Shown here in pieces: positions 1 through 64,000 of a stretch of DNA of 64,000 bases. A program made the translations under genes and the position numbers. The notes under the pieces were generated by a model that saw nothing but the letters and a program-made list of their open reading frames with translations, did not search any database and was not told the origin of the DNA. Position 1 is the stretch's first letter. The number at the start of each line of letters is the position of its first letter. This stretch comes from Nitrosopumilus sp. b3 (GTDB lineage Archaea; Thermoproteota; Nitrososphaeria; Nitrososphaerales; Nitrosopumilaceae). The stretch lies in the NCBI RefSeq assembly GCF_014078525.1, contig NZ_MU078694.1, positions 62,001 to 126,000 of the forward strand, in the 5' to 3' direction.

Positions 1-102
1 CTTGAATTTTTTTATTGTGTTTTTATAGTTATTTTGTAATACATGATGTCTTTCAGGTCATTTGATCTGAGGGCTGGGGAGACTAGTCGGCTTCCCGGTA
101 TT
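1..102. other. Left-edge non-coding stretch with hairpins
   Basis: No open reading frame is supported here. Bases 54-72 can fold into a short hairpin (TCAGGTC against GATCTGA). Bases 76-98 contain GGGGA and TTCCC arms around the palindrome GACTAGTC, followed by a T-rich run. This could be the 3' end and terminator of a structured RNA or of a gene beyond the left edge. I could not fit a tRNA cloverleaf or an SRP RNA core to it. Confidence 0.25.
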
Positions 103-555
103 TTATTTTGGCGGTTCTTTCTTTATTCTGTAAATGTTTCTTTTTGAAAGAACAATTATCTCTCCATCTTGGTTTGTTCCTTCATAATCAATTCCAATCT
201 TTCCAAATTCCTCATCGATGTCATCCTTTTGTGATACTGTAAATTTCAATTTCAAAACTTGATCAGTAAACAGTGTTTTTAAAAATCTGGTATTTCTATT
301 ACTCCATTCTGGATCCCCGTCTGTACCAACAAAAACAATGTGGTTTCCATAAATTTGACTTAGCCTTGTAAATTCTCCTTCCATTCTAGATAAAATAGCT
401 CTTCCTGAGACAATTTTTTGTTCTCCTTTTTTCCTTTCATCAAGAAATGCATTCTTGACTCTGGAAAAATTAAGATATTCTTCTAACTCTTTATCTGAAA
501 TACTGCATGTGGAATAAAATGAATCACCTATTCTGAATTCTGAAAATTTTTTCAT
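103..555 (-). CDS. MaoC-like hotdog-fold protein, catalytic motif missing
   Basis: 150 residues. The order of segments fits a MaoC-type hotdog domain: an N-terminal FRIGD strand, a central helix around IVSGRAILSRM (about residues 48-58), a strand containing RFLKTLFTDQVLKLKF, and a C-terminal NQDGEIIVL strand. MaoC enoyl-CoA hydratases usually carry an Asp-x4-His dyad (D..NP.H) before the central helix. Here the matching stretch reads SRVKNAFLDER and has no such dyad, so hydratase activity is doubtful. The gene starts two bases after the stop of the tandem-SDR gene and is surely co-transcribed with it, suggesting a role with acyl-CoA or acyl-thioester substrates. A CoA-thioester binding or structural role is an inference. 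Confidence 0.55.
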   Translation of the reverse strand: MKKFSEFRIGDSFYSTCSISDKELEEYLNFSRVKNAFLDERKKGEQKIVSGRAILSRMEGEFTRLSQIYGNHIVFVGTDGDPEWSNRNTRFLKTLFTDQVLKLKFTVSQKDDIDEEFGKIGIDYEGTNQDGEIIVLSKRNIYRIKKEPPK

Positions 556-557
556 TC

Positions 558-2327
558 TTATCTTGATTCATCAACACAGAAAACTATCTCTGATGATGAC
601 TCTGCATTGCCTGATACTAGAAAATTAAATGCATCTACAATTCTTTGATTATTTGGCTCTGAACCTGTTACTGAACCTGGGAAAATTGTAAACATCCTGA
701 TTTTAGATTTTAGAACGTCACTTAATTCTTGATTGACTGTAGTTGTAAATGGTCTTAGAGCTCCTCTGAATACTTCTACTTGTCCTCTCTGTATACCTGT
801 GACTTTTCTGCCCACTGGTAAATCTGGACCTACAATCATAATTGCACCTTTTGCATCTTTGTAAAGACGTGGATCATTGGTTCCGCCTGGAACAAATTGT
901 TCAAGTGTTCTTTGTGCAACTGTTGCAGGCGTTGTGATGAATTTTGCAATTAATGCCTCCCACTCTGCTCTTGATGATTCTGTTAATTTTGATATCTCTG
1001 GGAGTTTTCCAGTAATGTGGATTACTCCTAGAATCTCTCCGATGTTGGTTTTTGCAGTGTTTAACCATTTTGCAACTTCATCTGGATTTTTAATATCTAC
1101 AACATGAGAGTGAAATTTTCCACTGATGTATTCTTGAAGTTCTGTGGAAGTTGATTGGGATATGAAACATGCAACTTTGCCGCCATTTTTCTCAACGTGC
1201 TGTGCTAAAAATTCCACTCGTTCTGCATCTGCTTTATCTGTTGCATCAATTGTAAAAACAACGGCCTTTCCTGTAAAATCTGGTTGGTGGCAACCAGGTG
1301 TGGTAGTTCCAATATGTGGTTTAACTGGATAAAATACTCTGTCTCCAGGAATTACTTTGCCGTTGATAATTTTTGCAATTTCATCATCGCAAAGATTGAG
1401 GACTGATTCTGCAACTTGTCCTTGTGATAGAAATTCTCTATTTGCAATCATATGTGATGTGTTGTTTTGAACTTTTTCTGCTATGGTTTGAATTTTGTTT
1501 AAAAGATTTGTAAATGTCTCAGTTAATTTTGCAACATCTTTGCCGTTTGCAAGTTTTTCTGCAGCTTTTACAATTCCGTCTTTGATTACATTCTCATCTT
1601 CTCCTAATAATGGGAGTAATTCTCTGTTGGCTTTGTCAACTTCAGTTGGTATTAGATCTTCAAATCCACTGACTCTCATAAATTCAGCAGCTGCCTTTGG
1701 ATACACTGTTTTGTAAATTCTGTCTGAATGTACTGGTCCAGGGTTTGTTGCAATTGACATAATACCTTTATCAGTTAATTCCCATGACATTAATTCTGCT
1801 AATCTATTCTTTGCACCTTGAGAAGCTGTATATGGACTTCTAAATCTATAAGGTCTTTGCTCTAATGGTCTTTCTTCTGTAAAGAATGTTGAGATTGTGA
1901 TTATTTTTCCTCCCTCTTTCATTACTTTTAATGCCTGAACAGAGCCCCAGAATGTACCTGTCAGATGAATTCCGATAGTACTTTTGAATTCCTCAAGTGG
2001 TGCATTTGCAAAACAGGTAACAGGTCCTGATACTCCTGCATTATTAATTATGTAATCTATTGTGGTATTTTCATTTTTTAGTGTATCAAACATGTTGTTC
2101 ATTGCTGATTCATCTGCAACATCGACTCCTGCAAAAATCCTAACTGATGAATTTGTACCTTCAGGAATCTTCCCTTCAAGCTCTTTGGCAGCTTCTTCTA
2201 ATGGCTCTTTTCTTCTTCCAAGGATAATCACACTTGCTCCCTCCTCTATGAATTTTGTAGCGATGGCTTTGCCTATTCCTGTCCCGCTTCCTGTTACTAG
2301 AGCAATTTTATTTTGGAATTTTAGCAT
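558..2327 (-). CDS. Tandem-SDR oxidoreductase (malonyl-CoA reductase-like architecture)
   Basis: 589 residues from the ATG at 2327; an upstream in-frame TTG at 2342 is less likely. The first half is a short-chain dehydrogenase/reductase with the TGSGTGIG nucleotide motif (residues 12-19) and an NNAG motif near residue 95. The second half, from about residue 340, is a degenerate Rossmann/SDR-like domain without a glycine motif. The active-site segment reads YTASQGAK, so the Lys of YxxxK is replaced by Gln; I checked this codon (CAA) in the DNA. Two SDR domains in tandem resemble one half of the bifunctional malonyl-CoA reductase of Chloroflexus. That makes it a candidate for a malonyl-CoA or malonate-semialdehyde step, but this rests on architecture only. 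It forms an operon with the downstream MaoC-like gene. Confidence 0.6.
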   Translation of the reverse strand: MLKFQNKIALVTGSGTGIGKAIATKFIEEGASVIILGRRKEPLEEAAKELEGKIPEGTNSSVRIFAGVDVADESAMNNMFDTLKNENTTIDYIINNAGVSGPVTCFANAPLEEFKSTIGIHLTGTFWGSVQALKVMKEGGKIITISTFFTEERPLEQRPYRFRSPYTASQGAKNRLAELMSWELTDKGIMSIATNPGPVHSDRIYKTVYPKAAAEFMRVSGFEDLIPTEVDKANRELLPLLGEDENVIKDGIVKAAEKLANGKDVAKLTETFTNLLNKIQTIAEKVQNNTSHMIANREFLSQGQVAESVLNLCDDEIAKIINGKVIPGDRVFYPVKPHIGTTTPGCHQPDFTGKAVVFTIDATDKADAERVEFLAQHVEKNGGKVACFISQSTSTELQEYISGKFHSHVVDIKNPDEVAKWLNTAKTNIGEILGVIHITGKLPEISKLTESSRAEWEALIAKFITTPATVAQRTLEQFVPGGTNDPRLYKDAKGAIMIVGPDLPVGRKVTGIQRGQVEVFRGALRPFTTTVNQELSDVLKSKIRMFTIFPGSVTGSEPNNQRIVDAFNFLVSGNAESSSEIVFCVDESR

Positions 2328-2423
2328 TAGATAAAAACTCAAAACTTTTGTGATATTTAATTCGATTGATCTATGTGCTATTTTCTTGATATCTTTATTT
2401 GTGGGTACAGTTCATGATTTTTG

Positions 2424-2660
2424 ATGCATGACACAGAGCCAGATACATTTGTTTATCAAACATGGCCTGAGAAATTTAGCAGTATGCTAAAAGAGATTGG
2501 TGTTGATTCGCAACCCAAAGAAATTGGTACTGATGATGTTGAAAAAGGTGATTACTATAGTAGATATTTTGCTCATACAGCTAGAATGATAACAAATAGG
2601 GGCTGTCTTGATGTCAAGAACTCAAATATTGACACAATACAGATTATTCAAAAGGGATAG
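2424..2660 (+). CDS. Conserved hypothetical protein, 78 aa
   Basis: A small soluble protein without membrane segments, signal peptide or Cys pairs. I do not recognise the family. The ATG at 2424 is preferred to the TTG at 2421. It ends two bases before the next gene, so the two are probably one operon. It is divergent from the tandem-SDR gene, with the shared upstream region at about 2328-2423. Confidence 0.6.
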   Translation: MHDTEPDTFVYQTWPEKFSSMLKEIGVDSQPKEIGTDDVEKGDYYSRYFAHTARMITNRGCLDVKNSNIDTIQIIQKG

Positions 2661-2662
2661 AA

Positions 2663-3040
2663 ATGCAAGATCCAAATCCACTTCCTTGGGGCGCTTTAGA
2701 TAGATTTCAAGCACATTTTATTGTAAAAAGGGATGCTGGCAGTGGAGTTGGGAACTTTGTTGCAAAAACTAAACTTAAAACCAAAGGTCATTTTGCAGCA
2801 AAGACTGTTCAAAAAGTTGAATGGATTGGAGCTGGCAGCTTGGCCTCAAAACTTAATTCGGATGATGAACTAAATGAAATGATTGCAAAGCAATCAGTCA
2901 AAGACGCTACAATCTATGTTGAACCAACTGATGGTGCAATTAGAATTAGAAACAATTGGAATAACCATTTGGCTTTTGGAATTACAAAAGAACTCTTTGA
3001 GATTTATGATAGGATTGCAGGCCACATAAAATCAATTTAG
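2663..3040 (+). CDS. Conserved hypothetical protein, 125 aa
   Basis: A soluble protein of mixed alpha/beta composition with a conserved-looking core (GVGNFVAKTKLKTKGHF, then IYVEPTDGAIRIRNNW). No signal peptide or metal motif is visible. It follows the preceding small gene with a two-base gap and overlaps the 3' end of the convergent tRNA endonuclease gene by four bases. The function is unknown to me. Confidence 0.6.
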   Translation: MQDPNPLPWGALDRFQAHFIVKRDAGSGVGNFVAKTKLKTKGHFAAKTVQKVEWIGAGSLASKLNSDDELNEMIAKQSVKDATIYVEPTDGAIRIRNNWNNHLAFGITKELFEIYDRIAGHIKSI

Positions 3041-3573
3041 GCCTTCCACCAATCAAGCGCAAGAAAATCAACTTTATCTTTTCCTTTAGGGATTGCCAAA
3101 ATGAATTGTTTTCTAACAGTTGTTGCAAGTCTTCCTGCAAGAACAATACCTGTAGCTGAAATTGATTCGTTTCTGGTATAAACTTGAATTAAAAATGGCG
3201 CATGATCAATACCTGGACCTTTTTCATATACTGCAAAATCACAACCAAACTTAATCCCTGGATTGATTATGTAGCCTTTGTCTCGAAAATGTTTGTACAC
3301 AAGATATTTTTTATCAAACTCGTGAACTTCCTCTTTACAAATCTCAATTAATTCCTCTACTGTAATCTTTTGTTTTGCATTTGTAATTGTGATTTTTTTA
3401 TTTTCTAAAAGATACAGCCCCTCAATTAAATCTAAAATTAGTGGTGCATCAATCTCTTCAATTTTTGGTTTTGGAATTCCAATAGGTTTGCCATAATACC
3501 CTTGACTGAAAAGTTTACGCGAATCTTCTATATTCCAAACAATAATTCTATTTTCGATTAGTTCGCTCTTCAT
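3037..3573 (-). CDS. endA: tRNA-splicing endonuclease
   Basis: 178 residues, the length of the short archaeal EndA form that normally assembles as a homotetramer. The C-terminal catalytic domain is clear: YLVYKHFRDKGYIINPGIKFG, then the His of PGIDHAPFLIQV, then the Lys of TVRKQFILAI, with a nearby Tyr completing the usual Tyr/His/Lys triad. The enzyme cuts introns from pre-tRNA and pre-rRNA at bulge-helix-bulge motifs. This is relevant to the rRNA processing stems seen further along the window. It converges with and slightly overlaps the hypothetical gene ending at 3040. Confidence 0.92.
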   Translation of the reverse strand: MKSELIENRIIVWNIEDSRKLFSQGYYGKPIGIPKPKIEEIDAPLILDLIEGLYLLENKKITITNAKQKITVEELIEICKEEVHEFDKKYLVYKHFRDKGYIINPGIKFGCDFAVYEKGPGIDHAPFLIQVYTRNESISATGIVLAGRLATTVRKQFILAIPKGKDKVDFLALDWWKA

Positions 3574-3665
3574 TGACTTTCTAAATCATTCTTTGTATAT
3601 GAATTCTGTAGTTGCAGTATGGCGTTTTTTTAAAATATTAAAAATAAAGATTTTGAATGAATTGT

Positions 3666-4319
3666 CTATAGGCTCAATGCTAATAATATGAAAGAATCTG
3701 ATACTCTTTGACATTTGTCAGACATCTCTTCAATTCCCTCTATCACGTCTTTGATCAACATCAATTCTTTTGTTGATGATACTTCGTTTAGCAGTTTGAT
3801 TGTGGCATCTCTGTATTTGATGTCTATTTCTCTCTCTATTGTCTGTGTTTCTTGAGCCAATTCAATTGCATTTGCAGTGTTTGTGTTTAGGCTTCTAATA
3901 ATTTCATTTAACTTGTAGACTTCATCAACAACAAGTTCGATTAATTTAGTGATGTCTTGATCAAGTTTTGAACTTTTTAGCGTAGATGGTTTTACGTTTG
4001 ATAGTTTAAACGAAATTCCCGTGATATATCCTGCAATTTCGTCCATTGTATATGCTGTATTTAGAAGATTTTCTCTATTCATGATCAATCCACCGACATC
4101 TGCGACTTCTCTTGTGATCTTTCTTCTTAGACTTTCTACTTCTTCTTCAATGGTTGAAATTTGCTCTAATGCATTTTTTATTCCTGTCTTGTCTTTTTTC
4201 ATCATAAGCTCAGGAAGTGTGGCCAGCTCTCTGGCAGCATTTAGGATTCTGTTAATCTCGTCTTGTAAAACTGCTATAGCCTTTCTTTTTGCTTGAACTT
4301 CAAGCTCTCCGCTATACAT
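3666..4319 (-). CDS. DUF47/PhoU-like coiled-coil protein
   Basis: 217 residues, almost entirely alpha-helical with heptad-like spacing, as in the DUF47 (TIGR00153) family of PhoU-like proteins. Family members usually sit beside Pit-type phosphate or cation transporters and are thought to regulate them. No transporter lies next to this gene, so its partner must be elsewhere. A few Asp/Glu-rich segments (for example EEVESLRRK and TMDEIAGY) could correspond to the metal-binding faces of PhoU bundles. Assignment is by overall pattern rather than one diagnostic motif. Confidence 0.65.
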   Translation of the reverse strand: MYSGELEVQAKRKAIAVLQDEINRILNAARELATLPELMMKKDKTGIKNALEQISTIEEEVESLRRKITREVADVGGLIMNRENLLNTAYTMDEIAGYITGISFKLSNVKPSTLKSSKLDQDITKLIELVVDEVYKLNEIIRSLNTNTANAIELAQETQTIEREIDIKYRDATIKLLNEVSSTKELMLIKDVIEGIEEMSDKCQRVSDSFILLALSL

Positions 4320-4385
4320 AACAGAATGTGAAAAATCTTCAGGTAATTTAAATCCTTTATGATTTTTGATGATTTTGGTGCGTGA

Positions 4386-6152
4386 TCACATCAAATTTTT
4401 ATCATGCGCCACTTTTTTCTGACCTTTGTATAATGTTACTACTTCCTCATTAGTGGATGCGTCTTCAACTGCTTTTTCAACTCGAATCTTTCCGGTAAAC
4501 TTTGGAAATCTTAATGCAAGACCTGCCCCCTTTCGTATTACATCTTTTGCAGCTTTGTGAATCGGACTCAGTGTAATTTCTGAGGCAACAACTTCAATTA
4601 CAAGCTCTGGCTCAAACCAAACATCAGCTTCCATCTCACTAATGATACGTGGATTTTTTTTGATTGTGACTTTTGGATGTAAAATCTGATACAACTGGTC
4701 TAATGATTCATCTGAAAAACCTGTTCCTACTTTACAGATACTTGGGAATGTATCTTCGTCTTCATCATATGTTGCCAAGAGCAGCGTTCCATAACTTCCA
4801 GTTCTTCTTCCTTTGCCAAAAAATCCCCCAATCACTACTAGATCTAGGCTATCTCCCAATTCATTTTGGTACTCTCGTTTTAATTTTAGCCAATAATTTC
4901 CTCTGGAACCTGCTTGGTAGGGTTTGTCTAACATTTTAAGCATAAGTCCCTCACTCCCAGCATTGATACTGTTTTCCATAAAGTCTTCGACTTCAATTTC
5001 ATTTTTCACAATTGTCATTGGTATGTATTTGACAAATTCATTTTCTTTTACGACTTTTTCTAATTTCTCTCTTCTATCCTTGTAGCTCAACTCCAAACAG
5101 CTTTTCCCGTTGCAATATAGAATATCAAATAAATTCACTGATATTGGGTACTGGGTAACAGCTTTTTCTATTTTGTATTTTCTTCTTCTGTGCATTAATT
5201 CTTGAAAAGGCAAAAACTCCCCAGTATTTTCATTCATTGCAACAGCTTCTGCTTCTAGTATGATGTTCTCTGCTTGAATTGCTTTGGGTATTTTCTCTAT
5301 GATATCCGGATAGTAACTTGAAATATTTTCTAGACTTCTTGAGTACAACACCACTTTATTTCCTTCAATGTGAAGCTGTACTCTTTCTCCATCAAGTTTG
5401 TATTCTGCTGCAAATTCTTTCCCCATTTTTTCCATTGCTTCTTCTTCACTCTTTACTCTGTCTGCAAGCATTGGTCTAATTGGATTAAACAAAATAATTT
5501 CAAATTTTTCAATTCCATCAATCCCTTTTGTTGCAATCACTTCGGCAACTTTTCCTAAATCACTTGAAACACTATATGCATGCTCCAAACTTTTTCTGTT
5601 TTCTTTACTTCCAGAAAATGCTATTGCTAATGCATCCATCACTGTATTTTCTGCAACTCCAAGTCTTAGTGTCCCAAGTAAAATTTTCAAAATATAACTT
5701 GCTTCTAATGGATTTGCATCATTTAGTAGACTTGAGATGTATTTCATTTTCATATCTTGAGAACGTGAGCCCTCCAAGTTTGCAATCTTGAATAATGTTT
5801 CATAGACTCTTTCAATTGTAATGTCTTCTACAAGGAATGTTGTCTGTGTTTTCTGCTCCATTATTATCGATGCTGCTTGTCCCAAGTCTCCTCCTTTTCT
5901 GTACTCTTCTTCAATTTTTTTAATTGGGCTGCCTGATGATTTTGAAATTGCTCTTATTGCTAGTTTTTCAGCTACTCCTAACTCTACGCCCTCAAAATCT
6001 GGTCTTAACTTTCCTTGTAACAGGTAAACTATTTTTGCAATCACCTCGTGTGGGGTTTTTTCAAATAATTCTACTAGAAATTGTGTTAACTCTAATCTTT
6101 TTCTAGTTGATTCCATTTTGTAAAATGCTTCAGCTAAAATAGAAAACTCCAT
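4386..6152 (-). CDS. lig: ATP-dependent DNA ligase
   Basis: 588 residues, matching the usual archaeal/eukaryotic type I ligase length. It seals nicks in Okazaki-fragment maturation and repair. The order of parts is an N-terminal helical DNA-binding domain (about 1-220), an adenylation domain with nucleotidyl-Lys motif EYKLDGERVQ (about residue 250), the later motifs AEAVAMNENTGEFLPFQ, GSEGLMLK and YWLKLKREY, and a C-terminal OB domain. A short basic tail ends the protein. It is an apparently solitary gene, with 66 bases to the DUF47 gene downstream. Confidence 0.95.
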   Translation of the reverse strand: MEFSILAEAFYKMESTRKRLELTQFLVELFEKTPHEVIAKIVYLLQGKLRPDFEGVELGVAEKLAIRAISKSSGSPIKKIEEEYRKGGDLGQAASIIMEQKTQTTFLVEDITIERVYETLFKIANLEGSRSQDMKMKYISSLLNDANPLEASYILKILLGTLRLGVAENTVMDALAIAFSGSKENRKSLEHAYSVSSDLGKVAEVIATKGIDGIEKFEIILFNPIRPMLADRVKSEEEAMEKMGKEFAAEYKLDGERVQLHIEGNKVVLYSRSLENISSYYPDIIEKIPKAIQAENIILEAEAVAMNENTGEFLPFQELMHRRRKYKIEKAVTQYPISVNLFDILYCNGKSCLELSYKDRREKLEKVVKENEFVKYIPMTIVKNEIEVEDFMENSINAGSEGLMLKMLDKPYQAGSRGNYWLKLKREYQNELGDSLDLVVIGGFFGKGRRTGSYGTLLLATYDEDEDTFPSICKVGTGFSDESLDQLYQILHPKVTIKKNPRIISEMEADVWFEPELVIEVVASEITLSPIHKAAKDVIRKGAGLALRFPKFTGKIRVEKAVEDASTNEEVVTLYKGQKKVAHDKNLM

Positions 6153-6208
6153 TCTGATTCTCTACAAATCCTGAATAAAAGTTTGAATTAGTTTTAAGAC
6201 GTGTTTAT

Positions 6209-6457
6209 TCATGTTTCTTTTTCTATTCTTATTTTGATGTGTATTCCTTTACCGTGTGCTCTTTTGTCTTGATTTATTCCCAAGACCTTCCATTTTTTTC
6301 CTTTAAATGTAATTCTTGGGTTGTCTTTGTCAAGTTCATCAGTCATCTCTTTTGGAATTTCATCAAAATTTTCATATTTTTTAACAATTGACTCTTTGCC
6401 TTTATCCCAAGTTGAAAATTCTATTAGTGTAGCTTCAAAAAAATCCTCGTGAGGCAT
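6209..6457 (-). CDS. Hypothetical small soluble protein, 82 aa
   Basis: The start is placed at the ATG at 6457 (MPHEDFFEATLIEFSTW). An in-frame upstream extension would overlap the membrane-protein gene by more than 100 bases, which is unlikely. The protein is basic and mainly beta, ending in HGKGIHIKIRIEKET. It begins nine bases after the stop of the upstream membrane-protein gene, so the two form an operon. I do not recognise the family. Confidence 0.55.
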   Translation of the reverse strand: MPHEDFFEATLIEFSTWDKGKESIVKKYENFDEIPKEMTDELDKDNPRITFKGKKWKVLGINQDKRAHGKGIHIKIRIEKET

Positions 6458-6465
6458 TTTTTTGA

Positions 6466-6882
6466 TTAGATGTATCTGAAAATTGTTGGTTTGTCTGTTT
6501 TTGGAAGTTCTGAAACCAGTGCAAAGTTGTAAAGTGGGTATGCCTCTTTGTATTGTTTCATAAAACTCCAAGCAACATCATGTGTTTTGAATTCCGTCCT
6601 GATTCCATCGATGTTACTGATTTTTCCAAATACATCAAAGACAACAACAGAATATTGCTTTGGACGATTATGTGGTTTTGCTTTAAGCAGCCATGCAAGT
6701 GCAAAAATGAATACTGCTCCTAAAATTACATATTCTCCAGCTATTTTGAAAAATGCTAAAACCACCCCTGGAATGGTTTGGCCAAATAACACTGCCATAA
6801 AATTTGAAAATGATATGACAGCTAATGCTGTGAAAATGTATGTCTTCCAATCAAAAATTTTCTGAAAAGAATTCAATGACAC
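6466..6882 (-). CDS. Two-TM membrane protein with soluble C-terminal domain
   Basis: 138 residues. Two hydrophobic helices at about residues 13-35 and 43-66 are followed by a roughly 70-residue soluble domain with alternating beta strands (QYSVVVFDVFGKI, then THDVAWSFMKQYKEAYPLYNFALVSEL). The tail looks like a small alpha/beta sensory or binding domain, but I cannot name it. It is followed directly by the 82-residue gene. Confidence 0.6.
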   Translation of the reverse strand: MSLNSFQKIFDWKTYIFTALAVISFSNFMAVLFGQTIPGVVLAFFKIAGEYVILGAVFIFALAWLLKAKPHNRPKQYSVVVFDVFGKISNIDGIRTEFKTHDVAWSFMKQYKEAYPLYNFALVSELPKTDKPTIFRYI

Positions 6883-6940
6883 ATTATATGCACGTTGTTT
6901 TGATTTAACTATTTCCTATGATTTGCAAGAATTGGAATTA

Positions 6941-8077
6941 CTAATCTGGATCTTCGTAATTCTCTTTTTTATCCCCACTTGAGGATGTTTCTTCCATTGG
7001 TTTCATCTTGGTCTCAAGAACATCCATTCTTGCTCTGTATCCTTCAGCATATTCTAATTCTGATGGGACAAGTGTTGCTGGATGAATAAACCCTTGACTT
7101 CTAATTGCCATTGCTTTCTTTGTTGCAATCTCTCTTATGTAATCCCAATCTGGAGTTGAGAATCCATCAAATGGACCTGTCAATTTTCCGTTATGCATAC
7201 TAAACACTAGTGATTCAACAATTGGAATGCAAAAGTTGATTGTTGCTGCAGAGTTTAGCTTTACAGGCATCAAAGGCATGTTGTGACTGCCTCTAGTGTT
7301 TCCTGCAACATAATGTGGATTGTTAAAGACACTTCCAACTTCTTCTGTTGCTGGAAAATTTTTCTGAGTTCTTACTAGACAAATTGGATCATCTTTTCCA
7401 ACATATGTTCCTGCAATGTTATGTAGTCTATCAGTTGATGCATCTAAAATTGGTTCGCCATCTTTTGTGTACACTGAATCTACAACATATCTTCCTGGAT
7501 ACATTAGTGCTGCTTCAATTGTTGGTTTGTCTTGCCATAATTCAAGTTCTGCAATTTGTGCTTTTTCAACATCCATGATGTGCATCTTTACTCCTTTTGC
7601 AAGACTCTTGTTTACAATTAATCCTGTATTACTTAGTGCATCTACAAACATTCTATAAATTGGATAGTTGAATGCTCCTGGTTCTGTTTTGTCTGCAGCA
7701 AAGACTGTGAATGCCTCATTTGGTCTCTCCTCGAACTCCATCTCTGCAACTCCTGGACCCATCCCCTTTACGTTTCCAGAAAAAGAATCTTTTAGCAAGT
7801 CTTGACCTGCACCATACAATCCTTCTTCTTTTGCAACTTGGGTTCCCGCCATAAAAGCATCCCATGCTAACTTGTGAATTTTTTCATTATCAACACCATG
7901 TGTATGTGTCATGACAATGTGGGTATCGTCTCCGCAATAACCAATGTAATGATCGATTAGTAAATCTCCTGAATTTTTGACGGTGTCTCTAATAGCTTGG
8001 ATTAGTCCGTCACTTGGTTTTGTATGACCTCCAACTCCACCAACATCTGCTTTGATAACTGAAACTGTAATTTTCAT
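6941..8077 (-). CDS. fbp: Fructose-1,6-bisphosphate aldolase/phosphatase
   Basis: 378 residues of the type V archaeal enzyme that both condenses triose phosphates and removes the C1 phosphate, committing carbon to gluconeogenesis. Family signatures include MKITVSVIKADVGGVGGH at the N terminus, GYCGDDTHIVMTHTHG (metal ligands), AADKTEPGAFNYPIYRMF, the YVGKDDPI segment and GSHNMPLMPV. The last 20 or so residues are a charged tail beyond the usual end. It diverges from the EF-1 alpha gene over about 130 bases. In an autotrophic HP/HB organism it acts downstream of pyruvate/PEP formation. Confidence 0.95.
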   Translation of the reverse strand: MKITVSVIKADVGGVGGHTKPSDGLIQAIRDTVKNSGDLLIDHYIGYCGDDTHIVMTHTHGVDNEKIHKLAWDAFMAGTQVAKEEGLYGAGQDLLKDSFSGNVKGMGPGVAEMEFEERPNEAFTVFAADKTEPGAFNYPIYRMFVDALSNTGLIVNKSLAKGVKMHIMDVEKAQIAELELWQDKPTIEAALMYPGRYVVDSVYTKDGEPILDASTDRLHNIAGTYVGKDDPICLVRTQKNFPATEEVGSVFNNPHYVAGNTRGSHNMPLMPVKLNSAATINFCIPIVESLVFSMHNGKLTGPFDGFSTPDWDYIREIATKKAMAIRSQGFIHPATLVPSELEYAEGYRARMDVLETKMKPMEETSSSGDKKENYEDPD

Positions 8078-8207
8078 AATTTTTCTTTTTGTCCCTTTGA
8101 TTTATGTGCTTTTGAGAAAACTTTATGATCTGAAATTTATTGAATTTTTTTTAATTTTTCTTCAAAAATTCATAACAGTAATAAATGCCCTCAGATACGC
8201 ACTTGAT

Positions 8208-9506
8208 ATGGCAGATAAACCCCACTTGAACCTGATTGTTACAGGACATATTGATAATGGAAAATCAACTACTATGGGTCATTTTTTGATGGATCTTGGA
8301 GTTGTAGATGAAAGAACTATTGCAGCTCACGGTGCAGAATCCGAGAAGACCGGAAAAGGTGACACCTTCAAGTATGCATGGGTAATGGATAATATTAAAG
8401 ACGAAAGAGAAAGAGGAATTACAATCGATTTAGCTTTCCAAAAGTTTGAGTCTCCAAAGTACTTCTTTACTTTGATTGACGCTCCTGGTCACAGGGACTT
8501 TATTAAAAACATGATTACAGGCGCTTCTGAAGCAGATGCCGCTATCTTAGTACTTTCTGCAAAAGAAGGTGAAACTGACACTGCAATTGCAGCAGGTGGA
8601 CAAGCAAGAGAACACGCATTCTTGCTCAAGACACTCGGTGTAAGCCAACTAATTGTTGCAATCAACAAGATGGATGCAGTTGAATACAAAGAAGACGCAT
8701 TCAAAGCAGCCAAAGAGAAAGGCGAAAAATTAGTAAAATCTGTAGGTTACAAACTAGAGAACGTACCATTCATTCCAGTTTCTGGATGGAAAGGCGATAA
8801 CTTGGTTAAGAAAACCGAGAACATGCCATGGTACTCTGGTAAAACACTACTTGAAGCATTTGATGACTTTACAGTAACTGAGAAACCAGTTGGTAAACCA
8901 CTACGTGTACCAATTCAAGACGTTTACACCATTACAGGTGTTGGTACAGTTCCAGTAGGTAGAGTTGAAACTGGTATCATGAAAGCTAACCAAAAAATCA
9001 TTGTCATGCCATCTGGCGCACAAGGTGAAATCAAATCAATTGAGACTCACCACACAGAAATGCCATCTGCAGAAGCAGGTGATAACATTGGTTTTAACCT
9101 CAGAGGTATTGAAAAGAAAGATATCAAGAGAGGCGATGTACTTGGAACTCCTGATGCACCACCAAATGTTGCAAAAGAATTCAAAGCACAAATCATTGTA
9201 ATTCATCACCCAACAGCAATTGCACCTGGTTACACTCCAGTAATGCACGCACACACAGCACAAGTCGCAGCAACTGTTACTGAGTTCCTCCAAAAGATTA
9301 ACCCAGCAACTGGTGCAGTTGAGGAAGAAAATCCAAAGTTCCTCAAAGTTGGTGACTCAGCAATTGTTAAAATCAGACCGGTTAGACCAACTTGTATTGA
9401 AACATTCCAAGAATTCCCTGAGATGGGTAGATTCGCCCTGAGAGACATGGGCGCAACTATCGCAGCAGGAATTGTAAAGGAAATTACCGAAGAGTACAAA
9501 CCATAG
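8208..9506 (+). CDS. tuf: Translation elongation factor 1-alpha
   Basis: 432 residues from the ATG at 8208; an open frame continues about 50 codons upstream but encodes only hydrophobic, low-complexity residues. GTPase motifs are G1 GHIDNGKST, G2 ERGITID, G3 DAPGH and G4 NKMD, followed by beta-barrel domains 2 and 3. The P-loop has Asn where most relatives have His (GHxDHGKS). The protein delivers aminoacyl-tRNA to the ribosome. uS10 follows after 11 bases, the conserved archaeal tuf-rpsJ arrangement. Confidence 0.97.
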   Translation: MADKPHLNLIVTGHIDNGKSTTMGHFLMDLGVVDERTIAAHGAESEKTGKGDTFKYAWVMDNIKDERERGITIDLAFQKFESPKYFFTLIDAPGHRDFIKNMITGASEADAAILVLSAKEGETDTAIAAGGQAREHAFLLKTLGVSQLIVAINKMDAVEYKEDAFKAAKEKGEKLVKSVGYKLENVPFIPVSGWKGDNLVKKTENMPWYSGKTLLEAFDDFTVTEKPVGKPLRVPIQDVYTITGVGTVPVGRVETGIMKANQKIIVMPSGAQGEIKSIETHHTEMPSAEAGDNIGFNLRGIEKKDIKRGDVLGTPDAPPNVAKEFKAQIIVIHHPTAIAPGYTPVMHAHTAQVAATVTEFLQKINPATGAVEEENPKFLKVGDSAIVKIRPVRPTCIETFQEFPEMGRFALRDMGATIAAGIVKEITEEYKP

Positions 9507-9517
9507 GCGGATTCTTT

Positions 9518-9826
9518 ATGACTCAAACCGCCCGTGTCAAACTCACATCAACCAGTCTACCAAAATTGGATGGTGTTTGTGGGGAAATAATGGGTATTGG
9601 TAAAAAAACTGGCGTTAAAGTCAAAGGTCCAACTCCACTTCCAGTAAAAAGATTACACGTTGCAACTAGAAAATCTCCTTGCGGCAGCGGTACTGAAACT
9701 TATGAGAAATGGGAGATGAAGATGCACCGAAGAATAATCAACATCAACGCTGATGATAAAGCTATACGACAACTAATGAGACTAAAGATTCCTGATGACG
9801 TTTACATTGAACTGTCTTTGACATAA
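9518..9826 (+). CDS. rpsJ: Small ribosomal subunit protein uS10
   Basis: 102 residues. Diagnostic segments are TSLPKLDGVCGEI, the GPTPLPVKRL loop, TRKSPCGSGTETYEKWEMKMHRR and the C-terminal IPDDVYIELSL. It is part of the 30S head. It is eleven bases downstream of tuf and surely co-transcribed. Confidence 0.97.
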   Translation: MTQTARVKLTSTSLPKLDGVCGEIMGIGKKTGVKVKGPTPLPVKRLHVATRKSPCGSGTETYEKWEMKMHRRIININADDKAIRQLMRLKIPDDVYIELSLT

Positions 9827-9864
9827 TCTGGTAGCCTTAAATTATAGAAATTTTGATGATAAAC

Positions 9865-10062
9865 ATGGTTGAAGAAAATTTTGATGAAGAAATAGAAGAG
9901 ACTCCTGTTGAGACATTTGAAGTAAATTACTCTTGTCTGCGATGTGGAACATCTGTTTCAAACACTGAGCTATCGAGATTGCCTGAAATCAAATGTATTT
10001 GTGGATTCAGAGTCTTTACCAAAGTAAGACCACCAGTAGTTAAAACTGTTAAAGCAATCTAA
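9865..10062 (+). CDS. rpo12: RNA polymerase subunit Rpo12 (RpoP)
   Basis: 65 residues from the ATG at 9865; in-frame ATG 9856 and TTG 9853 also exist. An acidic N-terminal tail precedes the zinc-ribbon core YSCLRCGTSVS ... IKCICGFRVFTKVRPP, with CxxC and CxC ligands plus the RVxxKxRP ending typical of archaeal RpoP/eukaryotic Rpb12. It is a small assembly subunit of RNA polymerase. It lies 38 bases downstream of rpsJ in the same direction. Confidence 0.88.
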   Translation: MVEENFDEEIEETPVETFEVNYSCLRCGTSVSNTELSRLPEIKCICGFRVFTKVRPPVVKTVKAI

Positions 10063-10063
10063 T

Positions 10064-10261
10064 CTATCTGTCTTTTTTGTAACTGTGTTCTCTTTGTAGG
10101 TGTGTCCTCATGTCTTCCATGTTTGAGAAAAATTTGTTACATTCTTTGCAATCATACTGTAAATCCTTGCCATGAATAATTTGTATGTGGTTCATCATCT
10201 CTTCTTGCTTTGAAAATTTTTTGTCACATTTTTCGCATTTAATTTTTTTAAATAATCCCAA
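10064..10261 (-). CDS. Double C2H2 zinc-finger protein
   Basis: 65 residues with two tandem classical C2H2 fingers: CEKCDKKFSKQEEMMNHIQIIH and CKECNKFFSNMEDMRTHLQREH. The leading MGLFKKIK matches the start of a single-finger protein at 14605, so the two are probably paralogues. It could bind nucleic acid or protein; the role is unknown. It lies next to a three-module zinc protein starting MGLFSKK. Confidence 0.8.
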   Translation of the reverse strand: MGLFKKIKCEKCDKKFSKQEEMMNHIQIIHGKDLQYDCKECNKFFSNMEDMRTHLQREHSYKKDR

Positions 10262-10263
10262 CT

Positions 10264-10674
10264 TTATCCAAACTCTGCTTTCTTTTCATCCCAACATCTT
10301 CTGCATAACTGCCCTTCAATCTTCCAATGCCCCTTTGGGTTGTATCTGATTAACCCTATCTTTCCATTACACAATGAGCAAAAGTTTTTCTTTTTTCCGT
10401 GTGTTTCTTCTTTGTTGTCAAAACATTTCTTGCATAATAGACCTTCCATGTCCCATTGCCATCTTGGCTCCCATAGATCAGTAATCTTTTGAGTTTGTCC
10501 ACATATTACACATGGCTGTCTTACTTTACCTTCATAGTACTCTTTTGATTTTTCAAAATGGCAATCTCCGCATAGTGCACCTTTGATATTCCATTCTCTT
10601 TTTGGTTTGTGTTTGTGTGAAAGCTCTTTGTTGCAAATAGCACAGTATGATGGTTTTTTGCTAAATAGGCCCAT
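10264..10674 (-). CDS. Protein with three treble-clef/zinc-ribbon modules
   Basis: 136 residues from ATG 10674 (MGLFSKKPS). Three repeated modules each hold a CxxC pair followed by a second CxxC about 25 residues later: CAICNKEL...CGDC, CVICGQT...CKKC and CSLCNGK...CRRC. Each second pair is preceded by a W(N/D/K)(I/M)(K/E)G(A/L/Q)LC segment. This is internal triplication of a zinc-binding unit. The protein function is unknown. It ends three bases before the double C2H2 gene and is likely in an operon with it. Confidence 0.7.
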   Translation of the reverse strand: MGLFSKKPSYCAICNKELSHKHKPKREWNIKGALCGDCHFEKSKEYYEGKVRQPCVICGQTQKITDLWEPRWQWDMEGLLCKKCFDNKEETHGKKKNFCSLCNGKIGLIRYNPKGHWKIEGQLCRRCWDEKKAEFG

Positions 10675-10737
10675 TTTGATCATTATGATATGACTTATTC
10701 TATAAATGTAAACAAAATAAAAATCACAATAAAGTGC

Positions 10738-10860
10738 TTATTGGCTTAAGATTTTCTCAAGAGCTTGGCTTGCATTGAGCATACCATTTCTCTTGGCAAA
10801 CTCTTCGATCATTTTGTATTGTTTTTCTGTAAAACAAACTGGCATTGAACGTCTTTCCAT
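10738..10860 (-). CDS. 40-aa ribbon-helix-helix-like microprotein
   Basis: A short frame beginning MERRSMPVCFTEKQYKMIEEF and ending EKILSQ. The pattern of a basic beta strand (RRSMPVCFT) followed by two amphipathic helices (EKQYKMIEEFAKRNG, then NASQALEKILS) is that of a ribbon-helix-helix/Arc-MetJ DNA-binding unit, which acts as a dimer. It lies on its own between the zinc protein and the divergent LOG-like gene and may regulate either. Confidence is limited by length. Confidence 0.5.
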   Translation of the reverse strand: MERRSMPVCFTEKQYKMIEEFAKRNGMLNASQALEKILSQ

Positions 10861-10934
10861 AAAATAATGTTGTATTTTTTACTAATATCTTTTTCTCTCG
10901 GAAGATATTTCAAACCATTTTTCTAATATTTCAT

Positions 10935-11444
10935 GTGGTAAAGAAAAGACAGATCCTAGTTATTGGTCATAATACCAATGGTTGTACTCCTGAGCATGAA
11001 AAAATTGCATATGATGTTGGCTTTGAAATTGCAAAATCAAACTCTGTTCTGATTTGTGGTGGATTGGGGGGCGTTATGACAGCAGCAGCTCATGGTGCAA
11101 GTGATGGTGGCGGTTTGACCATAGGGATAATTCCACAAAATGACCCCTCTATGGCAAATGAATTCTGTGATGTCGTAATACCTACAGGAATGGGATTGGC
11201 CCGTGATTTTCTTAATGCACTAAGTGCAGATGGTGTAATAATAATTGGTGGGGGTTCTGGGACGCTATCTGAAACAACTGCTGCATATATGTACAAAAAA
11301 CCTCTTGTTGCAATTAGAAATTTGGGTGGACCTGTTTCACCATTCATTGATGGCTATATTGATCAGAGAAAAAATGTCAAAATCATTGGAGTCGATACTG
11401 CTCAAGAGGCAGTAAGTAAAATTTTAGAATTAATTACTGCATAG
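10935..11444 (+). CDS. SLOG/TIGR00725-type Rossmann protein
   Basis: 169 residues with a GTG start. It is a Rossmann-like SLOG domain: glycine-rich ICGGLGGVMTAAAHGA (about 40-55) and IIIGGGSGTLSETTAA (about 100-115), typical of the LOG/MoCo-carrier-like family TIGR00725. Family members bind nucleotides or nucleotide-derived ligands. The PGGxGTxxE motif of LOG phosphoribohydrolases appears here as GGGSGTLSE, so cytokinin-type nucleoside 5'-monophosphate hydrolysis is possible but unproven. Confidence 0.75.
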   Translation: MVKKRQILVIGHNTNGCTPEHEKIAYDVGFEIAKSNSVLICGGLGGVMTAAAHGASDGGGLTIGIIPQNDPSMANEFCDVVIPTGMGLARDFLNALSADGVIIIGGGSGTLSETTAAYMYKKPLVAIRNLGGPVSPFIDGYIDQRKNVKIIGVDTAQEAVSKILELITA

Positions 11445-11517
11445 GTAAAAATCGATCTCATGTCATTTTTACCGAACCAAGTGTTTACTTTACTACTCAT
11501 GGAAGTAAATTACATTA

Positions 11518-11835
11518 TCAGATGTCTAATAATTTTTGTTCTAACTGTTCCATTTTTTCATCACCACATTGTTCTGCACTCTCGATGGCACAAAATTCCC
11601 TTACTTCAACAAATGCATCAAGACATGATTGTAGTTCATCAGGATTGAGATTATCTTCACTACATGCAATCATCATTGCTTCATAATTTATTCCAAATTG
11701 TTCTAACCTCCATTTTTGAGTATCAATACTTTCCAAGATATCGAAATCACCTATGCTAGTTCCAAAATAAACAATCCCTGCAAGTAGAGGTAGAATCAGA
11801 AGAAATTTTAATTTAGATTTCATTATCATTGACAT
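11518..11835 (-). CDS. Small secreted or membrane-anchored Cys-containing protein
   Basis: 105 residues. An N-terminal hydrophobic segment (KFLLILPLLAGIVYFG, about residues 9-24) acts as a signal anchor. The remainder is acidic and helical and holds four Cys (ACSEDN, QSCLDA, EFCAIE, EQCGDE) that could form two disulphides outside the cell. I do not recognise a family. It lies downstream of the 3-hydroxyacyl-CoA dehydrogenase gene in the same direction, with a 14-base gap. Confidence 0.55.
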   Translation of the reverse strand: MSMIMKSKLKFLLILPLLAGIVYFGTSIGDFDILESIDTQKWRLEQFGINYEAMMIACSEDNLNPDELQSCLDAFVEVREFCAIESAEQCGDEKMEQLEQKLLDI

Positions 11836-11849
11836 AGTATGATGACTAA

Positions 11850-12989
11850 CTACTGCATAGATACTAGTAATGAATCTGGTTTGTAAAACTCTCCATGCTT
11901 TAATGCTAGTTTGTTTAATTCGTCGACAATATTTTTGATGCCGATATCTTTTGCAGTTTCAAACAATGGCTTTTTCAATCCCAATCCCAGCTGAGCTGCC
12001 TTTTCAATTTCCTCAATATCGCTTGCACCATTTGATACCAGCCATGCTGCATTGTTTAGTATGTTTGCAACAAGTTGAATTGGATTGTATTTTTTTGCTA
12101 GTTCTTCAGATAGTTCCACTCTTTCATATTTGTCATCTGAATATTTGTAAAACCCTTCACCTGATTTCTGTCCTAGTTTTTTCTCATCAAACATTTTTTC
12201 TACAAGTGGGTGTGGTTTGATTACTTTTTTGTCTCGTAGATGCATCTCAACTGTTGCTTTGTGGATTACATCCATTCCAGTAAAGTCTGCCAACTCAAAT
12301 ATGCCCATTGGGAATCCTAGCTTGAACTTTACAGCTGAATCTATTTCTTCAAGCGTTGCTCCAGTTCTATCCTTGACAAAACAAGCTTCGTGAACCATTG
12401 GGATGAATAATCTGTTTATAATAAATCCTGGAACATCTTTTCTGCATAGTACTGACACTTTGTTTACAGACTTTACATAGTCTTGAGTTAAATCAGTAAT
12501 TTCTTGAGATGTTTTTTCTCCTGGAATCACCTCAACTAATTTCATAAGCTGAGGTGGATTAAAAAAATGAATTCCTATGAATTTTTCTGGACGTGATGTG
12601 GTGTTTGCAATTTCAGTAATTGGTAATGTACTGGTATTTGATGCAAAGATTACTTCGGGTGCTGCAACTTCGTCCAATTCTGCATAAACTGTTTTCTTTA
12701 AATCCATAATTTCTGGTACTACTTCAATTACCAACTCTGCATCTTTGACTGCCTCTGCTAAATCTACTACTGGTTTTATCCTTGCAAAAATCGAATCACT
12801 CTCTTCTTTTGAAATCTTTTCTTTTGATACTAGTTTGTCTAAACTCCATTTAATTTTCTCCATTGCTTTATCCAAAAACTCTTGTTTGATATCTCTCAAA
12901 ACAACATTGTATCCCGCAGTTGCTGAGACCTGTGCTATTCCATGTCCCATAACTCCGGAACCCAAAACTGTGATATTTTTAATTGCCAC
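11850..12989 (-). CDS. hbd: 3-hydroxyacyl-CoA (3-hydroxybutyryl-CoA) dehydrogenase
   Basis: 379 residues, NAD-dependent. The N-terminal Rossmann motif GSGVMGHGIA is at about residues 9-18, the catalytic His is in FIGIHFFNPP (about 140), and the C-terminal domain includes DVPGFIINRLFIPM and the KFKLGFPMGIFELADFTGMD dimer segment. The C terminus has a second partial helical repeat, giving a length above the ~290 of minimal HBDH. In ammonia-oxidising archaea this enzyme oxidises (S)-3-hydroxybutyryl-CoA to acetoacetyl-CoA in the HP/HB carbon-fixation cycle. No fused enoyl-CoA hydratase domain is present, unlike the Sulfolobales fusion protein. Confidence 0.9.
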   Translation of the reverse strand: MAIKNITVLGSGVMGHGIAQVSATAGYNVVLRDIKQEFLDKAMEKIKWSLDKLVSKEKISKEESDSIFARIKPVVDLAEAVKDAELVIEVVPEIMDLKKTVYAELDEVAAPEVIFASNTSTLPITEIANTTSRPEKFIGIHFFNPPQLMKLVEVIPGEKTSQEITDLTQDYVKSVNKVSVLCRKDVPGFIINRLFIPMVHEACFVKDRTGATLEEIDSAVKFKLGFPMGIFELADFTGMDVIHKATVEMHLRDKKVIKPHPLVEKMFDEKKLGQKSGEGFYKYSDDKYERVELSEELAKKYNPIQLVANILNNAAWLVSNGASDIEEIEKAAQLGLGLKKPLFETAKDIGIKNIVDELNKLALKHGEFYKPDSLLVSMQ

Positions 12990-13186
12990 TGGTTCTAAAA
13001 AATGGAGTATCCTTTATAATGTATTTGACGACTAATTCCACTTTAAAATATTGATTATGTGCATCTAAAGCTGATCTTCACTACAACTCAAGTCTGCATG
13101 AATTGAATCTGGCATATTCTGAAAAGTTAGAATAAACTCGAATAATAGACATACAATTTAAAAGAAATTTTTCTTTCCTTCGTACA

Positions 13187-14470
13187 ATGACTAAATCAAG
13201 AACATCTCTTATGCTAATTGCATTATCTGCTACATTTGTAGTATCCCTGTCCTTTGGTTTATTTCAAGAAAGTGAAGCTGCTAAAGGTCATGGGGTTGGA
13301 TTGCCAGAAATTGGCTCAAACAAAGTTTGTGGTGACAGACTGTGCTCTGAGCCTGCAACAAGTTCTTACAAGGAAACTTCAGTTCAAACTTCATCAGATA
13401 ATTCTTTACAAACCAGTGAATGTGAAAACAATGAAGGTAAAACACGTACCTATTACATTGCTGCAGATGAAGTAGAATGGGATTATGCTCCTTTGGGAAT
13501 TAATCAGATGAAAGGACAAGAGTTTAATGAAGATGAAAATGTATTTGTAGAAAATTCTTCAGATAGAATTGGTAGTACATACATCAAGGCATTATATCGT
13601 GAATACACTGATGATACATTTTCAAAACTTAAACCACGTTCTTCTGAATGGCAACATCTTGGAACATTAGGTCCGATGATTCATGCTGAAGTATGTGATA
13701 CCATCAAAGTTGTATTCAAAAACAATTCTGAAGAACTAGACTATTCTGTTCATCCACACGGAGTCTTTTATGATAAAGATTCAGAAGGTGCTGAATACAA
13801 TGATGGAACTTCTATTGGTAACAAATCTGATGGTATTGTTTCTCCAGGCCAAACTCATACTTATGAGTGGGAAGTACCTGAACGTGCAGGTCCTGGACCA
13901 AATGATCCAAGTTCAATAATTTGGATGTATCATTCACATGTTGATTCTCCAATGGATACCAATTCAGGACTTGTTGGTCCAATGGTTGTAACATCTAAAG
14001 GTATGGCTGATTCAGATGGTAGACCCATGGATGTGGACCGAGAAATGGTAAGTCTCTTTACAGTTTCTGATGAAAATTCTAGCAATTATCTATGTGATAA
14101 TTTAGAAAGATTCACCGAAGAAACTTGTGATAATGAAGAGTTAGTTGGAGATGATGATTTTGCTGAAAGTAATCTCATGCATGGAATTAATGGATATGTC
14201 TATGGTAATCTTCCAGGACAAACACTTCAAAAAGGTGAACATGTACGTTGGTACCTAATTGGTATGGGAACTGAAGTAGATTTACACACACCACATTGGC
14301 ATGGAAACACTGTCTTGTGGAATGGAATGAGAGTTGATGTTATGGAGTTAATGCCAGCAAGTCTAAAGACTGTTGATTTTATTCCAGACAATGTGGGAAC
14401 ATGGATGTTCCATTGTCACGTCAATGATCATATTTCTGCAGGAATGATGTCACTTTTCAAAGTGATCTAA
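13187..14470 (+). CDS. Secreted multicopper oxidase
   Basis: 427 residues with an N-terminal signal peptide (cleavage likely near SEAAKG, about residue 31). All four copper-ligand motifs are visible in the order of a two-domain laccase-like enzyme: HPHG, HSH (WMYHSHVDS), HTPHWHG and HCHVNDHISAGM, the last supplying the type 1 Cys, His and Met. The type 2/3 trinuclear ligands being intact argues for an oxidase rather than a simple NirK. Substrates are unknown; in thaumarchaea such enzymes are candidates for nitrogen-oxide, hydroxylamine or copper oxidation in the pseudoperiplasm. A TATA-like AATTTAAAAG at about 13154-13163 lies roughly 25 bases before the ATG, so the mRNA is probably leaderless. 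Confidence 0.88.
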   Translation: MTKSRTSLMLIALSATFVVSLSFGLFQESEAAKGHGVGLPEIGSNKVCGDRLCSEPATSSYKETSVQTSSDNSLQTSECENNEGKTRTYYIAADEVEWDYAPLGINQMKGQEFNEDENVFVENSSDRIGSTYIKALYREYTDDTFSKLKPRSSEWQHLGTLGPMIHAEVCDTIKVVFKNNSEELDYSVHPHGVFYDKDSEGAEYNDGTSIGNKSDGIVSPGQTHTYEWEVPERAGPGPNDPSSIIWMYHSHVDSPMDTNSGLVGPMVVTSKGMADSDGRPMDVDREMVSLFTVSDENSSNYLCDNLERFTEETCDNEELVGDDDFAESNLMHGINGYVYGNLPGQTLQKGEHVRWYLIGMGTEVDLHTPHWHGNTVLWNGMRVDVMELMPASLKTVDFIPDNVGTWMFHCHVNDHISAGMMSLFKVI

Positions 14471-14604
14471 TCCTTTTTTATTTTTCATATGCTAATTTAT
14501 CCCCCATTTTATGCATAATTGTATCACGTTAAGTTATTCTTTCACAAAATCCTGAAGGCTGGAAATTTCGTATCGTTTTTAATGGATTTAAAATATCACA
14601 AATT

Positions 14605-14772
14605 ATGGGCTTGTTCAAACGCAAGAAAGAGGATGAAAATCAAACAAAATGTGATGTATGTGGGACTGATCTGCATGATCCTGAACGTCTAAAAAGACAT
14701 ATGAAAAAAGCACATGGCAACGTACCTGCAAAGAAACTAGATCCAAATTCTGGTGATGGTGGACTCTGGTAG
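14605..14772 (+). CDS. Single C2H2 zinc-finger microprotein, 55 aa
   Basis: A short frame starting MGLFKRKKEDE. It carries one C2H2 finger: CDVCGTDLHDPERLKRHMKKAH. The N terminus matches that of the double-finger protein at 10064-10261. It is followed immediately by a small membrane protein whose likely ATG lies two bases after this stop, so the pair is probably an operon. Confidence 0.7.
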   Translation: MGLFKRKKEDENQTKCDVCGTDLHDPERLKRHMKKAHGNVPAKKLDPNSGDGGLW

Positions 14773-14773
14773 A

Positions 14774-15052
14774 ATGGAATTAAATTCTAGCCAAAAAACT
14801 AGTTTGGTCTTTATTGGTGCATTTTTGACTGCAGGGATTGTTTTATCCACTATGGTCTTTCCTTTTTGGAATCTAATCCGTGAAGATGTTTTTGAAGATG
14901 TAGTAATTTTGTCTAATAATGATGGTATTTGCTATGTTGAAACTTTGAATAGTATCCCCAAAACCATTGAAGATTGTACTGCAAATCCTGGAGATACAGT
15001 TTCCATCAAATTTGGTGTTGGTCTTGCTTGGGCTACAATAGTTACACCGTAA
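14774..15052 (+). CDS. Small membrane-anchored protein, 92 aa
   Basis: One transmembrane helix (SLVFIGAFLTAGIVLSTMVFPFW, at about residues 10-32) is followed by a short extracytoplasmic domain with two Cys (GICYVE, EDCTAN). The start at ATG 14774, just after the zinc-finger stop, is preferred over in-frame GTG 14753 and ATG 14756. Function unknown. Confidence 0.5.
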   Translation: MELNSSQKTSLVFIGAFLTAGIVLSTMVFPFWNLIREDVFEDVVILSNNDGICYVETLNSIPKTIEDCTANPGDTVSIKFGVGLAWATIVTP

Positions 15053-15087
15053 TCGATGATTTAATATTTTGAAAAATTCTTTGGATA

Positions 15088-15498
15088 ATGATGGATTGTA
15101 TTTTCTGTAAAATTGTTTCAGGGGAAATTCCTGCAAAACTTCTCCAAGAAACTGATAATTCAATATCCTTTTTGGATGCATTTCCAGTTGCAAAGGGACA
15201 TGTACTTGTTATTCCAAAGAACCATCACCAAAAGATTCAGGATTTGAGTGAAAAAGAAAATACTGATTTATTTTTGCTTGTGCATACGATGATATCCAAG
15301 GTTGATTCTATTACTGGCTCCACTTTGCTTGCAGTGCATAATGGTAAAGATGCAGGACAAGAAATCCCACATGTACATGTACATCTAGTTCCACGAAGTA
15401 GAGATGATTCGGCAGGTGCAATACATTCTATGTTTGATGGAACTGTAAAACTGTCTGATTCTGAAATTGATGAACTGTATGATAAATTGAAAATCTAA
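15088..15498 (+). CDS. HIT-family nucleotide hydrolase
   Basis: 136 residues of the histidine-triad fold. Zinc/substrate segment CIFCKIVSGEIPA is at the N terminus, followed by DAFPVAKGHVLVIPK and the triad HVHVHLVPR (about residues 100-108), preceded by the conserved GQEIPHVH. Hint-like members hydrolyse nucleoside phosphoramidates or AMP-lysine-type adducts. The gene ends four bases inside the convergent DnaJ-ferredoxin gene. Confidence 0.92.
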   Translation: MMDCIFCKIVSGEIPAKLLQETDNSISFLDAFPVAKGHVLVIPKNHHQKIQDLSEKENTDLFLLVHTMISKVDSITGSTLLAVHNGKDAGQEIPHVHVHLVPRSRDDSAGAIHSMFDGTVKLSDSEIDELYDKLKI

Positions 15499-16172
15499 TA
15501 AGGGAATAGTTTTTCTTTAGTATCTGAATTCTCTACGATGATTGCTTTTGTTGGACACGTTTCAGCAGCATTCATTATTTTATTTACTCCGGCACCTTTC
15601 TGATTGATTACAGATGATTTTGGATTTGATTTACTTTTCTTGTTAATTTCAAAAACATCTGGTGCAATAATCTCACAACTGCAGCATCCGATACAACGAC
15701 TTTCATCTACATCGACAAATAGGTTTGGCTGTTTTTTTGGTTCTTTGGCTTTTTCATACTCTCCATTTCTTCCGTCAGGACGAACTCGTGCATTGTAATC
15801 TTCCCAGAACTTTCTTTCATACTCTTTCCAGAAATCCGGATCCCCTTCTTCAAATTCACGAGTATACTTTCCCCAATCTTGCTCTGGTATACTACCATCA
15901 TCTGGTGCTCCCCACTGGGGTTTTTTCTTGTATCTTTGTTGGGGGTTGGGTTTAGTTTCTGTTTTTTGATTTGGCGAATATCTGGAATTATTAGGATTTT
16001 TCTTTAAAAAATTATAGGCCTCTGTGACTTTTTTAAACTCTGAATCTGATTGTATCTCTTTATTTTTATCTGGATGCAACTCTAGTGCCAGCTTTCTATA
16101 TGCTGCTTTGATCTCATCTTGTGATGAATCTTGATTCACATTCAAAACTTTGATTGCCTGATATGCGTTCAC
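15495..16172 (-). CDS. J-domain/ferredoxin fusion protein (DnaJ-Fer)
   Basis: 225 residues. Residues about 1-60 form a J-domain with the HPDK motif (LELHPDKNK), which stimulates Hsp70 ATPase. A polar Pro/Gln-rich linker with WGKYTREFEEGDPDFWKEYERKFWEDY follows. The C-terminal ~75 residues are a ferredoxin domain: CIGCCSCEIIAPDVFEI and CPTKAI hold the Fe-S Cys ligands. DnaJ-Fer fusions are established in plants' chloroplasts and in Thaumarchaeota, where transfer from the plant lineage has been proposed. It would link a redox cofactor to DnaK function. No dnaK or grpE is adjacent. Confidence 0.9.
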   Translation of the reverse strand: MNAYQAIKVLNVNQDSSQDEIKAAYRKLALELHPDKNKEIQSDSEFKKVTEAYNFLKKNPNNSRYSPNQKTETKPNPQQRYKKKPQWGAPDDGSIPEQDWGKYTREFEEGDPDFWKEYERKFWEDYNARVRPDGRNGEYEKAKEPKKQPNLFVDVDESRCIGCCSCEIIAPDVFEINKKSKSNPKSSVINQKGAGVNKIMNAAETCPTKAIIVENSDTKEKLFPY

Positions 16173-16221
16173 TGAAAATAGAGATTTGTCATATGATAAA
16201 AATAATTGCCATGGTTTGTAT

Positions 16222-16584
16222 TTAATCTAGAAAGACTTCGTCTTCTGCTTTCCATGCAGGCTCTACAATACACAAAAATCTCAAATCCTCGGATCCTGCA
16301 TTCTTTATGAATTGTTTGGAATTTGGAGCGATATATACTGAATCATCTTTTTGAAGATTAAGTTCCTCTTCATCTACAGTAAGAATTGCATTGCCTTCTA
16401 AAATATAGTAAATTTCTGATGATTTTAGTTTGTGAAGTCTAGATCGTTTTCCTGACTCTAAAGTAAATTGTGCTATACTATAGTTAATTCCGTTTAGTGT
16501 ATTATGTGGATGAAAATATTGTTTTATCTTTGTTCCTTCATTTCCTTGGATTGACTGAATCTCTGAATTTTTTTGAACTGACAT
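16222..16584 (-). CDS. Cupin-domain protein
   Basis: 120 residues. Single cupin beta-barrel with LESGKRSRLHKLKSSEIYYILEG (motif 1, only one clear His plus Glu) and DDSVYIAPNSKQFIKNAG (motif 2, lacking the usual second His). The poor set of metal ligands suggests a binding or structural role rather than dioxygenase activity. It is followed upstream by another cupin gene five bases away, in the same direction. Confidence 0.75.
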   Translation of the reverse strand: MSVQKNSEIQSIQGNEGTKIKQYFHPHNTLNGINYSIAQFTLESGKRSRLHKLKSSEIYYILEGNAILTVDEEELNLQKDDSVYIAPNSKQFIKNAGSEDLRFLCIVEPAWKAEDEVFLD

Positions 16585-16589
16585 TTCAT

Positions 16590-17045
16590 CTAAATGATCT
16601 TTGTAACACTAGATTTGAAATCAGACTCATACCATGTAGTCTTGTACGGCTTGTTCTTTTTTGATAAAATGTTTATTGCAATATGAGAGAATGGTTTTTT
16701 CTTGTCAATTGAGCCATGAGTATGGAGTACTTTGGCTGGAATGTGCACAATATCTCCCTCGTTTAGAGTAATTCTTTCAGTTCGTTTGATTTTGAAATTA
16801 CTTTTTGATGTGCCATATTTTTTGAAAATCTCAAGACTCCCCTTCCCCTTTACTGCAATTAAGACTTGATTTCCATCATGCTGATGAATTTTTGTTCTAG
16901 AACCTTTCTCAAAATGAACATGGTAGATGTCTTGATCTTTTGATTTTATCTTTTCAGATAATATCTTCATCCATGTTTTACCTGTAAACCAGTCTGGGTT
17001 TACCTTACGTTGATCCCCTGTACCAGTAATGTTTGTTTTTTTCAT
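16590..17045 (-). CDS. Cupin-domain protein with full metal motif
   Basis: 151 residues. The cupin core has KIHQHDGNQVLIAVKGKG (His-x-His plus Gln) and GDIVHIPAKVLHTHGS (His-x-His), giving a plausible metal site. The N-terminal NPDWFTGKTWMKILS resembles carboxymuconolactone/cupin proteins of the quercetinase type. It ends one base after the SHOCT gene and is co-directional with it and with the second cupin, forming a three-gene unit. Substrate unknown. Confidence 0.75.
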   Translation of the reverse strand: MKKTNITGTGDQRKVNPDWFTGKTWMKILSEKIKSKDQDIYHVHFEKGSRTKIHQHDGNQVLIAVKGKGSLEIFKKYGTSKSNFKIKRTERITLNEGDIVHIPAKVLHTHGSIDKKKPFSHIAINILSKKNKPYKTTWYESDFKSSVTKII

Positions 17046-17046
17046 G

Positions 17047-17433
17047 TTATATTCTACTCAAAATCTTTGTTTTCTTTTCTCTGAATTCTTTTTCAGTAAG
17101 AATGCCTGCCTTTCGCAACTCTGCTAGTTTTTCAAGCATGTTCAAATCTTCTCTGGAATTTGCACCTAATTTCTTTGCAGATGATAATCCCTCGTTAATT
17201 TTTTCTAAACTCTTTTTTTGTAATAACTCGCTTTCTTTTTTTGCTTTAGTGGTGAATTCCTTGCTTGCCTTTGAAGCTTGTTTTGCAGTTAACTCTCCTA
17301 ACTCTACTGCCTCATCTAGAGCTTCATCTGCTTTTTTGATTCCTTCCTGGATTGCCTCATCAGCTTTTTTAAGGAATTTATCGATATACCCACCTTTTTT
17401 TGATTTTGGTTTAGTTTTCTTTGTTGCTGCCAT
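17047..17433 (-). CDS. Lys-rich coiled-coil protein with SHOCT domain
   Basis: 128 residues. A basic N-terminal tail (KKTKPKSKKGG) leads into a long Ala/Lys/Glu-rich helix. The C-terminal ~30 residues (LEKLAELRKAGILTEKEFREKKTKILSRI) are a typical SHOCT motif, often found at protein ends and thought to mediate oligomerisation. Probably a DNA- or membrane-associated structural protein. It stands first in a small operon with two cupins. Confidence 0.75.
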   Translation of the reverse strand: MAATKKTKPKSKKGGYIDKFLKKADEAIQEGIKKADEALDEAVELGELTAKQASKASKEFTTKAKKESELLQKKSLEKINEGLSSAKKLGANSREDLNMLEKLAELRKAGILTEKEFREKKTKILSRI

Positions 17434-17508
17434 GATGATTAAGTAATTCCAAATCTATTATTTCTTTCCTAGTAGAATTGGTTTAATAGCCTGATTTTAC
17501 AAGATATA

Positions 17509-18222
17509 GTGATTTTGGAAAACAATGACTATGGTGTAAAGACCATTGTAATTAGAAAAAACCTTGATGACGAAGAGGCTCTAAAAATTGTAGAGCAAAA
17601 AAAGACAGACCCTTTCAAGTCATTACTGTCAAGACCCAAAAAAGAGGACATTCATCTTGACTCTCTAAAATTATACTATGAGGCATCATTGATTGTATCT
17701 GGAAAATATGCTGCAAATTATTTTAGAAAAGCATCTCATACAATTGATGTAGATTCAAATGTGCATGGCGTTGTTATGGGCGATGCAGTATTTCCTGTTC
17801 GCTCAAAATCTGGTTTGGAGAAAGCATTTGTTGGAAAAAAAGGAAAGAACAAAGTAGACTTGAGTTTAGAGGAGCATGTTTTTGTTGAAGAAGAAGATGA
17901 ACTGACCTTTGATCATTATGGGCTAGAGGTGGAACTCCCATTCAAAATTGATTCAAAAACAATAGAGAACTATCCTAAAAAAATTCTAGAAGATAACACA
18001 TTCACTATAAAAAAACCTGAATTCACATATGATTCTGCAATTGAGAAACTTCAAATTCATTTGAAAAAACCAATGGACCCTGATGTGCGAGATCTTTCTG
18101 ATGAGTTTGTTTTACATGATATTACCGAAGTATACATTCCAATTTTTGAAGCAAGACTCTCTGATCCTAAAAAAAGAGTCGAGATTATTAGAATTGATGC
18201 TGTAAGAAAGAAAGTTTTGTGA
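17509..18222 (+). CDS. Conserved hypothetical protein, 237 aa
   Basis: GTG start; the frame opens just after a TTTAATAG-type promoter. It is soluble, mixed alpha/beta and rich in Lys and Glu. No signal peptide, Cys pairs or nucleotide motif is seen. The middle (YFRKASHTIDVDSNVHGVVMG) and a C-terminal LHDITEVYIPIFEARLSDPKKRVEIIRIDAVRKK segment look like beta-sheet domains. It converges on the TPR gene with a two-base gap. I do not recognise the family. Confidence 0.55.
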   Translation: MILENNDYGVKTIVIRKNLDDEEALKIVEQKKTDPFKSLLSRPKKEDIHLDSLKLYYEASLIVSGKYAANYFRKASHTIDVDSNVHGVVMGDAVFPVRSKSGLEKAFVGKKGKNKVDLSLEEHVFVEEEDELTFDHYGLEVELPFKIDSKTIENYPKKILEDNTFTIKKPEFTYDSAIEKLQIHLKKPMDPDVRDLSDEFVLHDITEVYIPIFEARLSDPKKRVEIIRIDAVRKKVL

Positions 18223-18224
18223 TC

Positions 18225-19046
18225 TTAAATTTTAACTAATTTTCTGAATTGTTCATTACTGTGTAGTTTCTCAAAGATGGGCTCTTCTTTTGCCCATGAA
18301 CGAATTACTTTGGGATTTTTTGCAACAGCTTGTTTTAGAAGTTCTAGTGATTCAGGATATTTCTCTAATGCTGCATTGCTTCTTGATTTTGCATAAATAA
18401 CATTTACATTATCTTTGAATTTTTTTAGAATATCGTCAAATACATCTAATGCTTTTTCATGTTGTCCTAGTTCTGCTAATTGAACTCCTTTTTGAAAAAA
18501 TGCATCTTGGTTGTTTGGATATTTTTTACAGATATTCTGAAAGCAGTTTAATGCCTCTTCATGTCTTTTCATCTTGCCTAGAACAATTCCCTTGTAGACC
18601 ATTGCATTTGGCTTTCTTGGCTCAATTAGAATAGCTTTTTCTAAAGCATCTAATGCCTCTTCATGCTCTTTTAGTTTGTCTAGTAGCACTCCTTTGTTAA
18701 AAAAAGATGCAGCATATTTTGGGTCAGCATCAATTGCCTTATCATAGCATTCAGCAGCTCCTTGTATGTTGCCTAATTCAGCTGATGCAATTCCCTTGTT
18801 GTTGTAAGCTTGGGCGTCTTTGGGGTTGATTGCAAGCAATTTATCAAAACATGTTATTGCATCACTGTATTTTTTTACCTGGTTGAGTGCCAATCCTTTG
18901 TTAAATAATGCTGATGTGTTTTTTGGTTCTTGTTTTAGGACTTTGTTTAATAGTGAGATTGCACCCTTTGGTTGATTCTTCTCCATTAGTGACATTGCGT
19001 TGTATAGCAAATCTTCTACGTTTTCTTTTCCTCCAAATAAGCCCAT
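18225..19046 (-). CDS. Tetratricopeptide-repeat protein
   Basis: 273 residues. At least six consecutive 34-residue TPR units are visible, each with the W/L-G-Y/F-A-P pattern, for example AYNNKGIASAELGNIQGAAE and SFFNKGVLLDKLKEHEEALD. It starts MGLFGGKENVEDLLYNA and has no signal peptide, so it is a cytoplasmic scaffold. It is monocistronic. Confidence 0.9.
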   Translation of the reverse strand: MGLFGGKENVEDLLYNAMSLMEKNQPKGAISLLNKVLKQEPKNTSALFNKGLALNQVKKYSDAITCFDKLLAINPKDAQAYNNKGIASAELGNIQGAAECYDKAIDADPKYAASFFNKGVLLDKLKEHEEALDALEKAILIEPRKPNAMVYKGIVLGKMKRHEEALNCFQNICKKYPNNQDAFFQKGVQLAELGQHEKALDVFDDILKKFKDNVNVIYAKSRSNAALEKYPESLELLKQAVAKNPKVIRSWAKEEPIFEKLHSNEQFRKLVKI

Positions 19047-19145
19047 GATTTCTACAAAATGATATTGCTAATTACTTTTGTCACTAGACATTAATTTGAT
19101 GTATGATGAAGATATGCTTAATTTGAATTAGAAAATAATTGAATT

Positions 19146-19508
19146 GTGTCTGATATTGAATTATCATACGTGGCAGACAAGGTCCATGTGCATAGGTGGC
19201 CAAAAGACTCCCCTGATTGGGATGAAAACACAATTGAAGAGTTGGATAAAAATATCAACAAAAATTCTCAAAGAAAGCAGATCACAGTTGGAGAATCTAC
19301 TGTAAAAATCCAGCATGTCAAATTCTACTCTTTGAAAAAAGTTGGAGTTACTGTACCTCTATTCAAAGACGAATGTACTATGATCTTTGAAGCCAAATTT
19401 GGGGAATTATTTGCGCATGTCCACATTACCATAAAGAATGAAAACTATCTTGAGATTTTTAATCAGTTAATTGATTGGAGAAAGAAATTCTTTCCAGATT
19501 ACAAATAA
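19146..19508 (+). CDS. Conserved hypothetical protein, 120 aa
   Basis: GTG start. A small soluble alpha/beta protein with [21 protein letters not shown] near the N terminus and [32 protein letters not shown] at the C terminus. No metal or nucleotide motif. The last ten bases overlap the convergent aminotransferase gene. Family not recognised. Confidence 0.5.
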
Positions 19509-20803
19509 TCATTTGTAGCTTCAATCATCTTCTTGATGTCTGCCTTTGTATGGGCATATGATATTGCGCCTAGCTTTCCAGGTAAAAAGAAGATTCCATC
19601 ATGGGCTAGCATCTTAAAGTGATAAGCGTGCAATGATCTAGTATCGCATTTTGAGGCTTGAGTAGCATTAGTGATTTCTGTAATTCCGTTTTTCACAAAA
19701 TGTGTCATAAACAAAGAGCCCTTACCAGATACTATTACTTTGCCATCAAACACTTTGGTTAGTTCCTTTCTTACATAATCTCCTAACTCATTAATTGTAG
19801 AATGAATTGACTTGTTGTTTTTCAAAACAGAAAGTGTTGCAAATCCTGATGCCATTGATGTTGGATTTGCAGAAAACGTTCCGCCACCAACGTAGCTGCG
19901 TTCAGATTTTTTCTTTCCAGTGGTATCTGCATACTCCATGATTTCCTTTTTCCCACACATCACACCAATTGCCATGCCGCCGCCAACAATCTTTCCTAGT
20001 GTAACAATGTCAGGATCAAGTTTCATTGTAGGATACAGACATCCAAAGCGAAATCTAAAACCTGTAACTATCTCATCTAAAATAAACAATGAATTGTTTT
20101 TCTTGCAAAACTCTTGAATCCCTTTTAGATAATCTGCATCAGCAGGAATGCATCCTCCCCCACCTAACACCGGCTCTATAATTACACCTGCCAAATCTTT
20201 TGCATGTTTTTTCAAAACAGAAAGTGAGTTTTCCAAATCATTGTAAGGAATTGAAACAATCTTCTCTTCATTAACAACTCCTGAACTTTCAGACTCTGTA
20301 AACGGCCAGTTAACTGACTTTAGCAAGTCAGAAGTGTATCCATGCCATCCACCATCAATCTTTGCAATAATTTTTTTCCCAGTAACAGAGCGTGCAAGTC
20401 TTACTGCATACATTGTAGCTTCAGTCCCTGATGTGACATAGCGAATCTTTTCAGCTACTGGAACATTTTTGGAAATTAATTCTGATAGTAATATTGTCTG
20501 CTCATTTACTGTCCCATACATCCAGCTTTTCTCAATCTGTTTTTTTATAGAGTCTTTGACATTTTTTTGTCCGTGTCCCAAAATCAGACTCCAGTGACCC
20601 ATCCAGTAATCAGTATATTTGTTGGAATCAGCATCGACAAGATTCTTCCCTGCAGATGATTTTACGACAAATGGATATGGCTCATAATATCTTATGTTAT
20701 GACTTACACCATTCACGTGAAGCTTTGCTGACTTTGCAAATAATTTTGCAGACTGTGGAGTCTTTTTCTTGTACTCTTTTGTATAATCCAAAACCAAATT
20801 CAC
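19499..20803 (-). CDS. Class III aminotransferase, glutamate-1-semialdehyde aminomutase-like
   Basis: 434 residues with PLP-enzyme motifs: [17 protein letters not shown] (phosphate-binding region), the Asp in [12 protein letters not shown], and the Schiff-base Lys in [15 protein letters not shown]. The spacing and GHxHP-like ILGHGQKNV segment fit glutamate-1-semialdehyde 2,1-aminomutase (HemL) and close relatives. No other tetrapyrrole gene is nearby, so it may be a paralogue acting on another amino-ketone rather than the biosynthetic HemL itself. Confidence 0.8.
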
Positions 20804-21174
20804 GTAATCTATCTGTCATTTTAACCCTCAAAATGACCATAAATGGTTCAATTTTACGACTAGGATGTGTTTAAGGGGGGGGGGTAAAAATTAAAAGTTG
20901 TAATTTTTACAAAAAATAGCCCCGATCAGGCACAAATTCACGTATGGTTTATATGGATTCTCCATACTTCACCTTCTGCATACGTAACGCAATAGGCGGC
21001 GCTTGTGATGAAGTTTGGCAATATGCCATTTTGTGATTCATGGGCCTCCAGTTACGCATACAAGAATGAGGATTTGATTGAAAGATCAATATCTGAGATG
21101 TGAAGATTATGTGCATCCGTCAATTCCAATTAAAGTACAAATGTACTTCAATAATCAAAATACAAAATATTCAG
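20804..21174 (+). promoter_or_regulatory. rRNA operon promoter and 5' leader
   Basis: This ~370-base stretch has no gene. A run of ten G (20875-20884) is followed by an inverted repeat with 9-base arms, GTAAAAATT and AATTTTTAC (20884-20910). A good archaeal TATA box, TTTATATG, is at 20948-20955, predicting transcription start near 20980. The 5' arm of the 16S processing stem lies at 21097-21120. Confidence 0.7.
21097..21120 (+). other. 5' arm of 16S rRNA processing stem
   Basis: Pairs with 22662-22684 on the far side of 16S: 23 complementary base pairs interrupted by one bulged T. This is the long leader/trailer helix from which archaeal pre-16S is released by EndA-type cleavage. Confidence 0.85.
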
Positions 21175-22646
<1,472 letters not shown>

Positions 22647-22661
22647 AGACATGGAAAGTGT

Positions 22662-22684
22662 ACGGATGCACTAATCTTCACATC
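22662..22684 (+). other. 3' arm of 16S rRNA processing stem
   Basis: Reverse complement of 21097-21120 except for one bulged base in the 5' arm. Confidence 0.85.
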
Positions 22685-22757
22685 AAATCATCGATGCAAT
22701 GCATCACGAAAGTGGTGTATGAAGGATGTAGCAGGTCTCTGCCAGGAGGCATGCAAT

Positions 22758-22792
22758 GATCGTCGTGCATAGTCGTGTAATATGTGGCTGAA
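22758..22792 (+). other. 5' arm of 23S rRNA processing stem
   Basis: Complementary, with internal bulges, to 25779-25814 beyond the 23S gene. The strongest pairs are GTGGCTGAA with TTCAGCCAC, and GCATAGTC with GACTATGC. Confidence 0.75.
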
Positions 22793-22794
22793 TT

Positions 22795-25778
<2,984 letters not shown>

Positions 25779-25780
<2 letters not shown>

Positions 25781-25814
25781 CAGCCACTTACATAGAGACT
25801 ATGCGCGATGAATC
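25779..25814 (+). other. 3' arm of 23S rRNA processing stem
   Basis: Pairs with 22758-22792 in the 16S-23S spacer. Beyond it the sequence is AT-rich and without a gene to about 25986, with the T-rich stretch TTATATTTTTAATC (25859-25872) as a possible terminator. Confidence 0.7.
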
Positions 25815-25986
25815 ATTTTCATTCATCAAGTGGAAAAATATACACGACTTGTACGATGATTATATTTTTAATCACTCTAGCTAATGCTATGCATTTTTTT
25901 GTGATTTAAAATCTCTTAGTGAATACTATACACGACAAAAAAATCCTGGCAATATTTTATCTACTTATTTGATGAAATAAAGAACT

Positions 25987-26178
25987 TCAATTTTTGTGAT
26001 GATTGTCAATAAAGCATTGCTTGCAAATTTTACTTCCCACTCTTGTCTTTAAGAATGAAATTTGATCAGAGTTTAATCGTCCATGTTGAATTAGGTTAAT
26101 CAATTCTTCAGTTTCAATAATTTCAAATATCTTTTTACAGTTACATTGGGTGCATTCACAATTAATTTTTCTACCCAT
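25987..26178 (-). CDS. Zinc-binding microprotein, 63 aa
   Basis: Ligand pattern CECTQCNCKK near residue 7-14 and CKQC at residues 52-55, with HHKN at the end. It looks like a split zinc ribbon. The helix between the pairs (ETEELINLIQHGRLNSDQISFLKTR) could be a partner-binding arm. Function unknown. Confidence 0.55.
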   Translation of the reverse strand: MGRKINCECTQCNCKKIFEIIETEELINLIQHGRLNSDQISFLKTRVGSKICKQCFIDNHHKN

Positions 26179-26233
26179 TAGTTTGCACTGTTAAATTATC
26201 TTAAAAATAATCTTTGTATCTTCAACAAATGAT

Positions 26234-26431
26234 CTAGACGTGATTGTTTCTTTCTTTTTCAACTTGCTTCTCTATTACTTTGATACAAACATGACAGATA
26301 ACTGATTTATCTAATAAATTACATATGATCTCGTTATTTTGAAAATCTGAATTGTAAGTTGCACCTATGACAATCTTGTTAGTCCAAACTTCATAATCTT
26401 CTTTCTTTTTCCCACAAACAAAACAATTCAC
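26234..26431 (-). CDS. Zinc-binding microprotein, 65 aa
   Basis: Two CxxC pairs, MNCFVCGKKK at the start and VICHVCIKV near residue 45-53, separated by about 40 residues containing WTNKIVIGATYNSDFQ. A treble-clef or HNH-like zinc fold is plausible. It is the second of three consecutive minus-strand zinc microproteins here. Confidence 0.5.
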   Translation of the reverse strand: MNCFVCGKKKEDYEVWTNKIVIGATYNSDFQNNEIICNLLDKSVICHVCIKVIEKQVEKERNNHV

Positions 26432-26466
26432 AATTTTTCTATATTTTAAACAACTTAAGGATTTTA

Positions 26467-26592
26467 CTAAAGTTTAGGTAGATTTCCTGATTTGTCTAAA
26501 TTTGATTTACAAACTTTACAATAGAGTCTTACTTCTGTTGATAGAAATTCCGTTCCACAATTTTTACAAGTATAAAACTTCTTTTCACTCAT
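26467..26592 (-). CDS. Zinc-ribbon microprotein, 41 aa
   Basis: A short frame, MSEKKFYTCKNCGTEF at the start and YCKVCKSNL near residue 25-33. The CxxC...CxxC spacing is that of a minimal zinc ribbon. Third of three co-directional zinc microproteins between the rRNA operon and the histidine kinase. Confidence 0.55.
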   Translation of the reverse strand: MSEKKFYTCKNCGTEFLSTEVRLYCKVCKSNLDKSGNLPKL

Positions 26593-26890
26593 AACTTTCT
26601 TGAAATAAGTATGAACTTAAGCTTATGGTTGGAGTTTGAATAAGAGATCTAATTTCATCAAAAAATACAAAATTTACATGACCAAATGAATCATTTTCAG
26701 AATGGGGTGTAATGAACTGTTTTTTGAATAAATGATAAAACATGGCATGCATATTAGCCCGTCAACATCTTAATTTCCCTCAAATGACCTTTGGAATGTG
26801 ATTCATACCTGAAAGATACGATTGTTTACTGTGTTATCGAAAATTACACACTAGCGCTTGTATTATATCAAATGATAAAATTAAATCATT
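26593..26890. other. Intergenic region before histidine kinase
   Basis: No gene is supported. A TATA-like TATTATATC lies at about 26861-26869, some 25 bases before the kinase ATG. The partial element ACACTAG at 26847-26853 precedes it, resembling weakly the TTASCACTAG element found further right. Confidence 0.4.
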
Positions 26891-28015
26891 ATGGGGCTTA
26901 TCTCATCACTCAAAAGTCTGAATTTGAATTTATCCGATTTGGAAGAAATACTTACCGAACACTCTATTGCTACAGTAACTGATGCTCAGGGGACTATTGT
27001 ATATGCAAATAAAAAATTCTGTGATCTCTCAAAATATCCTGAAGAAGAATTATTGGGACAAAATCATAGGATTCTAAAATCTGATGAACATGATCCAGAA
27101 TTTTATATTGATCTGTGGAAAACAATATCTTCAGATAAAATCTGGGTTGGTGAAATAAAAAATCGTGCAAAAGATGGAACATTTTATTGGGTTAAAACTA
27201 CAATCATTCCAGTTAAAGATTCTGAAAAAAGCATAAAATATTATGTTGTGATTAGAACCGATATTACAAAAGAAAAACAGATGTATGAAAAACTTTTACA
27301 AGTTGAAGAACAACTTATCCAACAAAATTTATCACTAGCAGCTAAAGTTGCACTGAAGAGTTCTGATATTGTAAAGAATGAACGACTTGCAACAATTGGA
27401 ACTATGGCTAGCAGAATAGCTCATGATTTGAAAAACCCTTTGACTATACTGCATACTTATGCTGACATGCTAACTCCTGAAATTCTTTCAAAATTAGATT
27501 CAAAAGATAAAGAAAAATGGATTCGACTTCAAAACTCTATTTTTGATATGCATCGAATTATTGATGATGTGTTGGATTTTGCAAGGACTAGTGAAATCAA
27601 TAAGAAAAAAGCATCATTTTTGAGCATATTGAGACTATCTTTGAATAATGTTCGTTCTTCTTACGGAATTGTGATAAAACAGCCTCAGAACGATGTAGTT
27701 TTGAATTGTGATCGTAGAAAAATTGAAGGAGTGATGTCAAATCTGATTAGCAACGCTGTTCATGCTTTGGATGGACAAGGAGAGATCGAAATCACCCTTT
27801 CCTCTGATTCAAAAAATGTAATAATACAAGTAAAAGATTCTGGCCCTGGAATTCCTGATGAAAACTTGGAGAAAATCTTTGAGCCAATGTTTACCACTAA
27901 AAATACTGGAACTGGTCTGGGATTAGTAATTTGTAAAAGCATTATTGAGCAACACGGGGGAAGCATATCTGTAAATAACAATCCTACAACTTTTACCATC
28001 AAACTACCTGCTTGA
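26891..28015 (+). CDS. PAS-domain sensor histidine kinase
   Basis: 374 residues, soluble (no membrane helix). A PAS domain covers about residues 18-135 with the TVTDAQGTIVYANKKF and EIKNRAKDGTFYWVKTTIIPV motifs and PAC-like ITKEKQMYEKL end. The HisKA segment has the H-box ASRIAHDLKNPLTIL. The ATPase domain shows N-box NLISNAVHAL, G1 DSGPGIPDEN, F-box FEPMFTTK and G2 GTGLGL. No response regulator is adjacent, so it is an orphan kinase; ligand unknown. Confidence 0.92.
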   Translation: MGLISSLKSLNLNLSDLEEILTEHSIATVTDAQGTIVYANKKFCDLSKYPEEELLGQNHRILKSDEHDPEFYIDLWKTISSDKIWVGEIKNRAKDGTFYWVKTTIIPVKDSEKSIKYYVVIRTDITKEKQMYEKLLQVEEQLIQQNLSLAAKVALKSSDIVKNERLATIGTMASRIAHDLKNPLTILHTYADMLTPEILSKLDSKDKEKWIRLQNSIFDMHRIIDDVLDFARTSEINKKKASFLSILRLSLNNVRSSYGIVIKQPQNDVVLNCDRRKIEGVMSNLISNAVHALDGQGEIEITLSSDSKNVIIQVKDSGPGIPDENLEKIFEPMFTTKNTGTGLGLVICKSIIEQHGGSISVNNNPTTFTIKLPA

Positions 28016-28027
28016 TTTCCTACTGGT

Positions 28028-28105
28028 TTACTCTTCTAATTCTATGTCGTTTTGAAGTTCATTAGGTAATCCAATCCACCATTCTTTTTGATTCTCAGAC
28101 ATCAT
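28028..28105 (-). CDS. Possible 25-aa microprotein or gene fragment
   Basis: A short frame MMSENQKEWWIGLPNEL..., ending in Glu-rich residues. In-frame coding-like sequence continues about 12 codons upstream (DLLASLDQFC) to a stop, but no start codon is there. The EWW-GLP composition is unusual for random AT-rich DNA. It may be a remnant of a larger gene, such as a receiver or kinase tail. Confidence 0.25.
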   Translation of the reverse strand: MMSENQKEWWIGLPNELQNDIELEE

Positions 28106-28182
28106 GCAAAATTGATCTAAACTTGCTAATAGATCTGTTGGTTAATTCTTCAAAGTAACTATTCAAGAAAATCTGACAAAAT

Positions 28183-28668
28183 TTAGTCTTTCAAGTATTT
28201 CATATTTGAAACATTATCTGCATCTTTAGTTTTTACAATCACTGTGTCGCTTAGCTTATTGAAAATCCTTTGGCGTTTTTCGTTTGTTAATAACCATCCC
28301 AAAATCACATCAATTGGTAAAAGAAATGCCTTCCCAAAACTGCTAATCATGATTCCTTTCAAACTTGGTTTTTTTCCGTTAACGTGTACTATTTTCAAAT
28401 TCATGATCTTCTTTCCAACTGTTTGACCTGTTTTGTATTCTAACACAGTCCAATAAATGAAAAATAAAACACTAGTTGGAATGTACTGTATATTCTCCAT
28501 CCAGAATGAATTATTTTCAAATTCATAATCTAATGAACCAAATGATGCAAAAATTATTGCAGTTGATATCATTGAAATTATGATAAAATCAATAAGCCAT
28601 GCAAAGAATCTATCTGTCCACTTTGCTAAAATTATCTTAGATGGGATGTCTGAATTTGTAGGTTCCAT
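28183..28668 (-). CDS. RDD-family membrane protein
   Basis: 161 residues. The N-terminal WTDRFFAWLIDFIIISM carries the Arg-Asp pattern that names the RDD family. Three hydrophobic helices at about 25-45, 60-80 and 108-128 are visible, as is the TGQTVGKKIMNLKIV motif. RDD proteins are small membrane proteins, some linked to ion transport; the substrate here is unknown. Confidence 0.85.
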   Translation of the reverse strand: MEPTNSDIPSKIILAKWTDRFFAWLIDFIIISMISTAIIFASFGSLDYEFENNSFWMENIQYIPTSVLFFIYWTVLEYKTGQTVGKKIMNLKIVHVNGKKPSLKGIMISSFGKAFLLPIDVILGWLLTNEKRQRIFNKLSDTVIVKTKDADNVSNMKYLKD

Positions 28669-28765
28669 GAGATGTCTTTTAATTTCAAATTAATAAAATG
28701 TGTTAATCTTTAGCTAATAGTTATTCAAACACAGATAATTTATTTGCTAATTCTGATGTATTAGT

Positions 28766-28897
28766 ATGAAAGCAAAATTTGCAACATCTTGTATTTCCTG
28801 TGGGGATGAAATCCAACCTGGAAAAGAGATCTCAAAAAATAAAGATGAGAATTGGGTCCATAAGCATTGTGCTGAGGATTCAGAAGGACTGCCCTAG
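28766..28897 (+). CDS. Zinc-binding microprotein, 43 aa
   Basis: A short frame with CISCGDEIQPGKEI and WVHKHC. The CxxC...HxxC arrangement with the GKEI and W-VH-C spacing resembles the treble-clef PARP-like/LIM-like zinc units used in archaeal single-domain proteins. Promoter TATA unclear. Function unknown. Confidence 0.6.
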   Translation: MKAKFATSCISCGDEIQPGKEISKNKDENWVHKHCAEDSEGLP

Positions 28898-28926
28898 AAA
28901 TTAATATCCCTCATTTTTAAATAAAT

Positions 28927-29772
28927 TTGAAATTATTTTTGGTATCGATTAACCCTCTCCAATTATTACTGTGGACATTTCGTAGAAATGAAAAAGATGT
29001 TGTGAATCTTTACAGCACATTATCACCTGTTATGCAGATTTCAACAGGTGGGTCCATGCTAAATTTTGGCTATTGGTCATCAAAACACACTGATCCTATT
29101 TCAGCTCAAAATAATTTGTGCATGATATTTGCAGATCTAGCAGAATTATCTTCTGCAAAACGTGTGGTTGATGTTGGAAGTGGATTGTCTGCCCCTTCAA
29201 AACTGTGGCGAGATAATTTCCCAAATATTGATTTGTATGATGTAAATATTAATTTCAAACAACTCGGTTTTTCTGGAATTCAAAAAAATATTGAATTTTT
29301 AAACGCAACTTCTATCAAACTGCCAATAGCAAATGAAAGTGTGGATCGTGTATTGGCATTAGAGTCTGCCCAACATTTCAAACCATTAAATGATTTTATT
29401 TTGGAATCAAAAAGAATATTGATAAAATCTGGATTACTAGTAATTGCAATTCCGATAACCACAGAAAAATCCTCTTTTGGAAAGTTGGGTGTTTTAAAAT
29501 TTACTTGGTCATCTGAACACTATACGCTGGATTACTTGAAACATCTACTAAATGCTGCAGGTTTTACAATCTCTGAAGAAGAATTTATTGGGTCAAATGT
29601 TTATCCGCCACTTACAGATTATTACGTTAAAAATAGAGAATATCTAAAAAAATTAATTTTAACAAAATATTCTCCATATGTCGAAAAAATTCTTTTCAAA
29701 TCTCTTTTGAAAATGAAAAAAACATCTGAAGAAAAAATTATTGACTATGTCTTATTGAAATGCAGACTTTAG
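28927..29772 (+). CDS. SAM-dependent methyltransferase
   Basis: 281 residues with a TTG start (start uncertain). Class I Rossmann methyltransferase: motif I VVDVGSGLSAPSK (about residue 80), acidic end of strand 2 DLYDVNI, post-motif NATSIKLPIANESVDRVLALESAQHF, and RILIKSGLLVIAIP. The N-terminal MLNFGYWSS segment is typical of sterol/tocopherol-type small-molecule methyltransferases. Substrate unknown. It converges on the secreted-repeat gene. Confidence 0.8.
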   Translation: MKLFLVSINPLQLLLWTFRRNEKDVVNLYSTLSPVMQISTGGSMLNFGYWSSKHTDPISAQNNLCMIFADLAELSSAKRVVDVGSGLSAPSKLWRDNFPNIDLYDVNINFKQLGFSGIQKNIEFLNATSIKLPIANESVDRVLALESAQHFKPLNDFILESKRILIKSGLLVIAIPITTEKSSFGKLGVLKFTWSSEHYTLDYLKHLLNAAGFTISEEEFIGSNVYPPLTDYYVKNREYLKKLILTKYSPYVEKILFKSLLKMKKTSEEKIIDYVLLKCRL

Positions 29773-30855
29773 TTACACTTTGATTATATTTCTGGAAATC
29801 AAATTTTCCATTGCACGTAAATATTCTGATTCTGAAATTCTTTCATTTAACAACCACATTGTTGTTATTTTCCACCATTCTGGAATTACTATGTCGTGTT
29901 TTTTCATATCATATTTTGTATCAAAAAAATTGGTATCTGTAATTTTTGTTTTCTCTCCTACTGATAATACCTTTGTCTCATGATGCTCATATTGGAATAC
30001 TAGTCCAGTTTTTTTATCAATGATTTTAGTATTTTGACCTGTGATATCTGTTGCAAACCAAGATTGTTTATAATCATCATCAAAAGTAAATGTTGTCTCA
30101 CTTACAATTTTTATTTTTTCTGAGATACCCTCTCCTAAACTTTTTGGAACGGGTATTAAAAATTCATAATATTCGCAACAATCTTTTGATTTTACAAGTC
30201 CGCTCTTATCTAAAATTATCTCCTCCTCTATTTTCCCCTCTTTGGAGATTTTTTCTTGCTTCAAAACAATCTCATCATCATCAAAAGATTCTACCGTATG
30301 CTTTATTGTTGAAATATTGCCAAATTTATCAAAATGAGAATACTTGATGTATTCCCCTTCTTTGAAGCATATTTTGTTTTCTTCGCAATTCTTTTCAATA
30401 AAATTCAATTTTAAAATTCCTGATTCTAGCATTGTTCTAACGACATAAGCAAACCCTGCATCTTGATTTTCATCATTTATCCATAATTTTGCTTCTCTTT
30501 TTGCCCATTCGGGAATAATGTCTGGAATTACAATGTGCCTTTCCTTTATGTAGCTAGAATCCCCCAAGTATTTCTCTATCTCATTAATTAACACAATATC
30601 TCTTGCTTCGTGGGTGCTATTCCAAGCAACATGATTATACAAAATTGCACATGCCCTTAAATTTGGAAATTGTGGGTGCTGCAACGTTAAATCGTATATT
30701 CCAAGTAATTGGAATTCTTCATAAAAAAACTCACAAAATTTTAGGATATCTTCTGTGGTACTAATTTCAAAATCTGGGCTATGTGCAAAAGCGCTTTGAG
30801 CATTAAAACTAGCTATTATGGCAATTACAAAAATCCCAAAAACCACCGTTTTCAA
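29773..30855 (-). CDS. Secreted thaumarchaeal protein with two Trp-rich repeats
   Basis: 360 residues with an N-terminal signal peptide (cleavage near SAFAHSP, about residue 25). Two divergent copies of a ~36-residue repeat, pattern IPxWxKxxAxWWxxGxIxxxxFxxxIxxLIxxxII, occur at about residues 113-150 (IPEWAKREAKLWIN...) and 324-360 (IPEWWKITTMWLLN...). Between them is a beta-rich domain with a CCEYYEF motif. The same repeat is found in three other secreted proteins in this window. Function unknown; probably cell-surface or pseudoperiplasmic. Confidence 0.65.
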   Translation of the reverse strand: MKTVVFGIFVIAIIASFNAQSAFAHSPDFEISTTEDILKFCEFFYEEFQLLGIYDLTLQHPQFPNLRACAILYNHVAWNSTHEARDIVLINEIEKYLGDSSYIKERHIVIPDIIPEWAKREAKLWINDENQDAGFAYVVRTMLESGILKLNFIEKNCEENKICFKEGEYIKYSHFDKFGNISTIKHTVESFDDDEIVLKQEKISKEGKIEEEIILDKSGLVKSKDCCEYYEFLIPVPKSLGEGISEKIKIVSETTFTFDDDYKQSWFATDITGQNTKIIDKKTGLVFQYEHHETKVLSVGEKTKITDTNFFDTKYDMKKHDIVIPEWWKITTMWLLNERISESEYLRAMENLISRNIIKV

Positions 30856-30990
30856 TAATGAATCATATCTTGTTTTTGCTTATTAATTCCATGTAAAAAA
30901 TTCTTAAACATGAAGACCAATTTGGAATTTCAACATAACTTTGATCTTGAAATTGACTAGGTTTTTATTTTTGATATATTAACTTCATGT

Positions 30991-31368
30991 ATGTCTGATA
31001 ATGCTTTGAAATTATATGGTGAAAAGTGCAATGAACTACTCCGTGAAGAAGAAATACGTTTTGCAGGAATTGTTGATAAAGATGGTCAGCTAATAGCTGG
31101 TGGTTTCAAGGAGGGTCTTGTACCTCATGAAGGAGATGAAACTAGATTACAGTCTTTTCTTGAATTTGTGTCTAAAGCGTCTATAAGAAAAGAATATGAT
31201 GAGAGTTTGGGACCAATTAATTACCTTGCAGCAAGACGAGACAAGGCAGTTTTGGTAAGTTTTCCATTCCCTATCACACAAATCCTATTGTTGATATCTG
31301 CAGAGCCTACTGCAAATATTGAAACTTTGGCAAAAAAAGTTGTAGAAATATTCACGGATGTGACTTAA
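30991..31368 (+). CDS. Roadblock/LC7-like (DUF6659) protein
   Basis: 125 residues. An N-terminal helix is followed by RFAGIVDKDGQLIAGGF and NYLAARRDKAVLVSFPF, matching a roadblock-like alpha/beta fold seen in three other proteins of this window (36468, 47849, 48373). Such domains often bind small GTPases or act as dimeric platforms. ATG at 30991 follows a TATA-like GATATATTAA. Confidence 0.6.
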   Translation: MSDNALKLYGEKCNELLREEEIRFAGIVDKDGQLIAGGFKEGLVPHEGDETRLQSFLEFVSKASIRKEYDESLGPINYLAARRDKAVLVSFPFPITQILLLISAEPTANIETLAKKVVEIFTDVT

Positions 31369-31427
31369 CTTTCACAGAACTTTTTGTAGAATTGTTTAAT
31401 TATATCTGATCAAATTAGCATTCAAAC

Positions 31428-32468
31428 ATGAATTATTTTTTCATACTTTTTTTGATGTTACTTTTTATTCCTTTTAACTTAAATTCATCTTTTGCTGAAG
31501 TAACTGACTTTACAACCGATAAATCACTATATCATCTTGGAGACTCCATCAAAATTACTGGTAGTGTTGCATATGATTCTGCAATTCCATCAATAATCAT
31601 TCAAATCATTACCCCTAGTGGTAGTGGCTTGGCCCATATTGATAGTGCAATTCCCAAAAATGATGGTACTTTTTCTAAAACTCTTCATGCTGGAGGCCCA
31701 ACTTGGAATGAAGATGGAAAATACACTATCAAAATCTCTTATGTTGGAAACCTTGAAAAATCAATTGATTATAAAGAAATAAACCCTAATTCAGAATCCG
31801 AGAACTCTGAATCTGGTAATCCACAACCTTCACCTGCATTACCAGAAAAAACTAAAACAGAAACACCGCAATTAATTATTGAGACTGAATCTGAAATATC
31901 TTTCACAGAAAATCCTAAAATGAGAATTTTTGGATTCCCTTCATTTGAAAAATCCCCCCAATACTACATCGACAGATATTACACAGAGCCACAATACCAA
32001 TCATGGTTTGATTCACAATTTCCATTATATTCTATTGAAGATGTTGTAGGATATCCTACTACTCAAATTAACAACTTCCCTTCATTTGAAAAATCCCCCC
32101 AATACTACATCGACAGATATTACACAGAGCCACAATACCAATCATGGTTTGATTCACAATTCCCGGGTAAAACAATTTATGATGTCTTGGGATTTTCTAC
32201 AGACATTCCTGAGTGGATAAAAACATATGCAAAAAATTGGGCAACAGGTGATATTTCTGATTCTGAATTTATGTCTGGATTGGATTTTATGATACAAAAC
32301 AAAATTATTGTTATTCCTAACGTTGATTCTATTGATTCAAGCATAGATGATGTCCCATCTTGGTTTCGGAATACTTCCCACTGGTGGTCTAATGATTTAA
32401 TCTCTCAACAAGAATTCATCAATTCTATAAAATTTCTTATTGAAAAAGATATAATTTTAATTGAATAA
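31428..32468 (+). CDS. Secreted protein with Ig-like, YYTEPQY and Trp-rich repeats
   Basis: 346 residues. Signal peptide (cleavage near SSFAEVTD, about residue 23), then an Ig/CARDB-like beta domain (residues ~25-125), then a Pro/Ser/Glu linker. Two 47-residue units with SPQYYIDRYYTEPQYQSWF follow; the underlying DNA contains an exact 86-base duplication. The C terminus has two copies of the IPxW...WW repeat (IPEWIKTYAKNWATGDIS and VPSWFRNTSHWWSNDLIS). Likely a cell-surface protein; role unknown. Confidence 0.65.
   Translation: MNYFFILFLMLLFIPFNLNSSFAEVTDFTTDKSLYHLGDSIKITGSVAYDSAIPSIIIQIITPSGSGLAHIDSAIPKNDGTFSKTLHAGGPTWNEDGKYTIKISYVGNLEKSIDYKEINPNSESENSESGNPQPSPALPEKTKTETPQLIIETESEISFTENPKMRIFGFPSFEKSPQYYIDRYYTEPQYQSWFDSQFPLYSIEDVVGYPTTQINNFPSFEKSPQYYIDRYYTEPQYQSWFDSQFPGKTIYDVLGFSTDIPEWIKTYAKNWATGDISDSEFMSGLDFMIQNKIIVIPNVDSIDSSIDDVPSWFRNTSHWWSNDLISQQEFINSIKFLIEKDIILIE
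31935..32020 (+). repeat. 86-bp direct repeat, copy 1
   Basis: Identical to 32076-32161. The offset is 141 bases, 47 codons, so the reading frame is kept. Confidence 0.9.
32076..32161 (+). repeat. 86-bp direct repeat, copy 2
   Basis: Second copy of the in-frame duplication inside the secreted repeat protein. Confidence 0.9.
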
Positions 32469-32507
32469 TTCAGAATGGTTTTAATTCTATACTGGATAAA
32501 TAATTTT

Positions 32508-32963
32508 ATGAAAGCAACATTTGGCGCAGGGTGCTTTTGGCATGTTGAGGATTTATTGAATAAAACTAAAGGTGTTAAATCGACTAAAGTAGGCTACATT
32601 GGAGGCAAACTCCCAAATCCAACTTATGAAGAAGTATGTGCTGATAAAACTGGCCATGCAGAAGCTGTAGAGGTAGAATATGATCCTGATGAAATATCAT
32701 ATAAAGAACTTCTTGATGTATTTTGGAATAATCACAATCCTACAACCTTGAACCGTCAAGGACCAGACGTTGGAAATCAATACCGCTCTGCAATTTTTAT
32801 TCATGATGAAGAACAAAAAAAAATTGCAGAAAAATCAAAACAAGATCTTGAAAAATCAGGCAAGTTTGATGATCCTATAGTGACTGAGATAGTCCCTGCT
32901 CCCACTTTTTACAAAGCTGAGGAATACCATCAAAAGTATTTCAAGAAACACGGATTCTCTTAA
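32508..32963 (+). CDS. msrA: Peptide methionine sulfoxide reductase A
   Basis: 151 residues from the ATG at 32508 ([14 protein letters not shown]); the longer upstream frame adds only non-homologous residues. The catalytic Cys is in GCFWxxE. Further family motifs are [46 protein letters not shown] and YRSAIF. It repairs Met-S-sulfoxide after oxidative damage. Confidence 0.95.
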
Positions 32964-33059
32964 AATTATTTTACAATAACTATTGGAATATTCATACCGA
33001 TAATTTTACTGATCGCTGTTTTCATTAAATTTATCTAGTCATTTAATTGAGCAAAAACA

Positions 33060-33851
33060 GTGGAAGAAAAATTTCTTCAAATAGACGAAAATAAAATACG
33101 GTATCTTGAATCAGGCAATTCTCAAAAAACGCTAGTGCTTGTACATGGTTTAGGTGCATCAGCTGAAAGATGGGATAAGGTAATTCCTATTTTTGCAAAA
33201 CACTATAGAGTATTGGTTCCCGATCTTATTGGGTTTGGATATAGTGACAAACCTCTGGTAGATTATACTCCTGAGTACTTTTCAGATTTTTTAAGTAAAT
33301 TTTTCTCTTTGACAAATACTAAGAATGCTAGTGTAATTGGATCTTCTTTGGGGGGACAAGTATGTGCTGAATTCACTTTATCTCATCCGGAAAAAGTTGA
33401 AAAATTAATTCTAACCTCTCCTGCTGGAGTAATGGAGCATTCTACTCCTGCCCTTGATGCATACATTATGGCCGCTTTATATCCTAATGAAGTAAACGCA
33501 AAAAAAGCATTTGAGTTAATGGAAGGCTCTGGGGAAGAAGTTCCTGAAGAGATTGTTCATGGTTTTGTAGAGCGAATGAAATTGCCTAATGCAAAACTTG
33601 CATTCATGTCTACCATCTTAGGATTAAAAAACTCAAAGCTAGGTTCGTCAAAATTAGAATCAATAGTTGTTCCAACTTTAATTATTTGGGGTGCTGATGA
33701 TCCCGTCATTCCAATTGAAAACGCTGAAATTTTTATCTCTAAAATCCCTGGCTGCCAACTTTACACCATGGAAGGATGTGGGCATACTCCCTATGTACAG
33801 GATCCAAAGTCTTTTTCAAGTAAATCTTTGGAGTTTTTAACTAATTCTTAG
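33060..33851 (+). CDS. Alpha/beta hydrolase
   Basis: 263 residues, GTG start. LVHGLGASAERWDK (oxyanion region), nucleophile elbow VIGSSLGGQ (Ser ~94), acid in IIWGADDPVIP (~212), and catalytic His in EGCGHTPYVQDP (~240). This is the standard triad. Upstream of the phasin and PHA synthase genes, it might act on hydroxyacyl esters or oligomers, but the substrate is not shown by sequence. Confidence 0.85.
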   Translation: MEEKFLQIDENKIRYLESGNSQKTLVLVHGLGASAERWDKVIPIFAKHYRVLVPDLIGFGYSDKPLVDYTPEYFSDFLSKFFSLTNTKNASVIGSSLGGQVCAEFTLSHPEKVEKLILTSPAGVMEHSTPALDAYIMAALYPNEVNAKKAFELMEGSGEEVPEEIVHGFVERMKLPNAKLAFMSTILGLKNSKLGSSKLESIVVPTLIIWGADDPVIPIENAEIFISKIPGCQLYTMEGCGHTPYVQDPKSFSSKSLEFLTNS

Positions 33852-33885
33852 ATCATTTAAATACATCTATTCCCTATGATTACCT

Positions 33886-34311
33886 ATGAATGGTAATCAA
33901 AACCTATATGATCCTAGTGAAATGTTCAAATCTTGGATCAAAAAAAGTGGTCAAGCTCAAGCAGAATTTATGAAAAATTTTGGTGCCTTGATGACAAATC
34001 AACCTGGCAAAACATTTGATCCCTTAGAAACACTCAAAGGAGTTTCTGACAGTACTCGAAAAACTCAATCCAATATTATGGAAAATGTAACATCTATGCA
34101 AAACAAAAGCATGGATACCATGTTTAACATCGGACAAATGCTTCCATCCTTCATGAATTGGGGTGCATACAAAACTACCATTAGCAGTAATGGCAGAATC
34201 TCAATCCCTGAAGCTGAACGTAATGCACTTGGCTTGAGTGACGGTGACTTGGTTCAAGTTATCATCCTACCAATTGCAAAAAAATCAAAAACTAAGGAGG
34301 TGAAACAATGA
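33886..34311 (+). CDS. Phasin-like protein fused to AbrB-type domain
   Basis: 141 residues. The N-terminal ~90 residues are helical and phasin-like (MFKSWIKKSGQAQAEFMKNF, then TRKTQSNIMENVTSMQNKS). The C-terminal ~45 residues form an AbrB/MazE-like swapped-hairpin DNA-binding unit: KTTISSNGRISIPEAERNALGLSDGDLVQVIIL. In haloarchaea the AbrB-like PhaR regulates PHA genes and phasin PhaP is separate; here one polypeptide seems to combine both. It overlaps the next phasin gene by four bases (ATGA), implying co-translation. Confidence 0.7.
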   Translation: MNGNQNLYDPSEMFKSWIKKSGQAQAEFMKNFGALMTNQPGKTFDPLETLKGVSDSTRKTQSNIMENVTSMQNKSMDTMFNIGQMLPSFMNWGAYKTTISSNGRISIPEAERNALGLSDGDLVQVIILPIAKKSKTKEVKQ

Positions 34312-34733
34312 GTAAAAACGAAACAACCAGTAATCCAAAAGATCTATTTTCTACATATCAAGAAAATATTGACAAAATCTTCAATGGTATTAAGCAATCA
34401 GTACCTCAGTATCATCAATCAATTACTAACGTACAACAGGAATTCCTACAAGCATATGAAAATGTTGTAGATTCAACTATTACATTACAAAAAGAATATG
34501 CAAAGAAATCCGGTATTGCAGCAAATATTCCTGCAACTACACTAAAAGTAATGAATGATACAACAGAAGAAATTGTAAAAGCAACTTCAATTCAAAATCA
34601 AGTAGCACTTGCAACTATCGATGCAACACAACAAAACATCAAAACATTCAACGATAATGCAAAGTCATTTGCTGACCTAAACAGAAACATACTACAATCT
34701 TGGATTTCTGTATTCACTACAAAAAATAATTAG
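34308..34733 (+). CDS. Phasin-like PHA granule protein
   Basis: 141 residues, fully helical and amphipathic, rich in Gln, Asn, Thr and Ala, with no metal or catalytic motif. Composition and length match granule-coating phasins. Overlaps the AbrB-phasin gene and has a clear AGGAGGTGA-like site before its ATG (34294-34302). Assignment rests mostly on context beside phaC/phaE. Confidence 0.6.
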   Translation: MSKNETTSNPKDLFSTYQENIDKIFNGIKQSVPQYHQSITNVQQEFLQAYENVVDSTITLQKEYAKKSGIAANIPATTLKVMNDTTEEIVKATSIQNQVALATIDATQQNIKTFNDNAKSFADLNRNILQSWISVFTTKNN

Positions 34734-34760
34734 AAAGAATTTTTTTATTCTTTTTCTTTT

Positions 34761-35825
34761 TTATGATCTTTCAGCTAACCATTGTCCCAGCTCAGGCAAC
34801 ACTTTCTTTTGTGATAGTGAACTTGCAATCATTCCAACATGTCCTGTAGGATACATTCTCAATGTTTTGTCTTCACTTCCAATAGCATAATGCAAAGGCA
34901 TACTGCATTCAGGTGATACCAGGTGATCCCCTACTGCCACCTGCGTAAATACTGGCATGTCTATTTTCTTTAAATCAATTTTTTGCCCCTCTATGTACAT
35001 TTTATTTTGAATCAATAGATTATCTTGATAGATGTCTTTTATCCATTGTTTGAATAATTCTCCTGGGATTGGAGGTGTATCTCCTAACCATTTTTCTACT
35101 CTTAGGAAATTATCTACAAATTTTTTATTGTCTATATTTTTGAAGAATTTAACATATTTTTCGATTCCTTGCTCAAATGGTTTTAGCACTGAAAAGCAGT
35201 AATACATGAATTCAGGAGGCATGTTTCCGATGATTTCCACCATTTTATCCACATCCATGTGTTTTGCAAGATTGCTTATCACTGTAGTGTCTCTCCATCC
35301 GTCAATTACGGGTGCAGTTGCAATGTAATTTTTTACACTTTCGGGATGTAAAGATGAGTAAGCTGTCGCGATAGTTGCACCAGTACAATACCCTTGCAGT
35401 GAAATTTTTTCATTTGAAGATTCATTTTTGATATATTCGACATAAGAATCCAAATAACCATTGACATAATCATCAAAATCAAGATACTTATCCATGCTTG
35501 TGGGTGTTCCCCAATCTAACATGTATACATCAAATCCTTGTTGTAGTAAATTTCTCACCCAACTTTTTTCTGGTTGAATATCTAGAATATGATATCGGTT
35601 TATCAATGCATATGAAATTAGTAGTGGCGTTTTGTGTTGTTTTTCAGTAAGAGGTCTATAGTGTATTAGTCTGGTTTTATCCATCTTTTGTACAGTGTCG
35701 TGTGGAGTTACTTCCAAAACAATCTCGTCAGGTGCTGAAACTAATTTTGGAGCATTAATTACATTTTTACTAAATTTTAAAATCTCTTCAATGATCTTTG
35801 GATCTACTTTTGATTCACTTTGCAT
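34761..35825 (-). CDS. phaC: Class III polyhydroxyalkanoate synthase subunit PhaC
   Basis: 354 residues, the length of class III (two-subunit) synthases. The lipase-like box GYCTGA carries the catalytic Cys (about residue 148); Asp and His lie in VAVGDHLVSP and GHVGMIAS. VYMLDWGTPT and HYRPLTEKQHKTPLLI are typical PhaC segments. It polymerises 3-hydroxyacyl-CoA on granule surfaces. Its start overlaps the 3' end of phaE by 11 bases. Confidence 0.92.
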   Translation of the reverse strand: MQSESKVDPKIIEEILKFSKNVINAPKLVSAPDEIVLEVTPHDTVQKMDKTRLIHYRPLTEKQHKTPLLISYALINRYHILDIQPEKSWVRNLLQQGFDVYMLDWGTPTSMDKYLDFDDYVNGYLDSYVEYIKNESSNEKISLQGYCTGATIATAYSSLHPESVKNYIATAPVIDGWRDTTVISNLAKHMDVDKMVEIIGNMPPEFMYYCFSVLKPFEQGIEKYVKFFKNIDNKKFVDNFLRVEKWLGDTPPIPGELFKQWIKDIYQDNLLIQNKMYIEGQKIDLKKIDMPVFTQVAVGDHLVSPECSMPLHYAIGSEDKTLRMYPTGHVGMIASSLSQKKVLPELGQWLAERS

Positions 35826-36423
35826 TTTCCTTCATCTCCTTTTTCTTTAATTCTAATTCTAACTTTCCTACTCTTTTTTTTAATGAATGCATCTCTTTGT
35901 AAACTTCATCTATCTCTTCTTTACTTGGAAGATTTACTGATTGTAAAATTACATTTGCTATGTTATTCCAGTGTTTTGTCAATTCAAGTTCTTTTGATAC
36001 CAGTTTTCCATAATTATCTCCAAAATTTTCAGAATCAAATAATTCCGTAAAATCGTTATCAAAAATGTCAATCCATATTCGTTTGAATGCCTCTATCTGC
36101 TCTACATCCTGAGGTACTTCAGGTGCTTTTAGATTTACTTTCTTTTGGGCAATCCCCCAAGCTTCTGAAAGCTGTTTGTAGTATTGTGTGAGGTATTTGT
36201 TAAATTCCATTAAATCTTCATTAATCTCTATTAATTCCGTTGAAATTTTCTTAGAGTTTGCAGCAAATGCACGCATAGGCCCAATTGATGTGAGTGCTTG
36301 AGGCTTACTAGCCATTAGATGCATAATATCTGTCCAAAATAATGATAGATGCTTGAATTGATCTGACATTTCTTTTGATGGCTCTACTTTTTCTTTAGTT
36401 TGCTCTGGCTGCACAGATATCAT
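35815..36423 (-). CDS. phaE: PHA synthase subunit PhaE
   Basis: 202 residues, helical. The C-terminal NLPSKEEIDEVYKEMHSLKKRV segment is the recognisable conserved part of class III PhaE, followed by a Lys-rich coiled coil. PhaE activates PhaC. First gene of a phaE-phaC operon, divergent from the roadblock gene at 36468. Confidence 0.88.
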   Translation of the reverse strand: MISVQPEQTKEKVEPSKEMSDQFKHLSLFWTDIMHLMASKPQALTSIGPMRAFAANSKKISTELIEINEDLMEFNKYLTQYYKQLSEAWGIAQKKVNLKAPEVPQDVEQIEAFKRIWIDIFDNDFTELFDSENFGDNYGKLVSKELELTKHWNNIANVILQSVNLPSKEEIDEVYKEMHSLKKRVGKLELELKKKEMKENAK

Positions 36424-36467
36424 TTATCACAGCTCGCAATAAATAGATCGCTTGTAAAGTTAGACTA

Positions 36468-36860
36468 ATGGAGAATGCAGAAGAACTAGAAAAAATCTGT
36501 CAAAAAATCATTAAACTTGATCCCAAAATGCGCTCTGCAAGAATAATCAACAGCCGAGGCCATCTAGCAGCTGGTGGGATGAAAAAAGGACTGCTTTCAC
36601 TTGAAGCTCAAAAACAAGATGAGATGATGTTCATGGAATTAGCCCTACGTGTTAGGATGAGGCGTGAATTTGATCATGAATTTGGTAAAGTTCATTTTTC
36701 AATGTCTTATAGAGATAAGGTTATTGTAATGAGTTTCCCATTAAATAATGATGACGTATTACTTGTGTCATCTGAAAAAGAATTAGATTTTGGAAAATTA
36801 CCCTTTAAAGTCCTAAAAATAATTGAGCCTTTGAAAAAATCCCCCACAAAAACATTCTAA
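36468..36860 (+). CDS. Roadblock/LC7-like (DUF6659) protein
   Basis: 130 residues. Similar in layout to the gene at 30991: RSARIINSRGHLAAGGMKKG and FSMSYRDKVIVMSFPL are the matching strands. Divergent from phaE, 44 bases apart. Role unknown; a dimeric regulatory platform is possible. Confidence 0.6.
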   Translation: MENAEELEKICQKIIKLDPKMRSARIINSRGHLAAGGMKKGLLSLEAQKQDEMMFMELALRVRMRREFDHEFGKVHFSMSYRDKVIVMSFPLNNDDVLLVSSEKELDFGKLPFKVLKIIEPLKKSPTKTF

Positions 36861-36881
36861 AAAAGCTACAAAACACTCTCT

Positions 36882-37307
36882 ATGGAATTAAAAAATATGG
36901 TAACAAGTCAGAATGTTGATTGGGATGAGATAGAGTCAATGGTTAAAACACTTTCAAAAACTATTTCAAAATTACCTCGGACCTTTACAAGTATATCCAC
37001 TGTTAGTAGAGGTGGATTGATTCCTTCACGTTTACTTGCTGATCATCTTGGAATTGAGAAAATTCTAGTTGATAAAAAAAAGATATCTTCAGATTCTTTA
37101 TTTGTTGATGATATTTATGATACAGGTGAAACATTTAACAAAATTATTTCAATGATTGATGAACCATCAAAATTGGTCTTTGTTACATTATTTGCAAGAC
37201 GTGGCAAAAAATACCCTGAACAATTAATTTATGCTACAAAAACAAAAAATTCCGCATATGTTGTTTTTCCATGGGATAAATTAGAATTTAAAAGAGATAC
37301 GCATTAA
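36882..37307 (+). CDS. Phosphoribosyltransferase-family protein
   Basis: 141 residues (alternative ATG at 36897). Type I PRTase fold: SRGGLIPSRLLADHLG near residue 43 and the PRPP-binding SLFVDDIYDTGETF (about 71-84). The compact size and hood resemble archaeal xanthine-guanine type PRTases, though substrate is not fixed by sequence. Overlaps the convergent GIY-YIG-like gene by four bases. Confidence 0.85.
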   Translation: MELKNMVTSQNVDWDEIESMVKTLSKTISKLPRTFTSISTVSRGGLIPSRLLADHLGIEKILVDKKKISSDSLFVDDIYDTGETFNKIISMIDEPSKLVFVTLFARRGKKYPEQLIYATKTKNSAYVVFPWDKLEFKRDTH

Positions 37308-37600
37308 CTCATACAATGAGGTATGTTTCCCTCATGTCTTTTCTTATACTCTGAAATTAACTCTTTTTTTACTTCGTCAAAATTTGTTTCTTCCCTAAAT
37401 CTAATTCTAGTTGAATTTGAAACACATTTCTTCTCTAATGAATCAATAATTGATTTTTTCATGTTTTGGGAGCCTCCAATGAACAATATTATCATGGATT
37501 CATGCATCATATACACGCCAGGTTTTTCAGGAATTTCTAAAATACTCTCTTGATTGTTATCTTGCCACTCAGACCATTTACTTTCTAACATTTTAATCAT
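37304..37600 (-). CDS. GIY-YIG-like small protein, degenerate
   Basis: 98 residues; possible internal start ATG 37591. PEKPGVYMMHESMIILFIGGSQNMKKSIIDSLE follows the pattern of a UvrC-type GIY-YIG start (PGVYxxxD...IYVGKAKNLKxR), with GVY kept, FIG instead of Y(I/V)G and Ser for the usual Lys. The catalytic Arg is not obvious. It overlaps the end of the TFB gene by eight bases. Possibly a non-catalytic binding domain. Confidence 0.55.
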   Translation of the reverse strand: MIKMLESKWSEWQDNNQESILEIPEKPGVYMMHESMIILFIGGSQNMKKSIIDSLEKKCVSNSTRIRFREETNFDEVKKELISEYKKRHEGNIPHCMS

Positions 37601-38504
37601 TTAGCATTTTTCTTAATCCTGCACATCTGTTTCGTATCGTGACCTCTGTTACTCCAGATGCAATTGAAATATCTTTTTGAGATTTTATTTCTCCTGTGCT
37701 AATACATGCAAGATACAATGCTGCTGCGGCAATACCCATTGGGTCTTTTCCTGCCACAATGCCCAGTGTTTTTGCTTGATTTAAAATCTCAATTGCCTTT
37801 CGCTTACTTTTTTCACTCAACTCTGCAATGCTTGCAATTCTTGAAACTCCCTTGACTGGATCCACTACTGGCATTTTTAATTCGAGCTCTCTGAAAATTA
37901 ATCTGTAGCATCTTGCCACATCTTTTCTTCTAATGTTGATTCCTTTTGCAATATCATCTAATGTTCTAGGTGTTTCTGTGTTTCTACATGATGCATACAG
38001 GCAAGCTGCAACCAATCCTTGAATTGATCTGCCTCTAACTAGTTTCCTCTCCATGGCTTTTCTGTAAATGTAAGCTGCTTTCTCTACCACTGCATCAGTT
38101 AATGCAAGTTTATCCTTTAACTTGTCCATTTCATTAAGCGCTTGTCTTAGATTTCTATCTGCTGATGAATGTGCTTGTGTCCTACTGTCCCATGTTCTTA
38201 ATCTTTCAATTGAACTTTTTACACTTGCAGATAGTGGTTTTCCAGTAGAGTCCTTGTTAGCAGCTCCAATCACTGTTGATAATCCCATGTCGTGCATCGT
38301 TAATGATGTTCCAGCTCCAACTCTTGTACGATTTGTCTCATCATTTGAAAAAGAACGCCATTCAGCACCAGTGTCTGCGACTTTATCAGTAACTACAAAA
38401 CCACATTTTCCACAAAATAATTCCCCTGTGTCTTGATCAGTAACAATTTTCTGATTTCCACATGATGGGCATTTTGGGCCCGAAATCATTGTGTTTTTAA
38501 GCAT
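37593..38504 (-). CDS. tfb: Transcription initiation factor IIB
   Basis: 303 residues. Zinc ribbon CPSCGNQKIV...CGKCGFVV (residues ~12-37), B-reader/linker GAEWRSFSND and VGAGTSLTMHDMGLST, then two cyclin-fold repeats. The HTH IASGVTEVTIRNRCAGL near the C terminus contacts the BRE. This copy has all canonical features, unlike the paralogue at 50869. Confidence 0.96.
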   Translation of the reverse strand: MLKNTMISGPKCPSCGNQKIVTDQDTGELFCGKCGFVVTDKVADTGAEWRSFSNDETNRTRVGAGTSLTMHDMGLSTVIGAANKDSTGKPLSASVKSSIERLRTWDSRTQAHSSADRNLRQALNEMDKLKDKLALTDAVVEKAAYIYRKAMERKLVRGRSIQGLVAACLYASCRNTETPRTLDDIAKGINIRRKDVARCYRLIFRELELKMPVVDPVKGVSRIASIAELSEKSKRKAIEILNQAKTLGIVAGKDPMGIAAAALYLACISTGEIKSQKDISIASGVTEVTIRNRCAGLRKMLND

Positions 38505-38624
38505 AATAATCAGTTATTGACTAATTACCTTATTATCCATTTTACCTAATTTCTGCAGGTTAATTGTGTGTAGGTTAAGCTAATACTTGTTCTCAATAAT
38601 TAGAACATGATCGAATTTTTGAAA

Positions 38625-40061
38625 TTAACTCAATAGACAATAAGCATATGATGGCGTGTATGATGGGTACATTATGTTCATTTGATCTTCCACATGTTTC
38701 AAGCCTATTGAATGTCCTAATTCGTGTGTCATGATTGTCTCGACACTTTTAACATCGTACAATTGAAAACTTCCATCACAATTGTAATCTCCCAATGTTA
38801 CTTCAACTACTCCCTTTCCCAGATGTGCGTGACCTAAAACTCCCTCTCCGATATCTCTAACAACCCATGTCACCCATACATTTGCTTCATGTTTTTGATT
38901 TGTTATTTCAAATTTTATTTTGGCTTTTTGATCATTTGTATTCAACTCTTGCTTCTCCCAAAATGCTAATGAGTTTTGTAATGTATTTATATGATCTAAT
39001 GGAAGTCCTATTGGTTGCTCATTGATGAATACTTTGTATAAAATATTGTATGTTCCATCGACTATCTCATATGTTGGATCTGGGAAATTGCTGGATGCCT
39101 TTGACACCTCTGCCTCAAAATTCCATTTGACGTAATCCCTAAGGAATTTCTTTATGACATCCTGGCTTGGATTGGGAAATTCAATGTATCTTTTTTCTTT
39201 AGCAATGTTGTTTGAAATGTCCCGTAGATACTTTCCAAACAAGTAAAACTCGTGATCTATCTCGTCTTGTGATTTTTTATTTGTGTCTTTAAGATTTACA
39301 GTAAGAATTCCCTGCTCAATCATGTATTGAATTCCTGACACAAAGGAGTCGTCGTCAATTTCTCCATCTGCCCACCATCCGGCATTATTTTTAATCCATA
39401 TTGGGATCTCATTTGAGATATTTTGTGTCTCTACAGGTGGAATTTGGATTATTTTATTATCAATAAGGTATAGTAATGCTGAGGCAAACTCTGCATCCTC
39501 AATATTTCCTTCAGACCACCATTTGGCTATTGGTTTTACCCATTCAGGAATTGATGTGATGAATTCTTTTTCTAACCCTTTTGGCTTTTCTGTTGGTGTG
39601 TATGGGTATTTTGAAATAACTTTTTCAATAAATTCTTTATAATTATTAATCACTACACTGTTAGGTTTTTCATCATATGCTCTCTGAATATATGTAATTG
39701 ATTCTTGATATTCACCAAGATTTCCAAATCCCACTCCCATACCAGTTAATGCTAAAGCATCATTTGGAGAATATTGTAATACTTTGAAAAATTGCTTTAG
39801 TGAATTTGTATGATCTTCTAGATTACTTTGTGCTATCCCCTTCATCTTCAGAGTTGAAATATTGTTTGGTGCAATCTCTAAAATTTCATCATAAATTGTA
39901 ATTGCCTGCTTATAATTTCCCTTTACAAACAGGTCTGTAGCTTGATTAAACATTTGCTCTGCTTCCTTCTCTGTTTGCGCAAAAGCAGGTGTTGTAAAAA
40001 TAAATGAACTAATCAAAAATATGACTAGAATACGAATATTTTGCATTATGCCTTTTTCCAT
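38625..40061 (-). CDS. Secreted TPR and metzincin-type metalloprotease
   Basis: 478 residues (ATG 40046 is an alternative start). Signal peptide (cleavage near PAFAQTE), three TPR units (~30-140), two Trp-rich repeats (IPEWVKPIAKWWSEGNIEDAEF and IPIWIKNNAGWWADGEIDDDSF), then a matrixin-like domain. The zinc motif HELGHSIGLKH is followed 10 or so residues later by a Met-turn (NIMYP), the hallmark of metzincins. Likely an extracellular zinc protease. Two terminal residues pairs end just after YAYCLLS, so the domain closes soon after the Met-turn. Confidence 0.85.
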   Translation of the reverse strand: MEKGIMQNIRILVIFLISSFIFTTPAFAQTEKEAEQMFNQATDLFVKGNYKQAITIYDEILEIAPNNISTLKMKGIAQSNLEDHTNSLKQFFKVLQYSPNDALALTGMGVGFGNLGEYQESITYIQRAYDEKPNSVVINNYKEFIEKVISKYPYTPTEKPKGLEKEFITSIPEWVKPIAKWWSEGNIEDAEFASALLYLIDNKIIQIPPVETQNISNEIPIWIKNNAGWWADGEIDDDSFVSGIQYMIEQGILTVNLKDTNKKSQDEIDHEFYLFGKYLRDISNNIAKEKRYIEFPNPSQDVIKKFLRDYVKWNFEAEVSKASSNFPDPTYEIVDGTYNILYKVFINEQPIGLPLDHINTLQNSLAFWEKQELNTNDQKAKIKFEITNQKHEANVWVTWVVRDIGEGVLGHAHLGKGVVEVTLGDYNCDGSFQLYDVKSVETIMTHELGHSIGLKHVEDQMNIMYPSYTPSYAYCLLS

Positions 40062-40176
40062 ATTGTTGTTTTAGATATAATCTATTTCTATTTTATACTA
40101 AGTTCCAAGCTATTTTGTATAGGATAATTATCGCTATTAGAAAATCTTTAATTTATTCATTAACACGTCTTTTGTA

Positions 40177-40539
40177 TTGGCAAAAGTTGGAGCAGGTGAA
40201 ATAATTTATGATTTACGAAAAAAAATACAAGAAATCAGACATGATTTGAATCAATTAGGAGATTTGCCTTCTGATATCCCAGAAATGATTACTTCTGCAA
40301 ACTTGTTGCGCTCAAACGAATTTTTATCACAAGCAAATGATAAGAAAACGGAATTGATCTCTGCATATGAGAATTATTCTGGAGAATTAGAGGAAATGCT
40401 TTCTTCTGTTTTTGAGATACAAAAAGATCTAAAAGAGATTCTTAAAACACAATCTTCTATGCTTGAATCTAAAAAGAAACCCTCTATGATTAAATCTAAA
40501 AAAAAGAAAGCCACCAAGCCTAAAAGTACTAAAAAATAA
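40177..40539 (+). CDS. Small coiled-coil protein with Lys-rich tail
   Basis: 120 residues from a TTG start (MAKVGAGEII). Two long helices are followed by a tail of Lys/Pro/Ser repeats (KKKPSMIKSKKKKATKPK), which suggests nucleic-acid contact. It converges on the biotin ligase gene with a two-base gap. Family unknown. Confidence 0.5.
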   Translation: MAKVGAGEIIYDLRKKIQEIRHDLNQLGDLPSDIPEMITSANLLRSNEFLSQANDKKTELISAYENYSGELEEMLSSVFEIQKDLKEILKTQSSMLESKKKPSMIKSKKKKATKPKSTKK

Positions 40540-40541
40540 TC

Positions 40542-41549
40542 TTATTTTGATAAATGAATTATATCGCCTGCAATTATTTTGCTTGTTTTATTTTTCTCTG
40601 ACAAGATTAAAGCTCCATCATCATCAATTTTAACTGCATCACCTTTTATCTTGCCCTCTATTGTATTGAGTTCTACTTTTTTTCCAATTGTTGAAGATCT
40701 TTTTGACCAGTTTGAAATAATACTTTTTGTTTGTTTTCTATTTAATAACTCGTAGATTTTTTCTAACTCTAGTAAAAATGTCTGAACCAAAATTTTTGGC
40801 TTTATTTTCATCTTTTGCTCCCCAAGTGATGTAACTCCATAAAAATTAGGTGTATCTTTGAGATTTTTTTCAATCTGTTTGACATCTACATCAAAATTTA
40901 TTCCTACCCCTAAAACCAAACTTTCAATCTTGTTTGACTCTAGTGATACGTCAACTAGCATTCCTGCAACTTTTTTTCCTTTTATTGTAACATCATTGGG
41001 CCATTTCAACTCTGGTTTAATTTTGAATGTTTTTTCTATTGCATATGATAGTGCAAGTGATGATGCAATTGGAAATAACGTGGTAATTGAAATATCAAAC
41101 TTTGGATGAAGTATTATTGAAAACCATATGCCTCCTTTAGGTGAAATCCATTTTCTTCCCAATCTTCCCTTTCCACCTGTCTGCTTTGCTGCAATTATTA
41201 TGGTACCATCATTTGAAGTATCTTCAGACATTTTTAGTGCTTGATTTTGAGTAGAATCAATTGAATCAAAATAATATGCCTTCTTCCCAATTTTTTTTGT
41301 TTTCAACCCCGATGTTATCTCCCAAGGTAGAAGAGCATCAGAGTTTGATGTAAGCTTGTAACCTAACTTTTGTTTTGACTCAACAGTATATCCTAACTCC
41401 TGAATTTTTTTAATATGCTTCCATATTGCGACTCTGCTAATTCTTAGAACATCACTCAAATCTTGACCTGACAAATATTCGGTGTTATGTGTCTGCAAAA
41501 ATGTTAGAACTTTAACTAATCCTGGACTGTCAAATGAATTGTAAATCAA
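40542..41549 (-). CDS. birA: Biotin-protein ligase (BirA) with N-terminal HTH
   Basis: 335 residues from a TTG start. The N-terminal winged helix (LSGQDLSDVLRISRVAIWKHIKKIQ, ~25-50) is of the BirA repressor type. The catalytic core has STQNQALK, the biotinoyl-AMP loop GGKGRLGRKWISPKGG, and KWPNDVTIKGKKVAGML. It biotinylates the carboxyl carrier of acetyl/propionyl-CoA carboxylase, the CO2-fixing enzyme of the HP/HB cycle. The HTH suggests it may also regulate transcription. Confidence 0.94.
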   Translation of the reverse strand: MIYNSFDSPGLVKVLTFLQTHNTEYLSGQDLSDVLRISRVAIWKHIKKIQELGYTVESKQKLGYKLTSNSDALLPWEITSGLKTKKIGKKAYYFDSIDSTQNQALKMSEDTSNDGTIIIAAKQTGGKGRLGRKWISPKGGIWFSIILHPKFDISITTLFPIASSLALSYAIEKTFKIKPELKWPNDVTIKGKKVAGMLVDVSLESNKIESLVLGVGINFDVDVKQIEKNLKDTPNFYGVTSLGEQKMKIKPKILVQTFLLELEKIYELLNRKQTKSIISNWSKRSSTIGKKVELNTIEGKIKGDAVKIDDDGALILSEKNKTSKIIAGDIIHLSK

Positions 41550-41585
41550 CCATGTTATGTTTTAAGCCCGGGTATAAAATATGAA

Positions 41586-42104
41586 CTAGAATCCGATATC
41601 TATATCAAATCCGCCATCATCCATACCTCCGTCCATACTGCCATCATCCATTGCGGCATCTCCTCCTTCTGGCATACTTTCTGCGGGTACATAATCTGAC
41701 ATTGCCATTCCCATCATACTAAACATCATACTAAACATCATCATATCCATTACTCCAAAGAACATCATCATTGGTAAGAATGACTTGTTATCTTCCATAG
41801 ATTGTTTCATTTTTTCCTTATCTCCCGTTTTGTAAATTTGTGACATTTGATTCCATCTAGTTTGTAATTCGTGCACTCTCTCATCTACTTCTTTAGATCC
41901 TTTTTCTGTGACATTCATTTCTATTTTCTTTCCTAGCCATCCTTTTTTCTCTACAACCTCAATTAATCCTCTTTTTTCTAATTGTTCTAAAATTTTGTTC
42001 AATTCTTCGGCTTCAATCTGAGTTGTTTTTTGAATTTTTTCAAATTTGTTAATTCCGTGCTTAATTGCACCTAAAACTATGACGTCTTTTGGCTCCTCTT
42101 CCAT
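41586..42104 (-). CDS. Winged-helix protein with Met-rich hydrophobic stretch
   Basis: 172 residues from ATG 42104 (MEEEPKDVIVL); longer frame less likely. Residues ~1-75 are a wHTH (FEKIQKTTQIEAEELNKILEQLEKRGLIEVVEK). A linker leads to a striking Met-rich run (PMMMFFGVMDMMMFSMMF, then SMMGMAMS), and the tail is Gly/Asp/Met-rich (DDGSMDGGMDDGG). The Met clusters suggest membrane contact or Cu(I) binding. Divergent from a CoA-binding gene. Confidence 0.65.
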   Translation of the reverse strand: MEEEPKDVIVLGAIKHGINKFEKIQKTTQIEAEELNKILEQLEKRGLIEVVEKKGWLGKKIEMNVTEKGSKEVDERVHELQTRWNQMSQIYKTGDKEKMKQSMEDNKSFLPMMMFFGVMDMMMFSMMFSMMGMAMSDYVPAESMPEGGDAAMDDGSMDGGMDDGGFDIDIGF

Positions 42105-42188
42105 ACGATTTTTAGTTTTTTCTGGGTAAAAAATTCTTTGTTTTAGTAAAATTTCAAAAATTATATTCCTCAACTATCTTTTACTTTC

Positions 42189-42602
42189 ATGGAGCAAGAC
42201 ATACACACTGATGATCAAATACGTGATATTCTTTCAATGCGTAAAGTTGCAGTTATTGGAATGTCTAAAAACTCTTCCAAAGCAGCACATTATGTACCAA
42301 AATACCTTTCTGATAATGGATATGATATAAAACCTGTAAATCTTACAACTAATAAAATTCTGGGAAAAAAATGCTATGCTTCTATTTCAGAAATTGAAGA
42401 AGATGTTGAAATTATTGACATCTTCAGACCATCAGAGCAAGTTTTATCCGTAATCCATGATGCAATAAAGAAAAAACCCAAAGTAATTTGGCTCCAGGAA
42501 GGAATACACAATTCTGAAGCTGAAGAACTGGCCAGAAAAGAAGGAATTACTGTAGTCTTCAATAGATGCATGCTGGCAGAACATCAGAGATTGATGAAAT
42601 AA
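42189..42602 (+). CDS. CoA-binding domain protein (YccU-like)
   Basis: 137 residues. Rossmann CoA-binding fold with KVAVIGMSKNSSKAAHYVPKYL (~20-41), YDIKPVNLTTNKILGKKCYASISEI and VEIIDIFRPSEQV. The family is small stand-alone CoA-binding proteins related to succinyl-CoA synthetase alpha. The stop overlaps the next ATG by one base. Confidence 0.85.
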   Translation: MEQDIHTDDQIRDILSMRKVAVIGMSKNSSKAAHYVPKYLSDNGYDIKPVNLTTNKILGKKCYASISEIEEDVEIIDIFRPSEQVLSVIHDAIKKKPKVIWLQEGIHNSEAEELARKEGITVVFNRCMLAEHQRLMK

Positions 42603-42964
42603 TGACGTTTGAAAATTTCTATCATGAATTACTTGATTTGGCAAAAAAATATGAAAAGCAAAACATCCCTTTGAAGATTGAAAAAGATCTAGAAAATAAC
42701 ATTATCAAAATTTTTGGTGAAAATATCACATCTATTGCAAGAGCAAAAAATGGTCTAAATGATGTCACTGAATTGGCATATGCCACAGCTGAGCATCATC
42801 CCTATTGGAATATGCTCTACAATTCATCTGAAATTGCAAATAGCGTATTGGAGAAATGGAAAGACACTCTATCTGGAAATGATTTATCTGATATAGATTG
42901 GGCACTAAAAGAACTAGAGCAAACACTTGAAAAAATCAAAAGCAAAAAAATCCCTCATTCCTAG
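42602..42964 (+). CDS. Conserved hypothetical protein, 120 aa
   Basis: Start at ATG 42602, overlapping the previous stop (taATG); a longer frame from 42566 lies inside the upstream gene. Mostly helical, with ATAEHHPYWNMLYNSSEIANSVLEKWKDTL in the middle. No known motif. Translation probably coupled to the CoA-binding gene. Confidence 0.55.
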   Translation: MTFENFYHELLDLAKKYEKQNIPLKIEKDLENNIIKIFGENITSIARAKNGLNDVTELAYATAEHHPYWNMLYNSSEIANSVLEKWKDTLSGNDLSDIDWALKELEQTLEKIKSKKIPHS

Positions 42965-42998
42965 GCAGAGATAAATATTCTGGACTGAAAATCATTCC

Positions 42999-44213
42999 AT
43001 GCCAATCAAACTCGGTCTAATTGGTAAAACCAATACTGGGAAAACCACATTCTTTAATTCTGCTACATTATCATCTGAAGAAATTTCATCTTATCCGTTT
43101 ACTACCAAGGCACCAGTATCTGGAATTGCACACGCAATTACATTATGTGTCCACCCAGAATTTAAAATTCAAGATAATCCAAATAATTCGAAATGTCTTG
43201 ATGGCTGGCGATATATTCCGATAGAATTGATAGATTTGCCAGGACTAATCAAGGATGCATGGAAAGGGAAGGGATTGGGAAACCAATTCTTGTCAATTGC
43301 CGCCCAGTCTGATGCACTACTTCACGTTGTCGATGCATCTGGTGGAGTTGATCCTACTGGAAAAATCACTGAGGTTGGAACTGGTGATCCGATATCTGAT
43401 TTTGCAGACATTGAGGAGGAATTGATCATGTGGTATCATAAAATTTTGGAAGGAAACAGAGAGAAAGTGTCCAAACTAATCCGTACAGGAACTGATGTTT
43501 TTGATGCTATCACTGATTTGTATCGTGGAATTGGCGTAAACAAAAATCATGTTAAAGAGACATTTGTATCAACAGGATTGTCAGAAAAAGACTTTGATGA
43601 TTTTGATATGGTTGATAGCAAGAAATTTGCATCATATCTAAGAAAAATTTCAAAACCTACATTGATAGTTGCAAACAAAGTTGATGTCGATGGTGCAGAC
43701 AAAAATTTTGCAAGGCTCAGAGAGCGCTATAATGATTCAATAGTCATCCCAGTAAGTGGAGACAGTGAATTTAGTCTAAGACGAGCAGAGCAAAAAGGAT
43801 TGATAAAATATTCTCCTGGCTCTGAGCAATTTGAAATAATAAAATCTGAAGATCTAAATGAGAAACAAATCAACGCCCTCAATTTTATCAAAAAGGGAAT
43901 AATGGGTGAATACATGAGAACTGGCGTTCAATTTGCAATTAATGTAGCTGTATTCAAACTCCTCAAAATGAACTCAATTTACCCAGTAGCTGATGAGATG
44001 AATCTAACTGATAAAAAAGGACGAATCTTACCTGATTTAATTCTCTTAAAAGATGGAGCAACAATAAATGATCTTGCAAAAGAAATCCATACTGATTTGA
44101 CCAAGGGACTTCTATATGGCAAAGACTTGAGGTATAACCTTAGGTTGCCAATTGACTATCAATTAAGAGATAGAGATGTGGTGTCTCTAGTTAGTGCAGG
44201 AAAAAATACCTAG
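42999..44213 (+). CDS. OBG/YchF-type GTPase with C-terminal TGS domain
   Basis: 404 residues. P-loop GKTNTGKTT (G1), G3 DLPGLIKDAWKGKGLG and G4 NKVD are present; the intact NKxD favours GTP over ATP (bacterial YchF has NxxE). A helical insert follows G3. The C-terminal TGS-like domain (KKGRILPDLILLKDGATINDLAKEI) suggests ribosome or tRNA binding. It converges on a zinc-ribbon gene with a four-base overlap. Confidence 0.88.
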   Translation: MPIKLGLIGKTNTGKTTFFNSATLSSEEISSYPFTTKAPVSGIAHAITLCVHPEFKIQDNPNNSKCLDGWRYIPIELIDLPGLIKDAWKGKGLGNQFLSIAAQSDALLHVVDASGGVDPTGKITEVGTGDPISDFADIEEELIMWYHKILEGNREKVSKLIRTGTDVFDAITDLYRGIGVNKNHVKETFVSTGLSEKDFDDFDMVDSKKFASYLRKISKPTLIVANKVDVDGADKNFARLRERYNDSIVIPVSGDSEFSLRRAEQKGLIKYSPGSEQFEIIKSEDLNEKQINALNFIKKGIMGEYMRTGVQFAINVAVFKLLKMNSIYPVADEMNLTDKKGRILPDLILLKDGATINDLAKEIHTDLTKGLLYGKDLRYNLRLPIDYQLRDRDVVSLVSAGKNT

Positions 44214-44395
44214 TCTCGTTTCTTACTTCTTGGTTTTGTCCTTAGCACTGCTCTACAGCAAATACATCTAGTGTCATCACTTGACAAAAATATACCACAA
44301 AATGTACATCTTTTTTGACCTACATCGTATCTGATCTTATTTGGAACTGCTTCTGCTCTATGCATTGTACATATTCCTCTACACGTCCTACCCAT
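44210..44395 (-). CDS. Zinc-ribbon microprotein, 61 aa
   Basis: CRGICTMHRAE is followed by CTFCGIFLSSDDTRCICCRAVLR, a four-Cys zinc site with a basic end (KPRSKKRD). Overlaps the next zinc-ribbon gene upstream by eight bases and the GTPase by four. Such basic zinc ribbons can bind RNA. Confidence 0.6.
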   Translation of the reverse strand: MGRTCRGICTMHRAEAVPNKIRYDVGQKRCTFCGIFLSSDDTRCICCRAVLRTKPRSKKRD

Positions 44396-44573
44396 TCATT
44401 TCACCTCCTTTGTACTTTCTTCTACCAAACGATGCTCCGCATTCCTCGCAAGACATACCATGCTCAAAAGATTCAATTTTGTCATATCCGCAAATAATGC
44501 AAATTTTAATTTCATGATTGACTATTTGCAAAAATTCTTTTTCGTTAACTTTTTGAAGTATTTCAATCCCCAT
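44388..44573 (-). CDS. Zinc-ribbon microprotein, 61 aa
   Basis: An N-terminal helix (LQKVNEKEFLQIVNHEIK) precedes a four-Cys ribbon CIICGYDKI...CEECGASFGRR. It is the first gene of a two-gene zinc-ribbon operon whose genes overlap by eight bases. Confidence 0.6.
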   Translation of the reverse strand: MGIEILQKVNEKEFLQIVNHEIKICIICGYDKIESFEHGMSCEECGASFGRRKYKGGEMNG

Positions 44574-44620
44574 AATTTTATTATGACTTTAAATTATATA
44601 AAATCAAGAAAATTTCTCAA

Positions 44621-44674
44621 CTAGTGCTAATTCATGCCTGAGTGGCTTAAAGAAACTGTTTAATTTAGCACTAT
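44621..44674. promoter_or_regulatory. TTASCACTAG elements upstream of 44698 gene
   Basis: CTAGTGCTAA (44621-44630, reverse orientation) and TTAGCACTAT (44665-44674, forward). The forward copy sits where the TATA region for a leaderless start at 44698 is expected. Confidence 0.55.
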
Positions 44675-44697
44675 ACGCTTTTTTATTTTTCATATAT

Positions 44698-45087
44698 ATG
44701 TCACAAACTCCCAGAATTATTAGGATGCCCCATATTGTATTTGGTGAACGAATTGATCTTGATGATTTTTCAAAAAAGTTTACAGAAGTATTTCAGAAAG
44801 AACCCTTTTTGATTAAAATTACAAATATTTTTGTTGATAAGGAAAAATTAACTGCACTATTACCTACGGTTGTTATTTCTGATATTCATCAGCAGTTTTT
44901 AATAGAGATTTCAACACGTAAATCAAAAACAACGATTAGGCTTTACCCAAACACTGATCCTGAAAAAACTGATGGTGTTAAAACTTCGATGGCATTACTT
45001 GCAAAACAAATCATGAGTCATTACCCTGAATTTGAAGTAACAAAAACAAATCTCTCTGACTACCTGGACGTGGTGATTAAAAATTGA
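44698..45087 (+). CDS. Conserved hypothetical protein, 129 aa
   Basis: Soluble alpha/beta protein. ERIDLDDFSKKFTEVFQKEPFLIKI, an ISDIHQQFLIEIST strand and RLYPNTDPEKTDGVKTSMALLAKQI are notable but not diagnostic. Leads a three-gene run into the SRPBCC and CrtI-like genes; it overlaps the next start at TTGA. Function unknown. Confidence 0.55.
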   Translation: MSQTPRIIRMPHIVFGERIDLDDFSKKFTEVFQKEPFLIKITNIFVDKEKLTALLPTVVISDIHQQFLIEISTRKSKTTIRLYPNTDPEKTDGVKTSMALLAKQIMSHYPEFEVTKTNLSDYLDVVIKN

Positions 45088-45539
45088 GTACTTTTACTAT
45101 GGAGCGTTGTTCCTATTTACCACAAAACAGACTTTTTCAATTAAGTACTGACGTAGAAAACTTTCATAATATTATGCCAGAAAATTTCAAATCACTTGAA
45201 GTGATAAAGGAAAATGATTATGGTAAGATTGTAATTGAAAAAATAAATTTTTTAGGAATTCCTTTAAAAATTAAAACAAAGCATGTTGTTGTAAAACCAA
45301 ATGTACATGAGATCCATATTTTAAATGGGCCTACTAAAGGAACTGTCTTTACTGAAACCTATGTTCAGTCTGGAAATGGAACTATAGTCTCTATAGAGGT
45401 AAAATTAATTCTTAGTGGGTTTTACCGCTTGTTTGGTTTTTTAGAGGGATTTCTTAAAAACAAAATAAGTGCTACCATGGATAAATTCATTGTTGCTGTT
45501 GAAAAGTATGATAGTTCTCTTACCTCATATCAAAATTAG
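45084..45539 (+). CDS. SRPBCC/START-like lipid-binding protein
   Basis: 151 residues; TTG start overlaps the preceding stop (TTGA), with ATG 45099 as an alternative. The helix-grip pattern is visible: an N-terminal strand, LFQLSTDVENFHNIMPENFKSLEVI, beta strands in the middle and a long C-terminal helix (FLEGFLKNKISATMDKFIVAVEKY). Coenzyme Q-binding/cyclase relatives act on hydrophobic ligands, which fits a CrtI-like neighbour. Confidence 0.7.
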   Translation: MSTFTMERCSYLPQNRLFQLSTDVENFHNIMPENFKSLEVIKENDYGKIVIEKINFLGIPLKIKTKHVVVKPNVHEIHILNGPTKGTVFTETYVQSGNGTIVSIEVKLILSGFYRLFGFLEGFLKNKISATMDKFIVAVEKYDSSLTSYQN

Positions 45540-45572
45540 CACTATGCTATTTTGTTGGCACTTGCATAAATA
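45536..45572 (+). promoter_or_regulatory. Tandem TTASCACTAG promoter of CrtI-like gene
   Basis: TTAGCACTAT (45536-45545) and TTGGCACTTG (45555-45564), 19 bases apart, lead straight into the TATA box CATAAATA (45565-45572). The ATG at 45594 is about 25 bases further, so the transcript should be leaderless. Confidence 0.65.
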
Positions 45573-45593
45573 GTGAATTACCAATAACAAGTT

Positions 45594-46928
45594 ATGACTA
45601 AAACAGCAGTGATTATTGGTGCCGGTGTTGGAGGGCTAACGACTGGAGCCCTGCTGTCAAAACAAGGCAATATCGTTAGAATTTTAGAAAAATCATCCAA
45701 ACTTGGTGGTAGAACAGCCTCCATGAAATATCGTAATTATATTCTTGATAATGGATTTCATATAATGCCGTTTTACAAAAAATCTGCTATTTTTAGTGTA
45801 TTAAAAGAAATTGGAATAGAACATAGATTAAAGCTTGCAAAAGTCAATGACATTGCATTTCATTCTGATTCTGGATTTCATAAATATCCAAAAGGAATGA
45901 TTGACCTTCTACAACTTTCATTAATTCCATTAAAGAGTAGAATAAGATTGCTCAAGCTTTTACTTCCTATGGCATTCTCATCTATTGAAAAAACAGAGGA
46001 GTGGGATGATAAATCATTAATTGATATTACAAAAAATCTTGATCCTGACACAAATGCCTTTTTTGAGGCAGTTTGCATGCTGGCATTTGCAGATACTGCT
46101 GACCATATTTCATTGGGTGAATTTGCAAGAACTATAATCCGAGCAAATCCGTTTAAAGGGGGTACAAGTGAATTTGCATACCCTGATGAAGGGGGCTATG
46201 ATTCTATTTCAAGAGTTTTAGGTGATTACATAATTGAGAACAAGGGCACCATTGAAACAAATCATTCTGTAAAAAAAATTGTCATAGAAAATTCTAAAGT
46301 TATAGGAATTATAGAAAATGATGGGACTTTTTTTAAATCTGATTGTGTTGTAGTCTCTTATCCTGCATACATGGCACTAAAGCAATTATTTGATGAAAAT
46401 ATAATTGACAGAAAATTTGCTGAAAAAATAAATCGTTTGGATAAAAAAACTGCCGTGGTAGAAGTTCATTTTGCACTAAACTCTAAAATTGATTCTCGTC
46501 AAGTTGTTTTTCCAGTAGGGAATAGTTATACCACAAAAGGCATTTTCTTTATTTCAAATATCGCCCCATCTGTTTCTCCTAAAGGAGAACACTTGATAAT
46601 TGCTGGAACGCCTGTTGATCCATCTGTAGCTGATGACTCTGTAAAAATTAAAGAAATCGTTGAAAAAATGAAAGATGAAATTTCATCGATTTATCCTGAA
46701 TTCAATTCATCCTTGCTTTGGGAAAGGCCCATGGCTTGGAAGCTTGTAGAGTCAGTTGTAAAGGAGCCTGGAATGGTTTGGAAGTCTAAAATGCCTCATG
46801 AAATTCCTGGTATTGAAGGCTTATTTTTTGTTGGAGATTCTACAATTAGTTATGGGATAGGAACAGATTCAGCAGCTCATAGCTCGATTTTATGCACTCC
46901 TAAAATCCAATCCTTCTTAAAATCTTGA
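45594..46928 (+). CDS. CrtI-like FAD-dependent oxidoreductase
   Basis: 444 residues. The N-terminal dinucleotide-binding motif VIIGAGVGGLTTGALLSKQG is followed by EKSSKLGGRTASM, the phytoene desaturase/amine oxidase signature. The C-terminal FAD contact FVGDSTISYGIGTDSAAHSS also fits. Likely a carotenoid or polyprenoid desaturase/isomerase-like flavoprotein; other amine-oxidase substrates cannot be excluded. It follows an SRPBCC gene and precedes, convergently, the B12-domain gene, which fits a light- or redox-linked unit. Confidence 0.85.
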   Translation: MTKTAVIIGAGVGGLTTGALLSKQGNIVRILEKSSKLGGRTASMKYRNYILDNGFHIMPFYKKSAIFSVLKEIGIEHRLKLAKVNDIAFHSDSGFHKYPKGMIDLLQLSLIPLKSRIRLLKLLLPMAFSSIEKTEEWDDKSLIDITKNLDPDTNAFFEAVCMLAFADTADHISLGEFARTIIRANPFKGGTSEFAYPDEGGYDSISRVLGDYIIENKGTIETNHSVKKIVIENSKVIGIIENDGTFFKSDCVVVSYPAYMALKQLFDENIIDRKFAEKINRLDKKTAVVEVHFALNSKIDSRQVVFPVGNSYTTKGIFFISNIAPSVSPKGEHLIIAGTPVDPSVADDSVKIKEIVEKMKDEISSIYPEFNSSLLWERPMAWKLVESVVKEPGMVWKSKMPHEIPGIEGLFFVGDSTISYGIGTDSAAHSSILCTPKIQSFLKS

Positions 46929-46934
46929 ATTATT

Positions 46935-47780
46935 TCATTTTACTTTTCTTATGATTTTTGGAATTTCCTCAAGATTGATATCTGAAACTACTTGAGCATC
47001 AAACTTTGGAATTTTCTCCGATTGGACTGCTCTTCCTCCAACTAATATTGGAATTTCAAATTCTCCCTTAATTTTTTTAATCAATCTTTGTGCTGCTAGT
47101 AAGTTATCTTCTAAGGTAATTGAAATTAGTACTAGATTTGGTTTATCATTTTCAATAAACGTAAGAATCGATTCTGTTGGTATTGATGTTCCAATATTGT
47201 ATACTTTGTATCCCTTTATTGTTAGATATGTTTCCAACACATCACATCCCAAATGATGCTCTTCTCCTAAGGGAACGCATATGAGAATTTTTTTCTTATT
47301 TTCAGAACCTTTTACTCTATCCATAATTATTTTCACTAGTGTGAGTGCTATGTTGCTTGCAACGTGTTCTGTGGCAACACTGATTTTGTTACTTGCCCAA
47401 TCTTCTCCAACTTGGTACATAACTGGCTTGAGAATTTTGTCAAAAAAGTCTGCGGTATTAAATAATTTTTCATATTCTTCATAAATTTTAATTGAATCTT
47501 GAATATTTCCATCAGTCAATTTTTTGTATAATTGTTTCTTAGATTTTTTTGATGCATCCTCTCTTTTTTTAATGTCTTTTGGATTAAATGATGCAAGAAC
47601 AGATAGAACTTTTGGATCTTTTCTATAGTCTAATGGTATGTCGTCTTTTACAACTTCAGATGCCTTACCAAGATATTTCACAATCTCTTGTTTTGATGTG
47701 CTCTTCTTTGAATCCCACACACTCCTTACAAGATAGAGATATTGATCAGATTTTACTTTTTTAGCTCTAATGTATACCAA
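46935..47780 (-). CDS. B12-binding-domain protein with novel N-terminal module
   Basis: 281 residues from TTG 47780, placed about 25 bases after a TATA box (GATATATAAC, 47801-47810). The C-terminal half is a cobalamin-binding pair: a helical cap (FFDKILKPVMYQVGEDWASNKISVATEHVASN) with the W..(x)..E..H pattern of CarH/LitR and MetH, then a Rossmann B12 domain with ExHxxG (GEEHHLGCD). The N-terminal ~55 residues (YIRAKKVKSDQYLYLVRSVWD...VKYLGK) look like the N-terminal module of some transposase/archaeal proteins, not a MerR HTH. A light-sensing role as in CarH is an inference from domain and neighbours. Confidence 0.8.
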   Translation of the reverse strand: MVYIRAKKVKSDQYLYLVRSVWDSKKSTSKQEIVKYLGKASEVVKDDIPLDYRKDPKVLSVLASFNPKDIKKREDASKKSKKQLYKKLTDGNIQDSIKIYEEYEKLFNTADFFDKILKPVMYQVGEDWASNKISVATEHVASNIALTLVKIIMDRVKGSENKKKILICVPLGEEHHLGCDVLETYLTIKGYKVYNIGTSIPTESILTFIENDKPNLVLISITLEDNLLAAQRLIKKIKGEFEIPILVGGRAVQSEKIPKFDAQVVSDINLEEIPKIIRKVK

Positions 47781-47800
47781 TACAGTTTTAAGAAATATTC

Positions 47801-47839
47801 GATATATAACTAATGCCAATAATTTTTACTAGTGGTAAA
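47801..47839 (-). promoter_or_regulatory. Tandem TTASCACTAG promoter of B12-domain gene
   Basis: On the minus strand TTACCACTAG (47838-47829) and TTGGCATTAG (47819-47810) are 19 bases apart and lead directly into the TATA box at 47801-47810. The first copy is part of a near-palindrome TTTAC-5 bases-GTAAA (47825-47839). Confidence 0.7.
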
Positions 47840-47848
47840 CTTTCTGGA

Positions 47849-48247
47849 CTATTTTTTTGCTTTGATAAAATCAACAATCGATAAAATTTCTCCCATTTCG
47901 GCTAAATGGCCATAACTTTTACCTTTGATGTTTGACATGGGCTTGTTGTTAACGCTGATAAATAACATATTGCCTTCATCCAGCGGAACTGTTATTCTTT
48001 TGATTTTATCATATGATGCTATGGTGTATAATCCTGAACCTACGATGCCTGTAATTGCTGAATTTTCTTTCCATGCCTCTATATCTCTTGAAATGGTATC
48101 CTTTGTCTCCTCTAACGGGACAATGTTTTTGACTCCTTTTCGCTGACTGTTCCAAAGAAATTCTCCATTTTTATTACAAACTGCAGCAAATCTGATAGAC
48201 TCGTTAAAATCCATCAACATGTTGAGAAGTTTTTCATATTTGTCCAC
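47849..48247 (-). CDS. Roadblock/LC7-like (DUF6659) protein
   Basis: 132 residues, MDKYEKLLNMLMDFNESIRFAAVCNKNGEFLW at the start, then SYDKIKRITVPLDEGNMLFISVNNK, and a C-terminal helix. Close paralogue of the next gene (48373), about half of residues matching by eye. Its promoter carries a TTACCACTAG element. Confidence 0.65.
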   Translation of the reverse strand: MDKYEKLLNMLMDFNESIRFAAVCNKNGEFLWNSQRKGVKNIVPLEETKDTISRDIEAWKENSAITGIVGSGLYTIASYDKIKRITVPLDEGNMLFISVNNKPMSNIKGKSYGHLAEMGEILSIVDFIKAKK

Positions 48248-48270
48248 CCTTTTTGTTAGGTAATTCTGTT

Positions 48271-48303
48271 AATAAATATTCTAAATCTCTGAACTAGTGG
48301 TAA
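48271..48303 (-). promoter_or_regulatory. TTASCACTAG promoter of 47849 gene
   Basis: TTACCACTAG on the minus strand (48303-48294); a degenerate second copy TTAGAATATT (48284-48275) lies 19 bases further and overlaps the TATA-like ATATTTATTA. ATG 48247 is about 25 bases beyond. Confidence 0.55.
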
Positions 48304-48372
48304 ATAAGAGCAAATGAATTTCTATGAATTAAATTTCTAAAAATCTAATCTTCTTTAAAAAATATTTTCTTA

Positions 48373-48780
48373 CTATTCTTCAAATGTGTTGACAAAATCT
48401 ACAATGGACATTATTTTTCCCATCTCGACTAATCTGCCGTAACTTTTTCTTTTGGTTTTTGCTAGTGGTTCATTATCTACACTTACAAACAAGAGATGAA
48501 ACGCATCTACTGGTATGGTTATTCGTTTAATTTTTTCAAAAGAAGTTATGTGATACATTGCCCTTCCTAATTCATTCCTATCTTCAAATTTTGAACGATC
48601 CGCCCAATCATCGGCTTCACGCCTCATTGCTTTTTTAGTCTCTGCTAAGGGCACCTTTAGTTTTACATCGTTTCTTTTACTATGCCATAATATTTCCCCC
48701 TTGGTATTACTAATTGCAGCAAATCTGATGGAATTGTTGAAATCCATCAGCATATCTAAAAGTTTTTCATAACGCCCCAT
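48373..48780 (-). CDS. Roadblock/LC7-like (DUF6659) protein
   Basis: 135 residues from ATG 48780 (MGRYEKLLDMLMDF); the longer frame to 48813 is less likely. Paralogue of 47849: same NSIRFAAISNTKGEILW and SFEKIKRITIPVDAFHLLFVSVDNE blocks. Tandem duplication with divergence. Divergent from the DICT-like gene; only a weak element is seen between them. Confidence 0.65.
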   Translation of the reverse strand: MGRYEKLLDMLMDFNNSIRFAAISNTKGEILWHSKRNDVKLKVPLAETKKAMRREADDWADRSKFEDRNELGRAMYHITSFEKIKRITIPVDAFHLLFVSVDNEPLAKTKRKSYGRLVEMGKIMSIVDFVNTFEE

Positions 48781-48875
48781 TGTTTCTAGTAAAATCTTGA
48801 TGAATAAAAACAATTGGATGGTACTATGTAAATTTTAAAGAGATAACTTATATCTGATTTTAAAATTAATCAATC

Positions 48876-49421
48876 ATGGATAGTCCTTATACTGATTTTG
48901 TTGGTAAAGTTTGGGCAGAATTCCCCCAGCTTGCAGAATGGCACAATTTAGATAAATCTATTCTTCCTTTATGGGGTTTAGATAAATTCATTGAAGCAGG
49001 ATACCATAACTTCTCATCTGACCGAAAGTCATTATTTCATCTTAGTAAATTAATTGAAGCTTATGCGCAAAAAAATAGTCAACCATTATTGGCCTCTTTT
49101 GAAGAAGTCAAGCGGTACAAATTTGTTGAAAAAAGATATCAGGAAATGATTAAAACAATTCCAAAAATATGGGTTATTGCAAATTTTGGAAAAACTGAAT
49201 TCAAAACCCCTCCAAAAATCCAAGTGTTGAATTGTGGAAATACAAATTTGGCAAAGGTATGGACTGTAATCACTAGAGGACCTTATGGCCCATTTGGATT
49301 AATTGCTGAAGAATTTGAAGCTGGAATGTTTAGAGGATTTTTCACACTTAACCCAAATGTTTGCCGATACGCTCTAAAAGTAATGGGCAAAACACTTGGT
49401 GCAAAATTTACAATTCAATAA
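48876..49421 (+). CDS. DICT-like sensory domain protein
   Basis: 181 residues, soluble. Blocks match the DICT (PF10069-type) pattern: FHLSKLIEAYAQKNSQPLLASFEEVKRYKFVEKRYQEMIKTIPKIWVIANFG, then the WTVIT...GPFGLIAEE block and RGFFTLNPN. DICT domains occur in haloarchaeal and cyanobacterial signal proteins and are suspected to take part in light responses. TATA box ACTTATATC (48846-48854) lies 25 bases before the ATG. Directly upstream of photolyase; a paralogue is at 54065. Confidence 0.65.
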   Translation: MDSPYTDFVGKVWAEFPQLAEWHNLDKSILPLWGLDKFIEAGYHNFSSDRKSLFHLSKLIEAYAQKNSQPLLASFEEVKRYKFVEKRYQEMIKTIPKIWVIANFGKTEFKTPPKIQVLNCGNTNLAKVWTVITRGPYGPFGLIAEEFEAGMFRGFFTLNPNVCRYALKVMGKTLGAKFTIQ

Positions 49422-49444
49422 TAAATTAGCATTTTAAACTAAAG

Positions 49445-50791
49445 ATGTATGAAAAGTCCTTATTTATTTTTAGAAGAGATTTAAGATTACATGACAACAC
49501 TGGATTAATAAAATCACTCGAACATTCAAAATCTGTCATTCCGTGTTTTATTTTTGATGCTGATTTAGTAAAGAATCCAAAAATTTCTAAATTTAGATGG
49601 ACTTTTCTTTCCCAATCCATATCTGATTTGGATTTACAATTAAAAAAGAAGAACAGTACTCTTAATCAATTTCAGGGCGATTCGTCTCTGATCATAGATG
49701 AAATAATTCGAAAACACCATGTAGATGCAATCTTTGCAAATACTGATTTTTCTAAATACTCAAAATCGCGTGATGCTAAAATTCATCAAGTTTGTAAAAA
49801 AAATAACATTAATTTTCATAATTCACTTGATTATCTTTTACATAATCCAAATGAAATAAAAACAAATGATGAAAACCCCTACATGATTTACTCTCATTTC
49901 TACAAAAAGGCACGCCAATTTCCTGTTAGATCTCCTTCAAAAAATTCTAAAAAAAATTATTTTAATGCAAAAATATCTAGTGCTCAAATCTTAGCACCAG
50001 AAATTAAAAATCCCGAAATTCCAGGTGGCAGAAATGAAGGTTTGAAAATACTAAAAAATTTGGAAAAGTTCATAGATTATAAAAAATTTCGAGATTTTCC
50101 AAGTCTTTTTCATACTACAACATTATCTGCGCATAACAAATTTGGAACTTTGTCTATCAGGGAAATTCATCATGCAATTAAACAAAAACTTGGTTTAGAC
50201 CATATTCTGATGGGTGAAATCTATTGGAGAGAGTTTTTCAACCATATCTTATTTCATTTCCCATGGTCCCAAAAAAAATCATTTAGAAAGAAATTTCAAA
50301 AAATCAGGTGGTCTAATTCCAAAGAGCATTTTTCTGCTTGGTGTAATGGGAAAACTGGATTCCCTATTGTTGATGCAGGGATGAGACAGCTTAACCAGTC
50401 TGGGTTTATGCATAATCGAGTTAGAATGATTGTAGCTTCCTTTTTGACGAAAGATCTTCATATTGACTGGAGATTAGGGGAGAGATATTTTGCTAAAAAA
50501 TTAGTCGATTATGATCCTGGAGTAAACGTTGGAAATTGGCAATGGGCTGCATCAACGGGGTGTGACTCTGTTCCATACTTTCGAATTTTTAATCCTTGGT
50601 TGCAACAAGAAAAATTCGATTCTGAATGTTTGTATATTAAAAAATGGGTTCCTGAATTAGATAACTTGCCTCCAAAAATCATTCATAATCTTTGGAAATC
50701 TTTTCCAGAAGATCTGGATTATGTACATCCAATGGTAACACACAAAATTGAATCTGAAAAAGCTAAATCTATTTTTAAATCACAAAAATAA
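49445..50791 (+). CDS. phr: Deoxyribodipyrimidine photolyase (class I)
   Basis: 448 residues. Antenna domain (KSLFIFRRDLRLHDNTGL at the start), then the FAD-binding helical domain: GEIYWREFFNH, WCNGKTGFPIVDAGMRQL, HNRVRMIVASFLTKDLHIDW, and GVNVGNWQWAASTGCDSVPYFRIFNP. These are the residues for FAD binding and CPD recognition in class I photolyases. It uses blue light to split pyrimidine dimers. 23 bases after the DICT-like gene, likely the same transcript. Confidence 0.96.
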   Translation: MYEKSLFIFRRDLRLHDNTGLIKSLEHSKSVIPCFIFDADLVKNPKISKFRWTFLSQSISDLDLQLKKKNSTLNQFQGDSSLIIDEIIRKHHVDAIFANTDFSKYSKSRDAKIHQVCKKNNINFHNSLDYLLHNPNEIKTNDENPYMIYSHFYKKARQFPVRSPSKNSKKNYFNAKISSAQILAPEIKNPEIPGGRNEGLKILKNLEKFIDYKKFRDFPSLFHTTTLSAHNKFGTLSIREIHHAIKQKLGLDHILMGEIYWREFFNHILFHFPWSQKKSFRKKFQKIRWSNSKEHFSAWCNGKTGFPIVDAGMRQLNQSGFMHNRVRMIVASFLTKDLHIDWRLGERYFAKKLVDYDPGVNVGNWQWAASTGCDSVPYFRIFNPWLQQEKFDSECLYIKKWVPELDNLPPKIIHNLWKSFPEDLDYVHPMVTHKIESEKAKSIFKSQK

Positions 50792-50844
50792 ATTAAATTA
50801 AAAAATTAGTTGCGTTTTGGAAATGTTTTTCCAATAAAATAATC

Positions 50845-50861
50845 TTTTACTAGTGGTAAAA
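50845..50861. promoter_or_regulatory. Palindromic TTASCACTAG element between convergent genes
   Basis: TTTTACTAGTGGTAAAA: perfect 6-base arms round TAGTG, containing the TTACCACTAG core on the minus strand. It lies between the 3' ends of phr and the TFB paralogue, where no start is expected. A second partial copy overlaps the TFB stop (50869-50879). Confidence 0.5.
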
Positions 50862-50868
50862 TATACTG

Positions 50869-51777
50869 CTAGTGTCTAATTCTTTTTCTTTGGGCCACTT
50901 GAACCTCTTTAACCCTATTGCGAATGGTGACAGCACTAATGCCTGATATTTGAGAAAGTCGAGTTTGTGAAATTCTTTCATCATTTTTCTTTACCGCTAG
51001 GTATACTGCAGCTGCTGCCATTGACATTGGATGTTTTCCGTAATTTATGCCTGCCTTTTGACTAAATTCCAAAATCTTTCTTGCATCACGCATAGTTTTT
51101 TCAGAAATCTGGGCCTCACTTGATATACGTGATATGAATTCTGATGGGTTGTAAGACACAGAATGGACTTCAAGATTTCTACAAAGAAGACGATATGTTC
51201 TCTGAATTACTTTCTTTTTAATTCCTGATGCATTTGCAATATCATCCAATGTTCTTGGTGTATCTGTCATTCTACATGCCATGTATACTACTGCACAAAG
51301 AATGGAATGATTTGAACGACCTGCAAGTAATTTTTTTTGTTCAGCTTTTCTAAACAAGTATGCTGATTTTTCAACAACATATTCAGGTAAGGCTATCTTT
51401 GATCTGATACCATCAAGAAAAGTAAATGCTTTGACATATGACTGTTTAGTAATTGAAGATTTACTGTTTCTATCCCACATTCTTAGACGGTGAAATGATT
51501 GTTTGTTTTTAGTAGATAAAATTCTCCCTGAAGCATCTTTGTTTTGAGATTGAATTGATGTGGATAGTCCCATATCTGCCATTTTTAATGATATTTTTTG
51601 TCCAGTTCTAGAATTATTTTGATAGTCTTCCATGGCTTGATTTTGATTTTCTGGACCAAAATCAATAATTTTTTCAGACAGCACCTGTGCACAATTTTCA
51701 CAAGCTATTTCTCCTGTAACAGCATCAGTGATTTTAAAATAATGTTGGCAAGCTTCCTCTAATTCCCTTTGCTCCAT
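50869..51777 (-). CDS. tfb2: Divergent transcription factor B paralogue
   Basis: 302 residues. Both cyclin-fold repeats and the C-terminal HTH (QISGISAVTIRNRVKEV) are kept. The zinc ribbon is altered: the first CxxC pair reads CQHYF, so only one Cys (with a nearby His) precedes the second pair CENC. The B-reader/linker is shorter and lacks EWRSF. BRE-contacting helix differs from that of the copy at 37593. It may direct polymerase to a subset of promoters. Its upstream region holds a TTAGCACTAT element (51834-51825, minus). Confidence 0.88.
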   Translation of the reverse strand: MEQRELEEACQHYFKITDAVTGEIACENCAQVLSEKIIDFGPENQNQAMEDYQNNSRTGQKISLKMADMGLSTSIQSQNKDASGRILSTKNKQSFHRLRMWDRNSKSSITKQSYVKAFTFLDGIRSKIALPEYVVEKSAYLFRKAEQKKLLAGRSNHSILCAVVYMACRMTDTPRTLDDIANASGIKKKVIQRTYRLLCRNLEVHSVSYNPSEFISRISSEAQISEKTMRDARKILEFSQKAGINYGKHPMSMAAAAVYLAVKKNDERISQTRLSQISGISAVTIRNRVKEVQVAQRKRIRH

Positions 51778-51824
51778 ATTTGCTATGTGTTTTTATTGCA
51801 TTTTAACCACATTGAATATTAAAA

Positions 51825-51834
51825 ATAGTGCTAA
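51825..51834 (-). promoter_or_regulatory. TTASCACTAG element upstream of TFB paralogue
   Basis: TTAGCACTAT on the minus strand, about 50 bases before the ATG at 51777 and 25 before the TATA-like CAATAAAAAC. Suggests autoregulation within the putative regulon. Confidence 0.5.
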
Positions 51835-51902
51835 ATTATGATTCAAAAATATTTCAAATCACTTTGTTTATATCTGATATACAGCATATTGGATAAATAA
51901 TG

Positions 51903-51940
51903 TTAGCACTAGTAATTATTTTAACACTAGGTTATATGCT
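51903..51940 (+). promoter_or_regulatory. Tandem TTASCACTAG promoter of 51960 operon
   Basis: TTAGCACTAG (51903-51912) and TTAACACTAG (51921-51930) exactly 18 bases apart, followed at once by the TATA box GTTATATGC (51931-51939). ATG 51960 is 25 bases on. The clearest example of the element. Confidence 0.75.
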
Positions 51941-51959
51941 ATGATTGCACAACTCAGTT

Positions 51960-52145
51960 ATGGCTGAAGAACAAGAATGGGCTAATTTGCTAGCAGAAAT
52001 TTTTGAAAAACTCACTCAAAAACATGCCTCAATCACATATGACTTTGAGGATCTTGCAATGAATGGGAGAGTAGAAAAAGATGGCAAAGTAATCCCCACA
52101 GGTACAGTTGCCTTAACTGGTAAACTGACTATAACTGCAAAATGA
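51960..52145 (+). CDS. Conserved hypothetical protein, 61 aa
   Basis: Start at ATG 51960 is fixed by the TATA box 25 bases upstream; a TTG at 51945 would lie before the predicted transcription start. MAEEQEWANLLAEIFEKLTQKHASITYDFEDLAM..., ending in beta strands with VALTGKLTITAK. Family unknown. Ten bases before the next gene. Confidence 0.6.
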   Translation: MAEEQEWANLLAEIFEKLTQKHASITYDFEDLAMNGRVEKDGKVIPTGTVALTGKLTITAK

Positions 52146-52155
52146 GGTGATTGAA

Positions 52156-52521
52156 ATGAAAGATTTTCAACTCCCTGCATATTTTTTATCCTATCTGGAT
52201 AATGGATCTCTTAAAATAAAATGTGATGAAAACACATCAATAAATTTTTTCATTGATGGTGATTCTAGAATTATAGATGTTCTTGATGTTCCAATTAAAC
52301 TTGACAAAAAACCTGGCTTGATAAAACAATTATCAGAAGGAAAAGATCTTGCAAAAAATCTTAAAGATAAAGGAATTACACTTGAAATCCGATATCAAGG
52401 TAAAACTGCGCTAAAATTAGGAAGAGATGCAAATCCCAAACTTGCAAAAATTGTTACATTAAGTAATGATATTGAAATATCTGATTTGAAAATTCTAAAA
52501 AAACTGAGCGATGTATTCTAA
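52156..52521 (+). CDS. Conserved hypothetical protein, 121 aa
   Basis: ATG 52156 is preceded by a good ribosome site (GAGGTGAT) and is preferred to GTG 52147. Mixed alpha/beta with DVLDVPIKLDKKPGLIKQLSEG and ITLEIRYQGKTALKLGRDANPKLAKI. No known motif. Part of the 51960-53948 operon. Confidence 0.55.
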   Translation: MKDFQLPAYFLSYLDNGSLKIKCDENTSINFFIDGDSRIIDVLDVPIKLDKKPGLIKQLSEGKDLAKNLKDKGITLEIRYQGKTALKLGRDANPKLAKIVTLSNDIEISDLKILKKLSDVF

Positions 52522-52568
52522 TAATATGATTTCAAACAATGAATCTCTCCAAAAATTTGTAATATAAG

Positions 52569-53948
52569 ATGTCTCAAAAAATAACAACAGAAATGCATTA
52601 TAAAGAAAAACCCTTTAGTATTTTGGTAACTGGTGCAACTGGTTTTATTGGTTCCAGATTGATATTTGATCTAACAGCAAATGGCTATTCTGTTAATGGA
52701 ATGTCTAGAAGAAAAATTCCTTCAACTGGAAATATTAAATATGTGCAGGCTGATGTTTTTGAACCATCAGAATTAGAGGATGCCTTATCTGGAGTTGAAA
52801 TCGCATTTTATCTGCTTCATTCTATGGAAGGGAATAAAGAAGAATGGAAGGAATTTGCTAATCGTGAGAAAACACAGGCTCAAAATTTTTTAAATGCTGC
52901 CACCAAATCTGGTGTCAAAAGAATCATCTATCTGGGAGGATTGGTAAATGATAGTATTTCACTATCACCCCATATGAAAAGCAGAAAGGATGTCGGTGAA
53001 ATTCTTGCATCGGGGACTATCCCAGTTACTGAATTACGGGCTTCCTTGATTATTGGAGCTCAAGGTGGATCTTATGCAATGCTACGATATCTTGTGGAAA
53101 GATTGCCTGTCATGGTTTGCCCTTCTTGGGTTAAATCACTTGCACAACCAATTGCAGTTGATGATGTAATTCTATATCTAAGAGGATGTTTGGAGAAGCC
53201 TGAAACTACAGGTAGAATTTTTGAGATAGGTGGACCTGAAAAAGTCACTTATGAGCAATTAATGCGAATTTATGCAAAATATTTGGGAAAGAAATTACTG
53301 GTATTACAAATTCCCTTTCTTACTACACGTCTATCATCATATTGGGTAGATCTAATTACTCCTGTTAAAGCATCTTTGGCTCGACCTCTAATTGACAGTC
53401 TAGTTCATGATACTGTTGTAACTGACGACTCTATAACAAAAATTATTCCTGGCTCGCTAAAATCTGTAGTTGAATCAATTGATATTGCAACAAAAGAAAT
53501 TAGAGAAAATCCTCCTAAAATGCCTCTAAAAGAAGAACGCACTGGATTTAAAATAAATCAAAAACTTTTGATGGCCTCATTGATTGCAATGGCACTTGTA
53601 GGTACTACCTTTTATTGGCTTGATGATCGAGCTGAGCTCTCTGAACCAATTTGGATTTTTGCTGGAATCATATGGTATGTTGCAATCATTACTGCAATAT
53701 TCTTTGTCAAAAATAAGACAAGGCTGGGATATCTTATTGGTGGAATTTTGTCTTGGATAACTCTTGCGTTTTGGCTATTTGATGATTTTTACTTATTATT
53801 TAATACGTCATTGATTATTACACAGCCAAATGAAGTGATAACAATTAGAAATATTGTCTGGGTTGCCCTATCCGCAGTTGCAGTATTTGCATCGCATAAT
53901 ACTTTTCACAAAATAATAGATTACCAATTCAAAGGTAAACCTATCTGA
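52569..53948 (+). CDS. NAD(P)-binding (YbjT/DUF2867-like) protein with TM tail
   Basis: 459 residues. The N-terminal ~330 residues are an atypical SDR: ILVTGATGFIGSRLIFDL (about 17-34), LLHSMEG, and RIFEIGGPEKVTYEQLMRIYAKYLG near 220, as in YbjT-type quinone/NADH proteins. The C-terminal ~120 residues hold four hydrophobic helices. YbjT-like genes are often found beside photolyase genes in bacteria. Third gene of the operon driven by the tandem-element promoter. Confidence 0.8.
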   Translation: MSQKITTEMHYKEKPFSILVTGATGFIGSRLIFDLTANGYSVNGMSRRKIPSTGNIKYVQADVFEPSELEDALSGVEIAFYLLHSMEGNKEEWKEFANREKTQAQNFLNAATKSGVKRIIYLGGLVNDSISLSPHMKSRKDVGEILASGTIPVTELRASLIIGAQGGSYAMLRYLVERLPVMVCPSWVKSLAQPIAVDDVILYLRGCLEKPETTGRIFEIGGPEKVTYEQLMRIYAKYLGKKLLVLQIPFLTTRLSSYWVDLITPVKASLARPLIDSLVHDTVVTDDSITKIIPGSLKSVVESIDIATKEIRENPPKMPLKEERTGFKINQKLLMASLIAMALVGTTFYWLDDRAELSEPIWIFAGIIWYVAIITAIFFVKNKTRLGYLIGGILSWITLAFWLFDDFYLLFNTSLIITQPNEVITIRNIVWVALSAVAVFASHNTFHKIIDYQFKGKPI

Positions 53949-54064
53949 GAATTCTTTTTCTGTTTTCAAATATTTTGATGTTAAAATTTATTTAAAAAAG
54001 TCTTCTAATCTTTCATCGAAAAAACATACAATTATTTTAAATACTAACAAAATTCAATGCAATT

Positions 54065-54619
54065 ATGACTTCAGAATATGACAGCTTCCTAGAAGAATTA
54101 TGGAGTGAGTTTCCTGGTCTATCTGAAAAAGAAATAACTGATATCACTGATCATAATATCCTATGGACTCTTGATGAATACATTAAGGCTGGATACGTTA
54201 ATTTTAAAACAGGCAGAAAAGAACTATATCGACTAAGTATTTTACTTGAAAATTTTGCAGTAAAAAATAACGTTGCACTGTTTGCAACATTTGAGACTGA
54301 AAAAAGATACAAGTATGTTGAAGACAGATACCTTGAAATTCTTGAAAAAATTCCAAAGGCCTGGATAATTGGAAATTTCAATAATCCTTTCCTAGCTCAA
54401 CAACCTCCAAAAAATTCAGAAGTGATTAGTTGTGATGGAACAAACATTTCCGATATGTGGATAGTCATTACAAAGAATTCAATGGGACCATTTGGTCTTG
54501 TTGCTGAAAATATTGGTGATGGTCAATATCGTGGTTTTTTCTCAATTAGCCCTCCTCTAATGAAAAAAGTAGTGGAAAATATATCAAAATCACTGAGGAT
54601 TTCCGTTGATTTATCATAA
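54065..54619 (+). CDS. DICT-like sensory domain protein, paralogue
   Basis: 184 residues, clearly paralogous to 48876: LDEYIKAGYVNFKTGRKELYRLSILLENF, EKRYKYVEDRYLEILEKIPKAWIIGNF, SMGPFGLVAEN and YRGFFSISPP. No TTASCACTAG element was seen upstream, and the promoter TATA is TTTTAAATAC (about 54033-54042). Confidence 0.65.
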   Translation: MTSEYDSFLEELWSEFPGLSEKEITDITDHNILWTLDEYIKAGYVNFKTGRKELYRLSILLENFAVKNNVALFATFETEKRYKYVEDRYLEILEKIPKAWIIGNFNNPFLAQQPPKNSEVISCDGTNISDMWIVITKNSMGPFGLVAENIGDGQYRGFFSISPPLMKKVVENISKSLRISVDLS

Positions 54620-54704
54620 TATTTTTTGAAGATTGATACTAATTCTTTACAAATTAGATTACTGACTATAAAAAATGTATTTCATAAATTGGTACAATAT
54701 GATA

Positions 54705-54714
54705 CTAGTGGTAA
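54705..54714. promoter_or_regulatory. TTASCACTAG element upstream of 54741 operon
   Basis: CTAGTGGTAA, minus-orientation TTACCACTAG, about 27 bases before the ATG at 54741. It overlaps the place where the TATA box is expected, so here it might repress rather than activate. Confidence 0.45.
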
Positions 54715-54740
54715 AATGCTTTTTGTAACAAATTAAATAA

Positions 54741-55052
54741 ATGTCAAAAGAATCATTACTTCTCATGGTTGATATTATCTGGGGAAACGGCTCTGAAATA
54801 TTAAGTTCAAATTCTTTTGTTTTGAATGTTACACATAGAAAAAATGGAAACAAAATAAATTATGATGACTCTGAAAAAATTCAAATCACTTCCGCAGATA
54901 TTCCTGGATTGCCTGTTAGTCAAAATGACTGGAGCGAGGATTTGTTGAAAAAAAACCTGATTGGGACGTTTCTTAAATGTGAAATTGAAGAAAAAGATAA
55001 TTCTGGAATGATTCTTGGTAAGGTTTCCCATTCTGGTGTTGGGGGATATTGA
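54741..55052 (+). CDS. Conserved hypothetical protein, 103 aa
   Basis: Beta-rich soluble protein (LMVDIIWGNGSEILSSNSFVLNVTHRKNG, ending SHSGVGGY). The stop overlaps the start region of the 2OG-oxygenase gene (TTGATG), so translation is coupled. Family not recognised. Confidence 0.5.
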   Translation: MSKESLLLMVDIIWGNGSEILSSNSFVLNVTHRKNGNKINYDDSEKIQITSADIPGLPVSQNDWSEDLLKKNLIGTFLKCEIEEKDNSGMILGKVSHSGVGGY

Positions 55053-55828
55053 TGTGGGAACCTCAGATAGTAGATTATTCAAAAGTACGTACTGTTGATA
55101 TTGATTCATTATTGAGTGGAGGAATTCCTGCAATAGTAGTAAAAAATTTTTATAAAAAAGATTTGTGCCGGAAAATTGTTACTAGAATAGAAAACTGTAA
55201 AAAAAATTATTTTTTGAATGGTCACTCGATGCATATTGGAACTTTTTTGATGGCTTATGCAACCCAAAAAGAACTATACTTTGAGGATGTGAAAAAATAT
55301 GAATATGCACTCAATAGTATTTTTTCAAAAATAAAAAACCCCGCATTAAAAATTCATGAATTCATTAATTCTGTAATGCCTCATTTTGATATTTCACAAG
55401 CTAGAGAATTCCATAGTAAATACTCTCCATTTATTGTTAGAATACATGAAAAAGGAAAATCAATCCCAATTCACAAGGATAATGTAAAGTATGAAGGAAT
55501 TGAGTATGAAATTTCTAAAATTGATCATCAACTATCATGCGTACTTCATTTACAAGAATCTGAATATGGTGGAAATTTAGTCATATACAATAAACAATGG
55601 AATAAAGAAAATGAGGTGTTTAGAAATATTGATTTTGGATATTCATCAAAATTGATAAGTTCTGTAGCATCTTGCGAAATTCCCAATATTACTTCTGGAG
55701 ATTTAGTGATAATCAATCCCAATTATTATCATAAGGTGACAAAAATCACTGGAAAAAACCCTAGAATTACTCTGGGCATGTTTTTGGGCATCTTTGAAGG
55801 TGCGCAAAAAATTGTTACCTGGGCATAA
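55052..55828 (+). CDS. 2-oxoglutarate/Fe(II) oxygenase-like protein
   Basis: 258 residues from ATG 55052. Jelly-roll core with the metal facial triad HKD (IPIHKDNVKYEG) and a distal His (NPNYYHKVTKI), followed by Arg in NPRITLGMFLG, the likely 2-oxoglutarate contact. LSCVLHLQESEYGGNLVIYNKQW is typical of prolyl-hydroxylase-like 2OG-Fe enzymes. Substrate unknown. A nucleic-acid or protein target is possible. Confidence 0.75.
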   Translation: MWEPQIVDYSKVRTVDIDSLLSGGIPAIVVKNFYKKDLCRKIVTRIENCKKNYFLNGHSMHIGTFLMAYATQKELYFEDVKKYEYALNSIFSKIKNPALKIHEFINSVMPHFDISQAREFHSKYSPFIVRIHEKGKSIPIHKDNVKYEGIEYEISKIDHQLSCVLHLQESEYGGNLVIYNKQWNKENEVFRNIDFGYSSKLISSVASCEIPNITSGDLVIINPNYYHKVTKITGKNPRITLGMFLGIFEGAQKIVTWA

Positions 55829-55891
55829 CTTCATCAGTTTAGAATAAATTATTCGTGAGATTATTTTTTAAAATCTATTTTATTTTTTAAT

Positions 55892-56263
55892 TCATTGGGA
55901 AATCTTCGATGACAATTTGGCAATTTTAGTTCCAAGAGATTTTGCTACAATTAAATCGACTTCTTTAATTTGATCACTCTTAGCGCCCACAATTGTACTA
56001 GGTCCGTAGGGACTTCCACTTTCATGTAATTCCTTAGTATCATATGATGGACCTACCAAAATCATTCCATGATGTAACATTGGAAACATCATGGATACTG
56101 CAGTTGTTTCCTGACCTCCATGGACACTGGATGCCCCTGTAAATACTCCTCCCACCTTTCCAATCCATTCTCCCTTGAACCAAAGATCTGTGCTGATGTC
56201 CCACATTTTTTTCATCTCGTGTGCCATATTTCCAAATCTTGTTGGTAAAAACCGAAAGCATTC
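55892..56263 (-). pseudogene. N-terminally truncated WrbA (NAD(P)H:quinone oxidoreductase)
   Basis: The frame from ATG 56227 encodes 111 residues that match the C-terminal half of WrbA: LWFKGEWIGKVGGVFTGASSVHGGQET, then the GMILVGP block and GPSTIVGA. Homology continues upstream of that ATG as FRFLPTRFGNM, matching the PTRFGNM segment of WrbA, until an in-frame stop near 56270. The flavodoxin N-terminal FMN-binding half is missing. It is most likely a decayed or 5'-truncated gene. Confidence 0.7.
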
Positions 56264-56307
56264 TCTTCTTAAGATTTAAAAATTAATTTTCGTTTGTATT
56301 TTTGGAC

Positions 56308-57234
56308 TTAATTTCTTTTGATATTTAAAAATGATTCATTGTTTATTTTGAGATTTGTAAATTTTTTTGGATTAATTATTTTAGCCAATATTTCTAATCC
56401 ATCTACCGTTCTTATGCTTGGTTTGCTAAAAAATGAATTTGCATCAACTGCAAAAATTTGATTTTCTTTTACAGCTTTAAGAGAATCCCATGTTTTATCT
56501 CCTTTTAGAATGCGGTTGTATTCTTCCACTGTCCGCTTTGTGTCAAATCCACATGGCATCATGATTATGATATCAGGTTCAGAATCAATCACTTCTTGAA
56601 TGTCTAGACGTCTTGATTGCTCTCCTTTTTTACTAATCAGGTTGATTCCCCCAGCAATCTCTATCATTTCAGGAATCCAATGCCCTGCTGTAAAAAATGG
56701 TTTAATCCATTCTATTGCAAGAACTTTTGGTTTTTTACCATGTTGCATTTTTTTGATATGTATAATTCGTTTTTCAAGTGATTCTGTAATCTCTTTTGCC
56801 TTTGTTTCTTTAGATAGTATTTTGCCCAATTCCATTACTGATTGCAAAATCTCATCCATGTTGTGAGGATCCATCGAATGCAACATTGGTTTTGTATGAA
56901 GAATTTCCAGTGCTTTACTTACTTGATTTGTATGTGCTGCACAAACCTCACATGTTTCTTGTGTTATAATTAGATCTGGATTTGCTTTTTTTAGATTGTT
57001 TTCATTAATTGTAAAAATATCTTTTCCGCCCTTTAGTAATTGGCATGTCATGGTATCAATTTCACTGCTTGTTAATTCGTCTGAGTTAATCACTGAATTG
57101 ATAATTATTGGTTTTGTTAATGCGTCTTGAGGAAATTTGCATTCATGTGTTACCCCATACAGGTCATCCTGGACCCCAAATGCATATAGTAATTCCGTTG
57201 CACTGGGTAAAAATGAAACTATTCTTTTTGGCAA
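56308..57234 (-). CDS. BtuF-like cobalamin-binding protein without signal peptide
   Basis: 308 residues. ABC substrate-binding fold of the BtuF/FhuD type: PKRIVSFLPSATELLYAFGVQDDLYGVTHEC, NPDLIITQETCEVCA, and DSEPDIIIMMPCGF. There is no leader; the protein begins MPKRIVSFLP. No ABC permease is adjacent. It may be a cytoplasmic corrinoid-binding protein. The proximity to the B12-domain regulator is notable. Confidence 0.8.
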   Translation of the reverse strand: MPKRIVSFLPSATELLYAFGVQDDLYGVTHECKFPQDALTKPIIINSVINSDELTSSEIDTMTCQLLKGGKDIFTINENNLKKANPDLIITQETCEVCAAHTNQVSKALEILHTKPMLHSMDPHNMDEILQSVMELGKILSKETKAKEITESLEKRIIHIKKMQHGKKPKVLAIEWIKPFFTAGHWIPEMIEIAGGINLISKKGEQSRRLDIQEVIDSEPDIIIMMPCGFDTKRTVEEYNRILKGDKTWDSLKAVKENQIFAVDANSFFSKPSIRTVDGLEILAKIINPKKFTNLKINNESFLNIKRN

Positions 57235-57287
57235 TACTGTTACAACAATTTGGAAGTTCTTAAATCACATCATATGATATCTATATT

Positions 57288-57389
57288 ATGAAACCTCAGT
57301 CTTGCAGAAATTGCGGAAAGGAATTATGGCAAAATCAGACCATATGTCCACATTGTGGACGTGAACGGGAACAAGAAGATCCTGAATAA
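57288..57389 (+). CDS. Zinc-ribbon microprotein, 33 aa
   Basis: A short frame with CRNCGKEL and CPHCGRER, a minimal four-Cys zinc ribbon, acidic tail EQEDPE. A TATA-like CATATGATATC lies about 20 bases upstream. Divergent from the BtuF-like gene. Confidence 0.55.
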   Translation: MKPQSCRNCGKELWQNQTICPHCGREREQEDPE

Positions 57390-57457
57390 TTTCATTAACA
57401 TCTAGTCAGATATTTGAATAAGGCAAGTTAATAGACTCATTTTGAATAAAATTCCCA

Positions 57458-58615
57458 TTGTCATCAAATTCTCAAGATATTAGACGTGCAATTTTAGCTA
57501 AATGGCATGAGACCCTTTCAAAACATGGAAATCTTTTCTCATCTGATTCAATAAGTGGATCTAGCCCTCCCTCAGTCTTTGTTGGTTCCTATAATTATCC
57601 CAAGGTCTTTGTTGGCCCCATGGTCCCACCAATCCATGGTGATACTAGTCTACTTGATAGTCCTGAAAAATGGAGAGGAAAATCATTGGAAGATATTGTA
57701 AATTTTCGATTAAATTTAGTTCGTGGGATACAAAAAATCTCGATTGAAAAAACAGAAGGGAAATACATTGAAAACCTTCAAGAGGTGGCAATGTCATCAA
57801 AACCCATTGACACTGATTTGAAATTTGAAAAATATGTCTCTTCAAATATTTCCCTTGATGGTGAAAGTGCACCTTTTGGCCCTGTAGGAGTTGTCCATTC
57901 TGCAAAATTCTCTGGAACAACTTCTGAAAAATCAATTGAAAAAACTTTCTATGATAAAGATTTGAAAGCACAAGACGCTGTATTGAATTTATACAATTCA
58001 GGAATTGAACTTTCAAAAATTCAAAAGTGTTTTAGTATTGGCATGTTAGGCCAAAAAAGAAAACTGGTTCCAACTAAATGGAGTATTACTGCAACTGACG
58101 ATATTGTCTCAAAATCACTTGTTGATGAAATTTTAAATTATGATGTTATTGATTCCTACAGAATTTTCTTCTTTGAGCACTTGGGAAATGCTTTCACTGT
58201 TATTTTATTTCCACATAGATGGATTTATGAAATGATTGAGGCGTGGTATTCAAATGGAATCTTGGGATTTGGTTCTGATTTTGAGGATGCAAGAGGAATA
58301 GATCACCCTCCGGCAATAGCTGGTGCATATTTTGCAGCCAAACTTGGCGTATTGGAGTATCTAGTAAAAAATCAAATTCAATCTGGAGTTATTATCTTAA
58401 GAGAAATACGGCCAGAATATGCAATCCCAGTTGGTGTATGGCAAGTTCGAGAAGGAATACGAGCAGCAATGATGCAAAATCCTATCATTTCAGAAACTTT
58501 TGAAAATGCTTTAGATACTGCATCAAAGAAAATGAGCATTAGCAAAAATGAATGGTTATCGCATGGAAACATTTCAAAATTACTGAAGCAGAAAACCTTA
58601 TCTGATTATTTTTAA
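57458..58615 (+). CDS. nreA: NreA-family DNA repair protein with PIP box
   Basis: 385 residues from a TTG start. Archaeal Nre family (DUF650/651): SVFVGSYNYPKVFVGPMVPP, STWSPEKWRGKS-type segment DSPEKWRGKSLEDIV and PFGPVGVVHSAKF. The last eight residues QKTLSDYF are a PCNA-interacting (PIP) motif. The N-terminal zinc Cys cluster of some Nre proteins is absent here. Nre proteins take part in repair of DNA damage by PCNA-linked pathways. Confidence 0.88.
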   Translation: MSSNSQDIRRAILAKWHETLSKHGNLFSSDSISGSSPPSVFVGSYNYPKVFVGPMVPPIHGDTSLLDSPEKWRGKSLEDIVNFRLNLVRGIQKISIEKTEGKYIENLQEVAMSSKPIDTDLKFEKYVSSNISLDGESAPFGPVGVVHSAKFSGTTSEKSIEKTFYDKDLKAQDAVLNLYNSGIELSKIQKCFSIGMLGQKRKLVPTKWSITATDDIVSKSLVDEILNYDVIDSYRIFFFEHLGNAFTVILFPHRWIYEMIEAWYSNGILGFGSDFEDARGIDHPPAIAGAYFAAKLGVLEYLVKNQIQSGVIILREIRPEYAIPVGVWQVREGIRAAMMQNPIISETFENALDTASKKMSISKNEWLSHGNISKLLKQKTLSDYF

Positions 58616-58618
58616 TTT

Positions 58619-59161
58619 TTAGATATTGTCTTTTGCTAAAATTTTAAACAAATTACCTTCTTCTTGTTCTGAATACAGTAAGAAATATGTCTGACTAGCA
58701 AGATATGTTGAATTGAATCTGAATATTATGGGATTGATCTCTGATAACAATCTTCCAAGCGTAATTTTTTCTTCCTGAAATTGTTTTAGTAAATCAAAAA
58801 ATAATTCTTTTTCAGACTTGTTGAAATTTTGGGAAAAATATCCAAAAATATGCATTATGACATTACAATGTGTTTTGATTGTGGGCTCTTTTTCTAATGC
58901 ATCCCTTAGATGTTTTTCATATTCTATGACTGCCTCTAATAATTGTCCTTTTTTATAATCTGCAACAACATGTCCCAGTTTTTTTAATTTTTCTTGATCA
59001 TGTGACATTATCATGAATTTGTTGGCAGTATGAAATGAGATTAGTTCTTTTATTTTGTTTGATTTTTTTACATCTTCAAATTTTTTAAACACAAATTCTT
59101 TAAGATCCTTTTCGGGGATATTGTGAATTGCTGAATCCCTAATCTCTAATTTTTTACTCAT
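58619..59161 (-). CDS. DUF1722 (YbgA-like) protein
   Basis: 180 residues. ISFHTANKFMIMSHDQEKLKKLGHVVADYK, then HCNVIMHIFGYFSQNF and the C-terminal LNQTYL-like ASQTYFLLYS match the DUF1722 pattern. In E. coli the YbgA gene stands next to photolyase, so this family is linked to light damage or DNA repair. Converges on nreA with a three-base gap. A TTACCACTAT element at 59213-59222 may serve this gene or the divergent one. Confidence 0.8.
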   Translation of the reverse strand: MSKKLEIRDSAIHNIPEKDLKEFVFKKFEDVKKSNKIKELISFHTANKFMIMSHDQEKLKKLGHVVADYKKGQLLEAVIEYEKHLRDALEKEPTIKTHCNVIMHIFGYFSQNFNKSEKELFFDLLKQFQEEKITLGRLLSEINPIIFRFNSTYLASQTYFLLYSEQEEGNLFKILAKDNI

Positions 59162-59212
59162 TTTTAATTATCTTTTTACTTTGTATATAAGACGGAATCT
59201 TCGAATTCTGAA

Positions 59213-59281
59213 TTACCACTATGATTTTTCATTTTTATGAATAAATTACCACTAGAGAATATTTTAGCACCAGTTTAAATA
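59213..59281 (+). promoter_or_regulatory. Triple TTASCACTAG promoter of 59304 gene
   Basis: TTACCACTAT (59213-59222), TTACCACTAG (59246-59255) and TTAGCACCAG (59264-59273). The last two are 18 bases apart and the third runs directly into the TATA box TTTAAATAC (59274-59282). ATG 59304 is about 25 bases on. Confidence 0.7.
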
Positions 59282-59303
59282 CTATTTTACAATTAAATTA
59301 TTA

Positions 59304-60209
59304 ATGAAAATCGCAATAACTGCAATCGCAGCTATCTTACTTGTTGCTTCGACTGCATCTTTGACTTATGCTGAGGGCGTTCCTGCTTGGGTAAAGAACA
59401 ATGCTGGTTGGTGGGCAGATGGCACTATAGCCGAGTCTGAATTTATTTCAGCCATAGAATTCCTCATCAAGGATGGAATTATTGTAGTTCCTCCAACAAC
59501 TGTATCTTCTGAATCCGCTGAGGGCGTTCCTGCTTGGGTAAAGAACAGTGCTGGTTGGTGGGCAGATGGCACTATTTCTGATGGTGAATTTGTAAATGGC
59601 ATTCAGCATTTGATAAAGACTGGACTAATCTCTGTCTCCTCAAATACTGAAACTCCGCAAATGGCATCTGAAAAACCAAAAAGTGATGATTCTAAGTTAG
59701 CCGCACTAGAATCTGAATTAGAAAAATGCTCTGAAATTAAAGTAGGTTACAAAAGAATTGATTGCCAAAAACCACTGAAAAAAGCAATCACTCTTTACGA
59801 ACATCAAACCAATGCAGAAAAATTTGAGATTGGTCCAATTACATATTATTGGTATGGAATTGGTTCCGAGGGAAATGAATTTGAGATTACTCCTACTGGT
59901 CAACCTATTTTATCAATTCGAATGCTAGCTGAAAATACTAGTTCTGAAATTACAGCAATGCACTGTACTAGTCCTTCGATATGCAGCTATGATGTTTGGG
60001 ATGGAACTAAAGCCTTCAAATACTCTGGAATGGATTTTACGAGTGGTGAAATTGTATTGAATCCTGGTGATTCAAGAGAGTTTAACATTCTCTTTGGACC
60101 AAATATTGGATATGGTGGTACTGAGTTTGAGTATGATCCATCAAAGACATATTATTTTAGAATTAATGAAAATTTTGGAAGTGTTGACATTCCCTTAGAA
60201 TTAAAGTAA
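59304..60209 (+). CDS. Secreted protein with two Trp-rich repeats
   Basis: 301 residues. Signal peptide (cleavage near LTYAEG, about residue 23). Two near-identical repeats VPAWVKNNAGWWADGTIAESEF and VPAWVKNSAGWWADGTISDGEF follow, with 58 of 59 bases identical at their core. A linker then leads to a ~150-residue beta-rich C-terminal domain ending in PSKTYYFRINENFG, with Cys pairs (HCTSPSICSYD). Extracellular or pseudoperiplasmic. It is the secreted output of the element-driven promoter group. Confidence 0.7.
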   Translation: MKIAITAIAAILLVASTASLTYAEGVPAWVKNNAGWWADGTIAESEFISAIEFLIKDGIIVVPPTTVSSESAEGVPAWVKNSAGWWADGTISDGEFVNGIQHLIKTGLISVSSNTETPQMASEKPKSDDSKLAALESELEKCSEIKVGYKRIDCQKPLKKAITLYEHQTNAEKFEIGPITYYWYGIGSEGNEFEITPTGQPILSIRMLAENTSSEITAMHCTSPSICSYDVWDGTKAFKYSGMDFTSGEIVLNPGDSREFNILFGPNIGYGGTEFEYDPSKTYYFRINENFGSVDIPLELK

Positions 60210-60290
60210 TCCTATCAAATTCATTCAAATTACTGTTGAGTACTGTCTTGATGATAGAGATTAAATGCAGGATTTTAATAATTACTGACT

Positions 60291-61040
60291 ATGGGTGATT
60301 CTGAAAATGTTTTTTCTACTTATGGGCTTTACACAATTAAAGAAAAAGCAGAGTTTTCATTTATTGGAGTTACAATAAAAATTGAGAAAATTGGCGAACA
60401 TGTTTATTCATATTATAGAAAAGACACTGAAGATAATCTTCTTAAAAAAGTTATTCCTGTCACATCATCTGAACTAACTATTGAAATATCTCCAATAAGA
60501 CCACTGAATTATCCTGCTAAACGAGCCGCACATGTGTATCTGGATTTTGAAACCCCTATTTTTTTATCAGAAGGCTCTGCAGCAAGCGTTTTTGTTAGAT
60601 GTCCTGTTGAAATTGGTATCTTTCTAGTTCATGATGGACACAAGGATTCACTAGATTGGGTTGATTGTAAACCATTCAATTCCCGTTTTTGTCTATATGG
60701 TTCTCCTGAATCTGGAACTCTTTGTAAATATGCTCCATCAGAAATAGTCGATTCATATGATGATTCTACTCCGTTTACCGATGGGATTTTAAAAGTTGAT
60801 CTTAAAAATGATTTAGAAAAAGGATTGACGATTTCTAAAATTGTCTTTGCCGCCAATGATGTCTCTGTATATTATAAAAACTCAAAAGCAATGTTTGATT
60901 CCCTAAAAGTTGTGTTAAAGAAAAAACTCACTCTTGAAATTCTTGATGTTACAACTCAACCAATTGAAACAGATTGGATAAAATCCCCAACATTTGAAAA
61001 AGTTGAAAGCATTAAACGCGTGGATATGGGTATTGAATAA
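60291..61040 (+). CDS. DUF432 protein
   Basis: 249 residues. DUF432-type beta-rich protein with PLNYPAKRAAHVYLDFETPIFLSEGS, FVRCPVEIGIFLV and FCLYGSPESGTLCKY. Family members typically lie beside mechanosensitive channels. The stop overlaps the MscS start by one base, so translation is coupled. Role in channel regulation is inferred. Confidence 0.8.
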   Translation: MGDSENVFSTYGLYTIKEKAEFSFIGVTIKIEKIGEHVYSYYRKDTEDNLLKKVIPVTSSELTIEISPIRPLNYPAKRAAHVYLDFETPIFLSEGSAASVFVRCPVEIGIFLVHDGHKDSLDWVDCKPFNSRFCLYGSPESGTLCKYAPSEIVDSYDDSTPFTDGILKVDLKNDLEKGLTISKIVFAANDVSVYYKNSKAMFDSLKVVLKKKLTLEILDVTTQPIETDWIKSPTFEKVESIKRVDMGIE

Positions 61041-61864
61041 TGCCTTTTGAATTTTTACAAAATCTAGAGGCAATAGAAATCGCTGGTGGCTTAACCGTTC
61101 TTTCACTTCTCATTGGAGGAATAATTATGGGCGTTGGAATAATAATTGCACGAACTTTTAGATTATTATTTACAAAATACTATGCACCTAAACTTGCACA
61201 GGACTCTGCAAAAAATCTGGGCAAATTAATCTATTTTGGAATAATAATACTGGCATTTTTAGTTTTTACATCAACTACCGGTGTTGATTTCTCTGGATTG
61301 CTTGTTGCAGGTGGAATCTTTGGAATTGTAATTGGATTTGCAACACAGTCTGTTGTTTCAAATTTAATTTCAGGTATCTTCTTGATGATAGAAAAACCTG
61401 TAAAACAAGGTGACAAAATTGAGATTCCGGGAGTTGATGTGTCTGGAACATTGCTGGACATCAGTACATTTTCAGTTCGTGTACGGCGATTTGATGGTAC
61501 TATTATTAGAGTTCCAAATGAGGTATTTTTTACATCGAACATTCGTTCTCTTTCATCGACTCCCGTTAGAAGATCTGAGGCAATAATTGGAATTGCTTAC
61601 AAAGAAGACATTGATGGGGCAGTTTCAGTAATGGAGAAACAAATTAGAAAGTCCATGCCCTTTGTTTTGACACTGCCAGCACCTGAATTTAGAATTAAAG
61701 AGTTAGCTGACTCGAGTGTAAATATTGAAGTTCTGGTTTGGCATCCTAGGGATGACTGGGATCAGGTGGGTCCTCAATTACTTAAAGTAGCAAAAAAAGC
61801 TCTAGACGATGCTGGAATTGAGATTCCTTTCCCACAACGTGTAATATGGCAAGCAAAGCAATGA
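61040..61864 (+). CDS. mscS: Small-conductance mechanosensitive channel (MscS family)
   Basis: 274 residues. Three membrane helices (about 10-35, 60-80 and 85-110); the pore helix FGIVIGFATQSVVSNLISGIFLMIEKPVKQGD is the diagnostic MscS TM3 and beta-domain entry. VRRFDGTIIRVPNEVFFTSNIR follows. It opens under membrane tension to release solutes during osmotic downshock. Confidence 0.95.
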   Translation: MPFEFLQNLEAIEIAGGLTVLSLLIGGIIMGVGIIIARTFRLLFTKYYAPKLAQDSAKNLGKLIYFGIIILAFLVFTSTTGVDFSGLLVAGGIFGIVIGFATQSVVSNLISGIFLMIEKPVKQGDKIEIPGVDVSGTLLDISTFSVRVRRFDGTIIRVPNEVFFTSNIRSLSSTPVRRSEAIIGIAYKEDIDGAVSVMEKQIRKSMPFVLTLPAPEFRIKELADSSVNIEVLVWHPRDDWDQVGPQLLKVAKKALDDAGIEIPFPQRVIWQAKQ

Positions 61865-61869
61865 GAAAT

Positions 61870-62154
61870 TTATTTTTCAATAATATCTAACTGATTTCTC
61901 TTTGCCCTTCGTTTCTTCATTAGGGAATACATTATCATTCCAACATTGATGATGGAAATTATCTCAATCAAATCCACACCATATAAGAACCAATCAATTA
62001 CTGGATGTACTCTTGACACAATTCCTGCCTCTAACATAATATCTGCATTCCATATCATGTGGGGAACTTGAATAAACTGAATTATAGCAATTAAGATTAC
62101 ACTTCCTAGTATTTTATTTTCATACCAATTCCAAAATTTGTTCCATGCATTCAT
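61870..62154 (-). CDS. Small two-TM membrane protein, 94 aa
   Basis: Two hydrophobic helices (about 16-34 and 55-78) and a positively charged end (KKRRAKRNQ). No known motif. It converges on mscS with a five-base gap. Confidence 0.55.
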   Translation of the reverse strand: MNAWNKFWNWYENKILGSVILIAIIQFIQVPHMIWNADIMLEAGIVSRVHPVIDWFLYGVDLIEIISIINVGMIMYSLMKKRRAKRNQLDIIEK

Positions 62155-62241
62155 GAATTGAATTTGTTTTTAATCATAATAAACAATGTGAAAATTAGAT
62201 GAAACTAATTAGACCGGACTAATATTTTTACGCACAAATTT

Positions 62242-62934
62242 TTATGAAATTAGCTTAAGCTTTTTTCTTTTTATTTTTTTGATAACAAGTATTGATGGAA
62301 ATAATATCAATCCAATTAAAATTAAAATTGAAATTGTAATTGATGTGTAATCATTAAAAAATAATTTTGTTTCAAACCATGATTTTGGCAAAATTACAAA
62401 CATGTTTTCACCTGAAAAATCTTCAATTGTTCCAATGGCCAAACTATATTTGCCAGCCTGATTTTTTTCATCAGAAACTACGACGAAATAGTTCCCATCC
62501 TCTGCTATCTCTTTAGTGATCTCTTGTCTTTCCCAATAGGTTACCTGACCAAATGGTTCATAAAATTCACTTCCAGGAAAATCACCTTCGTAGAAAAATT
62601 TTTCTGTTATTTGTGATTCTAATTGGGGACTTTCAGTTTGTGTCGTTTTTGGGGTAACAAAAAATAATGTTGGAGAATATTTCTCTAATCCAGAAATTTT
62701 TGGTATAACAATGCTGGCATAAAATGAATCACCCTTTTTTGCATCAAAAGAGTAAAACTTTGCTTCATTTGTGCCTAAATTCTCATAAATTGCCCATGAA
62801 ATTTTATGATCAGGAATATCTAAAGCTGAATCAAAATCTCTATGGGAATCATCATGTGAAATTAATTTGTGTCCGTAAGCTGGACTAGATGAAACAACAA
62901 TGAGGAAAAGTAGAGAAATAATAATTTTTTTCAT
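62242..62934 (-). CDS. Secreted C-terminally anchored protein, 230 aa
   Basis: Start at ATG 62934 (MKKIIISLLF). Signal peptide (cleavage near PAYGHK), an extracytoplasmic beta domain of ~170 residues, and a C-terminal membrane helix (SITISILILIGLILFPSILVI) with Lys-rich stop (KKIKRKKLK). A type I surface protein. The beta domain (SFYASIVIPKISGLEKYSPTLFFV, then GNYFVVVSDEKNQAGKYSLAIG) resembles PPC-type lectin-like domains. Function unknown. Confidence 0.6.
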   Translation of the reverse strand: MKKIIISLLFLIVVSSSPAYGHKLISHDDSHRDFDSALDIPDHKISWAIYENLGTNEAKFYSFDAKKGDSFYASIVIPKISGLEKYSPTLFFVTPKTTQTESPQLESQITEKFFYEGDFPGSEFYEPFGQVTYWERQEITKEIAEDGNYFVVVSDEKNQAGKYSLAIGTIEDFSGENMFVILPKSWFETKLFFNDYTSITISILILIGLILFPSILVIKKIKRKKLKLIS

Positions 62935-62984
62935 AAGCACTCTATTCAAAATTAGTATTTTAAGAAGATTAAGAAAAATTCATG

Positions 62985-63023
62985 TTAGCACTAGTAGATA
63001 TTTTTGAGCACTATTCATATATC
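62985..63023 (+). promoter_or_regulatory. Tandem TTASCACTAG promoter of 63043 operon
   Basis: TTAGCACTAG (62985-62994) and TGAGCACTAT (63005-63014), 20 bases apart, lead into the TATA box CATATATC (63016-63023). ATG 63043 is about 25 bases on. Confidence 0.65.
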
Positions 63024-63042
63024 AAAAGTGTCTAAAGATATC

Positions 63043-63150
63043 ATGAACTTTGAAACTATGCAAATATGTCGTAAATGTGGCAAACAATATCAGGATTGGT
63101 CATGCGACTATTGCTACACAAAATCTGTATTAATAACGACGGTGAAATGA
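63043..63150 (+). CDS. Zinc-ribbon microprotein, 35 aa
   Basis: A short frame with CRKCGKQY and CDYCYTK, a four-Cys ribbon. The start is fixed by the TATA box. Followed after four bases by the PPOX-like gene, so it is the first gene of an element-driven operon. Confidence 0.6.
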   Translation: MNFETMQICRKCGKQYQDWSCDYCYTKSVLITTVK

Positions 63151-63154
63151 TTAC

Positions 63155-63589
63155 ATGCAGAAATTATCTCCTAATCCATTGGATAGTATGATTTATGACA
63201 AAAAAATACCAATAAGAATTGCTTTTATCAAACCTGATGGTACTCCAAATGTAATTTCTTTGTGGTATATGGTAGAGAATGAAAAAATTTACTGTGCTAC
63301 ACAGAAATCTGCAAAAATAGTTTCATATTTGAAGAATAATCCTAAATGTGGATTTGAAATTGCAGCTGATAAACCTCCCTACCGGGGAGTTCGGGGAAGT
63401 GGCTCTGTAAAAATTATTGAGGAAAATGCTTCTGAAACACTTGAGGTTCTAATAAAGAAATATTTGGGAGATAAAGAATCTACTCTCTCAAAATTTTTAC
63501 GGGAAAATTCAAAATCTGAAGTGGCAATTGAAATTACTCCTGACAAATTATTCAATTATGATTACTCAAAAAGGATGAAGGATGCTTAA
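63155..63589 (+). CDS. Pyridoxamine 5'-phosphate oxidase-like FMN-binding protein
   Basis: 144 residues. Split-barrel flavin fold: IRIAFIKPDGTPNVISLWYMVENEKIYCATQKSAKIVSYLKNNPKCGF, then RGVRGSGSVKII and a C-terminal tail. The PPOX-like superfamily includes F420- and FMN-binding oxidoreductases; which cofactor applies is not shown. It overlaps the next zinc-ribbon start by eight bases. Confidence 0.8.
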   Translation: MQKLSPNPLDSMIYDKKIPIRIAFIKPDGTPNVISLWYMVENEKIYCATQKSAKIVSYLKNNPKCGFEIAADKPPYRGVRGSGSVKIIEENASETLEVLIKKYLGDKESTLSKFLRENSKSEVAIEITPDKLFNYDYSKRMKDA

Positions 63590-63722
63590 ATTGATCAATG
63601 AAGATAGATGTCCTACATGTGGTTCTAAAAATTTCGAATCCAATGACTCTGAAAAAAATTCTGATGGGACACAAATTGTGAAGAATCAATGCAATAACTG
63701 CAAAAAATTTTGGTATTCATGA
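63582..63722 (+). CDS. Zinc-ribbon microprotein, 46 aa
   Basis: A short frame with CPTCGSKNFE and CNNCKKFWYS, separated by a ~23-residue acidic segment. Overlaps the end of the PPOX-like gene by eight bases and is co-transcribed. Third gene of the 63043 operon. Confidence 0.6.
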   Translation: MLKLINEDRCPTCGSKNFESNDSEKNSDGTQIVKNQCNNCKKFWYS

Positions 63723-63736
63723 GTAAATAAGCCTGG

Positions 63737-63773
63737 TTAGCACTAGTCAAAAAATTACCTCTAGATTATATTT
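63737..63773 (+). promoter_or_regulatory. Tandem TTASCACTAG promoter of 63802 gene
   Basis: TTAGCACTAG (63737-63746) and TTACCTCTAG (63755-63764), exactly 18 bases apart, run into the TATA-like ATTATATTTT (63765-63774). A GAGGAGA ribosome site is at 63795-63801, before ATG 63802, so this transcript has a short leader. Confidence 0.6.
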
Positions 63774-63801
63774 TAGAAACACCATATACCAGTGAGGAGA
63801 A

Positions 63802-64000
63802 ATGCAACAAACAACAAACAAAAAAACACCACAGCTAAAGTTTCTAGCAATCTTTGCTGTTGCCACTTCAGTGATACTAGTTTTGACAATTACTCCTTGG
63901 AACATAATTCCAACTCTAGTAACTGAAGATGTCACAGTAATTGCTGTAACTGACTACGGTTGTGTTGGAGAGTCCATCTTAGGGCATTCCGTTGTTGTTT
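63802..64000 (+). CDS. Membrane-anchored protein, 5' part only
   Basis: Reading continues past the right edge (66 codons visible). A polar N terminus (MQQTTNKKTPQ) precedes a membrane helix (LKFLAIFAVATSVILVLTIT) and then TEDVTVIAVTDYGCVGES. Product unknown. It is driven by an element-bearing promoter. Confidence 0.55.
   Translation, partial: MQQTTNKKTPQLKFLAIFAVATSVILVLTITPWNIIPTLVTEDVTVIAVTDYGCVGESILGHSVVV

Follow-up and report, generated by a model that had tools for sequence, protein, structure and literature searches.

Does the reading frame at positions 46935 to 47780 of this DNA encode a B12-dependent light sensor, and does its product control the surrounding genes through a recurring DNA element? 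The window, that is, the whole stretch of 64,000 nucleotides analysed here, is from Nitrosopumilus sp. b3, and all positions refer to it. The initial annotation had described a B12-binding-domain protein at this position, and the frame was confirmed to be a 281-codon minus-strand frame containing both Pfam B12 domains. The start codon was placed at the TTG at 47780 by comparison with orthologues; a further-upstream TTG (47819) falls within the proximal DNA box of the gene's own promoter. The gene and its parts are as follows.

46935 to 47780, minus strand: candidate CarH-like B12-binding regulator of 281 amino acids, TTG start at 47780; fold nearest to CarH.
47592 to 47780, minus strand: N-terminal module (residues 1-63), non-MerR and presumed to be a DNA-binding head; 14 invariant positions across 15 diverse relatives.
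47328 to 47537, minus strand: helical cap, B12-binding_2 (residues 82-151); Pfam 3.2e-9, above the cut-off.
47364 to 47399, minus strand: Wx9EH motif (residues 128-139), WASNKISVATEH; present in 73/74 relatives.
47022 to 47288, minus strand: Rossmann B12-binding domain (residues 165-253); Pfam 1.5e-12, above the cut-off.
47247 to 47264, minus strand: ExHxxG lower-ligand motif (residues 173-178), EEHHLG, followed by the exact x41-SxT-x25-GG spacing.

In a comparative study, two signatures define CarH photoreceptors: Wx9EH, located in the cap, and D/ExHx2G/P-x41-SxT/V-x22-27-GG, located in the Rossmann domain; photoreceptor activity is tied to Wx9EH (PMC9304148). Both signatures are exact in the regulator candidate: the first is formed by W128 and E138-H139, and the second by E173, H175 and G178, then x41, S220/T222, x25 and G248-G249. 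The earlier assignment of the C-terminal half to a CarH-type helical cap plus an ExHxxG Rossmann domain is thus borne out by the Pfam matches, by E173, H175 and G178, and by both signatures. The single exception to Wx9EH among the 74 relatives is a second copy, L108. The best-scoring NCBIfam model was the CarH equivalog, at 63 bits against a cut-off of 400, which was not met; the MtaC, MtbC and MetH models matched more weakly, all below their cut-offs. A Foldseek search with the AlphaFold2 model (mean pLDDT 69) gave CarH cobalamin domains as the best matches, and the top matches in a sequence search of the PDB were the photocobilins 8J2W and 8J2Y. The weaker model matches would be accounted for if the protein were a corrinoid protein of methyl transfer (MtaC/MtbC/MetH type) with an unrelated N-terminal extension. 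However, this can hardly be maintained, given that Wx9EH is present, that CarH is best by both family and fold with all MtaC/MetH family scores below the cut-off, that no partner methyltransferase is found among the annotated neighbours, and that a promoter element is linked to the gene.

None of the 73 relatives with Wx9EH has a His directly after its Trp, and the corresponding residue of the regulator candidate is A129. In many, not all, members of CarH/LitR, this His gives a bis-His light state. In one study, the H132A variant of TtCarH largely remained tetrameric in the light, and His132 was needed for tetramer release (PMC10442372). Since the His is absent, the light state of the regulator candidate, if it is a photoswitch, would differ from that of T. 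thermophilus CarH.

The N terminus (about residues 1-55) had been described as unlike MerR, and no MerR match was obtained with residues 1-80 by Pfam or NCBIfam. It forms a strongly conserved module of about 50 residues. The module had no match in Pfam, PHROG or PDB, only chance-level matches by tblastn in plasmids and phages, and no relatives in a search of viral contigs. In a profile search of 300 genomes of the phylum, it was found mainly on the B12-regulator family. Weak profile matches in one genome (E 2e-8 to 3e-3) included one on a DDE_Tnp_1 protein, and there were also weak matches on Fic proteins (E about 3e-4 to 4e-3). The Fic-family proteins with a related N-terminal module are L137-L140 (genomes G008, G067, G028 and G058). 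These carriers suggest that the module may be a mobile adaptor domain of unresolved fold, and the transposase relative fits a putative DNA-binding role without proving it. AlphaFold2 runs on the full protein and on the module alone, using an alignment of close orthologues, left the head unresolved; its helices had low pLDDT and were not trusted.

The element TTASCACTAG, which the initial annotation had suggested the protein might read, proved to be real and far above chance. The window contains 28 matches with at most one mismatch, compared with 4.3 expected, and 9/17 of the exact copies in the 1.79-Mb genome fall within 19 kb of this window. In the 90 bp upstream of 75 family members, TTRGCACTAK-N8/9-TTRGCAYTAR was found directly before the TATA box in nearly all cases. 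This tandem element is kept upstream of orthologues down to about 30% identity, including those of other families. The promoters and genes concerned in the window are listed below.

47802 to 47838, minus strand: promoter of the regulator gene, with distal box TTACCACTAG (47829-47838), proximal box TTGGCATTAG (47810-47819; period 19) and TATA (47802-47809).
45536 to 45572, plus strand: tandem element and TATA of the CrtI-like gene; element in 23/25 relatives.
45594 to 46928, plus strand: CrtI-like FAD amine oxidase, putative regulon member (Pfam Amino_oxidase 3.9e-31; co-occurrence).
51903 to 51940, plus strand: tandem element (51903-51912 and 51921-51930) with a TATA, upstream of the operon that begins with ATG 51960.
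51960 to 53948, plus strand: putative operon of two small proteins and an NmrA/SDR-type oxidoreductase (52569-53948); SDR relatives with an element of their own at 12/33 loci.
59246 to 59282, plus strand: tandem element and TATA before the secreted-protein gene, between it and the divergent DUF1722 gene; 28/29 relatives.
59304 to 60209, plus strand: secreted protein with repeats, putative regulon member.
63737 to 63764, plus strand: tandem element before the gene of a 104-aa protein (start 63802, extending beyond the end of the window).
48294 to 48303, minus strand: single distal box 56 nt upstream of a DUF6659-like gene (47849-48247).
51825 to 51834, minus strand: single box TTAGCACTAT 57 nt upstream of a TFB gene (50869-51777); spacing from the sequence.
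44621 to 44630, minus strand: single box 57 nt upstream of the gene of a 61-aa zinc-ribbon-like protein (start 44573).
48876 to 50791, plus strand: DICT-like gene and photolyase, conserved neighbours with no tandem element of their own here.

The counts given for the CrtI-like, secreted-protein and SDR genes are matches to a tandem matrix that was built from the promoters of B12-regulator orthologues and then applied to neighbour genes, with the shuffled maximum as the threshold. The matrix also matched at 5/7 DICTb genes and at 2/2 of the small genes heading the SDR operon. No site above the shuffled maximum was detected at the GTPase, CoA-binding, MscS, BtuF and NreA genes, which served as control or neighbour genes, and the photolyase gene had no tandem element directly upstream at any of the six loci tested. 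The count at the regulator's own promoter (49/52) is circular, the matrix having been trained on those promoters, and the promoter counts are not independent, the loci being orthologous and of common descent.

A scan for tandem elements that covered about 1.63 of the 1.79 Mb of the genome (about 91%) gave scores of 25-30 for the top six sites, whereas in the reversed control a single site exceeded 16 and no site exceeded 18. Of the top seven sites, six are in this window, within 18 kb, and these include five of the top six; the remaining one of the top six precedes the gene of a 58-aa zinc-ribbon-like protein elsewhere. Single boxes peaked at 55-59 nt before start codons (7/34, compared with 0 in the control), as is expected of leaderless promoters. 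Within the genus, box counts averaged 11.2 in genomes with the protein and 4.6 in those without it (6.0 and 5.7, respectively, in the reversed control), and a strict tandem match was present in 21/27 of the former and 1/15 of the latter. The tandem comparison is partly circular, its signal being largely the regulator gene's own promoter; the single-box count is less so. Four genomes that lack the protein (G006, G016, G067 and G129) had raised box counts, which seemed to contradict the link between element and protein; however, none of the 30 sites read there had a second box plus a TATA.

Two further observations were made on boxes in the window. The photolyase and TFB genes converge, and a tandem box pair lies between them at 50850-50878. 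No gene evidently starts downstream of this pair, which possibly serves an antisense or non-coding transcript. The exact boxes at 54705-54714 and 62985-62994 have no start codon at the usual 57-nt distance.

The distribution of the element bears on the identity of its reader. Another factor could read the element, for example a dedicated TFB whose BRE preference is extended, or a regulator not seen here; the B12 protein would then be no more than a partner or a co-regulated target. In 34/52 loci a TFB gene is a neighbour, and the proximal box is at the BRE, both of which would agree with such a reader. On the other hand, relatives of the window's TFB above 80% were found in only two loci and the rest are at about 57%, although the element does not change with them; it also persists at several loci that have no nearby TFB (e.g. 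L096 and L100-L104); the B12 protein is the gene common to the element-bearing loci; and a pair of boxes set this far apart does not resemble a BRE. We regard a reader other than the B12 protein as improbable, and the TFB encoded in the window was judged unlikely in that role because it varies or is missing while the element persists. A light-protection gene set, together with the regulator's own gene, appears to be under the putative control of the B12 protein via the conserved element.

The neighbours named in the initial annotation (a CrtI-like flavoprotein, a photolyase, two DICT-like proteins and a BtuF-like protein) are all real, although one DICT-like protein has only a weak, sub-threshold Pfam DICT match, and the BtuF-like and photolyase genes lack a tandem element directly upstream. 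The BtuF-like gene was rejected as a regulon member for that reason. Photolyase is encoded in 37/90 genomes with the regulator and in 2/109 without it, and the CrtI-like gene in 57/90 and 2/109, respectively; these counts were not corrected for phylogeny, and many of the genomes are incomplete. Photolyase, SDR and FAD oxidoreductase genes are found in bacterial LitR light operons (PMC9758184), and DUF1722 also belongs to light-responsive LitR operons in bacteria (PMC11417400). In the window, a photolyase, an SDR/NmrA protein, an FAD amine oxidase and a DUF1722 protein (58619-59161) are encoded together within 14 kb; the DUF1722 protein is stand-alone, and its gene diverges from that of the secreted protein, which bears the box. 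In Thermus and Staphylococcus plasmids, genes for bacterial SDR relatives are next to genes of UV repair or carotenoids. A search of plasmids with the CrtI-like protein gave no match, and with the amine oxidase encoded next to the Thermus SDR it shares only the FAD motif; its orthology with the flavoproteins of bacterial light operons was therefore not demonstrated. Separately, a 2OG-Fe(II) oxygenase at 55049-55828 strongly matches WelO5 carrier-protein-independent halogenases (Pfam E 2.4e-29), which is unexpected in an ammonia-oxidising archaeon.

This gene content also bears on the signal perceived. The protein might read the element and bind AdoCbl but sense a metabolite or redox/oxygen state (cobalamin status, oxidative stress) rather than light. 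Such a role is conceivable in that ammonia-oxidising archaea make cobalamin (PMC7554672), that the lack of a His next to the Trp may weaken a photoswitch of the CarH type, and that a complete carotenoid pathway was not shown in the cluster. Nevertheless, we consider it unlikely, because the photolyase co-occurrence is near-exclusive, Wx9EH is the motif linked to photoreceptor activity (PMC9304148), the cluster content resembles bacterial LitR light operons (PMC9758184, PMC11417400), and no box occurs at the BtuF-like gene. The initial reading, in which a CarH-like B12 sensor uses a non-MerR head to read TTASCACTAG, is supported by the full CarH signature, by the tandem element at its own and photoprotection promoters, and by the photolyase co-occurrence, and it remains the best explanation. 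The sequences establish the presence of the domain with both signatures, the element and its place in promoters, the set of genes that carry it, and the co-occurrence; cobalamin binding, photolysis and DNA binding are inferred.

It is fairly probable that the protein is an AdoCbl-dependent light-responsive repressor, in which a CarH-type cobalamin domain is joined to a non-MerR module acting on tandem boxes, with repression likewise inferred. In the dark, AdoCbl would be held between the cap and the Rossmann domain with His175 as the lower ligand, and Trp128 and Glu138 would pack against its adenosyl group. The AdoCbl-bound oligomer would occupy both boxes of the tandem element. Because the proximal box directly adjoins the TATA, at the site of TFB contact with the BRE, the bound regulator would block initiation at its own gene, the CrtI-like flavoprotein gene, the SDR operon, the secreted-protein gene and others. 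Light would cleave the Co-C bond, and the resulting change of oligomer would release these target genes.

Activation is the main alternative to repression. A regulator bound just upstream of the TATA could recruit TFB/TBP, with light turning activation on or off, and the distal box is about 28 bp upstream of the TATA, a usual place for archaeal activators. We find this possible but doubtful, since the proximal box directly abuts the TATA and covers the BRE position, an arrangement that favours repression by occlusion. CarH, moreover, is a repressor in the dark (PMC4557120), and the proposed occlusion would match that behaviour. Most likely, an autoregulated regulator, probably a dark repressor, governs photoprotection in Nitrosopumilaceae and related families, its cobalamin and DNA binding and the sign of regulation being inferred.

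With CarH/LitR, the MerR-type AdoCbl photoreceptors (e.g. Thermus thermophilus CarH, PDB 5C8D/8C31), the regulator candidate shares the cobalamin fold, Wx9EH and ExHx2G-x41-SxT-GG, an element at its own promoter, and the light-protection neighbours photolyase, SDR, FAD oxidoreductase and DUF1722. It differs from them in its archaeal host, in lacking the MerR winged-helix head and the His after Trp, and in its putative operator, a 10-bp box in tandem with an 18-19 bp period that abuts an archaeal TATA. Photocobilins (8J2W, 8J2Y) likewise fuse a B12 photoreceptor domain to other modules, but theirs are a globin-like bilin-binding domain and enzyme outputs instead of a putative DNA-binding module. 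AerR of Rhodobacter, a B12 antirepressor of CrtJ, is also a B12-binding protein in light-regulated transcription; it acts through CrtJ, whereas the archaeal protein seems to own a DNA-reading module and an operator, DNA binding again being inferred.

CarA of Myxococcus xanthus is a B12-independent paralogue of CarH. Second copies, 35-39% identical, occur in the archaea as well: L108 (G114:C1:795431-796261) and others in G063, G077, G183, G185, G187 and G194. L108, the only one aligned, has lost the Trp and EH of Wx9EH and kept the B12 motif; it has no element upstream and adjoins photolyase, DICT and DUF6659 genes. It resembles CarA in lacking the Wx9EH residues with the B12 motif kept, and differs in its archaeal N-terminal module and in the loss of EH as well as Trp.

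No earlier description of CarH in ammonia-oxidising archaea, and no light sensor of these organisms, was found in the literature searched, which was open-access only. We lean slightly towards regarding the system as the first photoreceptor regulon in Archaea that depends on B12. In this reading, a CarH-type sensor would have exchanged its MerR head for a module shared with transposase and Fic proteins and would read a tandem box at core promoters; the sensor is present in several ammonia-oxidiser families and in some duplicated into a CarA-like partner without Wx9EH. Experimental confirmation would make it the first known archaeal light regulator based on B12, with the CarH light domain joined to a different, presumed DNA-reading head. 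A dedicated TFB in a light regulon would be an archaeal counterpart of bacterial light-induced sigma factors, and the tandem element offers a ready putative operator for archaeal gene switches. A direct test of the archaeal light response would need only a single protein and a 40-bp DNA. In the ocean, ammonia-oxidising archaea rank among the most numerous cells, and their habitat is limited by light. A B12-based sensor, if true, would couple their light response to a cofactor that these archaea make.
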